The notes under the pieces are model-generated. The model did not search any database. It saw only the letters and a program-made list of their open reading frames with translations, and had not been told where the DNA came from. From the NCBI GenBank assembly GCA_902518965.1, contig CABYIQ010000003.1:1-64000 (forward strand): 64,000 nucleotides of DNA. The letters are read 5' to 3'. Positions 1-64,000 of this stretch are shown here, piece by piece. Position 1 is the stretch's first letter, and every line of letters begins with the position of its first letter. Source of the DNA: an uncultured SAR116 cluster alpha proteobacterium. Its GTDB lineage: Bacteria > Pseudomonadota > Alphaproteobacteria > Puniceispirillales > Puniceispirillaceae. A program made the translations under genes and the position numbers.

Positions 1-82
1 GCGTGACACAAAGTTGCAGCGACGTCCAGAACCTGACATGGTTATGCGCAACCAAGTTTGGAACATAAATAAGGAGCCCGGC

Positions 83-286
83 ATGGCAGAGAAAGATGAT
101 GGGCGCAGACAGATAATCTGTGATGAGCTTCGTCAGGCTGGCATATCAGACGCACAAGTGAACCTTGCCCTTGAGACCAGCGGCACATTGTTGGAGCAAT
201 TGGCCAGCTATCCGCTAGATGAACAACACAAGCGCACGGTTAGAGAAATTTTTATGCAGTATGCACAGGTAGGAGACAGGACATGA
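83..286 (+). CDS. small amidase-partner protein, AtzG/DUF4089-like (tentative)
   Basis: This encodes a 67-residue acidic, mostly helical protein. The frame is open further upstream, but an AAGGAG ribosome-binding site at 71-76 places the start at ATG 83. The stop overlaps the start of the amidase gene by four bases (ATGA), so the two are almost certainly co-translated. Small proteins of this size that precede amidase-signature genes include AtzG, the structural subunit of the AtzE 1-carboxybiuret hydrolase. A segment around residues 35-45 (LASYPLD) loosely recalls that family. The similarity is faint and the AtzG assignment is inference; the gene itself is well supported by its ribosome-binding site and overlap. 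Upstream, bases 1-68 are open in another frame and could be the end of a preceding gene. Confidence 0.7.
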   Translation: MAEKDDGRRQIICDELRQAGISDAQVNLALETSGTLLEQLASYPLDEQHKRTVREIFMQYAQVGDRT

Positions 287-1710
287 GCCTATATCTGTCT
301 GTTGATTTTTATAAGCACGCTGCACAGACCCACCCAGATGGCACAGGCAAACGCGTACTAGAGGTCACAGACGCCCTAAACCAGCTTGGCCGCAAGCTAG
401 ATGCGGTACGCTTCACAGATGAGGCGTTTACCCAGGAACAGGTCACGCAGCTCAGCCAGCCGCAGCAGCCCGGCAAAACTTTGCCGCTTAAAGCTGTCCC
501 ACTGGCGCATAAAGAGCTGTATGGCCGCACCTTCAAAGACGGGTCTGGCTGGCCTTATGAGGGAGGTTCAAAAACCTATGAAGGACAAACTGCATCCCGC
601 ACCGCAACTGTTATTGACAAACTAGATTCTGCAGGGGCAATCGACTGCGGAAGGTTGGTTTCTGTAGAATATGCGTTAGGGGTAACTGGTCATAATGCTT
701 ATGCAGGAACACCCAAGAACCCCTGGAATCCGGCCTATATCTGCGGCGGCTCCTCATCTGGGTCAGGGGCGGTGGTTGCCGCTGGGATTGTCCCTGCTGC
801 GCTGGGCAGTGATACAGGTGGGTCAATCCGTTTGCCAGCGGCGGCTTGTGGGCTGGTTGGAGTGAAACCAACCCAAGGGCTTGTCTCGCGCACCGGTGTC
901 TTTGCACTATCAAATGCGCTCGATACTGTTGGCCCTCTGTCCCGTAGCGTCAGAGACAGTGCGCAATGCTTGTCTGTTCTAGCTGGATATGATGCACAAG
1001 ATAATCAGAGCATTAATACAGAACAGCCAGATTACCTGAACGGACTTGAAGACGGGCTTGAAGGTATCCGCATAGGTCTTGCTGAACGCTATTTTTTGAC
1101 TGGAAGTACTGCAGAGGTGGCTGACCCTGTTGCCAGCTGTTTTGAGCGTTGTGCACAGCTTGGAGCGATATGCCATGATCTGGTAATTGAGGGCATTGAA
1201 GCAACAAACCCACTGAATGTTCTGCTGATCGCCACAGAGGCCGCACACGTGCATAAAAAGACAATTCTAGATCGGCCAGAATTGCTTAATGATCAGACAT
1301 TAATGCGCGTTTTGACCGGCATTTTCACATCAGATGGTAATTATCGGCGGCTGCAGGCGTGCCGCGCGGATTTCATTGCACGTACATTGCCTGACCTGTT
1401 TGACAAAGTAGATCTGTTCATGGCCCCTGTCTGGCCATTTGCATTGCCAACCATAAAAGACAGTGATGTCGGGGCCAATCCTGAGGCGGCCCCGTTGATG
1501 CAGCGTATTGGACATAATACGCGGCCTGTAAATTTCCTCGGCCTACCCGCTATCTGCCTTCCTATCGGGTTTGATGCAAACGGCCTGCCTTTATCTGTAC
1601 AGCTGGTTGGCAAGCCATTTTCGGAAGCAATTTTGTTGCGCGTTGCCCGTGCAATTGAACGTGAATATGATTTCTGGTCACACCGACCTGATCTGAGCGT
1701 TTTTGGCTGA
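283..1710 (+). CDS. amidase-signature family hydrolase
   Basis: This encodes a 475-residue cytoplasmic enzyme of the amidase signature family, which hydrolyses C-N amide bonds with a Lys-cisSer-Ser triad. The glycine/serine-rich signature GGSSSGSGAVVAAG lies at about residues 155-168. The nucleophile is Ser181 in DTGGSIRLPA, the bridging Ser is about 157 (the 24-residue spacing is typical), and the lysine is Lys77 in PLAHKELYG. The length is normal for the family. A GGAG motif sits a few bases before the ATG, which overlaps the stop of the small upstream gene. The substrate cannot be read from the sequence. The small partner suggests an AtzE-like or other two-subunit amidase rather than GatA, because no gatB or gatC is adjacent. 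Confidence 0.9.
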   Translation: MSLYLSVDFYKHAAQTHPDGTGKRVLEVTDALNQLGRKLDAVRFTDEAFTQEQVTQLSQPQQPGKTLPLKAVPLAHKELYGRTFKDGSGWPYEGGSKTYEGQTASRTATVIDKLDSAGAIDCGRLVSVEYALGVTGHNAYAGTPKNPWNPAYICGGSSSGSGAVVAAGIVPAALGSDTGGSIRLPAAACGLVGVKPTQGLVSRTGVFALSNALDTVGPLSRSVRDSAQCLSVLAGYDAQDNQSINTEQPDYLNGLEDGLEGIRIGLAERYFLTGSTAEVADPVASCFERCAQLGAICHDLVIEGIEATNPLNVLLIATEAAHVHKKTILDRPELLNDQTLMRVLTGIFTSDGNYRRLQACRADFIARTLPDLFDKVDLFMAPVWPFALPTIKDSDVGANPEAAPLMQRIGHNTRPVNFLGLPAICLPIGFDANGLPLSVQLVGKPFSEAILLRVARAIEREYDFWSHRPDLSVFG

Positions 1711-1723
1711 GCGATGAAGACAG

Positions 1724-2332
1724 TTAAAGACGGGTAACCAGTTTTTTCAACTTGGCTTCAACTACGTCAGGCGGTTCGGCAATATCGATTGTGCCCGTCA
1801 TCCGGCCCTGTTCGTTTAGTAAAAAGACCGTGGCGGTATGATCGAGAGTATAGCCGCCACCAGATGTCTGAATGCGTTCCCAAAAAATACCCCAGTCTCT
1901 GGCCAGCTCCAGAACATTTTCAGGCTTACCGGTGATGCCAGTGACCTGTTCGCCAAAATAAGGAATGAAATCTTTCAACACCTCAACCGTGTCTCGTTCC
2001 GGGTCAAGGGTGATGAAAACAATCTGCAGCTTTTCCCTGCCCTCCGCCAGTGCCTGTCTGGCATTGGCTAGGTCATTCAAGGTTGTGGGACAAATCTCCG
2101 GGCAATGGGTAAAGCCAAAAAATACAGCAGAAGCCCGGCCGGTAAAAATCTCTTCTGTTACTATCTGCCCAGTGTGGTCAGTTAGCTGAAAAGGAGCACC
2201 AATTTCAAACCCCGTCTGGGTGCGCGGCATCCATTGGCGGGCCAGATATTCTGAGACCGAAAAGGCCAAACCCAGCAATAGAACAAAGCCAAGTCCCCAC
2301 AATAATATTGAGCGTTTGTTCTGTATTGTCAA
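1724..2332 (-). CDS. SCO1/SenC-type copper metallochaperone
   Basis: This encodes a 202-residue protein with one N-terminal membrane anchor (about residues 9-27) and a thioredoxin-like periplasmic domain. The copper-binding motif CPEIC supplies Cys77 and Cys81, and His166 in LDHTATVFLL is the third ligand, as in the SCO family. These proteins deliver copper to, or reduce, the CuA site of cytochrome c oxidase. The gene lies 15 bases after the PCu(A)C-type copper chaperone gene on the same strand, and the two families often cooperate in CuA assembly. The reading frame appears to start at TTG (2332), because no ATG lies between it and the membrane anchor; the ribosome-binding site is weak, so translation may be coupled to the upstream gene. 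Confidence 0.9.
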   Translation of the reverse strand: MTIQNKRSILLWGLGFVLLLGLAFSVSEYLARQWMPRTQTGFEIGAPFQLTDHTGQIVTEEIFTGRASAVFFGFTHCPEICPTTLNDLANARQALAEGREKLQIVFITLDPERDTVEVLKDFIPYFGEQVTGITGKPENVLELARDWGIFWERIQTSGGGYTLDHTATVFLLNEQGRMTGTIDIAEPPDVVEAKLKKLVTRL

Positions 2333-2347
2333 AATACTGCGCTTTTA

Positions 2348-2908
2348 TCAGTGACTGTGGTCGTGCTGTTTATGGTCATGGTCTTTTTGTTTGTGGCCTT
2401 TTGTATGTGTTTCCCCTTGAGTGTGTACAAGTCCGGGTAGTCTGGTTACATGAAAGGGCAACGTAACTCGACCACAAGGAACAAATTCAAGAGTAACCGA
2501 GAAAATATCATCCTCTTTTAACTGCCGGTCAAGATCCATGAACATCAGGTGACGTCCTTTTGGCATCAACGCGACCGTAAGTCTATCTTGAACAGCAAGC
2601 CCCCTCTCAATTTCATACATTTTCATAACGCCGGAATCGTGTTTCATATCATGAATTTGAGCCCGTTTTGCAAAAGGTGCTGAGGCTGAAACAAGCGTTT
2701 GGGTCTGACCGGTGGTATTAGTGATCTGAAGATAGCCAGCTGAAACCGGCGCATTTGGGGGTGTGGCACGAAGCTGAGCATGGTCAAACTTCAAACCCTC
2801 AGTCTGGCAGGAGGCAAAAGCCGGCCGAGTCAATAAAACAAGAAACACAGCTAGCGCAGCCAAGCATTGCAAGAACGGTCGCAGATAAAGAATAATAGGA
2901 TTGGCCAT
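2348..2908 (-). CDS. PCu(A)C copper chaperone with His-rich tail
   Basis: This encodes a 186-residue exported protein. A hydrophobic signal segment spans about residues 12-33 and may be cleaved after AFA. The domain carries the family ligands His86, Met95/97, His120 and Met122 (RHLMFMD), which bind Cu(I) for transfer to the CuA centre of cytochrome oxidase. The C-terminus (about 162-186) is a His/Lys/Asp tail with nine histidines that could buffer metal. The frame is open back to 3100, but that would overlap the divergent gene at 3064 and place the signal peptide internally, so ATG 2908 is chosen. The gene leads a two-gene operon with the SCO gene; the 155-base gap to the divergent oxidase gene must hold both promoters. 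Confidence 0.88.
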   Translation of the reverse strand: MANPIILYLRPFLQCLAALAVFLVLLTRPAFASCQTEGLKFDHAQLRATPPNAPVSAGYLQITNTTGQTQTLVSASAPFAKRAQIHDMKHDSGVMKMYEIERGLAVQDRLTVALMPKGRHLMFMDLDRQLKEDDIFSVTLEFVPCGRVTLPFHVTRLPGLVHTQGETHTKGHKQKDHDHKQHDHSH

Positions 2909-3063
2909 ATATTTTTTTACTCTTTTGGATAAGACCCACACCGACGTACTGCGGGATATCATAAAACTCAACCTCAGGCCAGAATCACTCAAAATATTTT
3001 TTGACTCTGCAAAAATATCACCCAAACTGAACACAGCTTTAAAGTATTCATAAAGGACAAGAA

Positions 3064-4287
3064 ATGTCAGCCCAACTTTATCCTGCGACAACGTCTGCAC
3101 AAAGCTTTGATGTGGTGATTATTGGCGGAGCGATTATTGGGTCCTCCATTGCCTGGTTTTTATCTCAGCACTCTGACTTTAAAGGGCGAATTCTAGTGGT
3201 TGAACGTGACCCTAGCTATGAATTTGCCTCTACCTCGCGCACCAATTCCTGCGTACGCCAACAATTTTCTACTGAGATCAATATCCGAATTTCTCAGTTC
3301 ACCGCAGAGTATGTGAAAAACTTCAGGCACTACATGGGCGGCGATGATGAGATCCCCGACCTGACCCTTGATGCGTTTGGCTATATGTATCTGGCTGATA
3401 ATGAGAACTTTGCCGAACAGCTGCGCGCAAATCAAAGGGTGCAGGCTGCCTTGGGGGCAGGCACAAAACTGATGAGAGCAGATGAGATCAAAGCGGATTA
3501 CCCGTTTTATCATGTGGATGATATTCTGCTTGGCAGCCATAATCTGAAAGATGAGGGATATTTTGAGGGCAACACCATGTTTGAATGGTGGCGCAGATCT
3601 GCCCGCAAGGCAGGTGTGGAGTATATCCAAAATGAAGTTACTGGACTAACCACCACTGCGCGTGGCCAGAAAATTGATAGCGTGACACTTGCTAGTGGGG
3701 AACGGATTTCAGCCGGGGTCGTGGTGAATGCGGCTGGGCCACGGGCCGCAGATGTCGCTGGTATGGCTGGAATTGAGCTGCCAGTTGAGCCGCGCAAACG
3801 CTATACTTGGATCTTTTCTGCTGAAAGGCCGCTGGACAGACCCCTGCCCTTGACAATTGACCCGTCAGGTATCCATATGCGCCAATATGGGCGTGCTGAT
3901 TATATGGCGGGCAGCCCGCCGCATATTGACTCGGCAGTCGCGTTTGATGATTTTGATGAAGATCAGAATATTTGGCAGGACCATGTTTGGCCGCTGATCG
4001 CCACACGCATTCCTCAATTTGAAGCAATAAAGGTCACCTCGTCCTGGGCCGGACACTATGCTTTTAACACGCTTGATCACAATGCGGTGCTTGGCCCGCA
4101 CCCAGATGTCAGCAATTTCATGTTTGCAAATGGGTTTTCAGGCCATGGGCTCCAGCAATCCCCTGCAGTCGGGCGTGGCATATCAGAATGGATCACCCAT
4201 GGGGCCTGGCAGAGCCTAGATTTTAGCTGTTTTTCTTATGATCGGATAGCAGCAAACCAGCCCTTGCTGGAACGGGCCGTAATCTAA
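3064..4287 (+). CDS. FAD-dependent oxidoreductase, DAO/glycine oxidase family
   Basis: This encodes a 407-residue flavoprotein of the D-amino-acid oxidase/sarcosine oxidase superfamily. The dinucleotide-binding motif near the N-terminus (VVIIGGAIIGSS, about residues 17-28) is a variant of GxGxxG, and the C-terminal FAD segment FANGFSGHGLQQSPAVG is typical of the family. Such enzymes oxidise secondary or primary amines, usually amino acids or N-methylated compounds. The ribosome-binding site AAAGGAC lies just upstream of ATG 3064. The gene converges with the downstream sugar-kinase gene and overlaps it by four bases. There is no signal peptide, so the enzyme is cytoplasmic. The substrate is unknown. 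Confidence 0.88.
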   Translation: MSAQLYPATTSAQSFDVVIIGGAIIGSSIAWFLSQHSDFKGRILVVERDPSYEFASTSRTNSCVRQQFSTEINIRISQFTAEYVKNFRHYMGGDDEIPDLTLDAFGYMYLADNENFAEQLRANQRVQAALGAGTKLMRADEIKADYPFYHVDDILLGSHNLKDEGYFEGNTMFEWWRRSARKAGVEYIQNEVTGLTTTARGQKIDSVTLASGERISAGVVVNAAGPRAADVAGMAGIELPVEPRKRYTWIFSAERPLDRPLPLTIDPSGIHMRQYGRADYMAGSPPHIDSAVAFDDFDEDQNIWQDHVWPLIATRIPQFEAIKVTSSWAGHYAFNTLDHNAVLGPHPDVSNFMFANGFSGHGLQQSPAVGRGISEWITHGAWQSLDFSCFSYDRIAANQPLLERAVI

Positions 4288-5204
4288 GCCGTAAGCAAGG
4301 CTTCAACTTCTGCACGTGTTGGCATGGGGGCAACTGCCCCATAGCCCGTGGTGGACAAGGCCGCAGCTGCATTAGCATAACGGGCCGCAGCTAAGGCATC
4401 ACGTCCGGTTAGATATTCCGCCAGAAAGGCCCCGTCAAATGTGTCGCCTGCGGCTGTGGCATCCACCGCCTCAACCACATAGGGTGGGACCTGTTCCCGC
4501 CTGTCCGGTGTGGCGATAAGGGTGCCTGCTACGCCGAGGGTCAAAGCGACAATCTCAGCCCCTAACTGCAGATAAAAATCTGCAATATCCCCTGCCTCAT
4601 GCAGGCCGGTCAGCAAACGGGCATCGTCAAGGCCTGGCAGAGCAATATCACAGCAGGACATCGCCTGATGGATGACAGAGCGAGCCTTATCCAGTGACCA
4701 TAATTTCAAGCGCAGATTGGGATCGTAGCTGACTTTGCCACCTGCAGCATGCACAGTGTCCATAGCGGCCAAGCAAGCATCCGCTGCGCTCTCAGAAATC
4801 GCCTGAGAGATGCCTGAGAGATGAAGTATCTGGCAGGAGGACAGCGCCGCAGAAACAGAAGGCCGGGCCAGGTCAGAGCGGCTCATTAAACTGGCCGCAC
4901 TGCCGTTACGCCGATAGGTGAAGTCATGTCCATCACCAGAATGCGTGACAAAATAAATTCCTGTAGGCGCATCGCCGACAGATGTCACAGCTGAGATGTC
5001 AATATTGTCTTCTGCCCAATAGTCCAGAATTTTTTGCCCAAATCTGTCTGTGCCAAGCTGGGCCAAGACACCCACAGTAGCTCCCTGACGCGCGGCGGCA
5101 ATCGCACAATTGGATGTATCCCCGCCAAAGCCTTCCAGATAACGCCCGTCTGGCTGCTGGTTAAATTCCAGCAACGGCTCCCCCATACAAAGCAGATCAG
5201 GCAT
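4284..5204 (-). CDS. PfkB-family sugar kinase, KdgK-like
   Basis: This encodes a 306-residue ribokinase-fold kinase. An N-terminal substrate segment (MGEPLLEF, GGDTSNCAIAAARQG) and the catalytic DATAAGDTF motif, with the base Asp254, define the PfkB family. Overall it resembles 2-keto-3-deoxygluconate kinases more than IolC. The start overlaps the iolE stop by eight bases, making it the last gene of the inositol operon, the place where iolC often sits. A separate, much clearer IolC lies at the other end of the window, so this enzyme probably phosphorylates another keto-deoxy or aldonic sugar acid, or a related intermediate of the same operon. The function is inferred and the family is certain. 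Confidence 0.9.
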   Translation of the reverse strand: MPDLLCMGEPLLEFNQQPDGRYLEGFGGDTSNCAIAAARQGATVGVLAQLGTDRFGQKILDYWAEDNIDISAVTSVGDAPTGIYFVTHSGDGHDFTYRRNGSAASLMSRSDLARPSVSAALSSCQILHLSGISQAISESAADACLAAMDTVHAAGGKVSYDPNLRLKLWSLDKARSVIHQAMSCCDIALPGLDDARLLTGLHEAGDIADFYLQLGAEIVALTLGVAGTLIATPDRREQVPPYVVEAVDATAAGDTFDGAFLAEYLTGRDALAAARYANAAAALSTTGYGAVAPMPTRAEVEALLTA

Positions 5205-6096
5205 CTATCTGATAACCAGCTTTGGTCAGTGATGCCTCTAATGCATTATAGCCCATTCTGGCATAGACAAGCGGATTCGCTTTCGCCGGGTCCTGTTCAG
5301 CTTCAATAATCACCCAACCCTCATAGCCGGTTTCATATAGAGCCGCCATAATGGGATCATAGGCTATCAATCCATCACCTGGAACCGTGAACACCCCATC
5401 CAAAACACAATCCAGAAAGCTCTGCTTATCCTTATTCACAGCTGCTAAAATACTTTCGCGGATATCTTTGGTATGGACGTGATTGATCCGGTGGCCATGA
5501 TTCTTTATCACCTGCAGATTATCCCCGCCGGCAAACACAAGATGCCCAGTATCCAGAAGCAGATTTACAGCCGCGCCGGTATGGCTCATCAGCAGATCAA
5601 GTTCAGCTTCTGTTTCCACGGCAGTGCCCATATGGTGATGGAAGCTCAGCGGCACCCCTTCAGCTGCACAATGTTCTGCCAGCATGGTCAGACGGCGTCC
5701 GTAGGCAGCAACGTCAAAATCTTCGAGCTTTGGACGGCTGCTGAGCGGGCGTTCCTGTCGGTTCTGCACAGTTTCATAGGTCTCGCCATAAACTATCACA
5801 GACGCGCCACACTGTTTGAAAAGGGCTAGCTGTTCAGCGATGCGCTCCAGCTCCTCTTCAAGGCCATTATTAATAAGTGTGCCAGAATACCAGCCTGAGA
5901 CCAGCGCCAGATCATGCACTCCTAAAACAGCAGATAGAGCAGCAGCATCCTTTGGGAACTTGCCCCCCGTTTCTGTTCCAGTAAAGCCAGCTTCACGTGT
6001 TTCAACAAGACATGTTTGCAAACTAGTCCCACCACCAAGCTGCGGCAGATCATCATTGCTCCATGAAATAGGTGACATGCCCAAACGTAATTTCAT
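5197..6096 (-). CDS. iolE: myo-inosose-2 dehydratase
   Basis: This encodes a 299-residue sugar-phosphate-isomerase/epimerase-type TIM barrel that removes water from 2-keto-myo-inositol in the second step of inositol breakdown. The start MKLRLGMSPISWSNDDLPQLG is characteristic of IolE. The segments LSFHHHMGTAVE, LLLDTGHLVFAGGD and HVHTKDIRE contain the metal ligands of the family. The frame opens at 6168, but an AGAGG motif precedes ATG 6096, and the longer form would run into the end of iolB, so 6096 is used. The gene lies 37 bases after iolB, and its stop overlaps the kinase gene. Confidence 0.93.
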   Translation of the reverse strand: MKLRLGMSPISWSNDDLPQLGGGTSLQTCLVETREAGFTGTETGGKFPKDAAALSAVLGVHDLALVSGWYSGTLINNGLEEELERIAEQLALFKQCGASVIVYGETYETVQNRQERPLSSRPKLEDFDVAAYGRRLTMLAEHCAAEGVPLSFHHHMGTAVETEAELDLLMSHTGAAVNLLLDTGHLVFAGGDNLQVIKNHGHRINHVHTKDIRESILAAVNKDKQSFLDCVLDGVFTVPGDGLIAYDPIMAALYETGYEGWVIIEAEQDPAKANPLVYARMGYNALEASLTKAGYQIDA

Positions 6097-6133
6097 TTTG
6101 CCCTCTTTAACGCTGCTTATCTGTTTGCTGTGC

Positions 6134-6934
6134 TTATGCGCTGATGATCCATTCATGATCTGGATCATTATGAAATTTCCACACCCGTTTCGGCCCGGCC
6201 ATCACATTCAGATAATAGCTTTCATAGCCATGCGGTGCGCCAACAGGATGATACCCTTTTGGCACCAGAACAACAGATCTGTCTGGCGCGGCCATCACCT
6301 CGTCAAGGGTGCGGTCATCATCATAAACACGATGCAAAACATAACCCTGAGGCGGGTTGATCCTGTGATAATAGGTTTCCTCCAGAAGGCTTTCATGCGG
6401 CAGGTTATCTGCATCATGCTTATGCGGAGGATAAGATGACCAGTTGCCAGCAGGGGTAATGACCTCAACCACAAGCAAGCTGTCTGCTGGTTCTGTTTCG
6501 GGAAGAATATTACAGACAAAGCGAGTATTTGCACCTGTACCCCGCTGTTCCAGAGGCATCTGATCAGGTGTAATTAGACGCGGGCCATGTTCTTTTGTCA
6601 TGCCAGGGGCACGGCAGACAGCAATTTCTGCTGACGCAGCTGCTCTCACGGACCAGCTGGTCTTGTGTGGAAGATAAACCGCATGAGGAGGAATGCGATC
6701 AAAAACTGATTTCCGTCCTGTGATCAGTCCAAAATCTATGTCCCCTGCGGTAAAGTGCGCTGACCCGCTAAGCAGCACAAGGCATACCTCATCATCTGTA
6801 CCTACATCTGAAAGGAGCTGGCCAGACACCAGATCATGAACACCAAATCCCACATAACGCCAGCCAGCATCGGCAGGAGTGATCTGATGCAGACAGGATT
6901 GGCCTTTATGCGGCTTACGCAACAAATTCGACAC
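6134..6934 (-). CDS. iolB: 5-deoxy-glucuronate isomerase
   Basis: This encodes a 266-residue double-cupin enzyme that converts 5-deoxy-D-glucuronate to 5-dehydro-2-deoxygluconate. The cupin metal motifs YPPHKHD and PKGYHPVGAPHGYESYYLN are clear. The frame extends upstream to 7075, deep into iolD, but the family begins at SNLLRKP. A GTG codon at 6934 directly precedes that sequence, with GAAGGAG nine bases upstream, so GTG 6934 is the likely start. That gives the normal family length and a 31-base gap to the iolD stop. Confidence 0.92.
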   Translation of the reverse strand: MSNLLRKPHKGQSCLHQITPADAGWRYVGFGVHDLVSGQLLSDVGTDDEVCLVLLSGSAHFTAGDIDFGLITGRKSVFDRIPPHAVYLPHKTSWSVRAAASAEIAVCRAPGMTKEHGPRLITPDQMPLEQRGTGANTRFVCNILPETEPADSLLVVEVITPAGNWSSYPPHKHDADNLPHESLLEETYYHRINPPQGYVLHRVYDDDRTLDEVMAAPDRSVVLVPKGYHPVGAPHGYESYYLNVMAGPKRVWKFHNDPDHEWIISA

Positions 6935-6965
6935 TAAACTGACTCCTTCATCGCCAGAACCAACA

Positions 6966-8840
6966 TCAGGATCGATTTGATTGCCGGCCCATATTCTGGC
7001 CTTTGCGCCCTTGTTGATAAGCACTGCGAAAAGATGCCATGCCCTTGCGTTCAGACACCGCAGGCGGGACAACATCCCACCAAGCCCCGCCCGCCGCTGT
7101 AGAGGGGCCAGGGTCGGTTTCTATAACAACAACCTGAACGCCACCTGCATTAACCGCCCGTCTGACTTCAGCTTCCAATTCAGCTATGTCACCAACCTTC
7201 ACCGCTTGCGCACCCATTGATGCGGCATGCCCTGCATAGTCAATATCAGGCAGTTGGTTGTGGGTTGAATCCACAAACAGATTATTAAACGCCGCCCCGC
7301 CGGTAGCGGCTTGCAGCCGGTTGATACAGCCAAACCCGCGGTTGTCTGTGATCACTAGAGTAAAGGATATGCCCATCATGACAGCAGTGGCCAGCTCAGA
7401 ATTCATCATCAGATAGGAGCCGTCTCCGGCAAACACCAAGTTCGGCCGATCAGGACAGGCCATATGAACACCAATGCCCGCGGCAACCTCGTAGCCCATG
7501 CAAGAAAATCCATATTCCATGTGATAGCCATCTGTCTGGCCAGTTTGCCATAATTTATGCAGCTCACCAGGCATCGACCCCGCCGCCCCCACCACGATGG
7601 CGTTTTCAGGAGCTGCCCGGTTCACTGCGCCAATGACCTGACTGTCGCTAGGCAGAGTATTTTTGTTTTGCCGACCGGTTTCAGGCGCAGCTGTCACCGC
7701 TACCACATCCTCTGACCAGGCATTCTGAAGGCTGCGAATTTCATCTGCATAATCTGTGCTGATAGCAAAATCTGCCAGCGCTTCATCAAGGGCAGCAAGC
7801 GTTTCGTCAGCATCGCCAGTAAGCGCCACAGCATCATGTTTTATCGCATCATGGGTCTGCACATTAATGCTGATCATCTCGCCTGAAAATAAGGCATTTG
7901 AACCCGTTGTGAAATCCTGAAGGCGGCTGCCCACTGACAGGATGACATCTGCAGAGGAAGCCAGCTTATTGGCTGCGCTGGCGCCAGTGACGCCAAGCGA
8001 TCCCACTGCCTGTTCATGGCTGTCTGGCAGAGCAGATTTTCCTGCCTGTGTCATCGCCACGGGGATGCCAGTTCGGGCAGCAAAAGCGGCCAGTCGGCTT
8101 TGTGCCCCCGAATAGCGCACACCGCCACCAGCAATCAGCAGCGGCCGATTCGCCGCTGCCAGCTTTTCACCAGCAGCTGCCAGCATAGCGGCATCACCGC
8201 GAGGGCGCGGAATTTCCCATATTTTCGGCGTAAAAAAAACAACCGGGAACTCATAGGCTTCTGCCTGCACATCTTGACATAAGGACAGGCAAACAGGACC
8301 TGTCATGGCCGGATCACAGAAAATAGACATGGTCTTGGGCAGCGCTTTAAGCAGCTGTTCAGGACGTGTGATCCGGTCAAAATAACGAGTTACCGGCTTA
8401 AAACAATCATTTGCTGAAACTGTGCCATCAGTAAAGTCTTCTATTTGTTGCAGGACAGGGTCTGGCCGCCTGTCAGCAAACACATCTCCTGGCAGAAATA
8501 GAACAGGCAGCCTATTTACATGAGCGAGTGCAGCAGCTGTCACCATATTGGTTGCACCTGGCCCAATAGACGAGGTTACTGCCATCAATTGGCGGCGGTT
8601 CTTTTGTTTTGCATACGCAATGGCGGCATGCGCCATGCTCTGTTCATTGTGGCCGCGGAAAGTCGGCAGCCTGTCTTTTTCAGCATAAAGCGCCTCGCCC
8701 AGACCAGCAACATTGCCATGACCGAAAATAGCCCAGACCCCAGCAAAGGCTGGCGCAGCCGAACCGTCAAACTGTCTGATCTGCTGGGCGGCCATATAGC
8801 GTGTAAGCGCCTGTGCCATGGTTAATCGCACTGTGGTCAT
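6966..8840 (-). CDS. iolD: 3D-(3,5/4)-trihydroxycyclohexane-1,2-dione hydrolase
   Basis: This encodes a 624-residue thiamine-diphosphate enzyme that opens the cyclohexanedione ring in the third step of inositol catabolism. The N-terminal pyrimidine-binding domain includes the active Glu region AIFGHGNVAGLGEAL. The C-terminal cofactor motif begins at GDGSYLMMNSE and ends in ITDN, the usual GDG...N arrangement. The length matches IolD. A GGGGG ribosome-binding site precedes ATG 8840. The gene follows the ABC ATPase gene by 27 bases and precedes iolB, consistent with one operon for uptake and degradation. Confidence 0.95.
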   Translation of the reverse strand: MTTVRLTMAQALTRYMAAQQIRQFDGSAAPAFAGVWAIFGHGNVAGLGEALYAEKDRLPTFRGHNEQSMAHAAIAYAKQKNRRQLMAVTSSIGPGATNMVTAAALAHVNRLPVLFLPGDVFADRRPDPVLQQIEDFTDGTVSANDCFKPVTRYFDRITRPEQLLKALPKTMSIFCDPAMTGPVCLSLCQDVQAEAYEFPVVFFTPKIWEIPRPRGDAAMLAAAGEKLAAANRPLLIAGGGVRYSGAQSRLAAFAARTGIPVAMTQAGKSALPDSHEQAVGSLGVTGASAANKLASSADVILSVGSRLQDFTTGSNALFSGEMISINVQTHDAIKHDAVALTGDADETLAALDEALADFAISTDYADEIRSLQNAWSEDVVAVTAAPETGRQNKNTLPSDSQVIGAVNRAAPENAIVVGAAGSMPGELHKLWQTGQTDGYHMEYGFSCMGYEVAAGIGVHMACPDRPNLVFAGDGSYLMMNSELATAVMMGISFTLVITDNRGFGCINRLQAATGGAAFNNLFVDSTHNQLPDIDYAGHAASMGAQAVKVGDIAELEAEVRRAVNAGGVQVVVIETDPGPSTAAGGAWWDVVPPAVSERKGMASFRSAYQQGRKGQNMGRQSNRS

Positions 8841-8867
8841 TTTGCCCCCAATTTTTGTTTCAAAATC

Positions 8868-9653
8868 TTAAGTAGCAGCCAGTTCTTTCGCCAGATCACC
8901 AATTTCAGCTCCGCCTGCCATCAACCTCTTGATATCATCTCCCTGAAGGTCCTTTGCTGTTCCTTCACCAATAACCTCACCGAGGCTGAGGAATGTAAAG
9001 CGGTCAGCAATCAAGCGGGCATGAATTTCATTATGCGTAATCAGGATGATAGCGATATTGCCCAGGTCTTTTACTTGGCGAATGGTTTTCAGAACTTCCA
9101 TCTGCTGTTTCTGGCCAAGTGCAGAAGTGGGTTCATCAAGAATCAAAACCTTGGCTCCAAAATAAATCGCCCGGGCAATGGCCAGTGTCTGGCGCTGCCC
9201 GCCCGACATCGTTCCCACCGCCTGTTCAGGATCCGCAATATTGATGCCGATTTTTGCCATTTCCTGTATCGCAATCTGATGCATCTCATCCATTTTTAGT
9301 AGGCCGAAAGGCGAATTAAAACGCGTCAGCTCGCGTCCCAAGAAAAAATTGCGGGTCACAGAGGTCAACGGATTTAGGGCCAAATCCTGATAAACTGTGC
9401 CAATGCCGGCATCTGTCGCATTACGTGGAGAGGCAAAGCTGACTGGCTGACCTTCGACATGTATCTGGCCTTCAGTTGGCGGAAAGACACCAGACAGAAT
9501 TTTGATCAAGGTTGACTTCCCTGCTCCATTGTCACCCAACAATGCATGAACTTCGCCAGGATAAACCTTCAGTGATACTCCGTTGAGTGCAGTGAAAGAA
9601 CCAAATTTTTTAACCAGTCCTGTGGTTTCAATAAGTGGCTTCAGATCGCTCAT
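8868..9653 (-). CDS. sugar/inositol ABC transporter ATP-binding protein
   Basis: This encodes a 261-residue ATPase of the CUT2 sugar-transporter group in its single-domain form (FrcA-like), rather than the duplicated RbsA form. Walker A is GDNGAGKST at residues 40-48, the signature is SGGQRQTLAIARA, and Walker B is VLILDEPTSAL. The start lies directly after the permease stop (TAAATG) with a GGGAGCAG ribosome-binding site inside the end of the permease gene. Gene order and the iol neighbours make inositol or a close polyol the likely substrate. Confidence 0.93.
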   Translation of the reverse strand: MSDLKPLIETTGLVKKFGSFTALNGVSLKVYPGEVHALLGDNGAGKSTLIKILSGVFPPTEGQIHVEGQPVSFASPRNATDAGIGTVYQDLALNPLTSVTRNFFLGRELTRFNSPFGLLKMDEMHQIAIQEMAKIGINIADPEQAVGTMSGGQRQTLAIARAIYFGAKVLILDEPTSALGQKQQMEVLKTIRQVKDLGNIAIILITHNEIHARLIADRFTFLSLGEVIGEGTAKDLQGDDIKRLMAGGAEIGDLAKELAAT

Positions 9654-11234
9654 TTATACTGCTCCCATAATCCGTTTTCGGATATTTTCATTCAGCAACG
9701 CAGAAGCGATGATCACGAGACCCAAAAATACTCGGTAAAAAGACCCGTCAATCCCAGGTATGTAGAAAAATGCTTCTTTCGCTATCCCAAAAATAAAAGC
9801 CCCAATGATAATCCCGAGGACCGTTCCAAAACCCCCAGTCATTACAATGCCGCCAATCACAGCTGCCGCAATAGCCTCCAGCTCTTTTAAGTTCCCTTTG
9901 GCCGCGTCAGCGGTATTGACTTCAAACACCTGACAGGTCGCGAATATTGTCGCGCAGAAGGCTGAAAACATAAATAGGCTAACCTTGACCTTGTTGGTCG
10001 GCACACCATTTGCCTTTGCAGCATTGAGATTGCCGCCTGTTGAGTAAATCCAGTTTCCAGCCTGCGTGCGGCTGAGCATAATGTAGCAGAGCAAGGATAA
10101 TATTACCCAGATCATCACACAGGAATACAAGCCTGGCGCAAACTGATTGCCAAAATTATTCGTGTTCCAGTCAATCGGATAATACAGCCAGCTGAAGATT
10201 GGTTCAAGAATATCGCCGCCAAAGAAATTCGCCACTGGCCTTGCTGTCACAACAGAATCGATATAGGCCCGAGCCACGTCAATATCTGTTACTGTTTTCG
10301 GCACAACGGGCGTGACCTTGAACGTCGCAATCTTGTCCTGAATGGTGGCGACCATTACCTCATTGCCGGAATTGATCGCATTTTCGAGCGCCCGTTCAAG
10401 CGGCTTCACACCTTTTGCAGCCATGATATCTGTTTTTGCATCAGCGATACGCTGATAGGTATATTGAAGACGATCTGTAATGCTGGCGACATTGTCAGCA
10501 GGAAGCGCGTTCACAATCGCTATCAGGTCTGCCTCAGGCAAAGCTTTTGCTGCTTCCCGTTCAATTTCGCCATGGCCAGGCAGATGAATAATATTTTTAA
10601 TATCAGGAATTTCAGTGACTGTCGTTGCACCCTTAACCTGATCTGGCCGGTGGTTGAATGACCTTAACGATACTTCGGTCAGGCCACGCAGAAAAAACAG
10701 GCCGCCTAACGTTACAATAAAAGACGGGAGGCCAGAGCGGACCACAATATACCCCTGCAGCCAGCCAAAAAATAAGGTAAAGCACATCGTGATGGCAATC
10801 GCCCCTAAAGGCGAGACATCAGAGAGATGAATAAGGGTAAAAAATTCAATGTGCACGCCGCCTTCAAAAGACAAGTAGGGAATGACCACTGAAAAACCCC
10901 AGCGCAAAATCATAGCCATACAAGCACCGGCAAAGCCGACCATTGACCCAATCGACAGATCAAATTCACCTGCAATAATCAGAAGGCCTGCGCCAAGCGC
11001 GATAATTCCCAGCTGGGAAATTACACGCAGATTATTTCTGATCCCAAGCGCATTGAACCCTTCCCCTGCAAAGGGGTTTAACGAGAATTCACCAGCAGGG
11101 ATGGAAAAATAACCCAACATCCCAAAAAGCAACAACATAACCCCAATAGGGCCGATTTCAGGACGGCTGAACAGAGCCGTCAATGGGCCTTTTGCGTCAT
11201 GCCTATCTGATTCCTGCCGCGGTGCTGCAGACAT
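9654..11234 (-). CDS. sugar/inositol ABC permease with large soluble insertion
   Basis: This encodes a 526-residue inner-membrane permease of the RbsC/FrcC family, which is usually about 320-400 residues. The N-terminal half (membrane segments at about 28-45, 72-112 and 143-190) and the C-terminal half (about 368-388 and 415-515) match the family, including the coupling segment GGNLNAAKANGV at about 400-411. Between them lies a hydrophilic, helix-rich insertion of roughly 140 residues (about 195-335), rich in Asp, Lys and Ala. AAGGGGG precedes ATG 11234. The gene is separated from the binding-protein gene by a hairpin with a T-run. Confidence 0.92.
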   Translation of the reverse strand: MSAAPRQESDRHDAKGPLTALFSRPEIGPIGVMLLLFGMLGYFSIPAGEFSLNPFAGEGFNALGIRNNLRVISQLGIIALGAGLLIIAGEFDLSIGSMVGFAGACMAMILRWGFSVVIPYLSFEGGVHIEFFTLIHLSDVSPLGAIAITMCFTLFFGWLQGYIVVRSGLPSFIVTLGGLFFLRGLTEVSLRSFNHRPDQVKGATTVTEIPDIKNIIHLPGHGEIEREAAKALPEADLIAIVNALPADNVASITDRLQYTYQRIADAKTDIMAAKGVKPLERALENAINSGNEVMVATIQDKIATFKVTPVVPKTVTDIDVARAYIDSVVTARPVANFFGGDILEPIFSWLYYPIDWNTNNFGNQFAPGLYSCVMIWVILSLLCYIMLSRTQAGNWIYSTGGNLNAAKANGVPTNKVKVSLFMFSAFCATIFATCQVFEVNTADAAKGNLKELEAIAAAVIGGIVMTGGFGTVLGIIIGAFIFGIAKEAFFYIPGIDGSFYRVFLGLVIIASALLNENIRKRIMGAV

Positions 11235-11254
11235 AGTGATTATCCCCCTTAATA

Positions 11255-11290
11255 TAAAAAGAGTGGGTAACCAAATTAGCTACCCACTCT
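11255..11290 (-). terminator. hairpin plus T-run between binding-protein and permease genes
   Basis: A perfect 10-base stem (11260-11269 with 11281-11290) has an 11-base loop and, read on the minus strand, is followed by TTTTT. It lies 18 bases past the binding-protein stop and before the permease start. Such intercistronic stem-loops commonly act as partial terminators or protect the 3-prime end of the highly expressed binding-protein message. The structure is seen directly; its role is inferred. Confidence 0.75.
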
Positions 11291-11308
11291 AAAAATTATT
11301 TTACGTGT

Positions 11309-12217
11309 TTATCTGTCTACACCAGCAAGAGCGGCGACAGATGATGCGTTGGATTTGTCAACAAACCCAGGGCCAGATGGGATATTTGCACCTGGAAGCA
11401 GACCTGCACCGTTATTATACAAATGAAGTACAATGATCGGCATATAACCCTGCAGACGCTGTTGCTGGTCAATTGTATACTTAACCTTACCTGCATTGAT
11501 CATGTCCATCACAGGCGGGCTAAGATCAAAACAGGAATGATGTACAGACATACCAAGCTCGTCAATGGCTTGTTGGACACCTGCACAAACATGTGGACCG
11601 ACAGATAGAACAGCGTCAATATCAGGATTTGCCTGCAGACCAGCTGCCGCACGTGTCGGAATTGTTGCAGGGTCATTAGAGCTGTCCACCAGCTTAATTG
11701 GCACTGACTCACCATAACCGTTACAACGGTCATTTAGAGCTGTGTTGTAGGCTTCCTGAATAAAGCAAACACCTTTTGTTGCACCTTCAGCCTTTGCACG
11801 AGCACCAGCAGCCTGTCCAGCCAGATACTCAGGCTGACCAACGTGCATTAGTGCGCCTACATCTTTCGATGATTCAAGGCCAGAGTTCATTGTGATCACT
11901 GGGATACCAGCAGCCACAGCAGCTTTAATCGCACCACCTAATGCGTCTGGGTCAGGCAGAGACACTACAATGCCGTCGGGCTGTGTTGCTGCCGCAGCAG
12001 TAATGGATTTTGCCATATCACCCATATCACCTGATGGGGTAAAGATATATTCGAAGTCTGCACCCACATGACGTGCGGCGTCTTCACCACCTTTTTGAAC
12101 CACAGGCCAGAAAGGGTCTTTGCCCTCACCATGCGTGACCATTACATAACGTTCTGCTTGAGCGGCACCAGCAATTATAGTCACTGCAGCTGCTAGAGCA
12201 AAAATAAGCTTTTTCAT
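11309..12217 (-). CDS. periplasmic sugar/inositol-binding protein
   Basis: This encodes a 302-residue periplasmic-binding protein of the type 1 (ribose/galactose) fold. The signal peptide is MKKLIFALAAAVTIIAG with likely cleavage after AQA (about residue 21). Family features include THGEGKDPFWPVV near the N-terminus and DGIVVSLPDP in the first lobe. GGAGG lies five bases before ATG 12217, so this start is preferred over one four codons upstream. It is the first gene of the seven-gene uptake and degradation operon, transcribed away from the dehydrogenase at 12499. Confidence 0.93.
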   Translation of the reverse strand: MKKLIFALAAAVTIIAGAAQAERYVMVTHGEGKDPFWPVVQKGGEDAARHVGADFEYIFTPSGDMGDMAKSITAAAATQPDGIVVSLPDPDALGGAIKAAVAAGIPVITMNSGLESSKDVGALMHVGQPEYLAGQAAGARAKAEGATKGVCFIQEAYNTALNDRCNGYGESVPIKLVDSSNDPATIPTRAAAGLQANPDIDAVLSVGPHVCAGVQQAIDELGMSVHHSCFDLSPPVMDMINAGKVKYTIDQQQRLQGYMPIIVLHLYNNGAGLLPGANIPSGPGFVDKSNASSVAALAGVDR

Positions 12218-12498
12218 ATCATCCTCCAAGATGTCTCTTTTTTTAAAGTGCGCCCATTAGTCAGTATTTTGCGCAAAATGTAAACACAAAATTGCGAGAT
12301 TCTTATAAGTTTATAACAAAAACATCTTTTAATTTGAAAACAAGTTCTAATGGTTAAAATAATTTTCTAATAGTTGGAAAACTATTCCAAATTGTTACAC
12401 CGTCTGATTCATCAATATTTCTTCAATTCACTTTGAAATTACTCTTGGATCATCTATTGATGCGAAAATAAAGAATCAACAAAAAGGGGTCCTGTGAA
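12218..12498. promoter_or_regulatory. divergent control region of the inositol operon
   Basis: This is an AT-rich 281-base gap between the divergent binding-protein and dehydrogenase genes. It contains a direct repeat TTCTAAT(G/A)GTT at 12345-12355 and 12365-12375, exactly 20 bases apart (two helical turns). The second copy runs into a near-perfect 17-base palindrome, TTGGAA-N5-TTCCAA, at 12374-12390. This layout suits a dimeric repressor or activator acting on one or both promoters. The GGAA/TTCC core recalls the motif reported for the RpiR-type IolR of Sinorhizobium, but the spacer there is, as I recall, six bases rather than five. Confidence 0.6.
12374..12390. promoter_or_regulatory. 17-base palindrome, putative operator
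   Basis: The inverted repeat TTGGAA-AACTA-TTCCAA has one internal mismatch around its central C. It is located 109 bases before the dehydrogenase start and 157 bases before the binding-protein start. A regulatory role is inferred from symmetry and position only. Confidence 0.5.
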
Positions 12499-13641
12499 AT
12501 GTCATCATCAGTTAAAGACAAATCAATTGGCATTGGCGTGATTGGCACGGGTTTTATGGGAAAAGCTCATTCCATAGCTTATAGTGCATCAGCTTCAGTT
12601 TTTGGTACGGGCCTTCGCCCACGTTTGGAGATTGTCTGTGATCTCAGTCCAGAAAGGGCAAGCCAGCGTGCGACAGACCTTGGTTTTTCGCGTTACAGTG
12701 ATACTTGGCGTGATGTTGTTGAAGATGATCAGGTGCATCTCGTATCTATATGCACCCCTAATGATACGCATGCGGAGATCGCGATCGCCGCACTAGCTGC
12801 CGGCAAGCACGTCTGGTGCGAAAAGCCCATGTCAACAACGCTTGCTGATTCAACCGCTATGGCAAATGCTGCCGCTAGTTCAGCTGGCAAGACCATCGTA
12901 GGCTATAATTACACGAAAAACCCAGCAGTTACTCATGCACGTCGTTTAATTGACGACGGGGTAATTGGAAGAGTGTCTGGTTTCTTCTGCCGGTATGATG
13001 TTGATAACGAGGCAGATGGTAACCGGCCCTGGTCCTGGCGGATGTCGCGTGCACAGTCTGGCACAGGGTCTAATGGCGATGTCTTATCGCATGTGATATC
13101 AGTTGCACATTTTCTTACTAACTCTTCTATTTCCCGTGTGGTGGGTGATTATACGATAGTACATAAAGAGCGTGCTGACAGTCAGGCAACAGGCCAAACA
13201 AAAGTAGTTGATAATGACGATATGGTGGCCGCCCTTATACATTTTGAGAATGGGGTCAAAGGCCATATTGGAGCCAGCAGAGTCACCTGGGGGCGAAAAT
13301 GCGGTCTGCGCTGGGAACTGCACGGAACAGAGGGCACCATTATATATGATCAGGAGCGGTTAAATGAACTGAAATTATTCACACGACAGGATAACCCTGC
13401 AACAGATGGGTTCCGCACCATCTTAACCGGCCCACTGCATGAGCCTTATGCCGCGTTTCTGCCAAACGGAGGCCACAGCCTTGGCTATATGGATGTGAAA
13501 ATCTGCGAATTGCATGACCTGCTCTCCGCTATTGAAGCAAAGAGCCAGGTCTGGCCAAGCTTTTCAGATGGGCTGAAAATTGAGCGGGTTATGGATGCAG
13601 TTGACCGGTCTGCCCAAACAAATAAATGGGTGGATGTCTAA
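12499..13641 (+). CDS. Gfo/Idh/MocA-family dehydrogenase
   Basis: This encodes a 380-residue NAD(P)-dependent oxidoreductase. The Rossmann motif VIGTGFMGKAHS lies at about residues 13-24. The nucleotide/catalytic Lys motif is GKHVWCEKPMS, and the C-terminal segment DVLSHVISVAHF carries the usual Asp/His pair. AAGGGG precedes the ATG. Divergent placement against the inositol operon suggests an inositol or inosose dehydrogenase (iolG, iolX or iolW type), but the family also acts on many other sugars. The true IolG-like copy next to iolC lies at the right end of the window, so this one may handle scyllo- or another inositol isomer. The specificity is inferred. Confidence 0.88.
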   Translation: MSSSVKDKSIGIGVIGTGFMGKAHSIAYSASASVFGTGLRPRLEIVCDLSPERASQRATDLGFSRYSDTWRDVVEDDQVHLVSICTPNDTHAEIAIAALAAGKHVWCEKPMSTTLADSTAMANAAASSAGKTIVGYNYTKNPAVTHARRLIDDGVIGRVSGFFCRYDVDNEADGNRPWSWRMSRAQSGTGSNGDVLSHVISVAHFLTNSSISRVVGDYTIVHKERADSQATGQTKVVDNDDMVAALIHFENGVKGHIGASRVTWGRKCGLRWELHGTEGTIIYDQERLNELKLFTRQDNPATDGFRTILTGPLHEPYAAFLPNGGHSLGYMDVKICELHDLLSAIEAKSQVWPSFSDGLKIERVMDAVDRSAQTNKWVDV

Positions 13642-13665
13642 CAGGCCTCTACCTTTTTACGACCA

Positions 13666-14424
13666 TCAGACCCATCCGCCATCAACAATGTAGCTCTGGT
13701 TGGAACAGGCGCCTGCCTCATCAGAGGCCATGAACAAAACAAAACGGGCAATATCCTCTGGAATCAGCTTACGCTTCACGCATTGCCGCTGCATCAGTTC
13801 TTTTTCACTCTCTTCCGTCAGCCACATATCAATCTGACGCTGTGTCATGATCCACCCTGGAATCACAGCATTGACCCGGATGTTATCCGGGCCCAGGTCA
13901 CGGGCCAACCCGCGGGTCAGCCCCTGAACAGCTGATTTCGCTGTTGTATAGCAAGGCATCCCGCCCTGACCGATCATCCAGCTGGTAGAGCCCATATTAA
14001 TAATTGACCCACCTCCGGCAGCCGTCATAGGACCAGCAACAGCCTGAGCGGCGAATAATTGGTGTTTCAGATTAGTGGCAATCCGCTCATCAAAATAGTC
14101 AGAGGTTACACTTTCAAGAGAGTGACGATCATCACGGGCGGCATTATTGACCAAAATGCGTATTGGGCCAAGCTTAGCAGAGACTGCCTTTACAGCTGCT
14201 TGAAGCGCATCAATATCCCGCAAATCACAATATTCAAAATGCAGATCTGGGCTGTCTAGCTCTGCTGCTAGCATCTCTGAAGCTGCTTTATCATAATCCA
14301 GAAACCCCACTTTTGCGCTCTGTGCAATAAAGGCCCTAGTTAGCGCCTCACCAATGCCTGAGCCGCCCCCTGTGATAAGAACTGTTTTGTTTCTCAGTGA
14401 AGGATAAATTGCGTCAATTGCCAT
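13666..14424 (-). CDS. short-chain dehydrogenase, sugar 1-dehydrogenase-like
   Basis: This encodes a 252-residue classical SDR. The cofactor motif is TGGGSGIG, the structural motif NNAA is present, the catalytic Ser lies in MGSTSW, and Tyr and Lys in CYTTAKSA. The end SNQSYIVDGGWV is typical of the family. It faces the lactonase gene divergently, and SDR plus SMP-30 lactonase pairs often oxidise an aldose to its lactone and then the aldonate. Which sugar is used cannot be read from the sequence. Confidence 0.88.
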   Translation of the reverse strand: MAIDAIYPSLRNKTVLITGGGSGIGEALTRAFIAQSAKVGFLDYDKAASEMLAAELDSPDLHFEYCDLRDIDALQAAVKAVSAKLGPIRILVNNAARDDRHSLESVTSDYFDERIATNLKHQLFAAQAVAGPMTAAGGGSIINMGSTSWMIGQGGMPCYTTAKSAVQGLTRGLARDLGPDNIRVNAVIPGWIMTQRQIDMWLTEESEKELMQRQCVKRKLIPEDIARFVLFMASDEAGACSNQSYIVDGGWV

Positions 14425-14593
14425 GCTTGCCTGCCTTAATCTTAATGGGGTTTTCGCCTTAAGTACTCTGCCATCAGCTCATCTGGACTGTCAGGATGCC
14501 GTGCGCGTTGACCGGCACAGATTGACCATAGAGGAAAAAACAGCTGATAATCAATATGAGGCTTTTCCAATCTGCAGGTCAGGAGATGTAAAA

Positions 14594-15466
14594 ATGGCAT
14601 GGGAGGTCGCCTTTCCGGTAAAAAATGAACTGGGCGAAGGCCCGGTCTTTGATACAGTTACAGGCTGTCTGTTCTGGTGCGATATTATCGGCCACACAGT
14701 GCTGGCAGGCGACACACAAACTGGGCTGATCAAAACATTCGGCTTCGGGGAGCCTGTGTCAGCCGTGTTTTTGACAGATACAGACCAACTGCTTGTCGCC
14801 GGAGCAAGCGGGCTTTACCAGCTGAACCCCAAAACTGGGACACGGGAACTCATTCTGCCGATCGAAAAAGATAATCCGATTACAAGGGCCAATGACAGTC
14901 GTGTTGCCCCTGGCAATTCAATCTGGTTTGGGACGATGGGACGCAAGCTAGAAACAGACGCTGGCGCCATTTATCACGTCAAAGACGGCAAATGCACCCC
15001 CTTGTTCAGTCCAATATCCATCCCCAACGCAACCTGCTTTTCGCCAGATGGCCGCATCGGTTACTATTGTGATACGCCGCAGCAGAGAGTTATGCAGGTG
15101 GAGATTGACCCAGCCACAGGTCAGCCAGTTGCCCCGCCAAGCTTGTTCACTGATTTATCTGCTGATGGGCTAAATCCTGACGGAGCTGTGACAGATGCAG
15201 AAGGAAATTTATGGAATGCGCAATGGGGGGCTGGCCGAGTGGCCTGTTATGACCCAAATGGACGCTTTATAAAGGCTATTAGCCTGCCTGCAAAACAGGT
15301 GACATGCCCCTGCTTTGGCGGACCGGATCTGAAGACTTTATATGTCACCTCAGCCAGTGAGGGACTGAGCGCAAAGGAGAATCAGGAGCAACCACTAGCA
15401 GGGGTAGTATTTGCGCTGCAGTTAGAGGTGGCAGGCCAGCCAGAAAGACGCCTGTCATTTGATTAA
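14594..15466 (+). CDS. SMP-30/gluconolactonase-family lactonase
   Basis: This encodes a 290-residue six-bladed propeller hydrolase. The metal ligands expected for the family are visible: Glu in NELGEGPVFD, Asn in ISIPNATCFSPDG and Asp in NPDGAVTDAEGN. The frame is open from 14423, but the family start MAWEVAFPV coincides with ATG 14594, eight bases after AGGAG. That start also leaves a normal gap to the divergent SDR. The gene converges with and overlaps the GMC gene by four bases. It probably hydrolyses the lactone made by a neighbouring dehydrogenase. Confidence 0.88.
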   Translation: MAWEVAFPVKNELGEGPVFDTVTGCLFWCDIIGHTVLAGDTQTGLIKTFGFGEPVSAVFLTDTDQLLVAGASGLYQLNPKTGTRELILPIEKDNPITRANDSRVAPGNSIWFGTMGRKLETDAGAIYHVKDGKCTPLFSPISIPNATCFSPDGRIGYYCDTPQQRVMQVEIDPATGQPVAPPSLFTDLSADGLNPDGAVTDAEGNLWNAQWGAGRVACYDPNGRFIKAISLPAKQVTCPCFGGPDLKTLYVTSASEGLSAKENQEQPLAGVVFALQLEVAGQPERRLSFD

Positions 15467-17118
15467 ATTGCCTGCGCATTTGCAGGGAGAATCAGCGGTT
15501 CAAGGGATGGTTTGCCCAGCACCATATCTGAGCCCTTTTCACCGATTACCATCGCGCCCGCATTCAGATTAGCTGACAACATGGTCGGCATGATAGAGGC
15601 GTCGATCACCCGCAGCCCGTCAAGCCCATAAACGCGCAGGCTATCATCCACGACGGCGGTCGGGTCAGTATTGGGTCCCATCCGGCAGGTCCCCATCATA
15701 TGATATGTTGTTGTCCCGCGTTCACGGGCAATCTGAAGCAAATCGTCATCAGACTGAATATGTGGGCCGGGGTAAACTTCATAATCCAGGAAAGGTGCGA
15801 GAGCAGCAGAATGCATCAGCTGCCGAGCCAGTTTCATGCCAGCCAGCACCACCCGCCTGTCTTCTTCTGCATCCAGATAATTGGGCTGAATTATCGGCCT
15901 ATCATAGGGATCAGCAGACCGAGCGTGAATATAACCAAGCGATTCAGGGCGCTGTTGCCAGGCTGCACAGGTAAATCCCGGCTCTGTATCAATTTCAGAC
16001 TGTACCCCTTCTTTATAGCTGGCCGGAGCAAAGGTTAGCTGCAGGTCATGATTGCGGATGCTAGGTTCAGAATGCCAAAAACAATAGACAAGAGTTGGAC
16101 CAAGCCCGACAATAGAAGGTTTGCCCAGAGCATATTTAACAATTTCCCAAAGAAGCTTTGGGCCACGTGTCATCTCATTAATTGTGCTTGTGTTTTTGGC
16201 CCGGCCAGTGAAACGCGGCGCATAATGATCACGCAGATTTTCCCCAACACCTGGCAGATGATGTACAACATCAATCCCTAGCTCAGACAGGCGATTCGAA
16301 TCACCAATACCCGATAATTCAAGTAGATGTGGTGAGCCAACAACTCCTGCAGATAAGATCACCTCACACGAGGCAAGTACCTGTCGCTGTTCGCCATGGC
16401 GCCCGCCCCGACTGAATGCCACGCCGGTGGCCCGGCCCGTTTCAATGGTCACTGACGTGGTATGTGCATGCGTGATGATATGAAGATTTTTGCGTGATTT
16501 TATTGGGTTCAAAAATGACTTTGCCGCACTGTGACGAAGACGTCCTTTTGAAGTGCGTTGCACGTAACTAATTCCCTCTTGAATAACGCCATTATAGTCT
16601 TCGTTAAGAGGTATCCCCATGTCAGTTGCAGCCTGAATGAAAGCGTCACATAAGGGATGACGCCATTCAAGGTCAGTAATTACTTGTTCACCTGCCTTAC
16701 CCCGATAGACAGGTGATCCGTTACCCAGCCTGGTCTCATAGCGTTTAAAATAAGGCAGAATATCCGCATAACCCCAACCTTGGTTGCCACGTTGGGCCCA
16801 TGTATCAAAATCCATTGACTGTCCGCGATTGAAAACCAGCCCATTAATTGAACTTGACCCTCCAAGGGTTTTACCCCGTGGCGCAGCAATGGAGCGGCCA
16901 TTTGTGCCCCAGCTGGGTTCGGTTTCAAACAGCCAATTTACAGACGGGTCTTTCAGTGTTTTAACAAACCCTGCTGGAATATGGATGAGCGGGTTCCAAT
17001 CAGCTGGACCCGCTTCTAAAAGACACACTTTATTTGAAGGGTTTTCGGACAGACGGTTGGCCAGTACACAGCCCGCAGAGCCAGCCCCCACAATCACATA
17101 ATCATATCTTTCTACCAT
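15463..17118 (-). CDS. GMC-family oxidoreductase (choline dehydrogenase-like)
   Basis: This encodes a 551-residue FAD enzyme of the glucose-methanol-choline family. The FAD motif VIVGAGSAGCVLANRL is at the N-terminus, GGSSSINGLVFNRG is the first GMC signature, and GAGVVGSPHLLELSGIG-like residues form the second. The C-terminal active-site His is in TYHMMGTCRMG and the Asn is in SANLNAG. Choline dehydrogenases share this layout, but the family oxidises many alcohols. A GTG two codons upstream (17124) is possible; ATG 17118 is chosen. It ends convergently on the lactonase gene. Confidence 0.9.
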   Translation of the reverse strand: MVERYDYVIVGAGSAGCVLANRLSENPSNKVCLLEAGPADWNPLIHIPAGFVKTLKDPSVNWLFETEPSWGTNGRSIAAPRGKTLGGSSSINGLVFNRGQSMDFDTWAQRGNQGWGYADILPYFKRYETRLGNGSPVYRGKAGEQVITDLEWRHPLCDAFIQAATDMGIPLNEDYNGVIQEGISYVQRTSKGRLRHSAAKSFLNPIKSRKNLHIITHAHTTSVTIETGRATGVAFSRGGRHGEQRQVLASCEVILSAGVVGSPHLLELSGIGDSNRLSELGIDVVHHLPGVGENLRDHYAPRFTGRAKNTSTINEMTRGPKLLWEIVKYALGKPSIVGLGPTLVYCFWHSEPSIRNHDLQLTFAPASYKEGVQSEIDTEPGFTCAAWQQRPESLGYIHARSADPYDRPIIQPNYLDAEEDRRVVLAGMKLARQLMHSAALAPFLDYEVYPGPHIQSDDDLLQIARERGTTTYHMMGTCRMGPNTDPTAVVDDSLRVYGLDGLRVIDASIMPTMLSANLNAGAMVIGEKGSDMVLGKPSLEPLILPANAQAI

Positions 17119-17293
17119 AACCACTTCACACCATCACCTTACTTTTCTGAATTAGATCACACCGAAAGCCAACTATTAGGTCAAGCTAAATATCCGGCAG
17201 GCAAACTACAGCAGAACAGATTTTGACATCTGCAGTTGTCTGCTTAGACTGGATATAATCATTGGCAATGCCAGCAGTGAAAGGGACGCGGCC

Positions 17294-18214
17294 ATGAAAA
17301 TCGCAATTATTGGCACCGGAGCAATGGGATCTGTGTATGCAGGAGTTTTAGCAGAGGCAGGCCATGAAATATGGGCCATTGACAGCTGGGCAGATCATAT
17401 CGAGCAGATCAAATCAAACGGTCTAACTTTAGAAGGAGCCAGTGGCAACCGCACCATTACCAACCTGTCTGCCACAACAGATGCAGATGACGCAGCGGCC
17501 TGTGATTTATATATTATTGCCACAAAAGCTGACGGGGTGGGGGCTGCGGCACAGGCGGTGGCGCGGAATATGCGTGAAGACAGCCTCATTCTAACAATAC
17601 AGAACGGGCTAGGTGCGGGTGAGCGGATCGCTAAATTTATTGACACAAAGAATGTTCTTCTAGGGGTGGCAGAAGGATTTGGGGCATCCATGAAAGGGCC
17701 GGGGCATGCCCATCATAACGCGATGCGCCAAATTCGAATCGGCGAAATGAACGGCGGCCTGACCGAACGGCTGCAGACACTAGAGTCTGTCTGGAAAGAG
17801 GCCGGTTTCAACGCAAACGGCTTTGCGGACATTCATCAGCTGATCTGGGAAAAATATATCTGTAATGTTTTTCTTAGCGCGCCTTGTGCGGTGTTTGACT
17901 GTACCATCGGCGAGCTGGTCAGCAATCCAGACTGGCGCAAGATTGCGCTTGGCTGCATGCGAGAAGCCTATCAGGCGGGAAAGGCAAAAGGGATCAATTT
18001 TTCCTTTGAGGATGCGGATCACTATGCGCTCAAATTTGCCGCTGTGATGCCAGATGCCAGCCCATCTCTGCGGTTGGATCATGTCGCCAGACGCAAATCT
18101 GAAATTGATGCGATTAACGGAATGGTCCCTGTGGTTAGTGCCGAGGTAGGTCTGAGTGCACCTTATAATGAAACACTAGCAGCTGTGATTAGGCAGCGCG
18201 AGGAAGCCTTTTGA
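17294..18214 (+). CDS. 2-dehydropantoate 2-reductase-family protein (PanE/ApbA)
   Basis: This encodes a 306-residue NADPH-dependent reductase. The N-terminal motif IIGTGAMGSVYAG and a catalytic Lys in LIWEKYICNVFLSAP match the ketopantoate reductase family. AAAGGGAC precedes ATG 17294, and a TATAAT-like hexamer sits at 17254-17259. The catabolic surroundings, without other pantothenate genes, leave open that it reduces a different 2-keto acid. It ends convergently 21 bases before the molybdoenzyme gene. Confidence 0.85.
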   Translation: MKIAIIGTGAMGSVYAGVLAEAGHEIWAIDSWADHIEQIKSNGLTLEGASGNRTITNLSATTDADDAAACDLYIIATKADGVGAAAQAVARNMREDSLILTIQNGLGAGERIAKFIDTKNVLLGVAEGFGASMKGPGHAHHNAMRQIRIGEMNGGLTERLQTLESVWKEAGFNANGFADIHQLIWEKYICNVFLSAPCAVFDCTIGELVSNPDWRKIALGCMREAYQAGKAKGINFSFEDADHYALKFAAVMPDASPSLRLDHVARRKSEIDAINGMVPVVSAEVGLSAPYNETLAAVIRQREEAF

Positions 18215-18235
18215 AAGACCGCCCACCTGCCGTGC

Positions 18236-20518
18236 TCATCCTTTTTCGATGACTGGTGGGATAAAGGCGGTCACCTCTGGCAGGCAAGTCTGATCCACAG
18301 CTTCTGCCTGCACAAGACAAGAATGGGCTGCCGGTCCTTGTGCCAGTTTAGAGGTAGGCCGGTCAGGGGCCAGCATATTGGGATTACCATGTTTGCATAA
18401 TTCGGGATCATCTTTATCCAGGTCAAGCCAGGCTCCTGTTGGCACCATTACCACACCTGGCCTGATCTGTGCTGTTATCCGCACGCCAACATAAATCGCG
18501 CCTCGTGCGTTAAACAATCGGATAATATCGCCCTCTTCTATCCCTCTGGCAGCAGCATCATCTTTATGCATCAGTACTTCCTCGCGTCCCCTAATTTTTG
18601 CAGCTGCCGCAACGGGACCCTGATCAAGCTGGCTGTGCAGTTTTGTGCGGGGCTGGTTCGAGAGCAGATGTAAAGGATAAGTATCTTCCGCCGCGCCCAA
18701 CCATTCCGGTGGGGCAAACCAAGCCGGGTGCCCTAGACAATCATCATAGGCAAAGCCGGCAACTGTGCTTGAGAAGATTTCAATCTTACCTGAGGGAGTT
18801 TTTAAGGGATATTGGTCGGGGTCACGCCGGAAGTCGGCAAACATAATATTCTGTTTATCCGGCAGCGGCAGCTTGTGCCAGCCCGCTTCACGAAAGCTTG
18901 TATAGGCAGGTAGTTCCACACCTGATTTTGACAATCGCTGCTGGCTCAGCTCATACAGCCAACGTTGCCAGTCTTCTGATGTGCGACCTTCGGTAAAGGC
19001 CTCCTCAACCCCCATCAACTGACCAAGGCTTGCAAAAATATCATAATCATCACGGGCCTGCCCCACAGGTTCTATCGCCGGCTCCATAGAGACCAAATAT
19101 GGGTCAAGTGGCGTCATCGCAATATCACGACGTTCAACTGGTGTGGTAACAGGCAGCACAATATCACTGTGGCGTGCCAGCGCATTCCAGCACCATTCAT
19201 GGCTGATTACCGTCTGTGGTTTCTGCCAGGCCCGGATCAGACGGGCCAGATTTTGATGATGATGAAACGGATTGCCACCTGCCCAGTAAATCAGCTGTAT
19301 ATCGGGATAACTGAAGCGCCCACCATTATAGTCGAACGGACTGCCAGGCTGAAGCAGCATATCGGCAATGCGAGCAACAGGAATAAACTCTTTCACCGCA
19401 TTTATGCCCTGCGGGACAGACGCAAATGACACCCGGTTCAAATCATAACCTACTCGGTTAACAGCAGAATAGCCAATCCCGATCCCGCCACCAGGCAGAC
19501 CTATCTGTCCTAGCATGGCTGCCAGCACGATACCTGCCCACATCGGCTGCTCACCATGCGCCTGGCGGGTTAGTGACCAGCTGAGTGAAATCATCGTGCG
19601 TGTTCCGGCCATCCGGCGCGCTAGATTGCGGATATCATCAGCAGGCAGACCGCAGATAGCTGCCGCCCAGTCTGCTGATTTTGTACAGCCATCCTCTGTG
19701 CCGTGCAGATACGTAGCAAAGACATCAAAGCCGGTACAATACCGGTCCAGAAAATCTGAATCCTGTAACCCCTCGTCAAGAAGCGTGTAACACAGCCCGA
19801 GCATCAAGGCTGTATCTGTGTTTGGCCGGATTGCAAGCCAGTCAGACTTCACCGTATTTGGCATGTCAGCAGCCAAAGGAGAGATATTGACAAATTCAAC
19901 GCCGGCACGATGTGCTTTGGCAACAAAGCCTTTTTGCACATGTCCGCCTGTGCCACCCTGATTAATCTGGGCATTTTTCAACGGCAGGCCGCCAAAACCC
20001 ACAAACAGGCCACCGTCATCACATATCGACTGCCAACTGGTCTGATCATAAATAAAGCCGCGGAAATCACCAAGAACATGGGGGATAATCACCTCTGCTG
20101 CAGCAAAGCTGTATGTGTTCACCGATTTCACATAGCCACCAATGCAATTCATAAAGCGGTGAATCTGACTTTGGGCATGATGAAAACGACCTGCACTGGC
20201 CCAGCCATAACAGCCTGCAAAAATGCTCTGATTACCTTTTTCAACTTTTATACGGGACAGCTCATCTGCCACCAGCGACAGCGCATCCGACCAGGAGACT
20301 TCAACAAAGCTGTCTTTGCCGCGCTGACCTTTGCGTCCATCAAGCCAGCCTTTACGAACCATAGGGGCGGTGATGCGTGTGGGCGCATCCAGCGTACCTA
20401 CTAGACCTTTGCCTATATCAGAAGGGTCAGCATCCTGGCCAAAGGGCTGCATACCCACCAGCTTGCCCTCTCTGACCTCAGTGTAATAAGTACCCCAATG
20501 TGTGCTGGTCAGTGGCAT
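18236..20518 (-). CDS. molybdopterin oxidoreductase, BisC/DMSO-reductase type
   Basis: This encodes a 760-residue bis-MGD molybdoenzyme. It has no N-terminal cysteine motif for an iron-sulfur cluster, and the Mo-ligand serine lies in CYGWASAGR (Ser108), which identifies the DMSO/TMAO/biotin-sulfoxide reductase group. No twin-arginine signal is present, so it should stay in the cytoplasm like BisC. The C-terminal MGD-binding segment (LLSNQPRTKLHSQLDQG, VMVPTGAWLD) is complete. It follows the aldehyde dehydrogenase gene by 14 bases. It likely reduces an S- or N-oxide; the substrate is unknown. Confidence 0.9.
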   Translation of the reverse strand: MPLTSTHWGTYYTEVREGKLVGMQPFGQDADPSDIGKGLVGTLDAPTRITAPMVRKGWLDGRKGQRGKDSFVEVSWSDALSLVADELSRIKVEKGNQSIFAGCYGWASAGRFHHAQSQIHRFMNCIGGYVKSVNTYSFAAAEVIIPHVLGDFRGFIYDQTSWQSICDDGGLFVGFGGLPLKNAQINQGGTGGHVQKGFVAKAHRAGVEFVNISPLAADMPNTVKSDWLAIRPNTDTALMLGLCYTLLDEGLQDSDFLDRYCTGFDVFATYLHGTEDGCTKSADWAAAICGLPADDIRNLARRMAGTRTMISLSWSLTRQAHGEQPMWAGIVLAAMLGQIGLPGGGIGIGYSAVNRVGYDLNRVSFASVPQGINAVKEFIPVARIADMLLQPGSPFDYNGGRFSYPDIQLIYWAGGNPFHHHQNLARLIRAWQKPQTVISHEWCWNALARHSDIVLPVTTPVERRDIAMTPLDPYLVSMEPAIEPVGQARDDYDIFASLGQLMGVEEAFTEGRTSEDWQRWLYELSQQRLSKSGVELPAYTSFREAGWHKLPLPDKQNIMFADFRRDPDQYPLKTPSGKIEIFSSTVAGFAYDDCLGHPAWFAPPEWLGAAEDTYPLHLLSNQPRTKLHSQLDQGPVAAAAKIRGREEVLMHKDDAAARGIEEGDIIRLFNARGAIYVGVRITAQIRPGVVMVPTGAWLDLDKDDPELCKHGNPNMLAPDRPTSKLAQGPAAHSCLVQAEAVDQTCLPEVTAFIPPVIEKG

Positions 20519-20532
20519 GCGGGAAACCCGTC

Positions 20533-22008
20533 TTATTTCATGATAAACGGATTAGCAGCACTGGTTTCAGTGGCAATCCAGACCGATTTCTGCTGCAGAT
20601 AGGCCATAATAGCCTGTTGGCCGTTTTCCCGACCAAGCCCAGAACGCTTATAGCCGCCAAACGGCGTCATATAACTGACCACCCGGTAAGTGTTGACCCA
20701 AACTGTGCCTGCCCGGAGCCGTTCTGACATTCGGATCGCACGGCCCATATCAGATGTCCAGACACCAGCTGCCAGCCCAAAATTGATATCATTACCAATC
20801 TTCAGCGCATCTGCCTCATCTTCAAACGGAATGACGGACAGCACTGGGCCAAACACCTCTTCCTGAGCAATCCGCATATCGTTTGATACACCTGTGAAAA
20901 TAGTGGGCTCGACAAACTGGCTGCCTTTGGCTCCCTCACCAGTATATGCGCCGCCCCCCAAAACACAATTGGCACCCTCAGCTTTGGCGATATCTAAATA
21001 GTCCATCACCTTTTTGAATTGCGGCGGTGTGGTGACCGGCCCGACATGGGTGTCTAGCGACATCGGGTCACCAATTTTAGCTGTTTTGGCCACCTCAATA
21101 AGGCGCGCAACAAACTCATCATGAATAGATTTCTGCACCAACAAGCGTGAGCCGGCAATACAGGTCTGCCCTGTAGCTGCGAAAATACCAGAAATTGCGC
21201 CCATGACCGCAGCTTCTTTATCTGCATCATCAAATACGATATTTGGTGATTTGCCGCCTAATTCAAGCGTTACAGGGATCAGCTTTTTCGCTCCCTGCTC
21301 ATAGATTTTCTGACCAGAGAGATCAGAGCCGGTAAAAGCAATTTTTGCGACATCCGGATGGTCAACAAGCGGACCACCAGCTTCTGTACCAAAACCTGTA
21401 ACCACATTAACCACCCCATCAGGGAACCCTGCCTCGGCAATTAGTTCCATAAATTCAAGTGTTGAAGCAGAGGTGAACTCAGAGGGTTTAATTACAGCTG
21501 TATTGCCTGCAGCCAGCGCCGGGGCCAGTTTATAAGCCACCAGTAATAAGGGCGAGTTCCACGGCGTGATCAGCCCAACCACACCAAATGGCTCATAACG
21601 CGTGAAATTGAACATATTCGGCTTATCAGTGGGAATAACTGTGCCTTCTATTTTGTCTGCAAGTCCACCAAAATACCTATACCATTCACCGATATATTTC
21701 GTCTGGCCACCCATTTCTGCCAGAAGCTTTCCATTATCCTGAACTTCAAGACGGCCTAGCCGGTCAGCTTCCCGATCAATGATATCGGCCAGACGGCAGA
21801 GCAGCTTGCCGCGATAACTTGGAAGAGATGTCCCCCAGCCTCCTTCAAAAGCCTGTTTGGCTGCAGCAACAGCCCTGTCCATATCGGCCGCATTACCTCT
21901 GGCAATTTTGGCCCAGACTTCACCTGTATAGGGGTTTTCTGTGTCAAACCATTCACCACTGTCCGGGTCTGTCCAAGCGCCGTTAACATAATGTTGATAC
22001 TGTTTCAT
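20533..22008 (-). CDS. NAD(P)-dependent aldehyde dehydrogenase
   Basis: This encodes a 491-residue aldehyde dehydrogenase. The general-base Glu lies in TLELGGKSPNIVF and the catalytic Cys in ATGQTCIAGSR. The length and the C-terminal tetramer strand are normal for the family. An AGAGA motif precedes ATG 22008. It sits between the zinc alcohol dehydrogenase and the molybdoenzyme on the same strand, so alcohol to aldehyde to acid conversion is a plausible joint role. The specific aldehyde is unknown. Confidence 0.93.
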   Translation of the reverse strand: MKQYQHYVNGAWTDPDSGEWFDTENPYTGEVWAKIARGNAADMDRAVAAAKQAFEGGWGTSLPSYRGKLLCRLADIIDREADRLGRLEVQDNGKLLAEMGGQTKYIGEWYRYFGGLADKIEGTVIPTDKPNMFNFTRYEPFGVVGLITPWNSPLLLVAYKLAPALAAGNTAVIKPSEFTSASTLEFMELIAEAGFPDGVVNVVTGFGTEAGGPLVDHPDVAKIAFTGSDLSGQKIYEQGAKKLIPVTLELGGKSPNIVFDDADKEAAVMGAISGIFAATGQTCIAGSRLLVQKSIHDEFVARLIEVAKTAKIGDPMSLDTHVGPVTTPPQFKKVMDYLDIAKAEGANCVLGGGAYTGEGAKGSQFVEPTIFTGVSNDMRIAQEEVFGPVLSVIPFEDEADALKIGNDINFGLAAGVWTSDMGRAIRMSERLRAGTVWVNTYRVVSYMTPFGGYKRSGLGRENGQQAIMAYLQQKSVWIATETSAANPFIMK

Positions 22009-22056
22009 TTGTGATCTCTGCCTTTCAAACTTATTATTTTTATCCAGTCGCCCTCA

Positions 22057-23133
22057 TCAAACCCCTTTTGCGGGTTCAAACACAATCCGACCTAGCACCT
22101 TGCCTGATTCAAGCTCAGCTATCGCCTCATTCACCTGATCAAGTGGTCGTGTTTCAACCGGAATCGGTTTCAGCTTACCCTGTCTGTACATATCAATAAG
22201 TGTGCGCAGATGCCCACTATTGCCCACATGGCTGCCGCGCACCGTCATGGCTTTCTGAGGCAGCCAGATCTGCGGCATTTTGAAATCACCGCCATGCTGG
22301 CCAACCACAACATAACGGCCTGCCTTGGCCAGTGCGCTTACCGCCAGGGCGCCTGTATGCTCACTGCCGAAAGTATCCAGAACAGCAAATAATTTGTTAT
22401 CTGTTGCCTCTTTCAGCGCCTCTGCCACAGCCTCACCCCCTGTTGAATTCAAGGTTTTATCTGCGCCCATCTGGGCAGCAGATTCCAGTTTGGCATCGTC
22501 AATATCAAGAGCTATAATGTTCTGAAAGTCCATGGCTCGGGCGATGGCGATGGCGTTTAGCCCCAGACCACCTGCCCCCAAAATGGCAAGCCATTCGTCA
22601 GGCCGGGTAAGGCCAGCTTTCAGCAAACCATTATAAACCGTGATACCGGAACAGGCGTAAGGTGCAACAATTGCTGGGTCCAGCCCGCCAATATCAACCA
22701 GAAATTTTTCATCCTCCACCACAACATGAGTAGCAAAGCCACCATTGCGGTGAATGCCGATGATGCGCATGGCCGAACAGTCACTTTCCCTATCCTCATC
22801 ACAGGCTAGACAGGTCCGGCACCCAATCCACGGGAACACAACAACAGGCTGGCCTGGCTCAACATCTGTGACAGACGCGCCTGTGGCCTCGACCGTTCCG
22901 GCGATTTCGTGACCAAGGGTCAGCGGCAATTGAGCCCCGCGCTGGGTAAAGGTCAGCTTGCCGCGTTCGCCTAAATCCATAAAGCCTTTTTTTATATGCA
23001 GATCAGAATGACAAAGGCCGGCTGCTGTCACCTTCACCAAAACAGCCTTATCTGGCAGGTCAGGAATTTCCCTGACTGCCTTTTCAAACGGCTTGCCCCA
23101 TGCGGTGAGATCATAGCTTTCACATTTTGTCAT
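22057..23133 (-). CDS. zinc-dependent alcohol dehydrogenase
   Basis: This encodes a 358-residue medium-chain dehydrogenase. The catalytic zinc ligands lie in GLCHSDLH and GHEIAGTVEATG, the structural zinc cysteines lie in GCRTCLACDEDRESDC, and the NAD motif is GAGGLGLNAIA. The frame opens at 23196, but the family start MTKCESYDLTAWG at 23133 has a G-rich ribosome-binding site nine bases upstream. It is transcribed toward the aldehyde dehydrogenase gene. Confidence 0.92.
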   Translation of the reverse strand: MTKCESYDLTAWGKPFEKAVREIPDLPDKAVLVKVTAAGLCHSDLHIKKGFMDLGERGKLTFTQRGAQLPLTLGHEIAGTVEATGASVTDVEPGQPVVVFPWIGCRTCLACDEDRESDCSAMRIIGIHRNGGFATHVVVEDEKFLVDIGGLDPAIVAPYACSGITVYNGLLKAGLTRPDEWLAILGAGGLGLNAIAIARAMDFQNIIALDIDDAKLESAAQMGADKTLNSTGGEAVAEALKEATDNKLFAVLDTFGSEHTGALAVSALAKAGRYVVVGQHGGDFKMPQIWLPQKAMTVRGSHVGNSGHLRTLIDMYRQGKLKPIPVETRPLDQVNEAIAELESGKVLGRIVFEPAKGV

Positions 23134-23220
23134 AACAGCCCCCCTTTTTTGAGCCGAACAGGCTTTCAGTCTGGCAAAAATAATGCTGGTCCGCAATCTG
23201 GTTAAGCCTTGAACAACCCC

Positions 23221-24378
23221 TTAATAAGACCGGGGCATCTTCAGCACATGTTCTGCAATATAGCTAAGGATAAGATTAGTTGAGATGGGCGCAACCTGAT
23301 ACAACCGCGCTTCTCGATATTTGCGCTCAATATTATATTCTGTGGCAAAGCCGAAACCGCCAAAGGTCTGAATACAGGCTTCCGCTGCCTGCCAGGAGGC
23401 ATCTGCAGACTGCAGTTTAGCTAGATTAGCTTCCTCACCCGGATTCTGGCCTGCCTCATACATCCGAAAGGCTTCATTCAGCATTAATTCAGCAGAGCGC
23501 ATGGCTGAATAGGCCCGGGCAATGGGGAACTGAATTCCCTGATTGCGGGCAATTGGCCGGCCAAATACCTCCCGCTCACAGCCATAATCGCGGGCCTGCT
23601 GGATAAACCATTTAGCATCTCCGATACATTCAGCGGCAATCAGCATCCTTTCTGCATTCATGCCTGTCAGGATATAGCGAAAGCCTTTACCCTCCTCGCC
23701 AATCATGTTTTCACAAGGCACCGGCATGTCATCAAAAAATAGCTGTGTGGTGGAATGGTTCATCATGGTCGACACAGGCCGTATGGTCAAAGATTGTCCC
23801 AGAACCTCGCGCATATCGACAATAAACACAGACAGACCATCTGTCTTTTTTCCACCTTCAGGAACATCACTGGTCCGAGCTAAAAGGATCATCAGATCTG
23901 AATGTTCAGCTCGCGAAGTCCATAGCTTCTGACCATTAATGATATACTGATCCCCCTGTTTGCGGGCAGTGGTCTTCAGAGCAGATGTATCTGTGCCGCT
24001 GCCCGGTTCAGTCACGCCAAATGCCTGCAGGCGTAAATCTCCAGAGGCAATTCCGGGCAGAAAGCTCTGTTTCTGGACCTCACTGCCATGCCTTAAGACT
24101 GTCCCCATTGTATACATCTGCGCATGGCAGGCCGCCGCATTTCCGCCAGATCGGTGAATCTCTTCTAAAATGGCCCCGCCAGCAGACAAAGACAGTCCAA
24201 GACCCCCATAGGCCTCTGGGATCAGAGCTGAAAGATAGCCTTCTTCTGTCAGCCTGTTCACAAAAGCTGATGGGTAGGCATCATCCTTGTCACAAGCCTG
24301 CCAGTAATCGCCTGCAAAATCCTGGCAGAGCCGAGCAACGCCGTCCCTTATATCCTGATGGTCAAGGTCATATGTCAT
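23221..24378 (-). CDS. acyl-CoA dehydrogenase
   Basis: This encodes a 385-residue FAD enzyme of the acyl-CoA dehydrogenase family with the three usual domains. The FAD/substrate motif is FGVTEPGSGTDTSALKT, the second signature is FGGFGFATEYNIERKYREA, and the catalytic Glu is probably the one in REARLYQ. The start overlaps the stop of the CoA-transferase gene by four bases (ATGA), which indicates coupled expression: the transferase would activate an acid to its CoA ester and this enzyme would desaturate it. Confidence 0.93.
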   Translation of the reverse strand: MTYDLDHQDIRDGVARLCQDFAGDYWQACDKDDAYPSAFVNRLTEEGYLSALIPEAYGGLGLSLSAGGAILEEIHRSGGNAAACHAQMYTMGTVLRHGSEVQKQSFLPGIASGDLRLQAFGVTEPGSGTDTSALKTTARKQGDQYIINGQKLWTSRAEHSDLMILLARTSDVPEGGKKTDGLSVFIVDMREVLGQSLTIRPVSTMMNHSTTQLFFDDMPVPCENMIGEEGKGFRYILTGMNAERMLIAAECIGDAKWFIQQARDYGCEREVFGRPIARNQGIQFPIARAYSAMRSAELMLNEAFRMYEAGQNPGEEANLAKLQSADASWQAAEACIQTFGGFGFATEYNIERKYREARLYQVAPISTNLILSYIAEHVLKMPRSY

Positions 24379-25502
24379 GAAAATTCCTGTCTTATGGTCT
24401 GGCTGTGTTCACCCAATAAAGGAGCCCGGTCAACAGACCCGGCCTGGCGGCGAATAGGCAGATCAGCAATGTCGATGGCGGTATCGCCCATGTGAACGAT
24501 CCGATTCTGCAGAAACGGGTGCGCAGAGACTTCTTCCACGCTGTTCAGGCTGGCACAAGCGATACGGGTCTCTTCTAGCATCCCCAAAAGCTCGTCCTTG
24601 GTATAGGCCGCAAAGGCCTGGTTGATGATAATTGTCATTTGTTCCCTGTTCGCGTATCGATCTGTATTATGCCGGTATAACGGATCATCACACAGTTCCG
24701 GCTGCCTCAAAACCGCTTTACAGAAATCTGTCCATTCCCTGTCATTCTGGATGGACATCAGAACCTGTTTACCATCCCCCGTCTGAAAAGCCCCGTAAGG
24801 CGCTACAAAACTGTGTGTTAGCCCAGTCCGCCCTGGCGCACCTCCAAAATACCGATGCCCGCATAAGGCCATATTCATCCAATCAGCCATCACATCAAAC
24901 ATTGTAACTTCCAGATCAACCCCTATGCCCGTGCGATATCGCATATGAAGGGCCCTCAGAATAGCCGAAAAGGCTGTCAACCCTGTCGATAAATCTGTCA
25001 AAGATACGCCAACTCGTGCGGGGGCCTGTTCTGTGCCGGTGACTGCGACCACCCCGCTTTCACCCTGTACCAGAAAATCATAAGCTTTTTTCCTAGCCGC
25101 AGGTCCGCTCGACCCATAACCGGATATTCTGGCTGTGATCAGGCCTGGATTTGTTTTGCGCAGGACGTCACCAGTTAGGCCGCGGCGTTCCATAGCCCCC
25201 GGAGACAAATTGGAAATCAACACATCAGCACGCGCCAATATCCGCTTCAGCAGGGCAAAATCATCAGCATCAGACAAATCAATACATACGGATTCCTTAC
25301 CCCTGTTTAACCAGATGAAGATTGAGCTCTGCCCATCTGCACCCTTGTCATAACCTCTGGCAAAATCGCCTTCGGGGCGCTCAATTTTCAGCACCCGTGC
25401 GCCAGAATCAGCCAATAGCAGCCCGCAATAGGGCGCTGCAACAGCCTGTTCAATGGAGACAACCAGCACGCCATCTAGCTCATTTTGTAACCCTGTAGCC
25501 AT
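24375..25502 (-). CDS. class III CoA-transferase (CaiB/BaiF family)
   Basis: This encodes a 375-residue CoA-transferase. The catalytic Asp is in RVGVSLTDLSTGL, and the N-terminal segment VVSIEQAVAAPYCGLLLADSG is typical of the family. The frame is open to 25604; ATG 25502 is chosen because the family begins just after it and AGGGG lies upstream. It is translationally coupled to the acyl-CoA dehydrogenase. Family members use succinyl-CoA, acetyl-CoA or other donors to activate carnitine, dicarboxylates and aromatic acids; the acid here is unknown. Confidence 0.92.
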   Translation of the reverse strand: MATGLQNELDGVLVVSIEQAVAAPYCGLLLADSGARVLKIERPEGDFARGYDKGADGQSSIFIWLNRGKESVCIDLSDADDFALLKRILARADVLISNLSPGAMERRGLTGDVLRKTNPGLITARISGYGSSGPAARKKAYDFLVQGESGVVAVTGTEQAPARVGVSLTDLSTGLTAFSAILRALHMRYRTGIGVDLEVTMFDVMADWMNMALCGHRYFGGAPGRTGLTHSFVAPYGAFQTGDGKQVLMSIQNDREWTDFCKAVLRQPELCDDPLYRHNTDRYANREQMTIIINQAFAAYTKDELLGMLEETRIACASLNSVEEVSAHPFLQNRIVHMGDTAIDIADLPIRRQAGSVDRAPLLGEHSQTIRQEFS

Positions 25503-25638
25503 TTTGTTTTGCACCCCTGCAATATGATTTATGTTTGTGCGGGTCCGTCTGTCTTGACAAGAGACGTAAATCTTAATCATCATTCTGCACCGTGGGCAAG
25601 ACACTGTTGTCAGGCCAGAACATTGTATAAGGCTTCAT

Positions 25639-26436
25639 ATGAAAACATCAGACTACAAGACCCTGCTGACCAGCCAGCCAGAGCCGCATATTCTGAAAAT
25701 TGAGATGAATAGACCAGAAGCAGCAAATGCCTTTAATACGCAGATGGCCTATGAGCTTACTGACCTGTTCGAGCAGTTATCCCTAGATGCAGGAGACTGC
25801 CGTGTTGTGGTGTTGACTGCAACAGGCAGCAAAGCCTTTTGTGCCGGTGGTGATTTAAAAGAACGTAATGGGATGACTGACAAGGCATGGCAGGCCCAGC
25901 ATCTGGTCTATGAGCGCATGGTAAGGGCTATAATGGGCTGCCCTGTTCCAATTATTGCTGCTGTCAACGGGGCAGCTTACGGCGGGGGGTGTGAGCTGGC
26001 AGCCTGTGCAGATTTTGTCTATGCATCAGACAACGCCCATTTTGCCCAGACAGAAGTGAAGCTGGGGATTATTCCTGGCGCAGGCGGCACACAAAACCTG
26101 CCCCGCGCTGTCGGGGAGCGGCGGGCCAAGGAACTTATCCTGACCGGCGATGTGTTCACAAGCCAGCAGGCGAGGGACTGGGGGCTGGTCAATCTGGTCT
26201 GTGCCGCAGATGAGCTGCAGACATTTGCGCTGAAAACAGCCCGCAAAATTGCTGCAAATGGTCCAGTGGCTGTGCGGCAGGCCAAACAGGCGATTTCACG
26301 TGGGATGCAAATGTCACTTTCTGATGGGCTAGCTTTTGAAATAGAAGCCTATAACCGAACCATCCCCACACAAGACAGACGCGAAGGAGTGGCTGCGTTC
26401 AATGAAAGGCGCCCACCGCAGTTTTCAGGGGAATAG
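25639..26436 (+). CDS. enoyl-CoA hydratase/isomerase
   Basis: This encodes a 265-residue crotonase-fold enzyme. The oxyanion-hole segments FCAGGDLKER and NGAAYGGGCELAACAD are clear. Both hydratase glutamates are present, one in GGCELA and one in TEVKLGIIPGAGGTQ, so hydration of an enoyl-CoA is likely. It is divergent to the CoA-transferase/dehydrogenase genes and convergent to the CitE-like lyase. Together these four could carry an acid through activation, desaturation, hydration and cleavage. Confidence 0.92.
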   Translation: MKTSDYKTLLTSQPEPHILKIEMNRPEAANAFNTQMAYELTDLFEQLSLDAGDCRVVVLTATGSKAFCAGGDLKERNGMTDKAWQAQHLVYERMVRAIMGCPVPIIAAVNGAAYGGGCELAACADFVYASDNAHFAQTEVKLGIIPGAGGTQNLPRAVGERRAKELILTGDVFTSQQARDWGLVNLVCAADELQTFALKTARKIAANGPVAVRQAKQAISRGMQMSLSDGLAFEIEAYNRTIPTQDRREGVAAFNERRPPQFSGE

Positions 26437-26450
26437 ACAGCTTGTCCTGC

Positions 26451-27320
26451 TTATCGGCTGCGCAGGCCTGCTGCCTTTGCCAGAGCCAGAATACGCATCA
26501 TCCGGTCAATGACAGGCTTTTCTACAAGACGGCCCTCCAAGACTGTGACCTCAGCCTGTGCCTGCTGATAGGCCGCAACCACCTTTTCAGCATGACAAAT
26601 GTCATCTTCTGCAGGGGTGAAAGCCTCATGGATGGGGGCCAACTGCGCAGGATGAATGGCTGCTTTGCCAGTAAAACCGATATGAGCGGCGGCCTGTGCC
26701 TCATGAAGCAGCCCTTCTTTATCAGCGATATGCAGATACGGCATATCCATCACATCAAGCCCAGTAGACGCCGCTGCATGAATAAGGCGCTGACGGGCAT
26801 ATAACAGAGGTTGCCAGTCCGGGGTGCAGCGCAGCGCAGAGGCCAAATCGACACCGCCAAACAGTACCATCTTCAACAACGAAGACGCCCGCAGAATATC
26901 AAAACAGTCCTCTAGCCCCTGATTGGTTTCAATAAGCAGAAATAAGGGGCCATCAAAACCATGGACCCGTAAATTATGTTCAGCTGACCGCAGCTCATCT
27001 GCTGTGCTAATTTTTGGCAGCATCAGCCCGACTGAACGGGTCTGCAAAGATAAAAAGGCTGACAAATCATCCTGCCCAGCAGCTGTTTCAGGATGGTTGA
27101 CGCGCACCAATATTTCTGCCTGTATGCCTGTGTTCTCAGCAGACAGGCTAGCCAGCAGCGTCTGCATATTTTCACGTGCCAAATCTTTCTGCTCAGGCCC
27201 AACACCATCTTCCAGCTCTATACAAATCATGTCAGCTGGACCTACAAGAGCCTTGTCAAACAACTCCGGCCGGTTAGCTGGCACAAATAAAAGGCTTCGG
27301 CGCAGACGCATTTTAATCAT
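26451..27320 (-). CDS. HpcH/HpaI-type lyase, CitE-like
   Basis: This encodes a 289-residue TIM-barrel lyase of the citrate-lyase beta/malyl-CoA lyase group. The start RRSLLFVPANRPELF, the metal-binding ICIELEDGV and the FGGVDLA segment fit CitE-like enzymes that act on beta-hydroxyacyl-CoA esters such as malyl- or citramalyl-CoA. It lacks the citrate lyase partners CitD and CitF. The adjacent CoA-ester genes support a cleavage role at the end of that pathway. An alternative start three codons in (ATG 27311) is possible. Confidence 0.88.
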   Translation of the reverse strand: MIKMRLRRSLLFVPANRPELFDKALVGPADMICIELEDGVGPEQKDLARENMQTLLASLSAENTGIQAEILVRVNHPETAAGQDDLSAFLSLQTRSVGLMLPKISTADELRSAEHNLRVHGFDGPLFLLIETNQGLEDCFDILRASSLLKMVLFGGVDLASALRCTPDWQPLLYARQRLIHAAASTGLDVMDMPYLHIADKEGLLHEAQAAAHIGFTGKAAIHPAQLAPIHEAFTPAEDDICHAEKVVAAYQQAQAEVTVLEGRLVEKPVIDRMMRILALAKAAGLRSR

Positions 27321-27484
27321 AAGCTGTTACCCATCAATTTCTTTATCAGCCACACTTATCATGCGCCGGTCAGCTCAAAGAAGACAAGCTTAACCTCCCT
27401 TGTATCTACAGAAGTTAGTTTAGTGTTGAAAATACGACATTGCTGCCTATTTAAAAATAGGCAAATAACCTCATGAGGATAACC

Positions 27485-27982
27485 ATGATAAAAGGACTTC
27501 ACCACGCCGCCTTCAGGTGCCGCAATTCAGAGCAGACGCGGGCATTTTATGAAGAATTCTTGGGCCTTACGTTAGCAGGCGCATTGGAAATCAAGGAAAC
27601 AAAAACAGGCCGAGATACTTCTGTCCTGCATAGTTTTTATCAGCTAGATGACGGGTCTTTTATTGCTTTTTTTGAAGCCCCAGATCAGCCCTTCGAGTTT
27701 ATCAAGCAGCATGATTATGATTTGCATCTGGCACTGGAAGTGACACAGACCCATTTGCATGAGATGTTTGAAAAGGGTAAAAAGGAAAATGTGCCAACGA
27801 GAGGTATTTCAGATCATGGATTTATTTCATCAATCTACTTTCGTGATCCAAATGGTTATGTAGTAGAGTTAACTGCAAAGAATGATGACCATGATGATCA
27901 TCTTCAGCCGAATAATCAGACAGCACGCAATCTTCTGAGTGACTGGACTGAGCGTTTTAATGCTGAAGATAGTCTTAGCTGA
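27485..27982 (+). CDS. VOC/glyoxalase-family metalloprotein
   Basis: This encodes a 165-residue vicinal-oxygen-chelate protein with two beta-alpha-beta modules. The metal-ligand positions are likely His in IKGLHHAAFRC, His in DLHLALEV and Glu in YVVELTA. GAGG at 27475-27478 favours ATG 27485 over the ATG four codons upstream. It could be a dioxygenase, a lyase or a resistance-type protein; the sequence does not decide. It precedes ccmE by only 18 bases and may be co-transcribed with it. Confidence 0.85.
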   Translation: MIKGLHHAAFRCRNSEQTRAFYEEFLGLTLAGALEIKETKTGRDTSVLHSFYQLDDGSFIAFFEAPDQPFEFIKQHDYDLHLALEVTQTHLHEMFEKGKKENVPTRGISDHGFISSIYFRDPNGYVVELTAKNDDHDDHLQPNNQTARNLLSDWTERFNAEDSLS

Positions 27983-28000
27983 ATAAAGGCTTAACTTCGG

Positions 28001-28435
28001 GTGACAGGCAAATCCAAACGACTGGCGGTGTTCGCTGTGATAGCCGCGCTGCTGTCCGGTGGAGGCTTCCTGGTGTTGTCAGCGCTGCAGGAAAATATTG
28101 TACTGTTTCTAACGCCTTCTGAGCTGACACCTGAGAAAATGACGGCTGGGCAGCTACGCATCGGCGGTCTGGTTGAAGAAGGATCGGTTCAGATTGACGG
28201 CTTGCAGGCCCGCTTTTCCATTACAGACAGTGCAGCTGTTGTAAGCGTGCTTTTTAATGGCGCGCTACCTGATCTGTTTCGCGAGGGACAGGGCATTATT
28301 GCGCAGGGCAGGTTTGAAGACAATATATTCAGAGCAGAGAATGTTCTAGCCAAGCATGATGAAACCTACATGCCGCGTGAGGTTGCTGAGAGCCTGAAAG
28401 AACAGGGAGTCTGGAAAGGAGATAGTTCAAAATGA
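28001..28435 (+). CDS. ccmE: cytochrome c heme chaperone CcmE
   Basis: This encodes a 144-residue periplasmic heme chaperone with one N-terminal membrane anchor (about residues 8-30) and an OB-fold domain. His119 and Tyr123 in AKHDETY form the covalent heme-binding motif. The start is GTG 28001. The stop overlaps the ccmF start by four bases. It hands heme to CcmF/H for attachment to apocytochrome c. The genes for CcmA, B, C and D are not in this window. Confidence 0.95.
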   Translation: MTGKSKRLAVFAVIAALLSGGGFLVLSALQENIVLFLTPSELTPEKMTAGQLRIGGLVEEGSVQIDGLQARFSITDSAAVVSVLFNGALPDLFREGQGIIAQGRFEDNIFRAENVLAKHDETYMPREVAESLKEQGVWKGDSSK

Positions 28436-30393
28436 TTGCTGAGCTGTCTCACTTCGCTTTGTTTGTGGCCCTTATCGCCAGTTGCTGCCAGGCAATTCTG
28501 CCTCTTTATGGCAGTCTTGCAGCCAGGCCCCCGCGCGCAGCCTGGCTGATGGCCTCAGCTGATATGTTTACGGTTATCGCCGGTGTCACAGTGCTATTTG
28601 CCTTTTCTGGACTAGTCTGGTCATTTATCAGTTCTGATTTTTCAGTGGCGCTTGTCACCAACCATTCCCATTCTGCAAAACCGCTGATTTACAAAATTTC
28701 AGGCACATGGGGAAACCATGAGGGCTCCTTGTTGTTATGGATTGTGATCCTAGTGCTATTCAGCATGGGATTAAGCCTTGGCCGACAACAGATGCATGCT
28801 GTGTTGAAATCGCGTGTGTTGGCAGTTCAGGGTATTGTAACAACTGCCTTTCTGGCGTTCAGCCTGTTTACATCCAACCCATTTACGCGGCTTGATCCTG
28901 CTCCTGTCGACGGGCGCGGGCTCAACCCCATTCTGCAGGATATCGGACTGGCGATGCATCCACCGATGCTGTATCTGGGCTATGTTGGCCTGTCGATGGC
29001 TTTTGCATTTGCTGTGGCCGCATTAATCAATGGACGTGTTGACAAAGACTGGGCACGGGTGATGCGACCATGGGTAAGTGCCGCCTGGTGTGCGCTCACC
29101 CTGGGCATAGCGCTAGGCAGCTGGTGGGCTTATTATGAGCTTGGCTGGGGCGGCTGGTGGTTCTGGGACCCAGTTGAAAATGCCTCGCTGATGCCCTGGC
29201 TGGCAGCAACCGCCTTGCTGCACTCCAGCCTGGTGGTTGAAAAAACAGGGCAGCTGAAAAGCTGGACCATCTTGCTGGCCATCCTTGCGTTTTCGCTATC
29301 CCTCGTCGGCACCTTTATTGTGCGATCAGGACTTCTGACATCTGTACACAGCTTTGCCAGTGACCCTGCACGTGGCGTATTTGTCTTAGGGATTCTGCTC
29401 GTGGCTATCGGGATACCGTTGGCGCTGTTTGCCTGGCGTGGCCCACAGCTAGTAAGTCCCACACAGACACAGTTAATTAGCCGCGAAGCCGGACTGATCG
29501 CCAATAACTTCCTACTGACAGCTGCCACATTAATTGTCCTTATCGGCACCTTTTACCCGCTGGCGCTTGAAGTGGCAACGGGCGCGCGTATTACGGTGGG
29601 GCCACCTTATTTTGACGCCACTTTCACCCCTGTGATGTCAGTGTTAGTTATCTGTATGGCGATCGGCCCATTGTTGGTCTGGCGGTCCGGTATAATGCCC
29701 TCTGCACGCACCACCCTTACAGCAGCCTGCATCGGCGCCAGCCTCGCGAGCCTTGCCGCGCTGAGCCTTGTGAACGGCTTGTCTGCGGCTGCAGTTGCTG
29801 GTCTAGGCCTTGCCGGCTGGCTAGGCATTTCTGTCATCGGTGACCTTCTTTTCCGGATAAAGCCGTTCGGACCGGGTGCGCGCCTGCAGCGGCTTAAGCT
29901 TATCAGCGGGCCTGTTTGGGGCATGTGGGTCGCACATTTTGGGATGGTAATCTTTCTTATTGGTGCGCTGGGAGAAGGCCTGTTTCAGACAGAGGTAATA
30001 ACACGTGCCAAGCCAGGCGAGACCATTATGCTGGCCGGACAAGAAGCAAAGTTCACCGATGTTGAAGCCCGCCAAGGGCCAAATTACCAGACAGAAACTG
30101 CTGTTATTGATCTGTTTGAGAATGGTCGCCAGATAACGACTTTATATCCTGAGAAGCGGTTCTATCCGGCAGCCCGTCAAACCACAACGGAAGCTGCTAT
30201 TCGCACAAGGCTAAGCGGTGATCACTACATCGTGCTAGGCGACGGGGATGCTGAAAAGGGGTATACGCTGCGACTTTATCACAAGCCGTTGGTCAGCTTT
30301 ATCTGGCTGGGTACAATATTCATGGCCTTTGGCGGCGGCATTGCTATTCTGCGCCGCCGCCCCGCAATCAAGACAACAGTAGAGCCGACATAA
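28432..30393 (+). CDS. ccmF: heme lyase subunit CcmF
   Basis: This encodes a 653-residue polytopic inner-membrane protein that forms the cytochrome c synthetase with CcmH and CcmI. The tryptophan-rich WWD domain is visible as WGGWWFWDPVENASLMPWL, preceded by WGNHEGSLLLW, and periplasmic heme-coordinating histidines lie nearby (SHSAKP, LLHSSLVV). The length is normal. Coupled overlap with ccmE and a 20-base gap to ccmG put it in the ccm operon. Confidence 0.95.
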   Translation: MIAELSHFALFVALIASCCQAILPLYGSLAARPPRAAWLMASADMFTVIAGVTVLFAFSGLVWSFISSDFSVALVTNHSHSAKPLIYKISGTWGNHEGSLLLWIVILVLFSMGLSLGRQQMHAVLKSRVLAVQGIVTTAFLAFSLFTSNPFTRLDPAPVDGRGLNPILQDIGLAMHPPMLYLGYVGLSMAFAFAVAALINGRVDKDWARVMRPWVSAAWCALTLGIALGSWWAYYELGWGGWWFWDPVENASLMPWLAATALLHSSLVVEKTGQLKSWTILLAILAFSLSLVGTFIVRSGLLTSVHSFASDPARGVFVLGILLVAIGIPLALFAWRGPQLVSPTQTQLISREAGLIANNFLLTAATLIVLIGTFYPLALEVATGARITVGPPYFDATFTPVMSVLVICMAIGPLLVWRSGIMPSARTTLTAACIGASLASLAALSLVNGLSAAAVAGLGLAGWLGISVIGDLLFRIKPFGPGARLQRLKLISGPVWGMWVAHFGMVIFLIGALGEGLFQTEVITRAKPGETIMLAGQEAKFTDVEARQGPNYQTETAVIDLFENGRQITTLYPEKRFYPAARQTTTEAAIRTRLSGDHYIVLGDGDAEKGYTLRLYHKPLVSFIWLGTIFMAFGGGIAILRRRPAIKTTVEPT

Positions 30394-30412
30394 TGCTGAA
30401 GATAACCCTACA

Positions 30413-30955
30413 ATGAGATTTAGGCTGTCCTTTATACTCCCCTTGCTGGGCTTTGTGATTTTGCTAGGCATCTCTGGGATGGCCCTTCTTGCCACGCTGT
30501 CTGGAAACCGTGATGTCACCCAGCTGCCCTCTGTTCTGATCGGCAAAGCCCCGCCACGGACAGATCTGCCCCTGTTATCTGACCCTGCCTCCTTTCTGGA
30601 TTTTTCAGCTGTATCAGGTCAGGTGGCGGTGGTAAATTTTTTTGCCAGCTGGTGCGCGCCCTGCAGGGCTGAGGCTCCTGCGCTAGAAGCGTTGAGCCAG
30701 CAACTGCCAGTTATCGGAATTGCATATAAGGATAGGCCGGAAGATACCGATGCCTTTCTGAGGCAATATGGAAATCCGTTCAGCCAGATTGCTGTTGATT
30801 TTGAAGGCCAGGCCGCTTTGCGCTGGGGGCTTTATGGAGTGCCGGAAACCTACATCCTCAACAAGCAGGGCAAGATTATTCTGCGCCATGCCGGGCCAAT
30901 TGACAAAGGGGTAATGGACAGGCTGATCATGCCTGCCATTGAAAACGCCAGATGA
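30413..30955 (+). CDS. ccmG: thiol:disulfide interchange protein CcmG/DsbE
   Basis: This encodes a 180-residue membrane-anchored thioredoxin-like protein. The anchor spans about residues 7-28. The active site is WCAPC (Cys81, Cys84) and the cis-proline segment is GVPETYIL. It keeps apocytochrome c cysteines reduced before heme attachment. Its stop overlaps the start of the CcmH/I fusion gene by four bases. Confidence 0.95.
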   Translation: MRFRLSFILPLLGFVILLGISGMALLATLSGNRDVTQLPSVLIGKAPPRTDLPLLSDPASFLDFSAVSGQVAVVNFFASWCAPCRAEAPALEALSQQLPVIGIAYKDRPEDTDAFLRQYGNPFSQIAVDFEGQAALRWGLYGVPETYILNKQGKIILRHAGPIDKGVMDRLIMPAIENAR

Positions 30956-32592
30956 GGCAGGTAACAGCAGGACAAATAATACGGACAGTTTTTGCGCTGT
31001 TGTTCTTCAGTGCCTTTTTTTTCAGTCTCACCGGCTGGCCGGCAGCGGCCCTCACACCAGAAGAGAAGCTAGCTGATCCTATATTAGAAGACCGTGCGCG
31101 GGCTCTGTCAAAACAGCTGCGTTGTCTGGTTTGTCAGAACCAGTCGATTGATGATTCTGATGCCGATCTTGCAAAGGATCTCCGCCGTGAGGTTCGCGGC
31201 CTGCTGCAGACAGGAGCAAGTGATGCTGCGATTCTGGAGCGTATCCAGAACAGCTATGGTGATTATGTGCTGTTGCGTCCCCCTGTATCAACACAAACTT
31301 TGCTGTTATGGCTGGCCCCTGCGTTGATCCTAACAGGGGGTGGACTGATCATCATCTTTGGAATGCGCCGCCCCCGCCCGCTCCAGAATGCAAATCAGTT
31401 AACAGAGCGCCATAAAAAAAAGTGGTCAGATAGGCAGATAAATCAGGCAGATGACACTGCAAAGTCACAGCCAGCACTTCCTGTGCGCCATGCAGCCGCC
31501 GCGGGCATTGCGATCACCGCTGCAGCCGGGCTGTTATACGGGCTTTATGGCCGGCCTGATCTGCCTGACCAGCCCTTATATAAGCGAACAACTGAACTGG
31601 CCCAGAAACAGGCAGAAACAAAGGCAGAAACAGAAGCGTTGAACACCGCCTTCGACGCTGCACAAAAGGCGGCTGCCAAACAGCCAGATGATATTGCATC
31701 CTGGCTGCAGCTAGCACTTGCAGCAGCCAGAACTGGAAACAGCAGAGTTGAGATTGATGCGCTGCAAAACGCGCTATCGCTGTCCGATGACGCAGCAGAT
31801 ATCAAGGCCATGATCGCTGAAGCTTTGAGCCGAGCTGCTGGCGGCCAGGTGACCATCCCTGCCCGCGAGCTGATCAATGAGATTTTGCAGGTGGAGCCGA
31901 ATGAGCCGCGCGCGCTGTTTTTATGGGGTCTTGCGGCCTATCAAGATGAAGCTTACCAGCTGGCCATTGACAGATGGGCGTATCTGTTCCAGCTGTCTGC
32001 GCCCAATGCGCCCTGGCGAGAGACATTGGAAGACAGCATCCGGCAAGCCGCAGATGATGGCGGTCTGCCGGCACCTGACCTTCCAGAGAAGGCGAAAGCC
32101 AGCACCTCACAAGGTGAGGCCGATTCAAGCCAGATGTCTGCAGCAGAGCAGCAGGCGATGATCGAAGGTATGGTCGCCGGGCTGGCGGCGCGGCTGGAAG
32201 ACAGTCCTGATGATCGCGAGGGCTGGCTGCGGCTGGCCCAATCTTACAAGGTGCTGGGTAGGCCAGATGAGCAAATCAGCGCCCTTTTCAGAGCAGCTGA
32301 AATGGACAAGTCAGATATTGCTGTTCTGATCAAATTATCTGAAGTAATTCTGCAATCTGGCGAGAGTGAACAGCATGCACGGCGAATAGGCAAACTATTT
32401 GAGCAGAATGAAGTCCGCGACAGGCCCCGCTCTCAGGCGCATCCACAATGGCTCTTCTTCAGAGGGCATTTCGCTTTAAGCGAAAACAATATCCCTCTTG
32501 CGCGTGAAAGCTGGTCTAAATTATTAGCTGGCCTGCCTCCGGACAGTGAGCTGGCAAATCTGTTAACAGAAAAGCTGGCAACCCTGCCCTGA
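30952..32592 (+). CDS. ccmH: fused CcmH-CcmI cytochrome c maturation protein
   Basis: This encodes a 546-residue protein joining two usually separate proteins. Residues 1-130 are CcmH: a signal segment, then LRCLVCQNQSI with redox Cys58 and Cys61, and one membrane helix at about 103-125. After a second hydrophobic segment (about 177-197) comes a CcmI/CycH-type region with TPR-like helices to the C-terminus, for holding the apocytochrome tail. The fusion is continuous with no internal stop. It is the last gene of the ccm operon and converges with speB after an 8-base gap. Confidence 0.93.
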   Translation: MRQVTAGQIIRTVFALLFFSAFFFSLTGWPAAALTPEEKLADPILEDRARALSKQLRCLVCQNQSIDDSDADLAKDLRREVRGLLQTGASDAAILERIQNSYGDYVLLRPPVSTQTLLLWLAPALILTGGGLIIIFGMRRPRPLQNANQLTERHKKKWSDRQINQADDTAKSQPALPVRHAAAAGIAITAAAGLLYGLYGRPDLPDQPLYKRTTELAQKQAETKAETEALNTAFDAAQKAAAKQPDDIASWLQLALAAARTGNSRVEIDALQNALSLSDDAADIKAMIAEALSRAAGGQVTIPARELINEILQVEPNEPRALFLWGLAAYQDEAYQLAIDRWAYLFQLSAPNAPWRETLEDSIRQAADDGGLPAPDLPEKAKASTSQGEADSSQMSAAEQQAMIEGMVAGLAARLEDSPDDREGWLRLAQSYKVLGRPDEQISALFRAAEMDKSDIAVLIKLSEVILQSGESEQHARRIGKLFEQNEVRDRPRSQAHPQWLFFRGHFALSENNIPLARESWSKLLAGLPPDSELANLLTEKLATLP

Positions 32593-32599
32593 CCGTGTC

Positions 32600-33484
32600 C
32601 TAACGCTGTGACAGGGCCAATGCAATCAGATGATAAGTAACAAGCGCAGCGGTAAAATTACTGGCCGGATGCGCCTGGCTGGGGGCCAGTTCAACAATGT
32701 CCATACCGACAATTTTGCGGCCTGAACAGGCAGAGCTGACCAAATCAAGAGCTTGATAGAACCCCAGTCCTCCGGGGACAGGCGTGCCGGTTGCGGGCAG
32801 AACAGCCGGATCTAGCCCATCTAGATCGAAACTTACATAAACTAATTCTGGAAAATCATCCGGCAACGTCACTGAAGAGAGCTGCTGTCTGACAAGTCTG
32901 TCCGCATCACAATAGCCTACATTATAATGCCTGCGTGCCTCTACCTCTTCTCGGCATAAGGCCCGAACGCCCAGCTGGAACAAAGGAATATCTGCCGAAC
33001 AGCAAAGCTGCATCACACTAGCATGTGAATGCGGCTCTCCCTGATAAGCAGTGCGCAAATCGGCATGGGCATCAATCTGTACAATGCCAAAAGGCTGTTC
33101 AAGACCGTCCTGCAGTCCTTTAACCGCACCATAAGTCAGGCTGTGTTCGCCGCCCAGCGTAACCGGAATATGGCCACGCCCAATACAGGCAAACACCTGT
33201 TTCTGAACATTGTGCAGAACCTGAGCAATCGGGGCAGAACAGTCAAGTGCCGGATGAGTGTAAAGCCCGTGACGGCAAGCCTCATCCTCGCCGATTAAAC
33301 GCTCTAGTTGATGGCTGGCCGAAATAATTGCTGCCGGGCCAGCAGCTGTGCCACTGCCATATGACACAGTTTTTTCCAGACCGCAGGGGATAATCTCACA
33401 AGCTGCGGTTTCCAACCTGTTTTCCTCTGCTGTCAGCTCTTCCCCCAAGAACTGGGTGACCCATGTGGCATCTGTCCCTGTCAC
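32600..33484 (-). CDS. speB: agmatinase (ureohydrolase family)
   Basis: This encodes a 294-residue binuclear-manganese ureohydrolase. The metal motifs are GGEHSLTYG, QIDAHADLR and SFDLDGLDP. It probably hydrolyses agmatine to putrescine and urea; guanidinobutyrase activity is a formal alternative, but the cluster includes arginine decarboxylase, which makes agmatine. It starts with GTG 33484, and that codon overlaps the stop of the decarboxylase gene upstream (GTGA). Confidence 0.93.
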   Translation of the reverse strand: MTGTDATWVTQFLGEELTAEENRLETAACEIIPCGLEKTVSYGSGTAAGPAAIISASHQLERLIGEDEACRHGLYTHPALDCSAPIAQVLHNVQKQVFACIGRGHIPVTLGGEHSLTYGAVKGLQDGLEQPFGIVQIDAHADLRTAYQGEPHSHASVMQLCCSADIPLFQLGVRALCREEVEARRHYNVGYCDADRLVRQQLSSVTLPDDFPELVYVSFDLDGLDPAVLPATGTPVPGGLGFYQALDLVSSACSGRKIVGMDIVELAPSQAHPASNFTAALVTYHLIALALSQR

Positions 33485-34650
33485 GATAATCTGCCTTCAA
33501 AATCCTCATAGCTAAATTGTTTTTGCAGCTGCAAGCTGTCTGTGCGGCTGTCCCATAAAGCGAGGGCAGGCAGCGGCACGCCATTAAAAGTTGTTGTTTT
33601 CACCATCGAATAATGCGCTTGATCCAAGAACGCAAGCCGCTGACCGGGGACAGGCAGATCCTCAAACCAGTAATCACCGATGACATCACCAGCCAGACAG
33701 CTTGGCCCGCCCAACCGCACAAGCACGCCGGTTTCTGTGTCTGCTTCTGCCAACAGGGCTGGCCGGTAAGGGGCTTCCAGTACATCCGGCATATGACAGG
33801 TCGCAGAAATATCCAGAATGGCAATCGGCCCGTCATTTTCCATTATATCCATGACCTCACCAACCAGAATACCTGCATCAAAGGCAATTGCAGTTCCAGG
33901 TTCAAGATAGATATCCAGATCATAGCGCTGCTTCAAATCACACAGACAGTTAATCAGCGCCTCACGGTCATAGTCTGGGGCTGTGATCATATGCCCGCCC
34001 CCCAAATTGAGCCAGGACAGCCGGCTGCCAGCCCTGTCCAGAAGCGGTTTGACCACACTGATCACATTTGCCAGTTCAGAAAAACCCTGTTCACATAGAC
34101 TGTGGATATGCAAACCGGATATCTGATCAAAATGATAATCTGCAAGCTGACTAACTGGCGTGCCAAGACGCGACCGTGGTGCGGCAGGGTCATATTTTTC
34201 AACTTCCCCCTGCGGCAGACAGGGATTCACCCGCAGACCAAGTTCTGCTCCTTGTGCAGTTGCCTGACCTGCAAACCGGCTGATCTGTTGCGGCGTGTTG
34301 AAAATGATATGATCGCACAAGCCTGCAAGCTCGTCCATCTCATCGGTTTTGTAAGCCGGGGCAAAACAGGATAGCAGTCCGCTGTAATGGGCGCGGGCCA
34401 AACGGGCTTCATACAGGCCAGAGGCACAGGTGCCTGCTAAATACCGGCTGACAAGAGGTGCTGTTGACCAGAGAGAAAACGCTTTCAGAGCTGTCAGAAC
34501 ATGCGCACCTGAGGCCTCTGTCAAAGCATTCAGTAGACGCAGATTATCTTCCAGGCGCGCCAGATCAGTCACAAAACACGGGCTGGGCACGGATGATAAA
34601 TCAAATCCTGAAAAGCTGCCTGGTCCAGCTGTTTTGGTCTGCATCATCAT
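33481..34650 (-). CDS. nspC: carboxynorspermidine/carboxyspermidine decarboxylase
   Basis: This encodes a 389-residue PLP enzyme of the alanine-racemase/ODC fold III group. The Schiff-base Lys lies in VLTALKAFSLW near residue 54, and the C-terminal cysteine motif region GGPSCLAGDVIGDYWF completes the active site. CASDC enzymes release CO2 from carboxyspermidine to give spermidine. It sits between the matching dehydrogenase and agmatinase genes and overlaps the latter. Several ATG codons cluster at the start, and the first is used. Confidence 0.93.
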   Translation of the reverse strand: MMMQTKTAGPGSFSGFDLSSVPSPCFVTDLARLEDNLRLLNALTEASGAHVLTALKAFSLWSTAPLVSRYLAGTCASGLYEARLARAHYSGLLSCFAPAYKTDEMDELAGLCDHIIFNTPQQISRFAGQATAQGAELGLRVNPCLPQGEVEKYDPAAPRSRLGTPVSQLADYHFDQISGLHIHSLCEQGFSELANVISVVKPLLDRAGSRLSWLNLGGGHMITAPDYDREALINCLCDLKQRYDLDIYLEPGTAIAFDAGILVGEVMDIMENDGPIAILDISATCHMPDVLEAPYRPALLAEADTETGVLVRLGGPSCLAGDVIGDYWFEDLPVPGQRLAFLDQAHYSMVKTTTFNGVPLPALALWDSRTDSLQLQKQFSYEDFEGRLS

Positions 34651-34670
34651 TTTATGAAATCGCGCCGTCT

Positions 34671-35876
34671 TCAGAATGGGAGACCCTGGTCAAGGGTTTT
34701 GACCTGCCAAGGCAGACCATGGTCATTCAGCATTGCCATAAACGGGTCAGGGTCAAACTGTTCCATATTAAACACGCCCTTGCCCGACCAGGTGCCTGTC
34801 GCCATAAGCGCTGCCCCGATCATCGCCGGCACACCAGTTGTATAACTGACAGCCTGTGATCCCACCTCAGCAAAGCAGACTTCATGGTCACACACATTAT
34901 AAACATAGGCAGTTTTCTCCTGGCCGTCTTGCTGGCCTGTTATGATTGTCCCTATACAGGTCTTGCCTGTTGTGGTTTTCCCCAGACTACCTGGATCAGG
35001 CAGAACAGCTTTCAAAAATTGCAGCGGCACAATTTCACGACCCTGATATAGGATCGGCTCAATTGATGTCAGCCCAACATTTTGCAACACTTCAAGATGC
35101 GCTAAATAGGACTCACCAAAGGTCATCCAAAAACGGGCACGCTGCAGTTCAGGATAATGTTTTGATAATGATTCAAGCTCCTCATGATACATCAGATACA
35201 TGTTGCGGGAACCGACTTTCGGAAAATCAAAGCTGTGCCTTGTTGACAGGGCAGGCGTTTCCACCCACCCCCCGTCCTGCCAGTGACGAGCCGGGGCGGT
35301 AACTTCGCGGATGTTAATTTCAGGATTAAAATTGGTGGCAAAATGCTGGCCATGATCACCGTCATTACAATCGAGTATGTCGAGGGTATGCATCTGGCTG
35401 ACCAGATGTTTTTTTGTATAGGCGGTGAAGACGTTGGTTACGCCCGGATCAAAACCTGAACCTAACAAGGCCATCAGCCCAGCTTTTTCAAATCTGTCCT
35501 GATAGGCCCACTGCCAGTGATATTCAAATTTGGCTTCATCAACCGGTTCATAATTCGCTGTATCCAGATAATGCGCGCCGGCTTTCAGGCACGCCTCCAT
35601 GATGGTTAAATCCTGATAGGGAAGTGCTAGATTCACCACCAGTTCAGCTCCAGTTTTTTCGATCAGGCGAGCGGTAGCATTTGTATCGTCCGCGTCAAGT
35701 TCAGCTGTCTGAATCTGGCGCCCCACCTTGGCCATCACAGAGTCTGCAATATCTTTGCATTTCACTTCACGGCGGCTGGCCAGCGTGATGTCGCTGAACA
35801 CATCTTGCAGCATAGCCATTTTATGTGTGGCAACAGATCCGACGCCACCAGCGCCAATAACAAGAATTTTGGTCAT
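34671..35876 (-). CDS. carboxynorspermidine/carboxyspermidine dehydrogenase (saccharopine dehydrogenase-like)
   Basis: This encodes a 401-residue NADPH enzyme. The Rossmann motif KILVIGAGGVGSVATHK is at the N-terminus and the rest matches the saccharopine-dehydrogenase/CASDH family (ALLGSGFDPGVTNVFTAY). It would condense putrescine with aspartate semialdehyde to carboxyspermidine. Neighbouring decarboxylase, agmatinase and arginine decarboxylase genes support this role over lysine metabolism. GAGG upstream favours ATG 35876 over a GTG three codons earlier. Confidence 0.92.
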   Translation of the reverse strand: MTKILVIGAGGVGSVATHKMAMLQDVFSDITLASRREVKCKDIADSVMAKVGRQIQTAELDADDTNATARLIEKTGAELVVNLALPYQDLTIMEACLKAGAHYLDTANYEPVDEAKFEYHWQWAYQDRFEKAGLMALLGSGFDPGVTNVFTAYTKKHLVSQMHTLDILDCNDGDHGQHFATNFNPEINIREVTAPARHWQDGGWVETPALSTRHSFDFPKVGSRNMYLMYHEELESLSKHYPELQRARFWMTFGESYLAHLEVLQNVGLTSIEPILYQGREIVPLQFLKAVLPDPGSLGKTTTGKTCIGTIITGQQDGQEKTAYVYNVCDHEVCFAEVGSQAVSYTTGVPAMIGAALMATGTWSGKGVFNMEQFDPDPFMAMLNDHGLPWQVKTLDQGLPF

Positions 35877-35921
35877 GGATATCACACCTCTTTTTCCGCT
35901 GAGTTTCTCAGATAGCTCAAC

Positions 35922-37808
35922 TTAGTGATCTGAATGTTCGAAATAGGTATAGCCATTCAAACTATCTGTATAAGCTTTTATCATCTGGCGCCTATCTGCC
36001 GGACTGACCTTACCCTTTTTCACGGCTGTTTCGACAATCGCTTTGAATGATGATAATAATCGTTTTGGCTCATACTCAACATAGGACAGCACTTCATAAA
36101 TTGTATCCCCATCCTGTTCTTTAAGGATTTCAAATCCGCCAGCGTCATCCAGACCGATCGTGACCACATTGGTATCACCAAACAGATTATGTAAATCACC
36201 AAGTGTTTCCTGATATGCGCCAATGAAAAACACGCCCAGAAAATAGTCCTCATCAGCTTTGAGATCATGAACCGGCAAGGTATCAGAAACACCGTCACCC
36301 AGAACAAATTTATCGATCTTGCCATCTGAATCACAGGTAATGTCACTTAGAATCGCAACACGCTGCGGGGGTTCATGCAGACGCTGCAAAGGGGCCAGCG
36401 GATGAATCTGGTCAATCGCCCATACATCAGGTAGAGACTGGAACAGGCTGAAATTACAATGATAGATATCGGCAACCTGAACAAGGGCCTGTTTCATATC
36501 CTCTGTCATTGCTTCTGGATCTCGCAGCACCTGCTTGATTTTCATGATCAGATACAGATAAGCCCGTTCAGAACGCGCTGTGACCGCGAGCGAAACCTGA
36601 TTACGCCTGAATAAGGCACGGATTTCATCACGATAATATTTCAGATCATTCCAGCATTCCTGAACACGCTCGCGCGTCAAATAAGTCTGAATTTCAAGCA
36701 TTTTCAGCAGATAAGGATGATCATCATCTTGGGCAACAACCTCAATCTCACTGTCAAAATGTGTTGCTTCTAACACATTAAAAATCAGCAGCGATGACTG
36801 CGCCACACACGCCCGGCCACTTTCTGTGATGATAACCGGATGCTCAACCTCATTCGCATCCATCATATCTTTGACAGTTTCAATGATATTCAGGCAATAT
36901 TCACGCAGGGTATAGTTTATTGAATTGGCTGACGCTGTTTTCTCACCTGTGTAATCAATCCCAAGCCCGCCGCCCAGATCAAGATAGCGTAATGGAACAC
37001 CCTCACGCCGCAATTCTGCAAAGAACTGGCAGGCTTCCTGAACCGATTTTCTGATTTCTATAATGTTGGGGACCTGACTGCCCAGATGGGAATGCTGCAG
37101 GCACAGACAATCAAGATACCCTTCCGCCCTTAGCGTCTCAATCACATCCATAATCTGCGCAATGGTCAGACCAAACGTTGATCTGTCACCGCTTGATTCT
37201 GACCAGTTTCCGCTAACTGTGTTGGTCAGTTTAATGCGCACGCCCAGCTGGGGTCGCACATCTGTGTTTTTCACAACATCTAGGACCAGTTCTAGTTCAC
37301 GAGGGCTTTCCAGAACAATAAAGATATTAAAGCCAAGTTTAAGAGAGGAGGCCGCCAAATTCAGAAATTCACTGTCTTTGATCCCATTACAAATTATTGC
37401 TGCCTCTGCTGGCAGATTCAAAGACAACGCAATTAGCAATTCAGCTTTGGACCCAACCTCAAAACCAAAATTATAGGGATGGCCATAATCAGCGATACGC
37501 TCAATTACCTCAGCCTGCTGATTAACCTTGACCGGAAAAACACCCTGATACCGGCCTTTATAGTCCATTTCAGAAATCGCATCAGCAAAGCTGAGGTTAA
37601 TTTCTTCAATCCGGCGTTTCAGAAAATCAGTGACCCTAATCAGAACAGGTGTGGCAATGCCGCGCTGGCTAAGATTCTGCACAAGACTGAGCAAATCTGT
37701 GGGTTCAGCCTCTGGTCGTTCAGGATGACACAGCCCAATATGGCCATTCTCTAAAATCCGTAAAAGCCCGTCACCCCAGTCATGGATACCGTAGATATCT
37801 GTGCTCAT
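35922..37808 (-). CDS. speA: biosynthetic arginine decarboxylase
   Basis: This encodes a 628-residue PLP-dependent enzyme of the SpeA type that converts arginine to agmatine. The PLP Lys is in GVFPVKVNQQAEVIE, the phosphate loop is in DLGGGLGIDYTG, and the C-terminal active-site Cys lies in LSDITCDSDGK. AAGGGG precedes ATG 37808. It is the first gene of the polyamine set (speA, dehydrogenase, decarboxylase, speB), all on the minus strand. Confidence 0.95.
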   Translation of the reverse strand: MSTDIYGIHDWGDGLLRILENGHIGLCHPERPEAEPTDLLSLVQNLSQRGIATPVLIRVTDFLKRRIEEINLSFADAISEMDYKGRYQGVFPVKVNQQAEVIERIADYGHPYNFGFEVGSKAELLIALSLNLPAEAAIICNGIKDSEFLNLAASSLKLGFNIFIVLESPRELELVLDVVKNTDVRPQLGVRIKLTNTVSGNWSESSGDRSTFGLTIAQIMDVIETLRAEGYLDCLCLQHSHLGSQVPNIIEIRKSVQEACQFFAELRREGVPLRYLDLGGGLGIDYTGEKTASANSINYTLREYCLNIIETVKDMMDANEVEHPVIITESGRACVAQSSLLIFNVLEATHFDSEIEVVAQDDDHPYLLKMLEIQTYLTRERVQECWNDLKYYRDEIRALFRRNQVSLAVTARSERAYLYLIMKIKQVLRDPEAMTEDMKQALVQVADIYHCNFSLFQSLPDVWAIDQIHPLAPLQRLHEPPQRVAILSDITCDSDGKIDKFVLGDGVSDTLPVHDLKADEDYFLGVFFIGAYQETLGDLHNLFGDTNVVTIGLDDAGGFEILKEQDGDTIYEVLSYVEYEPKRLLSSFKAIVETAVKKGKVSPADRRQMIKAYTDSLNGYTYFEHSDH

Positions 37809-38036
37809 ACTCTGACCCCTTTTCAGCTATATCTGTCTGACCTGGCAAGGTCATCAATAGCGTGCCGTGTCAGGCTGAGATACATAACGAAAAATTGCAA
37901 AAAAGCCAATAAAATGCGCAAGCATTGCCATTGCTCAGTTCACCCCTACCATTGATTTGACGGCGCTGTATTATTGACGGCAGAGTAGTCAGGCGATCTA
38001 AAACGAAACCCGAAAACAGGTAGACAGGAAAATAAC
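37809..38036. promoter_or_regulatory. divergent intergenic region, speA / hydrolase
   Basis: This is a 228-base gap between divergent genes. It contains an inverted repeat TGACCT-GGCA-AGGTCA at 37838-37853, in the presumed speA leader, and a direct repeat TTGACGGC at 37957-37964 and 37974-37981. Promoters for both genes must lie here. No tRNA or open frame is visible, and the functional roles of the repeats are unknown. Confidence 0.4.
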
Positions 38037-38921
38037 ATGCCATCTTTCACCAATCAGGGCATTAATCTGTATTACCGCGATAGAGGCGCAGGTGAAGCTG
38101 TAATCTTCTTACATGAATTCGGCGGTGATGCGCGATCTTGGGATTATCAGATTAACTACCTAAGTCACCATGGCAGCCTTTTCAGAACACTTGCATTGAA
38201 CGCACGTGGCTATCCGCCATCTGACGTGCCGGAAACAGCAGATGCCTATGGCTGGAAGGAAAACCGTGATGATGTGATTGCCCTGCTTGACAATCTTCAG
38301 ATCGAAAAGGCACATATGGTGGGTCTCAGCATGGGAGGCTATATTGCGCTGATGCTGGGGCTGGCTGCGCCTGAACGCTGTTTGTCCGTTGTCTGCGCCA
38401 GTGGCGGATCCGGCGCGCACCCGCCGACGAGAGAGGCTTTTATTCGGGATTCTGTCACCAGTGCAGAACGAATTTTCAAGTATAGACAAATTCCTGCAGA
38501 GGGTATGGCCTCTGCCCCAAACCGTGTTCAGCTAAAGCATAAAAATGAAGCTGCATGGCAGCAATTTCGACAGCATCTCAGTGACCGGCCTTATGTTGGC
38601 GCTGCCAATACGCTTTCAGAAGTGCAGGCCAAACGCCCCAGTCTACACGACTTTGCAGACCAGCTGACCCGCCTGACCCTGCCTGTGCTGCTTTTATGCG
38701 GTGACGAGGACGAACCTTGTCTGGACGTAAATTTGTGGTTGAAAAGGACCCTGCCTCTGGCAGGTCTAAAAATTTATCCGCAATCAGGTCATTTGCTAAA
38801 TCTGGAAATGCCAGATCAGTTCAGTCAGGACATTCTGTCTTTTTTTAATGCTGTTGCAGAGGGACATTGGCGCCGGCGGCCTGAACAGGCCTTTACCTCC
38901 ATGTTTGAGTCTGGCAAATAG
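38037..38921 (+). CDS. alpha/beta-hydrolase
   Basis: This encodes a 294-residue alpha/beta-hydrolase fold enzyme. The nucleophile elbow is VGLSMGGY (Ser98), the acid is in LLCGDEDEP and the His is in PQSGHLLNLE. There is no signal peptide. AGGAAA precedes the ATG. It resembles 3-oxoadipate enol-lactonase and ring-cleavage hydrolases in layout, but the specificity cannot be assigned. It ends convergently nine bases from the alcohol dehydrogenase gene. Confidence 0.88.
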   Translation: MPSFTNQGINLYYRDRGAGEAVIFLHEFGGDARSWDYQINYLSHHGSLFRTLALNARGYPPSDVPETADAYGWKENRDDVIALLDNLQIEKAHMVGLSMGGYIALMLGLAAPERCLSVVCASGGSGAHPPTREAFIRDSVTSAERIFKYRQIPAEGMASAPNRVQLKHKNEAAWQQFRQHLSDRPYVGAANTLSEVQAKRPSLHDFADQLTRLTLPVLLLCGDEDEPCLDVNLWLKRTLPLAGLKIYPQSGHLLNLEMPDQFSQDILSFFNAVAEGHWRRRPEQAFTSMFESGK

Positions 38922-38929
38922 ACACTTAT

Positions 38930-39925
38930 TCAAGGAACTGTATTAAGTATGATTTTTGGCCCAGCACGACCTTCATCAATATCCATAAATGCCTGTGGAC
39001 CATCCGCCATCGCCCGCACCTCTGTCCAACCCGCCCCTGTTATGGTTTTGTTGACAAGCAGGTCAACTGCCAGTGCAAAGTCACTGTCCCGGTAACAATA
39101 GCTGCCTTGAAAAGTGATTTCCTGCAGAGTTATGCGGCGAGTATCCAGCCCATCAAGATTATCCTGCAGACCGATATGAACAATCACTCCGCCAGGTCTT
39201 ACCAAAGCAGATGATGCACTTCGTGTGGCCGCAGAACCAACTGCATCAATAATCAAATCACAATTCTGTGCGGCTTCTTGCACACCCTCCAGCGGGTTAT
39301 AGGTTGTCGCTTGCGTAACCTGTTCCAGAATCTTACTCCTAATCGGGTTGGTTTCCGCAATTAGAATTTCACTGCAGCCATAATATTGTGCGGCAAGTGC
39401 GCATAGCAGACCAATCGCCCCACCCCCCAAAATAACTAAACGCGAGTCTGGCAGCGGCACAGACAACGCCGCTTGGCCAAGATGAACCGTATGTAATGCA
39501 CAAGCCAGCGGTTCAGCTAATGCCACATCGCTAAGCAAAACATCCTCAGGCAGAACCGTCAGATTGGCGCTATCAATAGCGACTTCTTCAGCAAAAGCGC
39601 CGGGAACCCGCATACCAATCAGCTCACGCGAAGCACAAAGATGTTCATCACCTGTTTGGCACGACGGACAAGTCCTGCATCGCATCAACGGGTTGATCGC
39701 GACTAAATGGCCTTCATAGGGCCCATCTTTAGCCCGACCAACAGCTTCGTGTCCCAGCACAAGCGGAGGGACCCGTCTTTCATCATGTCCGTGCCAAGCA
39801 TGCATGTCGGATCCGCAAATTCCACAAAAAGACAGCTCAACTCTGGTCTGTCCATCCTGCACAACAGGGCTATCCACATCTGTGTATTCTGCGCTGTTAT
39901 CGCCTGTGTATACAACTGCTTTCAT
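38930..39925 (-). CDS. zinc-type polyol/threonine dehydrogenase-like protein
   Basis: This encodes a 331-residue medium-chain dehydrogenase. Zinc-site segments are CGICGSDMHAW and LGHEAVGRA; four structural cysteines lie in CRTCPSCQTGDEHLC; the NAD motif is LGGGAIGLLCALA. GAGGG precedes ATG 39925. It follows the HisD-like gene by 44 bases on the same strand, so the two dehydrogenases probably act on the same diol-type compound. Confidence 0.9.
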   Translation of the reverse strand: MKAVVYTGDNSAEYTDVDSPVVQDGQTRVELSFCGICGSDMHAWHGHDERRVPPLVLGHEAVGRAKDGPYEGHLVAINPLMRCRTCPSCQTGDEHLCASRELIGMRVPGAFAEEVAIDSANLTVLPEDVLLSDVALAEPLACALHTVHLGQAALSVPLPDSRLVILGGGAIGLLCALAAQYYGCSEILIAETNPIRSKILEQVTQATTYNPLEGVQEAAQNCDLIIDAVGSAATRSASSALVRPGGVIVHIGLQDNLDGLDTRRITLQEITFQGSYCYRDSDFALAVDLLVNKTITGAGWTEVRAMADGPQAFMDIDEGRAGPKIILNTVP

Positions 39926-39969
39926 TTTGTGCCCTCATTTAAATATTGCACAACTGTCTAGTGCATACC

Positions 39970-41265
<1,296 letters not shown>

Positions 41266-41330
41266 TTAGTCCCCACATATACATTCAGCCAATTTCAAAA
41301 GTCTTAATTTTTACAGTAAACCTACATAAT

Positions 41331-41975
41331 TTATGCAAAAAAGCTACTAATGACTCCCAGATCGACAAGACCATCATGAAGCATCATTGCTGTTAAATAG
41401 ACTAGCAACAACAATCCCAGCCAGGATAGCCACCTGTATTTTAGCATGATTCGCATAATCATTGAGGCAAAAAAGGCCATGAAAGCAATCGCTAGCGCCA
41501 GACCAAAAACAAGCAAGGTTGTGTTGTCCCGCGCGATCGCAGCCACCGCTACAATATTGTCGATCGACATAGAAACATCTGCCATTAAAATGGTCGCCAA
41601 TGCACGGCTAAATTTGGTGTCATCGACCCCCTCAGAAGGTTCTGTCTTTTCTGTTCCCTCTACTGCTTCTTCAGTTACATTCAGTACAGAAGGACCATTA
41701 AATTCCTTTAGGTCATTATAAAACCGCCAACATACCAAGGCCAGAAGCACAGAACCTACAATTAAAATGCCCTTAATCGCCAGAAGATATGTCGCGGTGA
41801 TAGCAAACAAAATTCGCAGGCCAGCTGCCAAAGCCATGCCAATAAAAATTGCACGTTTGCGCAATTTGGCAGATAGGCCGGCCGCAGCCATGCCAATCAC
41901 AAGCGCGTTATCTCCCGATAAAACGATATCAGCAAAAATGATCTGGATGACGTCAAAAACGACTTCTGGTGTCAT
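41331..41975 (-). CDS. TerC/YjbE-family membrane protein
   Basis: This encodes a 214-residue polytopic membrane protein with about seven hydrophobic segments. The family motifs DIVLSGDNALVIGMA (N-terminal) and ADVSMSIDNIVAVAA (middle) place acidic residues inside helices, as in TerC transporters, some of which export manganese. A hydrophilic acidic loop spans about residues 95-120. No recognisable manganese riboswitch was found in the 141-base upstream gap. Confidence 0.9.
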   Translation of the reverse strand: MTPEVVFDVIQIIFADIVLSGDNALVIGMAAAGLSAKLRKRAIFIGMALAAGLRILFAITATYLLAIKGILIVGSVLLALVCWRFYNDLKEFNGPSVLNVTEEAVEGTEKTEPSEGVDDTKFSRALATILMADVSMSIDNIVAVAAIARDNTTLLVFGLALAIAFMAFFASMIMRIMLKYRWLSWLGLLLLVYLTAMMLHDGLVDLGVISSFFA

Positions 41976-42116
41976 AGTAACCCGAAATGCCGCTTGGCAT
42001 TATTTTCCTCAAAAAGTTGGGCTTTCGCACAGAATTGCAGACACGCTAACAGAATTTTTAACGTTAGCAAGTTAAAGCTGAACGAAATACAAGTTTCTTT
42101 TGCGCAGCTGATTTTA

Positions 42117-43421
42117 CTAAGCTAGCTGATTTTGTTGGGCAAGGCGCATCTGGACAGCCAAATTGTCCTTATCGATGGCCACATCAGACCAACAGATTGT
42201 ATGACCAGCACGAATATCAGAGGTTAGTTTGACCTGATGAGCAAGACCAATTGGCAGCGCATTTTCTGCAACAGACTTAGCTGCCGGATAAAGCTTGCCC
42301 CACACAGTATAGCCGCCTTCACCATCCAGCACCTCGCCAGCACGAATATCACGTTTGGCTACGGCCGCCACATCACCTGTGAATTGCTGTGTTGTGCCTG
42401 TGGGCTGGCCACACAGGGCAGCAGATAGAACTGATATGTTCAGCTCAAGTCCAATCAGGTGAAACGGCTTATACATGGCTGAATATTGACCAGAGCTGTC
42501 TGTATTCATCCCATATTGCTGAAAACAGGCGGCAGCATAATCATTCGGCGCTTTAACCACCACATAGACGCCCCAGCGCAAATCCTTGAAAACCGGCCGG
42601 CCATCTCGTTCTAGTGACGAGACAACTTCAACCTGACCAGGTTCATCTAACACACCGCCAGCATCTACTGGTCGCAGAATATGTGCCAGATCATCCATGC
42701 CCGCTGCTGGAAACCGCAATCCATCTCCTGGACAGGACAGACCTGTGGCATTGGCAATTGCTGCCATTTCAAGCGCAGATTTGGTGCCATCGAGAAAGCT
42801 GTTGAACATCTGACTATTCATCCCAGCGTCAGCCGCCTGCTGAGCGGTTAGCCCATAAAAATCCCACACTGTATCCGGGGTAGCATAATGATAGGCGGGC
42901 AGATATTTAGTACCTTTCCCGGCTGCAACCACTTCAAAACCGCAGGAACGTGCCCAATCCACAAGCTCTACTGTCAAGGCTGGCTGGTCACCATAAGCCA
43001 TGGAATACACTGTACCAGCAGAACGCGCACGACGGGCCAGTTCGGCCCCCGCTAAAACATCAGCTTCCACATTTACCATCACAATATGTAGACCATGACT
43101 GATCGCCATCTGCGCATGATAAATCCCAGCAACAGGGTTGCCGGTAGCTTCAACCACCACATCGACTGTCCCACTCCGCATCATCATTTCAGCGTCATCA
43201 GTAAAATGAACTGCATCAACCTGCTCAGTTGCCCATCCTGTCGCGCGGCAGGCCGCCTTAGCGTTATCGGGATGAAGATCGGTAATATAACTCACTACCA
43301 ACCCGGGCGTGGTTGGCACTTGCGATAAAAACATTGAGCCAAATTTTCCTGCCCCGATCAGGCCAACACGGACCGGCTTTTCAGCCTCTGCCCGGCGAAG
43401 AAGTTCAGGATACAGATACAT
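42117..43421 (-). CDS. NAD(P)-binding oxidoreductase with C-terminal SAF domain
   Basis: This encodes a 434-residue protein. The N-terminus (residues about 15-160) has a Rossmann fold (VGLIGAGKFGSMFLSQV) like homoserine dehydrogenase or Gfo/Idh/MocA enzymes. The C-terminus (about 350-420) is a SAF domain (AKRDIRAGEVLDGEGGY). This two-domain architecture is known in bacterial catabolic clusters for uncommon sugars. A TTG directly precedes ATG 43421. It lies 21 bases after the PhyH gene on the same strand. The substrate is unknown. Confidence 0.85.
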   Translation of the reverse strand: MYLYPELLRRAEAEKPVRVGLIGAGKFGSMFLSQVPTTPGLVVSYITDLHPDNAKAACRATGWATEQVDAVHFTDDAEMMMRSGTVDVVVEATGNPVAGIYHAQMAISHGLHIVMVNVEADVLAGAELARRARSAGTVYSMAYGDQPALTVELVDWARSCGFEVVAAGKGTKYLPAYHYATPDTVWDFYGLTAQQAADAGMNSQMFNSFLDGTKSALEMAAIANATGLSCPGDGLRFPAAGMDDLAHILRPVDAGGVLDEPGQVEVVSSLERDGRPVFKDLRWGVYVVVKAPNDYAAACFQQYGMNTDSSGQYSAMYKPFHLIGLELNISVLSAALCGQPTGTTQQFTGDVAAVAKRDIRAGEVLDGEGGYTVWGKLYPAAKSVAENALPIGLAHQVKLTSDIRAGHTICWSDVAIDKDNLAVQMRLAQQNQLA

Positions 43422-43442
43422 CAATTCATATCCGGACTGTTC

Positions 43443-44240
43443 TTATTCAGCAGCTTCACGCGCGGCAACCAGTTCATCAAGGCAATTATCTGGCAGCGGC
43501 ATGATCGGCGTAAAATCACGGTGCGCAATCCATTCCTTGCGGTTAAAGGCACGAATATGATTATCGACGTGACATAAAGAGAGATAGACAATGGTTCGGT
43601 CAAAAGGCGAAATATTTGCTGGACTGGCATGCACCAGAAGCGAAGAAAACATCAGCATACTACCTGCCGGACCTGTAGGAGCAACACAACCGCCCCGCTC
43701 AGCCAGCTCGCTGACTTTATCGCGATCCAGTGTCCATAACGGATAACTAGTGGTGCTCAGATCGTGGCCGGCATCGATTACCCCAATTTTATGGCTGCCA
43801 GGAATGAATAACAAGGGTCCATTAGCAGCGGTAACATCATCTAAAAACACAGCAATATTCATTGCCCGAGGCTCTGGCATCTCATCATCACGCTTCCAGG
43901 TGCCATAATCCTGGTGCCATTGCCAGACATCACCGTCAAAAGCGGCTTTGGCATTGACCTTGAACTGATGCATGTAAACATCGCCTTCCAATAGATCAGA
44001 TACCGGCTCTATCAAGCGCGGATGCGCGCCAAGTCGCCGAAACCCCTCATTATAGGTGTGCGCGGCAAAAGCTGTCCGAGCGACACCTGATGTTTCCCGC
44101 CATACCTCTTCGCGCTGAAGGGCATAGACATTATCCGCTTCCGCTTTCAGTAAATTGGCTTCTTCAGGGGTAAACAGGCCTGGAAAAAACAGATAACCTT
44201 CTCGGTCAAATTCAGCACGCTGGTCTGAGTCCAATTCCAT
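43443..44240 (-). CDS. phytanoyl-CoA dioxygenase (PhyH) family protein
   Basis: This encodes a 265-residue Fe(II)/2-oxoglutarate oxygenase. The iron ligands are His and Asp in WHQDYGTWK and a distal His in SLLVHASPAN; RTIVYLSL would bind 2-oxoglutarate. GGGAGG precedes ATG 44240. Bacterial PhyH proteins hydroxylate varied small molecules such as ectoine and phosphonates. Its position between the AbrB-type and SAF-oxidoreductase genes suggests a step in the catabolism of one unidentified compound. Confidence 0.9.
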   Translation of the reverse strand: MELDSDQRAEFDREGYLFFPGLFTPEEANLLKAEADNVYALQREEVWRETSGVARTAFAAHTYNEGFRRLGAHPRLIEPVSDLLEGDVYMHQFKVNAKAAFDGDVWQWHQDYGTWKRDDEMPEPRAMNIAVFLDDVTAANGPLLFIPGSHKIGVIDAGHDLSTTSYPLWTLDRDKVSELAERGGCVAPTGPAGSMLMFSSLLVHASPANISPFDRTIVYLSLCHVDNHIRAFNRKEWIAHRDFTPIMPLPDNCLDELVAAREAAE

Positions 44241-44308
44241 AACAACCTCCCGGGTAATAACCCTCCGCTAAGGATATAGCTTTCCTTATCATCACTTGTC
44301 TCTAGCCA

Positions 44309-45391
44309 TCAACCATTTGGACGAATTAGTCGTTTCAGTGTTGGAATTAAAACTGGAAGCGACAGAATGATGAACATGATCCTTATTGTATGATGCACAG
44401 CAACAAAGGCAACGTCAAAACCAAATAGCAGAGCCAGCAACGTAACCTCATAAAGCCCGCCTGGCACAAAAGCCAACCATAATTTGAGGAGGTCAAGACC
44501 AAACAGAGCGTTCAAAAACAAAGCAGAAATAGCGTAAACCACTAACATAATCACTGCGCTGACTACTGCATCAGCGATATAGCTATATAGCTCGCGGAAC
44601 TCAACTTGAGCCAAGCGCGCGCCTATAGCCCCACCAATCGCAACCTGTGCAAGAATTACAAACTCAGAAATGCGGGGTATATCAAGCGCACCAGTTATAT
44701 GCAGCACAATGCTAAGACATAAAGGACCGAGCAGATGTGGCATAGGCATGTGCAAAAGCCGTGCGATCAGATAGCCAACCAAAGCAGTCATCAAAAACAT
44801 AGACAGAACCCACAACGGAAGTGAGAGAAAGGTCGGCATCTGATGCAAAACAAAATTCGACTGCGCAACAGCTAAATGACCCTGAGTAAAAGCCAAAAGT
44901 AGCGGTGTTGAGCAAAAAACTAGCACAACACGCACTAGATGAAACAAAGCCACAACATAGTCTTTTTCTGTATGTTCACGAGCAATCATTAGAATCTCAG
45001 CCTGTCCCCCAGGAACTGAACTCAAAAACGCCTCAGTTATTGGATAGTGTCTAATGCGGACCAGCCAAAACACACCTACTATCGTCGCAATAGCTGTTGT
45101 AACCAACATCACCCCAAGGGTTGCCGCCCAACCGTTAATATGGGCGATTAGCTCAGGATTGAAGCTGGTCCCTATTAGGACGGAGAGCCCCATTACAACC
45201 GGCACATGAAACCAGCGAGCAATCCCTAGATAGGACTGTACTGCAGGTAGAGAGCCGCCAACCACCCATACACCAAATAAACTGCCCATCAAATAAGGTG
45301 CTGGAACCCCAACAGATTCGCATATAAGACCTGCTGTCAACGCGACAGCAGAAGTCACAACGATTTTAAGACAGTCTTTGGCAACGCCCAT
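44309..45391 (-). CDS. AbrB-family integral membrane protein (transporter-like)
   Basis: This encodes a 360-residue membrane protein with two related halves, each beginning with a Pro-Tyr/His-Leu-Gly-type motif (PAPYLMGSLFG near residue 30 and PMPHLLGPLCLS near 215). This is the AbrB duplication family, also called ammonia-monooxygenase-like in older annotations, and it is probably a small-molecule transporter. It is 36 bases downstream of the hydantoinase B gene on the same strand, so uptake or efflux of the hydantoinase substrate or product is likely but unproven. Confidence 0.85.
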   Translation of the reverse strand: MGVAKDCLKIVVTSAVALTAGLICESVGVPAPYLMGSLFGVWVVGGSLPAVQSYLGIARWFHVPVVMGLSVLIGTSFNPELIAHINGWAATLGVMLVTTAIATIVGVFWLVRIRHYPITEAFLSSVPGGQAEILMIAREHTEKDYVVALFHLVRVVLVFCSTPLLLAFTQGHLAVAQSNFVLHQMPTFLSLPLWVLSMFLMTALVGYLIARLLHMPMPHLLGPLCLSIVLHITGALDIPRISEFVILAQVAIGGAIGARLAQVEFRELYSYIADAVVSAVIMLVVYAISALFLNALFGLDLLKLWLAFVPGGLYEVTLLALLFGFDVAFVAVHHTIRIMFIILSLPVLIPTLKRLIRPNG

Positions 45392-45426
45392 GCCACATCT
45401 CTCTGATAATTGGTTATTTTGCCCTG

Positions 45427-47160
45427 CTAAATATCAACCGCGTTGGCATCTGCTAGAATGGCCACAATCTCTTCTTTATCAAGTCCATAGATCTGCGCTG
45501 CTTTTTCAGCTGTAATGTAACCACCGATTAAATCATGTCTTATCGCATCTATATCACGCGCTCTAGGATCGCCATAGCCACCACCACCAGGAAAAGCCAT
45601 CTTCACCGTCCGACCCGGGGGAATAAACTGTTTACCCTTTCCTCGCATAGCGGTGCCGTCATCCTGTTGGATTGTTGTTGGCGCACCCGCCGAACCACCA
45701 CGCCGTCCGCGGGCCGGATGCTGGACACGGTCAAACATAGCCTGAAGGTCAAATTCATGCCCAGCCTGCACCCCAACTTCCATAAATTGGCCAAGACCCC
45801 CTCGATACTGACCTGGACCGCCACTATCGGGACGCAGCTCTTTGCGCCAGATTATTACTGGACCAACCTGCTCAGTCGCTTCAACTGGCATGGTCATCAC
45901 ACCAGAGGGAAAGGCTGTGGCGTTCATCCCGTCAAGGTTGGGCCGTGCGCCTGACCCGCCAGAATTGAACATCAGAACTTCTGCACGTATTGCATCAGAA
46001 GGCGCAGCTTTGTCTGAGCGAGGGCGCAGGCTCACCTGAAAATTGCATAAACACCCTGCCCCTTCAGCTGGCAAAAGGTCCGGCAACAGCTTGTCCAGTG
46101 CATCATAAACCGTATCCGGCACAAAATGGCCGATCACGTGACGTAGCGCAACAGGAGCAGGATGAAGCGCATGCACAATGGTGTTTTCAGGTGCGGTAAT
46201 TTCAAACGGTGCAAGCGAGGCTGCATTATTCGGAATATCCGGCGCAATCGCGCATTTGAGCGCGTAGCACGCATAGGCTTTGGTATAAACCAGAGGTACG
46301 TTTATGCCCTTTTTATCAAGCCTAGATGTGCCTTCCCAATCACACAAGATGCGATCCGTTTCAATGGAAACAGTCACATTCAAATCAACTGGTGTAGAAA
46401 ACCCATCTATGCGCATATGACCCGAAGCCTGTCCCGGCTCTAGTGCATTAATTCGTTCAAGAGTAGCTATGCGTGACCGCTGCAGAATAAAATCAGATAT
46501 TGATGAAAGATTATACAATTCAAACTCAGTCATCATATCCATCAGACGACGATGGCCAATCTCATTACAATTAGACAGCGCATAAATATCGCCAATCAGC
46601 TGGTCAGGTTCACGCACATTCGCCCTGATGATAGTCTGCAGGGTTCCATCAAAACAGCCCTTGTTTGCAAGCTTCATGATGGGGATGTACAGCCCTTCCT
46701 CATAAATTGAATTTGCATCAGCCCCAAAACCACGCCCACCAATATCAACAATGTGCGCGGTACAGGCAAAGAAACCAACCAATTGCCCCTCACGGAAAGA
46801 GGGTGTCACGAGAGTGATATCATGCAGATGACCGGTGCCTAACCACGGATCGTTCGTGATGTAGACGTCACCTTCTGCCATGTTGCTGCGGCCAATAACC
46901 CTGATGAAATGACTAACAGCATCAGCCATTGCATTCACATGGCCTGGGGTGCCTGTGACCGCCTGTGCCAGCATCTCGCCTGTTTCATTATACACCCCAG
47001 CAGATAGATCTCCTGCCTCTCGCACGGAAGTTGAAAAAGCCGTTCTGACCAGGGCCTGTGCCTGTTCCTCAACCACTGAAATCAACCTATTCCACATCAC
47101 CTGAAGGGCAACTGGTGATATCTTTGTTCTGGCATTTTTCATCTTTTGGGGTCTGCTCAT
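45427..47160 (-). CDS. hyuB: hydantoinase B/oxoprolinase family protein
   Basis: This encodes a 577-residue HyuB-type subunit. Family segments VYITNDPWLGTGHLHDITL (N-terminal) and GGGGYGDPRARD (C-terminal) are present, and the length is normal. It forms the ATP-dependent ring-opening amidohydrolase with HyuA. Its start overlaps the hyuA stop by four bases. It could be an N-methylhydantoinase, 5-oxoprolinase or acetone-carboxylase-like enzyme; family members cannot be separated by eye. Confidence 0.92.
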   Translation of the reverse strand: MSRPQKMKNARTKISPVALQVMWNRLISVVEEQAQALVRTAFSTSVREAGDLSAGVYNETGEMLAQAVTGTPGHVNAMADAVSHFIRVIGRSNMAEGDVYITNDPWLGTGHLHDITLVTPSFREGQLVGFFACTAHIVDIGGRGFGADANSIYEEGLYIPIMKLANKGCFDGTLQTIIRANVREPDQLIGDIYALSNCNEIGHRRLMDMMTEFELYNLSSISDFILQRSRIATLERINALEPGQASGHMRIDGFSTPVDLNVTVSIETDRILCDWEGTSRLDKKGINVPLVYTKAYACYALKCAIAPDIPNNAASLAPFEITAPENTIVHALHPAPVALRHVIGHFVPDTVYDALDKLLPDLLPAEGAGCLCNFQVSLRPRSDKAAPSDAIRAEVLMFNSGGSGARPNLDGMNATAFPSGVMTMPVEATEQVGPVIIWRKELRPDSGGPGQYRGGLGQFMEVGVQAGHEFDLQAMFDRVQHPARGRRGGSAGAPTTIQQDDGTAMRGKGKQFIPPGRTVKMAFPGGGGYGDPRARDIDAIRHDLIGGYITAEKAAQIYGLDKEEIVAILADANAVDI

Positions 47161-49250
47161 GTTTGACCTCCATCCTGTTTGGCGAATACAACGATAGTTC
47201 CATCACCGCAAGCTACTGCATCCCGGCTCGAAGGGACAATAATTGTGGTCTCATCCTCCGTGAGCATTGCAGGGCCGATAATCTGTGTTGTGTCTTTCAC
47301 TGCGTCTCGTTGCGCAACTGTGGCATTCACAAAAGTGGACAGTGCAGGATCAAAAAAGGGACGGGTATTTGTTGTCTCTAGGGTTCTCTGATGACCTTTT
47401 TGCTGGACAGGGAGAACTTCTGGCGGTTCAGTATAAGCATTGACTGACCACACTGTAATTTCAATTTCCATACCCGCAACTGTTCTAGCAAAAAGCTGTT
47501 CATATTCCCGCTCAAAACAAGCTTTGTAGTCAGCCGTATCAGGCTTTGTGATGTGCTGGACGGTCAGCGGCACAGGAATTTCCCAGCCTTGTCCTGCATA
47601 GCGCATGTAAACTTTATATTCTGTTTTGATCTTAGCATCTTGATCGCAACTGCGCACAAAGGCTGAGGCTTCCTTTTCCATATCGGCAAATAATTGCTTC
47701 ACTCTCACTGGATCAAATGAAGACAGTTGCATAAACACTGAATTATTTGCTTCAAAACTGAATGGGGCCCGCAAGAAACCAATGGCGGAACCCACACCTG
47801 CGCCTTGCGGAATAAGACAGCGGCGTATACCTAGCTTCTCACACAAACGTGCTGCATGAAGTGGGGCTGCCCCACCAAAGGCGATCATCGTATATTCTGA
47901 TAAATCCTCACCATTTTCAACAGCATGCACGCGCGCAGCATTAGCCATATTTTCATCAACCATCTCTGCCACACCCCAAGCGGCTTCCACCGCTTCCATA
48001 TCCAGTTTCGAACCAATATGAATATCAAGTGCCTGTATGGCGCGCTCAGTGTAGAGAGGGATTCTACCACCAGCAAATCCGGCCGGGTCAAGCTTACCCA
48101 AAATCAAATCGGAGTCTGTTACTGTAGGAGCTGTCCCCCCTCGTCCATAGCAGGCTGGCCCGGGCTGCGAGCCTGCACTTTCAGGCCCTACCCTAATCTG
48201 ACCTAATGAATCAACATGAGCCAGCGACCCGCCGCCTGCACCAATTTCAACCATATCGATCACTGGAATTGAAATCGGCATGCCAGAGCCTTTCTTAAAT
48301 CTGTAGGTACGGGCAACTTCAAATGTCCGGGCAGTCTTCGGGGTGTGGTCCTTGACCAGACAAATCTTGGCTGTTGTACCCCCCATGTCAAAGGACAGCG
48401 CCCTATAGAGCCCATGGCTAGCGGCAATATGTGCAGCAAATACAGCGCCGCCAGCAGGGCCTGATTCAACAAGACGCACCGGAAATTCAGCTGCATTTTC
48501 TAAGCTAATAATTCCACCGCCTGAATGCATAAGAAAGACAGGGCAGTAAGCCCCTTCTTTTGCCAACCGCCCTTTGAGCCGGCTTAAATAGCTTTTCATC
48601 AGGGGCTTAATGTACGCATTCGCAATCGTTGTATTGAACCGTTCATATTCACGCATCTGCGGAGAGACCTCACTGGAGAGAGAAATCATCACATCAGGCA
48701 GACGATCGGAAAGTGCCCTGCCTATCATTTTCTCATGGCTATCATTTGCGTAGGAATGCAACAGGCCAACAGCAATACTGTCATAGCCGAATTGGACCAA
48801 CCTCTCCGCTAGCGCATCAATTTCAGCCTTTTGTAGAGGAATTAGAATTTTGCCATTTGCGTCCATCCGCTCATTCACTACATAACGATGGTCACGGGTC
48901 AGTAACGGGGCAGGCAAGGTAAGATTCAAATCATATTGTTCAAACCGGCTCTCTGTGCGCATTTCAATAACATCACGAAAGCCTTGGGTAGTGATCAAGG
49001 CTGTTTTTGCCCCACGGCGTTCGATAAGCGCGTTGGTAGCCAATGTTGTGCCATGAATAATCTGGCTGATTTTATCAGGCTGGATAGTGACTTGTTTACA
49101 GACAGTCTGCAGACCGGTAATGATGGCGTCTTCTGGTGTATCATAAGTTGTTAGGACTTTGGTTGAAGCCTGCACACCGTTATTGCTTTCCAATACTAAG
49201 TCGGTAAATGTCCCACCAATATCAACACCTAGCCGCCAGATTTCAGCCAT
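47157..49250 (-). CDS. hyuA: hydantoinase A/oxoprolinase family protein
   Basis: This encodes a 697-residue ATP-binding subunit of the actin-like ATPase fold. The phosphate motifs are GVDIGGTFTDLVL (N-terminus), SFDMGGTTAKICL and MVEIGAGGGSLAHVD. AAAGGATAA precedes ATG 49250. It pairs with hyuB. ATP-dependent hydrolysis of a cyclic amide such as a hydantoin or 5-oxoproline is the expected reaction. It heads a run with hyuB, the AbrB-type membrane gene, PhyH and the SAF oxidoreductase. Confidence 0.93.
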   Translation of the reverse strand: MAEIWRLGVDIGGTFTDLVLESNNGVQASTKVLTTYDTPEDAIITGLQTVCKQVTIQPDKISQIIHGTTLATNALIERRGAKTALITTQGFRDVIEMRTESRFEQYDLNLTLPAPLLTRDHRYVVNERMDANGKILIPLQKAEIDALAERLVQFGYDSIAVGLLHSYANDSHEKMIGRALSDRLPDVMISLSSEVSPQMREYERFNTTIANAYIKPLMKSYLSRLKGRLAKEGAYCPVFLMHSGGGIISLENAAEFPVRLVESGPAGGAVFAAHIAASHGLYRALSFDMGGTTAKICLVKDHTPKTARTFEVARTYRFKKGSGMPISIPVIDMVEIGAGGGSLAHVDSLGQIRVGPESAGSQPGPACYGRGGTAPTVTDSDLILGKLDPAGFAGGRIPLYTERAIQALDIHIGSKLDMEAVEAAWGVAEMVDENMANAARVHAVENGEDLSEYTMIAFGGAAPLHAARLCEKLGIRRCLIPQGAGVGSAIGFLRAPFSFEANNSVFMQLSSFDPVRVKQLFADMEKEASAFVRSCDQDAKIKTEYKVYMRYAGQGWEIPVPLTVQHITKPDTADYKACFEREYEQLFARTVAGMEIEITVWSVNAYTEPPEVLPVQQKGHQRTLETTNTRPFFDPALSTFVNATVAQRDAVKDTTQIIGPAMLTEDETTIIVPSSRDAVACGDGTIVVFAKQDGGQT

Positions 49251-49306
49251 TTCATGTTATCCTTTTACCACAGTGACATATGAATGCCTGAGGGCGTGTC
49301 CCTGTA

Positions 49307-49945
49307 TCATTCCTTCATTAACGTTTTACTATCTTCCAAGACCTCCTGAACATTCAAGGTTTCTTTTACATCCCGTCTTATACCAATCCATCGCAAATGC
49401 AGGGAATTCCGCATAATTTCTTCATCTAGAGCTTTAAATTCATCTGTAACGGGTGCCCACCGCATGAAGGCATCCGCACTTGATACAAAAGCAAGAGCCG
49501 ATGTTGCGGCCTCTTCCCAGGCAATCACTGCTGCGCGTTGTCGTGTGCGAACAATAACAGCATCAAAAGCAGTGGGATCAATATCCTCATCGTGATGATG
49601 CATCAACACAGCTTCTACAAGGTAGATAGCTAGCTTTTCGGCCTGCAATGCAGACAGACGCGCGCCAATAAACATGCGGGCGGCAAAAAATAAAGCCAGA
49701 TCAGCTACACAGGCAGCAAAGAAATGTGAACGGGCTGTTCGCAAAGAGACAAGATAAGTGTCATCTTCAAATAATTTCGGCCAGCTTGTGCCTGCCCGTG
49801 TTTTTATATAGCCAAACAATGTCACCTGACTAACATAGGCTGCTTGCCGCGCGGTAAAGTCAGTCAGACCAGTTAGCGAATTCAAAACTGGGCGAGGCGC
49901 AAATCCCAGCTTATTTCTCAGAGCAGAAAAGAGAGCTTCTATCAC
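49307..49945 (-). CDS. conserved-looking hypothetical protein
   Basis: This encodes a 212-residue, mostly helical protein of unknown function. It begins at GTG 49945 with GAGG just upstream. A conserved-looking HHHDEDIDP segment (about residues 115-123) could bind metal. The C-terminus is charged, and no signal peptide or membrane helix is evident. It is divergent to the symporter operon, sharing its upstream region, and ends 57 bases before the start of hyuA. No family was recognised with confidence. Confidence 0.75.
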   Translation of the reverse strand: MIEALFSALRNKLGFAPRPVLNSLTGLTDFTARQAAYVSQVTLFGYIKTRAGTSWPKLFEDDTYLVSLRTARSHFFAACVADLALFFAARMFIGARLSALQAEKLAIYLVEAVLMHHHDEDIDPTAFDAVIVRTRQRAAVIAWEEAATSALAFVSSADAFMRWAPVTDEFKALDEEIMRNSLHLRWIGIRRDVKETLNVQEVLEDSKTLMKE

Positions 49946-49971
49946 CTATTACCTCAAATTTCAGTGTTTTT

Positions 49972-50000
49972 TTGACTAATGTTTTTTTTCAGCATATTAT
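49972..50000 (+). promoter_or_regulatory. sigma70-type promoter of the symporter operon
   Basis: TTGACT (49972-49977) and TATTAT (49995-50000) are separated by 17 bases, the ideal spacing for a housekeeping promoter. Transcription would begin near 50007, directly in front of a perfect inverted repeat. The promoter is predicted from sequence only. Confidence 0.65.
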
Positions 50001-50007
50001 AACGCAA

Positions 50008-50124
50008 CGTCTTTAGGGGGGAAATTGTAAAGACGCATGTTTGCAGATTCTTCGACGGAATCTGCCAACTCCGTATGACAAAAAACTCCCTAATATTGTA
50101 GCAACAAGTTTTTGAGGGGGAGTT
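50008..50124 (+). promoter_or_regulatory. structured 5-prime leader with alternative pairings at the ribosome-binding site
   Basis: Hairpin 1 pairs 50008-50015 with 50028-50035 (8 bp), with a loop holding six Gs. Hairpin 2 pairs 50043-50050 with 50058-50065 (8 bp, 7-base loop). AACTCCC at 50084-50090 is a perfect complement of GGGAGTT at 50118-50124, which covers the ribosome-binding site up to the ATG. The overlapping AAAAACT at 50081-50087 is a perfect complement of AGTTTTT at 50107-50113, so the two pairings exclude each other. A second AACTCC lies at 50067-50072. The pairings are read directly; regulation is inferred. Confidence 0.6.
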
Positions 50125-50382
50125 ATGTCTTCAAAACAAGATGAGCATTGGACAAAAACCAAATCGCTTACGACAACTACGCTTGTGATCTGGGCGATTA
50201 TATCTTTTGTCATCCATTGGTTCGGGGAAGGTTTAAATTCAGATGCGTTTCCTGGAGCCTATTTCATGGCGGGCATGGGCTCACAAGTAGCCTTTGCTGT
50301 GCTGGTGTTCTGGTTTGCCAGTCGCCAAAACCAAATTGACGAAGAATTTGGCTTCGGCGAAAAGTTAAGGGGGCGTAAATGA
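50125..50382 (+). CDS. DUF4212 small symporter subunit
   Basis: This encodes an 85-residue membrane protein with two hydrophobic helices (about residues 17-36 and 45-65). Small DUF4212 proteins occur directly upstream of VC_2705-type sodium/solute symporters and are thought to be their small subunit. A very strong GAGGGGGAG ribosome-binding site precedes ATG 50125. The stop overlaps the symporter start by four bases (ATGA), giving translational coupling. Confidence 0.92.
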   Translation: MSSKQDEHWTKTKSLTTTTLVIWAIISFVIHWFGEGLNSDAFPGAYFMAGMGSQVAFAVLVFWFASRQNQIDEEFGFGEKLRGRK

Positions 50383-52208
50383 TTAAACTAGATGGTGGAT
50401 TCATCCAAAATCTGGGGCGGGTGTATGGGTTATATACACTCGGCTTTCTAGGTTTTGTAATTCTGATGGCCATTTTTGAGGCAGCTGGTGTGTCAAATAC
50501 CGTTATCGGCTGGCTTTTTGTGGCTTTCACCGTAGGTATTTATGCCATGATTGGGGTCTTATCCCGGACCATGGAATCCAAACAATATTATGTAGCTGGC
50601 CGAGAGGTTCCTGCTGTTTATAATGGCATGGCAACTGCAGCTGACTGGATGTCAGGTGCGTCATTTATTGCGATGGCCGGGGGTATTTACCTCAAAGGTT
50701 ACCCATACATGGCGTTCCTGGTTGGCTGGACAGGTGGTTATGTGCTTGTGGCGTCACTGATTGCGCCATATTTGCGTAAATTCGGTTGTTATACTGTACC
50801 TGACTTCATTGGTACCCGTTACGGTGGCAACCTTGCCCGTTTCTGTGCTGTGGTTATCCTTGTGGTGGCCTCATTCACATATGTGACAGCTCAGATTAAC
50901 GGCACAGGCACTGTTGCAGCACGTGCTCTGCAAATTCCGTTTGAACTTGGTGTTTGGATCGGTCTTGCAGGTATTCTGTTCTGTTCAATGCTTGGCGGTA
51001 TGCGAGCGGTCACCTGGACTCAGGTAGCCCAGTATATAGTGCTTATCATTGCATATCTGATTCCTGTGTTCTGGATGTCAAATAAGCTTGGCTATGGACT
51101 TATCCCGCATTTCGCTCAGTTTGGCGCGGTTGAACGCGTTCAGGAACTGGAAGCCTTGCTGGGTGTGGGTTCTATGATGCCAACTGCTGAAGCTCAAGCT
51201 GAAGCTGGCAAACTCGCTGCACTGAAAGTTGGCATTAATGATGCTAGCGATTCTTTGATGGCAAAGTGGAAGTTCTTCACTCTTGTTCTGTGTATGATGG
51301 CTGGTACAGCGTCTCTACCACACGTTCTGATGCGTTACTTCACAACCTCTTCTGTGAAAGCTGCTCGTCAGTCTGTTGGCTATTCACTGCTGTTTATTTG
51401 CCTGTTGTATCTGACAGCCCCTGCTCTTGCTACATTTACCAAACTGTCTCTGCTTGACCCGAATGTTGCGACAAGCATCATTGGTAAATCTGTTGCTGAA
51501 GTCTCCACTCTGGAGTGGATTCAGCAGTGGAGCAATGTTGGCTTCTTGAAGGTTGTTGATGGCAACGGTGACGGCATTGTCCAGATCAATGAATTCTTCA
51601 TGCGCGGCGATATCGTTGTGCTGGCAACACCGGAAATGGCCGGTCTGCCGTATGTGATTTCAGGTTTGGTGGCCGCTGGTGGTCTGGCAGCCGCGATGTC
51701 AACTGCTGATGGTTTGCTGCTGGCAATCGCAAACGCATTGTCACATGACCTGTATTACAAGATCATCGACCCTAAAGCAGATACAAAGACTCGTCTCGTA
51801 GTTGCCCGCATTATGCTGGTGGTTATAGGCGCAGCCGGTGCATTTGTAGCCTCGATGAAACTGACAGGAATTCTTGGTGCAGTTGCCTGGGCCTTCTGTT
51901 TTGCCAATTCAGGTCTGTTCTTCCCGCTTGTCCTTGGTGTCTGGTGGAAACGTGCAAACCGTGCTGGTGCTGTTGCTGGCATGATCGGTGGCTTTGCTGC
52001 CGGCGCTTGGTATCTGTATATGGTTCAGTTCGGTGGAATGACACCATGGGCTGGCATTGACGGTCTGCGTTTTGGTATGATCGGCATGCCCGTGAGCTTA
52101 GTTCTTATGGTTGTTGTCAGCCTGATGACTGAAGAGCCAGATGCAGAGACGCAAAAGATGGTCGAAGAAATCCGCGTACCTAGTGGAAAGACTATCGTGC
52201 AACAGTGA
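50379..52208 (+). CDS. sodium:solute symporter, VC_2705/ActP-like, with EF-hand loop
   Basis: This encodes a 609-residue symporter of the SSS family with about 13 membrane helices. Family segments are YVAGREVPAVYNGMATAADWMS near residue 75 and AAMSTADGLLLAIANALSHD near 440. Acetate or a similar short monocarboxylate is the usual substrate of this subgroup. Two soluble insertions are visible: an Ala/Glu-rich one at about 250-285, and one at about 380-420 that contains a complete EF-hand calcium loop (DGNGDGIVQINE, residues 394-405). It is coupled to the DUF4212 gene and followed by a strong terminator. Confidence 0.92.
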   Translation: MIKLDGGFIQNLGRVYGLYTLGFLGFVILMAIFEAAGVSNTVIGWLFVAFTVGIYAMIGVLSRTMESKQYYVAGREVPAVYNGMATAADWMSGASFIAMAGGIYLKGYPYMAFLVGWTGGYVLVASLIAPYLRKFGCYTVPDFIGTRYGGNLARFCAVVILVVASFTYVTAQINGTGTVAARALQIPFELGVWIGLAGILFCSMLGGMRAVTWTQVAQYIVLIIAYLIPVFWMSNKLGYGLIPHFAQFGAVERVQELEALLGVGSMMPTAEAQAEAGKLAALKVGINDASDSLMAKWKFFTLVLCMMAGTASLPHVLMRYFTTSSVKAARQSVGYSLLFICLLYLTAPALATFTKLSLLDPNVATSIIGKSVAEVSTLEWIQQWSNVGFLKVVDGNGDGIVQINEFFMRGDIVVLATPEMAGLPYVISGLVAAGGLAAAMSTADGLLLAIANALSHDLYYKIIDPKADTKTRLVVARIMLVVIGAAGAFVASMKLTGILGAVAWAFCFANSGLFFPLVLGVWWKRANRAGAVAGMIGGFAAGAWYLYMVQFGGMTPWAGIDGLRFGMIGMPVSLVLMVVVSLMTEEPDAETQKMVEEIRVPSGKTIVQQ

Positions 52209-52268
52209 TCTCTTTGCAAAAAATTTGGGCCTTTTGTCTTTGACAGTTGACCCGATGAAAAAGCTTTT

Positions 52269-52297
52269 ACGGAGCGGGCAATCCCGCTCCGTTTTCT
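52269..52297 (+). terminator. rho-independent terminator after the symporter gene
   Basis: A perfect 10-bp stem (52269-52278 with 52283-52292) with the loop CAAT is followed by a T-rich run (TTTTCT). It lies 60 bases past the symporter stop and closes the DUF4212-symporter operon. Confidence 0.93.
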
Positions 52298-52361
52298 AAA
52301 CCAAAAAAGTCGCTGTTTAAAACTGATTCACATGTAATCCACTTAGTTAAAAAAAACCAAG

Positions 52362-52727
52362 ATGAGCGCACAATTTCCTTTATTCATTATCATTGTTGAC
52401 TACCTTTTGGGTATGATCATGTGGACCCTGATAGGCCGATTTGGGATGTCCATCTTCATGCATGAGACATCTGATTTCTTTTTTATGAAAGTGTTTGTGA
52501 AATTTACCAACCCAGTGATTTTCCTGTTTCGTCCCATCACACCTGGCTTTCTGCTGGATAAGCTGCACCCGCTTTATGTGGCGTGGTTCTTCTATATGAT
52601 CAGGTTCTATGTTGTCCCGTTAGTGCTGGGCTATAGCGTTATGGGCGTGCTGTCTTTCCCGTTGGAGTCAGAGATTGCCCTTGCAATTTACGATATTGGG
52701 AATTTCCTTCTAACTAAGAAGGAGTAG
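52362..52727 (+). CDS. small membrane protein, YggT-like (tentative)
   Basis: This encodes a 121-residue protein with about three hydrophobic segments (about 6-25, 45-62 and 75-105). The middle part FTNPVIFLFRPITPGFLLD recalls the YggT family pattern of a helix followed by T-x-P-x-x-x-P-I, but the match is not firm. The ribosome-binding site is poor. It lies after the symporter terminator and converges with the photolyase gene after ten bases. The function is unknown. Confidence 0.65.
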   Translation: MSAQFPLFIIIVDYLLGMIMWTLIGRFGMSIFMHETSDFFFMKVFVKFTNPVIFLFRPITPGFLLDKLHPLYVAWFFYMIRFYVVPLVLGYSVMGVLSFPLESEIALAIYDIGNFLLTKKE

Positions 52728-52737
52728 GTCGGCTGAT

Positions 52738-54273
52738 CTAGCGAAATAGGGACAGCTGCCTGTCTCGAGCTTTAGTATGCTTCCTGACCGGTCTATTCCG
52801 GCTACCTAGACGGGCATAGACCTGACGGGCGGTATCCGCAAATCCATCTACATTCCGGGCTTCTGTCATCCGGGCGCGAGCCTGTTTCATTGCTGTTTCA
52901 TTAATAACAAGAGGAAAGGGATAATGCTTTCCCAACGGACTGGCCGCATGATGGTTTATTTTCCATGGTTCATGCAGCCATTGCAGGCTGATGTCTGCAA
53001 GTTCAGGCACCCATTTTCGGATAAATTTACCTTCAGGGTCCTGATCATAGGATTGTTTGACGGGGTTGTAGATTCGCAAGGTGTTAATGCCTGTCACCCC
53101 TGACTGCATTTGCAACTGGCTGTAATGTATGCCCGGCTCATAATCTGTGAATTGGCGAGCCAGATGCGGGCCAAACTGGCGCCAGTCCAGCCACAGATGG
53201 TATGCAGCAAAGCTGACTAACATAGCTCGCATCCGAAAATTCAGCCAGCCCGTCTGATTAAGTGAGCGCATACAGGCATCCACAAATGGATAGCCCGTTT
53301 GCCCCTGACACCAGGCCTGTAAAAATTCAGAATTATGAAACGGTTCACGCAAACCTTCAAAGCCATGATGCATGCACACCCTATCCAAATCAGGCTGGTC
53401 TTCCAGCTTCTGCATGAAATGACAACGCCAGGCTAGCCGAGATGAGAAACTGGATAGGCTGCGCTTAAACATCTGTTCTTGTGGGCCAAGCTGGGCACGC
53501 CTTTGGGCGACCGCCTGTTCAACTTCACGGACAGACAGTGTCCCAAAGCTGATATGAGGGGACAGGCGAGAACAGACTTTGCTGGCAGATTGTGGCGCAG
53601 ACATACCGTGCTGGTAAGTGCGAGCCCTGCTGGTCAGAAAACTGCGCAGAAGATCTGTAGCTGCCTGCCGGCCACCTTTCTGGACATCACCGGTAAGGGC
53701 TACGCCAAACAAAGGGTCTGATTTTGGGGGGATTTGACCTGGCTCAAGCCCCTTAACGGGCGATAGGCTAGTTGGCGGAGATAACACATCGTCAGCCATC
53801 CGACGAGCCCGCACCGCAGACCACTTGTCTCTGCTAGACAGGCCTCTGACTATACCGTTAAACGGATAGTCACATAAGGCGATATGTCTGGAACGGCACC
53901 AGTCAGCGACCTGCTTATCACGAGCATAAGTCCAGCTGTTTCCTGTTTCCTGATGAGCGTGAATCGCTAAGATTTCATATCTTTCTGCTAGTTTAGACAG
54001 CACATCTGTCACAGACCCCGTTCTGATACATAAGGGCTGACCACAACGGGCGGTATGATCCCGCAGCTCGCGCAGACAATCTTGGATAAAAGCCCATTGC
54101 CGGCGGGACGCAAAAGGCTGAGCCCAGTAATCAGGTTCAACCACATAGAGTGGCAGAACCGGCAGACCTGTTCTGGCCGCGGCCAGCAATGGCTTATGGT
54201 CAGACAGCCGCAAATCCCGCTTGAACCACACCAAATGCACGGAGCTTTGTTTTTTGGTGACCATCATTCCCAT
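52738..54273 (-). CDS. DNA photolyase/cryptochrome-family protein with QLSLF tail
   Basis: This encodes a 511-residue flavoprotein. The N-terminal antenna domain starts VHLVWFKRDLRLSDHKPLL. The C-terminal FAD domain contains PFVDACMRSLNQTGWLNFR, then EPGIHYSQLQMQSGVTGIN and IYNPVKQSYDQDPEG. Enzymes of this family repair UV pyrimidine dimers with light or act as light sensors. The FAD-pocket segment differs from the NNGGWQW form of E. coli PhrB, so it belongs to a different subgroup. The last residues are RDRQLSLFR, a sliding-clamp-binding-like motif (coding bases 52744-52758). A start three or four codons further in is also possible. Confidence 0.88.
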   Translation of the reverse strand: MGMMVTKKQSSVHLVWFKRDLRLSDHKPLLAAARTGLPVLPLYVVEPDYWAQPFASRRQWAFIQDCLRELRDHTARCGQPLCIRTGSVTDVLSKLAERYEILAIHAHQETGNSWTYARDKQVADWCRSRHIALCDYPFNGIVRGLSSRDKWSAVRARRMADDVLSPPTSLSPVKGLEPGQIPPKSDPLFGVALTGDVQKGGRQAATDLLRSFLTSRARTYQHGMSAPQSASKVCSRLSPHISFGTLSVREVEQAVAQRRAQLGPQEQMFKRSLSSFSSRLAWRCHFMQKLEDQPDLDRVCMHHGFEGLREPFHNSEFLQAWCQGQTGYPFVDACMRSLNQTGWLNFRMRAMLVSFAAYHLWLDWRQFGPHLARQFTDYEPGIHYSQLQMQSGVTGINTLRIYNPVKQSYDQDPEGKFIRKWVPELADISLQWLHEPWKINHHAASPLGKHYPFPLVINETAMKQARARMTEARNVDGFADTARQVYARLGSRNRPVRKHTKARDRQLSLFR

Positions 54274-54535
54274 AGCAAGGTTATCCTATCCCTCATTCCC
54301 TCTGTTTAAATAATCTATTCAGCAGCAAAGTCACCTGCCTTTGATCTGCTAATTTTGTTTGACCCAAGGAAAAGAAACAGAAACACTAAAGTCCTGCAGC
54401 ATGTTGATAGTCTGTCACGCCGCTTTTATGACTTCTCACACTTAGGGATACAAACACATCAATAGACGCCAAAAGTCATTATCAGAGCAAGTCAGCCAGC
54501 CAACAGGTTCAGATAACTTTAAAGGACTGTTTTTC

Positions 54536-55378
54536 ATGGCCGTCGGCATGTTTCTGTTTTCAGCTGTGGATGCGCTAGCAAAATTTCTAACAGACAGTTT
54601 GCACCCTTTCCAGATTGTCTGGATAAGGCAGCTTGGGCTGGTCTTTGGCACCTGTCTTTTGCTGGGGATGTATGGCCTTCATATCTTCATTACAACTCAT
54701 CCTGTTCTGCAACTAGGGCGGGGTATTCTGGCAGCAGGTTCCGCCACATTATTCATTATCGCGATCAGTCAGGTACCTCTGGCTGATGCCATTACCGTGA
54801 CCTTTGTTGCCCCACTTGTTGTCACCATACTGAGCGCGGTTTTACTGGCAGAAAAAGTAGGGCTGCACAGATGGAGCGCAATCATTGCCGGTTTTGCAGG
54901 TACAGTCATTGTTATACGCCCAGGCTTTGAAAACTTTCACCCTGCATTGCTACTGGTGTTTTTGGCCGCTATCTTATTTGCCGGCAGGCAAATTATTTCG
55001 CGCCTGTTAAGTAGCAGTGACAACGTTTATACAACAGTTGCTTATACTGCCCTTGCAAGCTCGATAATGCTGTCTGTGCCTGCATATTTTGTATGGATAA
55101 CCCCGCAGACCAATCAGCAGCTTATCCTGCTGACTTTAATGGCCCTGCTGGCCGGACTGGCCGAATTCATGGTTATCAAAGCCCTGCAAATTGCGCATGC
55201 CGGGCTGGTTGCACCGGTGCAGTATACAATTCTAATCTGGGGCACAATTTATGGCTTGATTCTGTTTGCGGATATCCCAGATATATTTACTTTCATCGGC
55301 GCGGCTATCATTATTGCTTCAGGCCTTTATACCGTTCACAGAGAACGTCTGCGCCAGGCTGATGAGCTTGTAGACTAA
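54536..55378 (+). CDS. DMT/EamA-family transporter
   Basis: This encodes a 280-residue membrane protein with about ten helices in two EamA repeats (AVDALAKFLTDSLHPFQIVW in the first; AEFMVIKALQIAHAGLVAP in the second). It is a drug/metabolite-type permease, often an exporter of amino acids, nucleosides or other metabolites. AAAGGA lies nine bases before ATG 54536. The frame is open upstream to a stop near 54446 but contains no ATG, GTG or TTG there. The rhodanese gene follows after 28 bases. Confidence 0.88.
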   Translation: MAVGMFLFSAVDALAKFLTDSLHPFQIVWIRQLGLVFGTCLLLGMYGLHIFITTHPVLQLGRGILAAGSATLFIIAISQVPLADAITVTFVAPLVVTILSAVLLAEKVGLHRWSAIIAGFAGTVIVIRPGFENFHPALLLVFLAAILFAGRQIISRLLSSSDNVYTTVAYTALASSIMLSVPAYFVWITPQTNQQLILLTLMALLAGLAEFMVIKALQIAHAGLVAPVQYTILIWGTIYGLILFADIPDIFTFIGAAIIIASGLYTVHRERLRQADELVD

Positions 55379-55406
55379 AAACAGAAGGGCAACGAAAGTT
55401 ATTAAT

Positions 55407-55802
55407 ATGAAAAAACTAAAGCTAACAGCTGCACAAATGGTCGATGATGCCCGCGCGCGCATTAATGAAATTGAGACAGCAGACCTGATCGCAAAGCTGG
55501 ACGACCCGAACCTTGTTATCATAGATATCCGCGATGTCCGCGAGCGGAAAAAATCTGGCTTTATTCCAGGCAGCTATCATGCGCCGCGCGGTATGATCGA
55601 ATTCTGGGTCGACCCAGAAAGCCCGTATTTCAAACCGGTCTTTGGCGAAGATGGCAAACATTACGTCTTTCACTGCGCCTCTGGCTGGCGGTCAGCATTG
55701 AGTGTCGCAACACTGCAGGATATGGGCTTTGAAGCCTCACATTTGAAACATGGCTTTTCTGACTGGGTAAAACAAGGTGGCCCGACAGAGCAGTCGGAAT
55801 AA
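55407..55802 (+). CDS. single-domain rhodanese-like protein
   Basis: This encodes a 131-residue cytoplasmic sulfurtransferase. The active-site Cys90 lies in FHCASGWRSA, a CxxGxRS loop typical of rhodaneses. The N-terminal helix (LTAAQMVDDARARI) precedes the usual LVIIDIRDVRE strand. It probably transfers sulfane sulfur to thiols, but the partner is unknown. It is placed between the DMT transporter and a VOC protein on the same strand. Confidence 0.9.
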   Translation: MKKLKLTAAQMVDDARARINEIETADLIAKLDDPNLVIIDIRDVRERKKSGFIPGSYHAPRGMIEFWVDPESPYFKPVFGEDGKHYVFHCASGWRSALSVATLQDMGFEASHLKHGFSDWVKQGGPTEQSE

Positions 55803-55855
55803 GCCCTTAACAGCAACTCCCCTTTCATCCCCTTAATTTGAGGACATCACTGAAC

Positions 55856-56488
55856 ATGCATAAAATTGATCATTTTGCGATTGGCGCCACCAGCCTTGAT
55901 GCTGGGGTTGATGCCCTTGAACCCGCATTAGGCGTTCGAGTGCCAGATGGCAGCAAACATACGCTAATGAGTACGCACAATTGTGTGATGCAGTCAGGAA
56001 ATGAGAGCTTTTTTGAGCTAATCGCCATTGACCCTGACGCGCCTGATCCCGGCCGCCCACGTTGGTTCACACTGGATTTTACCACAACACAGAAACGACT
56101 GGCTGAGCGGCCGCGTGCCTTGTGCTGGGTTGTCAGTACAGACAGGCTGGACGAACTTGTTGCAAACAGTCAAATCGAACTCGGCGAGATTGTCACTTTT
56201 GTGCGCGGCGAACGGTCCTGGCGCCTAACTGTGCCAAAAGACGGCCATCTTCCTGAAGGGGGCCTTTTGCCAGCCTTTATTGAATGGTCACCTGGGCCAC
56301 ATCCCAGTACTGCCCATAAAGATATGGGAATTACTCTAAAAAAAATTCAGCTAAACCACCCTGACCCTGACAGCCTGACAGCTATGCTTAAAGCCCTTAA
56401 GGTTGACCATCTTGCTCATGTGGGGCAAGGAGTGTCTGGCCTGCGTTTTGTTCTGGAGACCCCAAAAGGTGAGGTCGTGCTGGACTAA
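55856..56488 (+). CDS. VOC-like protein (glyoxalase-like domain)
   Basis: This encodes a 210-residue protein that begins MHKIDHFAIGATSLDAGVDAL, the pattern of the glyoxalase-like domain family. GAGGA upstream favours ATG 55856 over an earlier in-frame start at 55838. His6 near the N-terminus and Glu in FFELIAIDP are likely metal ligands of the first module; the second module ends near VLETPKGEVVLD. The reaction is unknown. It is probably co-transcribed with the rhodanese gene and the PrpF-like gene. Confidence 0.85.
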   Translation: MHKIDHFAIGATSLDAGVDALEPALGVRVPDGSKHTLMSTHNCVMQSGNESFFELIAIDPDAPDPGRPRWFTLDFTTTQKRLAERPRALCWVVSTDRLDELVANSQIELGEIVTFVRGERSWRLTVPKDGHLPEGGLLPAFIEWSPGPHPSTAHKDMGITLKKIQLNHPDPDSLTAMLKALKVDHLAHVGQGVSGLRFVLETPKGEVVLD

Positions 56489-56507
56489 CAGGCAGAAGGC
56501 AAACCAG

Positions 56508-57527
56508 ATGAACGGACAGAGCCCTTATCCTTATCAGGTGATCAGATGCGATGAGACAGATGCTGCTTTTCTAAAGCGGGCAGATCTGCCTGCAGACCCA
56601 CAGCAGTTCAGCACCGCACTTGCCGAAACCGTCTCAAACATCAGAGACACCAAAGACACCCCACATTCGATTGTACTGGTCAGCCTGTCTGAGGAAGAGG
56701 GTGTTGACCTTGATTATGAGGTTGTCTACCCGGCACTTACAACAGAAGGGGCTTCAGAGGCATGTCTGTCCGTTCTGGCGGGGGCAGGCACTTTTGCATT
56801 AGAGACAGGGTTGGTCAAAAAAGTTGGTGAGGAAGCTGAGCTCTGCGTGAAGATCATCAATACAAATCATAAATGTGATCTGCTTTTCGCGCTAAAAGAC
56901 GGGCGTCCAGATTATGAGGATGAAGAGACTGCCTCCACAGGTCAGGGGGCGGCAGCTGCAGTCTTTTGTCTGCTTCATAGCCTATCAGGCGCCATATGTG
57001 GCGGCATTATCCCAAGCGGACATATGCAGGATGAATTCGAGAACATTCAGGCCACATGTGTGGACAATGGGGTGCCAGTAGTCTGTTTACGGGCAGATGA
57101 TTTTGGCCTGAATGAACAAAAAACTGCTCAGCAGCTGAACCAAAATAAGGAATTCTGTCAGCAGTTAGAAGCAATTCGCATAAAAGCAGGCATGGCTATG
57201 GGGCTAGCAGATGTTACAGACAAGTCTGTACCGCATCTGTGTTTAGTCAGCAGCGGCCCAGAAGAGGCCAGTTTGCGTGTCCGTAGCTTTATCCGTTCAG
57301 TCTGGCAACCCTCAACTGACCATCTGGCCGCTCTGTCTGTTTCAGCTGCCGCGCTCTACACGAAAAGTGTTCTTCATCATTTGACTCCTCTTCCTGAGGG
57401 GCTGGCCAGACAAATTAAGATTATATCAGAGTCTAGCCAGATAAATGTCCTCCTAGAGCTGAACCCTAAACAGCCAGGCATTGATATTCTGCGGGCTGGT
57501 TTTATACAAACTATAAAGCCTGTCTAG
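56508..57527 (+). CDS. PrpF-like isomerase, divergent
   Basis: This encodes a 339-residue protein distantly related to PrpF/4-oxalomesaconate tautomerase. The middle segment GIIPSGHMQDEFE followed by DNGVPVVCLRADDFGL matches the PrpF pattern (LLPTG..., DAG.P.VFVRAEDLG). The usual N-terminal RGGTSKG motif is not visible, so the active site is altered or the protein has another role. The frame opens at 56403 inside the preceding gene; ATG 56508 is chosen, 20 bases after the VOC stop. PrpF members isomerise unsaturated tricarboxylic acids. Confidence 0.75.
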   Translation: MNGQSPYPYQVIRCDETDAAFLKRADLPADPQQFSTALAETVSNIRDTKDTPHSIVLVSLSEEEGVDLDYEVVYPALTTEGASEACLSVLAGAGTFALETGLVKKVGEEAELCVKIINTNHKCDLLFALKDGRPDYEDEETASTGQGAAAAVFCLLHSLSGAICGGIIPSGHMQDEFENIQATCVDNGVPVVCLRADDFGLNEQKTAQQLNQNKEFCQQLEAIRIKAGMAMGLADVTDKSVPHLCLVSSGPEEASLRVRSFIRSVWQPSTDHLAALSVSAAALYTKSVLHHLTPLPEGLARQIKIISESSQINVLLELNPKQPGIDILRAGFIQTIKPV

Positions 57528-57550
57528 CTAAGTGTGATCAACAACGACTC

Positions 57551-58393
57551 TTAATCAGAGAGCTGTTTTTGCGAAAGACCAAGTATCTGACGGGCCTGCT
57601 GCGGCGTCGCTACAGGACGTTCATAGCATGCACATAGCTCTGTCACCCGCTTCACAAGTGCTGCATTTGACGGAGCGAGCGCATGTTTATCAAGCCTGAT
57701 ATTATCTTCTAATCCAGTGCGGGCATGCCCACCTGCGGCTATACACCACTCATTAACCTCCAGCTGATGTCGACCAATGCCAGCTGCGCACCATTCACTA
57801 TCTGGCAGCAGGCGCTCCATCGTTTTTATGTAATAATCAAATACATCCCGGTCAGCTGGCATAGCATTCTTTACTCCCATGACAAACTGCACATATAAGG
57901 GGCTGTTAAGCCGCCCATCTGCGCGCATAGCTGCAGCCTGATGAATATGGGAGAGGTCAAAAGCCTCTACCTCTGGCTTAATCTCATACTTCTTCATTTC
58001 AGCTGCCAGAAAATCTACAAGGTCTGGTGGGTTCTCATAAACGCGATTGGGGAAGTTATTCGAGCCAACAGTCAACGAAGCCATATCTGGGCTCAGCGGT
58101 AACATACCACCACGCTCTTGTCCTGCACCAGACCTACCTCCTGTTGAAAACTGAATAATCATGCCTGGACAATGCTTTTCTAGGCCTTGTTTTAGTAATG
58201 CAAATTTATTTGGATCGCTCGATGGACTCTCATCATCATTTCGCACATGCGCATGACAAATTGTAGCCCCAGCTTCAAAGGCTTCTTGTGTGCTTTCAAT
58301 CTGCTCAGCCACAGAAATGGGTACAGCCGGGTTCATCTCTTTACGAGGCAATGAGCCCGTAATTGCTACACAAATTATGCATGGTTTTTGCAT
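57551..58393 (-). CDS. beta-keto acid cleavage enzyme (BKACE, DUF849)
   Basis: This encodes a 280-residue TIM-barrel zinc enzyme. BKACE enzymes condense a beta-keto acid with acetyl-CoA and split it into acetoacetate and a new CoA ester; Kce of lysine fermentation is the founding member. Family segments are ITGSLPRKEMNPAVP, GATICHAHVRNDDESPS with the zinc His-x-His, and FDLSHIHQAA. GAGGAG lies nine bases before ATG 58393. The keto acid used here is unknown. It converges with the PrpF-like gene and is divergent to the Popeye-type gene. Confidence 0.92.
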   Translation of the reverse strand: MQKPCIICVAITGSLPRKEMNPAVPISVAEQIESTQEAFEAGATICHAHVRNDDESPSSDPNKFALLKQGLEKHCPGMIIQFSTGGRSGAGQERGGMLPLSPDMASLTVGSNNFPNRVYENPPDLVDFLAAEMKKYEIKPEVEAFDLSHIHQAAAMRADGRLNSPLYVQFVMGVKNAMPADRDVFDYYIKTMERLLPDSEWCAAGIGRHQLEVNEWCIAAGGHARTGLEDNIRLDKHALAPSNAALVKRVTELCACYERPVATPQQARQILGLSQKQLSD

Positions 58394-58539
58394 TTCTTGG
58401 CTCCTCATTTAATTTGAAAATTAACCTAAATCATGAGCAGATTACTCATATTGAGCAATTTTTTTAAAAATGTAATTTGTATAAATTTCTTTGCGTTGTA
58501 GCTTTTGGTCGGTTTTTTTTACGAAGGAAATTAAAACAG
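58394..58539. promoter_or_regulatory. divergent AT-rich intergenic region
   Basis: This 146-base AT-rich gap separates the BKACE and Popeye-type genes. It contains two copies of TGAGCA (near 58434 and 58452) with CTCAT between them, giving an inverted ATGAG-N7-CTCAT. This could be an operator or a weak hairpin followed by a T-run. No gene is seen. An upstream in-frame TTG at 58477 lacks a ribosome-binding site. Confidence 0.35.
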
Positions 58540-59226
58540 ATGTTTAGCTTAGATTATTTAGTTCATGCTGGTGCGTTGTTATTTCTCATGGGATTTATAG
58601 TTCGAGATCAGCTTTTACTTCGTGGTTTTATCGTAATAGGCACTATATTTTACGTCATTTACTATCTGCTCCTGCCAGAGCCCTTATGGTCCGCACTTTC
58701 GTGGAATAGCCTTTTCATAATCATCAATTGTGTAATGATGTTTTTAATTTATTCAGATCGAGCCAAATTCTCAATGACCAAAGAAGAAGAACAACTTTAC
58801 GGGTCATTCTACACCCTTTCTCCTGGCGAATTCAGAAAGCTTATGAAGATAGCAACTTGGTTCGATGCAGAAAAAGAGGAAACAATTACTACTTGTGGAG
58901 AAGTGCCCGATAAAATGTTTTTCATCCTTGAGGGCACTGCATCAATAAACAGGGGGAAAAAATCATTTAAAGTGGGCCCAGGGGTTTTCATTGGCGAATT
59001 AGCATTTTTAACGAAGAACCCTGCGACTGCTAATGTGTGCTTAAACAAGCAAGCAAAGGGTGTAAGCTGGAATTCTTCGGATTTAACAAGGTTATTGGCA
59101 ACACGACCACAAATGAAAGTCGCCTTTGACTCTTTGCTTAATAATGATTTAGCCTCTAAACTGAGTAACGACTCAAATAACTCAGGAGGTCGAAATGAAG
59201 CGTCTAGGAGCCGTCTTGCTAGCTGA
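58540..59226 (+). CDS. Popeye-domain-type membrane protein with cyclic-nucleotide-binding fold
   Basis: This encodes a 228-residue protein. Three hydrophobic helices (about 8-22, 27-45 and 52-71) are followed by a soluble domain with the cyclic-nucleotide-binding fold (about 90-210). The topology and order match the Popeye (POPDC) family, known in animals as cAMP-binding membrane proteins and also present in bacteria. The pocket motif GVFIGELAFL is present, but the Arg that binds the phosphate in CRP-type domains is replaced (NPATANV), as in Popeye proteins. AAGGA precedes ATG 58540. The last 32 bases overlap the cyclase gene. It likely senses the nucleotide made by that cyclase. Confidence 0.82.
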   Translation: MFSLDYLVHAGALLFLMGFIVRDQLLLRGFIVIGTIFYVIYYLLLPEPLWSALSWNSLFIIINCVMMFLIYSDRAKFSMTKEEEQLYGSFYTLSPGEFRKLMKIATWFDAEKEETITTCGEVPDKMFFILEGTASINRGKKSFKVGPGVFIGELAFLTKNPATANVCLNKQAKGVSWNSSDLTRLLATRPQMKVAFDSLLNNDLASKLSNDSNNSGGRNEASRSRLAS

Positions 59227-60076
59227 TGTAGCTGGTTACTCGAAAATGATGAGTTATGATGAACCTGGAACCCTACAAAAAATCAAACAATTTTCTGAGC
59301 AAATACTTCGCCCTTTGCTTGAAAAATATAAGGGGAAGCTAATTAAGGGCTTGGGTGATGGCTGGCTCCTTGAATTTAATAGCGCCTCCGAGTGTGTAGA
59401 ATTTGGACAGCATGTCCAAAGAGCTTTGAACGAAAACAAATTTTTTAATCTTCGCATTGGAATTCATGTTGGAGATGTTGAACATACGGAAAATGATATA
59501 TTCGGTGATGCAGTAAATATTGCGGCACGCTTGGAATCAGTGGCCGAAATCGGACAACTGGCTATCTCGTCATCTACTTATATTTGTCTTGACCAAAGCA
59601 TCGCAAAATCTTTTAAAAATTGTGGTTCACATCAACTTAAAAATATATCAACCCCTATCGAAATTTGGAGTACTGGCGGCATTAACCTGAGCTCAAAAGG
59701 ATTAAACGCGAGCGCCAGAGACAGTTCAAAAAAATATGTTTGCGTTGTGCCGTTTGACAACCCTGGCGGCGATGCAGGCCACTACGCGAAAGAACTTACA
59801 GCTCGGCTTGAGGTTGATCTGAATGCTAAAGATTGGATAAATAGTATTGTTCAATCAACGCCCATACCTGAAGATTTTGTTGTTACAGGGCGAATTGACG
59901 TGAGCGGCTCTAACGCGGTGACCGACCTTCAACTTAATGCGCCGGGGGGCAAAAATCTTTGGTCTTACAGAATGGCTGCTAATATGAGCAATATATCAGC
60001 GCTCGCAACATCTATGTCTGCTCAAATGTCAAATCAAATTCTGATGGAAATTATGAAAGTAAGGGGAAAGTATTAA
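59195..60076 (+). CDS. class III nucleotidyl cyclase with TolB-like C-terminal region
   Basis: This encodes a 293-residue protein. Residues 1-165 form the cyclase domain: metal Asp11 (LLADVAGYSKM) and Asp55 (KGLGDGWLLEF), base-binding candidates Lys51 and Asp105 (FGDAVN), and Asn108 and Arg112 in NIAARLE for the transition state. Residues 183-280 (VCVVPFDNPGGD onward) resemble the TolB-N-like segment that follows the cyclase domain in many alphaproteobacterial cyclases, but the usual TPR repeats are absent. No membrane helix is seen. AGGAGG lies six bases before ATG 59195, inside the Popeye-type gene. The active-site set fits adenylate cyclase. Confidence 0.9.
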   Translation: MKRLGAVLLADVAGYSKMMSYDEPGTLQKIKQFSEQILRPLLEKYKGKLIKGLGDGWLLEFNSASECVEFGQHVQRALNENKFFNLRIGIHVGDVEHTENDIFGDAVNIAARLESVAEIGQLAISSSTYICLDQSIAKSFKNCGSHQLKNISTPIEIWSTGGINLSSKGLNASARDSSKKYVCVVPFDNPGGDAGHYAKELTARLEVDLNAKDWINSIVQSTPIPEDFVVTGRIDVSGSNAVTDLQLNAPGGKNLWSYRMAANMSNISALATSMSAQMSNQILMEIMKVRGKY

Positions 60077-60134
60077 ACATTACTTTCAGCAAAATTATTT
60101 ACGTTGGGTTTAATCAACTAGCATTTATAGTAAA

Positions 60135-60533
60135 TCATTGGGCCTTTACCGGAACGCTACCTAATTCGTCGATGTTGAATTTTATGAGGTAAAGTCTTTT
60201 GAAATCACGGTTAAAAAATATGTTTGCCTGACCAGCTTCTTTTTCGCCGTATCTCCAAATAGCACATTTGTAAAAAAAACCATCTTTTCCACAAGTTTGC
60301 TTACTTGAATCATCAGGTTTCCCCAATATTTCCAATACATCTTGAGATACCAACCCAACTTGCAGTTTTCGTAATTGCATATCATTAAAACGCAATTCAA
60401 CTATATCTTCTTCGCTAGCCGTCTCATCTGCATTTGTTGGCTCTGATGAGAACTTGCCAATATTAAGCTCTGCAAATTCTGTTGCACATGCAGAAAGCAT
60501 AAAGAAAGTTGATAAGATTAAAATAAATTTCAT
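60135..60533 (-). CDS. lipoprotein with BamE/SmpA-like domain
   Basis: This encodes a 132-residue predicted lipoprotein. The signal MKFILILSTFFMLSAC gives lipid-carrying Cys16. The domain LRKLQVGLVSQDVLEILGKPD resembles the start of BamE/SmpA-OmlA folds, a two-layer sandwich often found in outer-membrane lipoproteins. Two more cysteines (TCGKDGFFYKC) may form a disulfide. The frame is open to 60569, but the lipobox fixes ATG 60533. It lies 45 bases downstream of the lysozyme lipoprotein gene on the same strand. Confidence 0.78.
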   Translation of the reverse strand: MKFILILSTFFMLSACATEFAELNIGKFSSEPTNADETASEEDIVELRFNDMQLRKLQVGLVSQDVLEILGKPDDSSKQTCGKDGFFYKCAIWRYGEKEAGQANIFFNRDFKRLYLIKFNIDELGSVPVKAQ

Positions 60534-60578
60534 AATGTTAAAACTCTGTTTCAAAGCACTTTGTGCCAAACGGCAATT

Positions 60579-61226
60579 CTATAACCCTCGCAAAAGTTGA
60601 TTCATTAGCAGGGCTCTTTTCGGAGTGATATTATACCAATATGTCTTAAACTTATGGCCTCTAGAATTCACATTTAATATCATTTCATCTGCAGCTTTTT
60701 TAAATAAGCTTTCTCTCTTCATTCCTTTAGATACTGCCGCTTCTTTGACGTAACCAATAAATCGAGGCCAATTTTTTGATTTATTTGGACTTATTGCTAA
60801 AACATTCTCTACGCCAAGTTGAAAAGCCATTGAGATTAAAGCTAGTTTTCTACCACCTTCGATTGTTTCCCAACCCTCGATCTCTCTTTCCATTTTTTTG
60901 ATCAGTTTATCAACCTTTATTTTCAATACCGCGTTGGCTTCCTCTTCTTTGACATTCTCAACGTTCTCTATCAATGCGAGCTCTTCAGGAGTTAAATGTG
61001 CTATAGCAAAACCATATCCAACGGATCGACCATTTCCATCTTGATAAGGAATGGATTCCATGCCTTCCAAGTCGACCAAAATTTCAAAGGCCTTCAATGG
61101 AACATCCATTTTTGGCGGGGCGAGCTCTACCTGTTTTGTATTCAATGCATCTGCTGTTACAACTGGCTTTTCATCAACCTTTGTACAGGCGCTGAATAAC
61201 ATTACTAATAAAAATAAATAACGCAT
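60579..61226 (-). CDS. T4-type lysozyme (GH24) lipoprotein
   Basis: This encodes a 215-residue predicted lipoprotein: the signal MRYLFLLVMLFSAC gives Cys14, then a linker to about 45. Residues 45-215 match the T4/phage lysozyme fold: Glu54 in DLEGMES and Asp63 in PYQDGNG with the T4 spacing of nine, then a Ser-Val-Gly in place of Thr-Ile-Gly. GRKLALISMAFQLGVENV and YWYNITPKRALLM correspond to the conserved helices near the C-terminus of T4 lysozyme. It should cleave peptidoglycan while anchored in a membrane. No phage genes are nearby. Confidence 0.85.
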   Translation of the reverse strand: MRYLFLLVMLFSACTKVDEKPVVTADALNTKQVELAPPKMDVPLKAFEILVDLEGMESIPYQDGNGRSVGYGFAIAHLTPEELALIENVENVKEEEANAVLKIKVDKLIKKMEREIEGWETIEGGRKLALISMAFQLGVENVLAISPNKSKNWPRFIGYVKEAAVSKGMKRESLFKKAADEMILNVNSRGHKFKTYWYNITPKRALLMNQLLRGL

Positions 61227-61495
61227 AAACTACCACCAAATTTGATTTGCTAATGAGAAATGATACCTAACTTTCGACAGAAAGTAATGACCACAAACTC
61301 ATATTGGGTTAGTCAAAATGAAATTGATAAACCAGTAACCGAGTTTGACTCTCTTCGCAGGCTATATCAACAAAAATATCCCCGCTAAATAAAATCAAAA
61401 AACATATATTTATGTTGCCAACACGCCGCAAAAGTAGCGGGCGCCATCACCAAATTTTCAAACTTGTTTCTAGGAGAAAGTCTGATTAACCCGCC
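61227..61495. other. AT-rich intergenic region
   Basis: This 269-base gap lies between the lysozyme lipoprotein start and the iolC stop. It contains a 33-codon frame (61287-61388), and an imperfect GC-rich inverted repeat near 61424-61445 that has no T-run. No RNA gene or attachment site is evident. Confidence 0.4.
61287..61388 (+). CDS. possible 33-residue small protein
   Basis: This open frame starts at ATG 61287 with a weak AGAAAG ribosome-binding site and encodes a charged, tyrosine-containing peptide (MTTNSYWVSQNEID at its start). It lies in the gap between the lipoprotein pair and iolC. It may be chance; no family was recognised. Confidence 0.2.
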   Translation: MTTNSYWVSQNEIDKPVTEFDSLRRLYQQKYPR

Positions 61496-63391
61496 TTAAG
61501 CTTTCTTGGCTTTATCCCAAATTCCACATAATTTTTGATAGTTTTCTGCCATTTCATCAATGGCTTCAGCATCCGTTTTCGCGCCAAGAAACCATTGTTG
61601 CGCAACATCCGCAAAAATGGTTCTACCTACAGCAAAACCTTTTACTAAGGGATAAGTTGCGGCTATGGAAAAACTTTGCGCCAGCTTTTCCTCAGACTCA
61701 CCTAAGCCTAGAATAACAATACCGCGCGTATGGGCATCATTTCGTTCAATCGTATCAATCACATTCCGCCAGGCAGCAACTGTTAGCAATGGCTCCAACT
61801 TCCACCAGTCTGGAAAAATACTTTCATCATAGAAACGCTGGATGACCAAAGCAGTTGTCATATCGTCGATCTCACCTGCTTTCGAGGGGATGACTTCAAG
61901 CAAAAATTCAAGCTGGTTACGCCGGCACGCCTCAAACAGCCTTTTAACAGTCTGAATTTGTCGTTTCCAAAGCCCATGATCATCATTTGGATGGCAGAAA
62001 CACAAAACTTTTACTACCTGGTCACGTGGCCACTCGGAAAGCCTACCAAAATCCGCTCCTAAATCAGGCTCTATTTCCAGCGGCCGCGAACCTGGCCATT
62101 CTGCCGGTCGGCCAACCCACAAGCCTGTGTCTGCTGCTGTAAAAAGGACCTCCTGACCCAAACGGCCATCGCATAAAATCCCAAACCCCTTCTTATCACC
62201 AGCAACTTGCAGGGCTGCTTGCAAACATAAACATTTAAACTCGCCGATCTTTTCAGCTGTTGCCCCTTGCATCTCTTCCATTTGGCTTCTGTGATCAAAA
62301 GCAAAAATCTTTAATTCAGCCCAATCAAGATGGCGGTTAGTAGCCCAATGCACCTGTTCCAGAAGCACATCATTGCGCAAATCCGGACGTTTAATCTGAT
62401 AGTCGAAGAAAAACTCAAGCTCCTCCCATGACGGGTAGGCGGGGGTACACCCATGACGACTGACAGCAAACGCCCCGCACGCATTGGCATATTTCAGTGC
62501 GGTTGGCCAGTCCTCTCCGTCCAGCCAGCCTTTCAACAGGCCAGACATAAATCCGTCACCTGCGCCCAGCACATTAAACACCTCAATCGCAAAGCCTAGA
62601 CCGGTCTGGCCTTCATCAAAGCTGTCACCGATTTCCTCTTCGAAAACTACTGCCCCAGCTGCGCCACGCTTGCAGACCAAAGTAGCGGCTGTGACCGCGC
62701 GCACCGCCCTCAACGCAGATATTGTATCTGTGCTGCCACCGGCAATATGAAACTCTTCTTCTGTGCCTACAATCAATTGAAACAAGTGCAGCGTTGATTG
62801 CAGCTTTTCGGTTACCTTTTGTGATTCAACAAAACGGCTTTCACCATCTCCATGGCCTGCCACCCCCCACAGATTAGGTCGGTAATCAATATCCAACGCA
62901 GTTTTCAGTCCGGCCTCTCTCGCGATAGTTAAGGCTTTCAAAGTTGCCGCTTCAACTTGCGGGTGGCTGAGGTGAGTGCCTGTCGCCACAACTGCACGAG
63001 CTTGTTGGATAAAATCAGGGTCAATATCCTCAACATTGAGCCCCATATCCGCACAATTTTCTCGATAGAAAATAAGTGGAAACTGTTCCTTGTCTCGAAT
63101 ACCCAGCAAGACCAATGCAGTCAGCCTGTCCGGGTCTGTTTTTACGCCTCTGATATTTACACCTTCGCGGACCAACTCTTCACGAATGAACCGGCCCATA
63201 TGTTCATCGCCAACCGCAGTTATCACGGCTGACTTCAATCCTAGCCGCGCTGTCCCGCAGGCAATATTTGTAGGACTACCTCCAATATATTTATCAAAGC
63301 TTCGCATATCTTCGAGGCGACCACCAATCTGTCCACCATATAAGTCAACCGATGACCGACCTATAGTAATCAGATCAAGCGGTTTAGACAT
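61496..63391 (-). CDS. iolC: IolC kinase fused to a DUF2090 aldolase-type domain
   Basis: This encodes a 631-residue two-domain protein. Residues 1-325 are 5-dehydro-2-deoxygluconokinase of the PfkB family: ITIGRSSVDLYGGQIGG at the N-terminus and the catalytic NVLGAGDGFMSG motif. Residues about 330-631 are a DUF2090 domain (KIFAFDHRSQMEEM, GLGESEEKLAQSF), a TIM barrel that probably supplies the 5-dehydro-2-deoxyphosphogluconate aldolase step. Together they convert the IolB product toward malonate semialdehyde and dihydroxyacetone phosphate. The start overlaps the iolG stop by eight bases. Confidence 0.93.
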   Translation of the reverse strand: MSKPLDLITIGRSSVDLYGGQIGGRLEDMRSFDKYIGGSPTNIACGTARLGLKSAVITAVGDEHMGRFIREELVREGVNIRGVKTDPDRLTALVLLGIRDKEQFPLIFYRENCADMGLNVEDIDPDFIQQARAVVATGTHLSHPQVEAATLKALTIAREAGLKTALDIDYRPNLWGVAGHGDGESRFVESQKVTEKLQSTLHLFQLIVGTEEEFHIAGGSTDTISALRAVRAVTAATLVCKRGAAGAVVFEEEIGDSFDEGQTGLGFAIEVFNVLGAGDGFMSGLLKGWLDGEDWPTALKYANACGAFAVSRHGCTPAYPSWEELEFFFDYQIKRPDLRNDVLLEQVHWATNRHLDWAELKIFAFDHRSQMEEMQGATAEKIGEFKCLCLQAALQVAGDKKGFGILCDGRLGQEVLFTAADTGLWVGRPAEWPGSRPLEIEPDLGADFGRLSEWPRDQVVKVLCFCHPNDDHGLWKRQIQTVKRLFEACRRNQLEFLLEVIPSKAGEIDDMTTALVIQRFYDESIFPDWWKLEPLLTVAAWRNVIDTIERNDAHTRGIVILGLGESEEKLAQSFSIAATYPLVKGFAVGRTIFADVAQQWFLGAKTDAEAIDEMAENYQKLCGIWDKAKKA

Positions 63392-64000
63392 CTGCCAGCC
63401 TCACAGGTTTGGAAGAATCAAAAGAACGTTGGGCCGCCTCGGCCATTGCCAGAGCCTGAACTCCATCTTGTAAGGAAACAGGCATATCATCTCCTTCCTG
63501 AACAGCTGCCACGAATGCCGCCCATTCCGCTTTGTAAGCTGGCATATAGCGCTCTATGAAAAAGTAGGTTGGCTTGGCGCTGATAACGCCCTGACCAGTT
63601 GACTTAACAACGGTATTTTCCAGCATATTTTGGGCTTGCAGCAAACCGTCTGCTCCCAATAATTCTAGACGCTGATCATAACCATAGGCCGCGCGGCGGC
63701 TATTTTTAATCACAGCTAGTTTCCCATCTGCATATGACAGAGTCACAACAGCTGTATCAATGTCACCTACCCTGCCAATCTCAGGATCAACCAGACAGGC
63801 TCCAGAGGCACTGATGGAAACGGGAGTTTCACCCATGATAAAGTTAGTCATATCAAAATCGTGGATCATCATATCGCGGAACAGCCCACCAGAAACCTTG
63901 ATATACTCGACCGGCGGCGGCGCTGGATCAAAAGACGTAACAGACAGCAATTCTGCCTTGCCAATCTGCCCAGCAGCGAGACTGTCCCGAATGGCAGCAA
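63384..64000 (-). CDS. iolG: myo-inositol 2-dehydrogenase, C-terminal part (runs off window)
   Basis: The frame is open to the window edge at 64000, so the N-terminal NAD-binding half is missing here. The visible part (about 205 residues) is the substrate domain of a Gfo/Idh/MocA enzyme, with SGGLFRDMMIHDFDMTNFI carrying the catalytic Asp/His pair, and a normal C-terminus (MAEAAQRSFDSSKPVRLADV). Its overlap with iolC supports the IolG assignment, the first oxidation of myo-inositol. Confidence 0.88.
   Translation of the reverse strand, partial: AAIRDSLAAGQIGKAELLSVTSFDPAPPPVEYIKVSGGLFRDMMIHDFDMTNFIMGETPVSISASGACLVDPEIGRVGDIDTAVVTLSYADGKLAVIKNSRRAAYGYDQRLELLGADGLLQAQNMLENTVVKSTGQGVISAKPTYFFIERYMPAYKAEWAAFVAAVQEGDDMPVSLQDGVQALAMAEAAQRSFDSSKPVRLADV

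Follow-up and report, generated by a model that had tools for sequence, protein, structure and literature searches.

A Popeye-type membrane protein gene overlapping a predicted class III adenylyl cyclase gene in a SAR116-cluster alphaproteobacterium

Introduction

Animal POPDC1-3/BVES proteins consist of three membrane helices followed by a cytoplasmic cyclic-nucleotide-binding domain (CNBD) that lacks the phosphate-binding arginine; they bind cAMP at about 118 nM via DSPE and FQVT motifs, neither of which contains an arginine, and the DSPE motif has been described as invariant (PMC6562197). These proteins are cAMP effectors acting on TREK-1, and POPDC1 binds the adenylyl cyclase AC9 via its membrane and Popeye parts in a cAMP-independent manner (PMC9724675), while BVES inhibits ADCY9 (PMC10063672); a functional link to the class III adenylyl cyclase AC9 is thereby known in mammals. 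Reviews of the family place it in animals and protozoa and single out CRP as its closest match in bacteria (PMC4918794, PMC6952887); the 2019 POPDC review stated that no POPDC structure existed. No description of bacterial Popeye proteins was found among the open-access papers retrieved; earlier reports may exist.

Two other described systems resemble the locus analyzed here. Pycsar combines a class III cyclase (PycC) with a CNBD receptor, PycTM or PycTIR, which is possibly membrane-bound. The soluble TolB/TPR class III cyclases, represented by a SAR116 paralogue (L042) and by the solved relative 3mr7, have a catalytic domain with a TolB-like segment after it. The present analysis concerns a window of 64,000 nucleotides, this being the whole stretch of DNA analyzed, from the genome of an uncultured SAR116-cluster alphaproteobacterium, in which a preliminary description had noticed a Popeye-like gene overlapping a cyclase gene.

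Gene layout and genomic context

The two open reading frames with a 32-base overlap that had been described are present on the forward strand of the window, with the following features:

58540..59226 (+), Popeye-type membrane protein with CNBD, 228 aa (PF04831 and PF00027 matches; conserved in the congeneric genomes G387, G388 and G389)
58549..58764 (+), three predicted membrane helices, residues 4-20, 24-44 and 55-75 (hydropathy; low-confidence model)
58870..59103 (+), cyclic-nucleotide-binding domain, residues 111-188 (PF00027)
58981..59037 (+), phosphate-binding cassette G-VFIGELAFLTKNPATANV, residues 148-166, with Gly-Glu kept and Arg replaced by Ala162 (aligned bacterial Popeye-like proteins compared with ordinary CNBDs)
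59184..59189 (+), AGGAGG ribosome-binding site of the cyclase, within the Popeye gene (sequence; kept in L023 and L024)
59195..59226 (+), 32-base overlap of the Popeye and cyclase genes (sequence; also in L022, not in L023)
59195..60076 (+), class III nucleotidyl cyclase, 293 aa, predicted adenylyl cyclase (PF00211, catalytic residues, 3mr7)
59708..60073 (+), TolB-like C-terminal tail of the cyclase, residues 172-293 (orthologue-tail profile against TPR cyclases)

The AGGAGG motif lies 5 bases upstream of the cyclase ATG, and the unit comprises only these two genes, the flanking genes being on the opposite strand. This arrangement points to a translationally coupled unit, presumably transcribed as one. 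A chance overlap of reading frames was ruled out, because both are conserved with low dN/dS. Downstream of the pair, two putative lipoproteins are encoded next to each other at 60135-61226 (-); one is small and weakly similar to BamE, and the other has a phage-lysozyme-like domain.

The source genome (1.94 Mb, 76% complete) has near-identical stretches in SAR116-cluster records and contains four further class III cyclases and five further CNBD matches. A second cyclic-nucleotide cluster was observed at G000:C8:54401-58105 of the same genome, where a small protein consisting of a CNBD alone is encoded within 4 kb together with two class III cyclases.

The Popeye-type protein

Profile searches with the deduced 228-residue protein returned the POPDC1-3 model PF04831 (E=4.7e-13, 49.9 bits, cut-off 28.1) together with the CNBD model PF00027 (E=1.9e-9, 37.8 bits). 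When the protein was divided, residues 1-105, comprising the membrane helices and the linker, matched PF04831 on their own (38.1 bits, above the cut-off of 28.1), whereas residues 106-228 matched PF00027 only; since the membrane half alone carries the Popeye signal and the CNBD half does not, a generic CNBD identity was ruled out. Fourteen control genomes yielded no PF04831 match above the cut-off. Hydropathy analysis revealed three hydrophobic stretches, which a low-confidence model resolves into helices at residues 4-20, 24-44 and 55-75, and the predicted topology would place them ahead of a cytoplasmic CNBD, in the Popeye order originally proposed. Besides the membrane part, the protein has no output domain.

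Judged from its sequence, the product is Popeye-type in the broad Pfam sense and not a POPDC orthologue, its probable homology to the animal proteins resting on the PF04831 model. It resembles POPDC1-3/BVES in its significant PF04831 match, the centre of which lies in the membrane helices and linker, and differs from them in that it has no DSPE or FQVT motif, retains the canonical Gly-Glu instead, lacks a long C-terminal tail and is encoded in an operon-like pair with a cyclase. Structure predictions of the Popeye and cyclase proteins had mean pLDDT values of 40.7 and 45.5, too low for a fold search. No Popeye entry was among the matches listed in the PDB searches, viral contigs, when scanned, yielded no relative, and plasmid records gave short CNBD-level matches only. 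The Popeye membrane part (L030, L149 and window positions 58540-58854) also gave weak, sub-cut-off matches to PF10688 (YgjV inner membrane protein), always to the last ~60 positions of that model, from which the membrane unit of Popeye proteins may possibly derive.

The nucleotide pocket

The pocket was compared in an alignment of 77 rows, representing 72 distinct bacterial Popeye-like proteins, with 22 ordinary CNBDs detected with the same profile. The phosphate arginine occurs in 19 of the 22 ordinary CNBDs and in none of the 72 distinct Popeye-like proteins, where the position is occupied by alanine, serine or threonine; the glycine and glutamate of the cassette are kept in 76/77 and 74/77 rows, respectively. 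The window protein reads FIGELAF at the position of DSPE and ATANV at that of FQVT, both motifs being absent. Loss of the arginine is therefore common to bacterial Popeye-like and animal POPDC proteins, whereas the animal motifs are not. On this alignment the missing arginine is a family-wide trait and not peculiar to the window protein. The absence of the arginine (Ala162 in its place) was correctly recognized in the preliminary description, but the special nucleotide selectivity drawn from it is unsupported, because the loss is family-wide and the arginine-less animal POPDC motifs bind cAMP (PMC6562197). The window protein may be regarded as a putative cAMP sensor or binder.

The cyclase

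The second gene product matches PF00211 (E=1.1e-13, 51.7 bits, cut-off 21.9), and its nearest solved chain is 3mr7 (E=1.6e-28). All class III catalytic residues are present, namely the metal-binding D11 and D55 and the transition-state residues N108 and R112, and K51 with D101 forms an adenylyl-type base-selecting pair, the positions being assigned by analogy with class III cyclases in general. The enzyme is a complete class III cyclase, as had been claimed, with the amendment that D105, listed earlier among its key residues, is not the classical base-selecting residue, a role that falls to K51 and D101. The short TolB-like tail is likewise supported, as a profile built from the tails of the orthologues finds the TolB-like segment in TPR cyclases with i-E values of 1.5e-9 to 6.7e-6. 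Longer relatives continue beyond this segment with further sequence containing TPR-like repeats; the window enzyme shares the catalytic domain of the L042/3mr7-type cyclases but ends after the TolB-like segment, lacks TPR repeats and, unlike them, has its gene coupled to one for a Popeye protein. By its sequence it is a soluble class III enzyme, most likely with cAMP as its product.

Occurrence of the pair within the genus and the order

The pair has a patchy distribution, being present in 4/8 genomes of the genus, the source included: the Popeye gene precedes the cyclase gene in three other congeners (G387, G388 and G389), both genes are absent from the other four, and every congener with the Popeye gene has the pair. 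Two of the three relatives share a collinear stretch of 11.5 kb with the window, at 94-96% identity. The 32-base overlap recurs at locus L022 and is replaced by a 19-base gap at L023, so gene order and ribosome-binding site are conserved and the overlap is not. Comparison with the sister genomes gave dN/dS values of 0.04-0.16 for the Popeye gene and at most 0.03 for the cyclase gene, which implies purifying selection on both. In G387 a single frameshift, which may be an assembly error or a real loss, interrupts the Popeye gene within a G/A run (L024:6395-6470), reading GGGGGGAAAA where the window has GGGGGAAAAAA; the G387 cyclase gene is intact and its protein identical.

Elsewhere in the order, G414 carries a 58%-identical Popeye protein split across two contig ends, neither of the available pieces adjoining a cyclase. 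Eight genomes of the order that have no Popeye match encode full-length orthologues of the cyclase (36-51% identity), and the lack of a Popeye neighbour beside the sister-genus orthologues was counted against a role of the Popeye protein as cyclase partner. The expected pairing in relatives thus holds for G387, G388 and G389, but the combination of this cyclase type with a Popeye gene was observed in a single SAR116 genus.

In seven of the eight genomes with an orthologue, a gene of the metallo-beta-lactamase fold adjoins it, as judged by sequence motif and, for two of them, by Pfam. The gene (GVRGSxPTP...GGNTSC motif, PF12706) was observed beside the orthologues at L208, L209, L210, L211, L213 and L214; against cyclic-nucleotide-degrading phosphodiesterases it reaches 43 bits (cut-off 400), and it is possibly the matching degrading enzyme. 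One of the eight genomes has a different membrane-CNBD protein two genes upstream of the cyclase, on the same strand.

Popeye relatives and CHASE2 cyclases beyond the order

Across the class, most Popeye relatives have no cyclase within several kb, and seven genomes contain a Popeye relative and no class III cyclase, so regulation of a cyclase cannot be the sole Popeye role. In family f23 of the same class, which we assume to be Rhodobacteraceae, Popeye relatives occur in 32/198 sampled genomes, and in four of these 32 (G799, G893, G949 and G953) the sole class III cyclase of the genome, which is of the CHASE2 type, is encoded no more than two genes away. The same neighbourhood was found in three genomes of another sample (G728, G699 and G674). 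The four f23 genomes compare with 0.22 expected (P about 9e-5, or about 2e-8 when restricted to genomes with one or two cyclases), in a test that was framed after the first cases had been seen and on genomes that are not all independent. G587 was left out of the paired genomes, its Popeye relative being encoded ~1.6 kb upstream of a cyclase of a different kind, a giant AAA/GAF protein. These observations suggest that distant bacterial Popeye relatives stand beside class III cyclases more often than by chance.

Among the f23 neighbours, only that of G893 exceeds the PF04831 cut-off, the others scoring 11.9-20.8 bits or nothing, and in the G953 neighbour Pfam recognizes a CNBD only. A tree of 73 Popeye-like proteins placed the window protein with that of G414, in a well-supported group holding most of the f23 neighbours, and needed at least five changes of the paired label. 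All seven CHASE2 systems resemble the window pair in that a class III cyclase adjoins a Popeye-related gene; they differ from it in that the cyclase carries its own CHASE2 sensor, and in their variable gene order, as the two genes may share a strand, lie tail to tail or be separated by a second membrane-CNBD gene. Such an intervening gene was observed at L091:6709-7884 (-), L093:5630-6583 (+) and L096:5839-6663 (+), and in these three-gene clusters it falls on a separate branch of the tree. In the L091 copy the membrane part scores 59.9 bits (cut-off 25) against NF047864, the model of the CBU_0592 membrane family, so this second gene may represent a parallel membrane-CNBD family. Two tandem same-strand Popeye-type genes, recalling the vertebrate POPDC1/POPDC2 pairing, were seen in G1051 (L150:8552-10468).

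Discussion

By analogy with POPDC1-AC9 and BVES-ADCY9, the most likely role of the window Popeye protein is that of a membrane-anchored partner which localises or feedback-regulates its own cyclase, a reading to which we assign a probability of slightly less than one half (about 0.48). The protein would be a membrane anchor with a cytoplasmic CNBD and an arginine-less Popeye-type pocket; it would hold the cyclase at the inner membrane and adjust its activity, probably by product feedback. In favour of this reading are the gene overlap with its internal ribosome-binding site, the Popeye-specific match of the membrane half, the joint presence or absence of the two genes in the congeners, purifying selection on both, the f23 neighbourhoods and the lack of a further output domain; against it are the many Popeye loci without a nearby cyclase, G414 among them, the seven genomes that have no class III cyclase, and the weak Popeye scores of most f23 neighbours. 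The nature of the product as cAMP, its binding by the pocket, the contact between the two proteins and the sign of the regulation are all presumptive components of this proposal.

The two-gene maker-and-sensor module of the preliminary description survives in part, in its Popeye similarity, complete cyclase and operon-like pairing. In the simple form of that idea, cAMP from the cyclase would be received by the Popeye protein as a separate membrane receptor, which would signal to another membrane target without touching the cyclase. The retained Gly-Glu of the CNBD fits such a receptor, as does the action of animal POPDC effectors on TREK-1 (PMC9724675), and Popeye relatives without a neighbouring cyclase could sense a general cAMP pool; nevertheless, no conserved target gene accompanies the pair, whose neighbours are on the other strand, and we consider this version rather unlikely. 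It is considerably less probable that the CNBD no longer binds nucleotide and persists as a degenerate scaffold, with no function beyond anchoring the cyclase constitutively in the membrane or acting as its protein-protein module: the phosphate arginine has indeed been lost in every relative examined, but a dead pocket need not keep Gly-Glu, the glutamate of which persists in 74/77 rows, and the animal motifs bind cAMP without an arginine (PMC6562197). Least likely is an anti-phage pair in which infection would trigger cyclic nucleotide synthesis and the membrane CNBD protein would act as a membrane-damaging effector, since, although the outline is that of Pycsar with a PycTM effector, a class III cyclase plus a membrane-CNBD receptor (PMC11224242), and the distribution in the genus is patchy (4/8), the PADLOC matches are weak (PycC, 18.7 bits for the cyclase; PycTIR, 21.6 bits, on the CNBD only), the PADLOC library, which may hold no PycTM model, returned no PycTM match, PycTIR keeps the phosphate arginine that Popeye proteins lack (PMC11224242), the K51/D101 pair is of the adenylyl type, and the genes evolve slowly within a collinear 11.5-kb stretch amid housekeeping-like genes.

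The excess of bacterial Popeye relatives beside class III cyclases suggests that the mammalian association of Popeye proteins with adenylyl cyclase could be of long standing and open to experiment in a simple system. A bolder proposal, tentative and on balance doubtful, is that the partnership with class III adenylyl cyclases is ancient and bacterial in origin, that Popeye proteins began as membrane regulators of adenylyl cyclases, and that the bacterial pocket, with the arginine lost and Gly-Glu kept, would be intermediate between ordinary CNBDs and animal POPDC. A small bacterial Popeye protein with its own cyclase would offer a tractable system for arginine-less cAMP binding by Popeye pockets, and such a pair would let one ask whether regulation of adenylyl cyclase was the original Popeye function, a question of relevance to POPDC1-AC9 in heart rhythm and muscular dystrophy.
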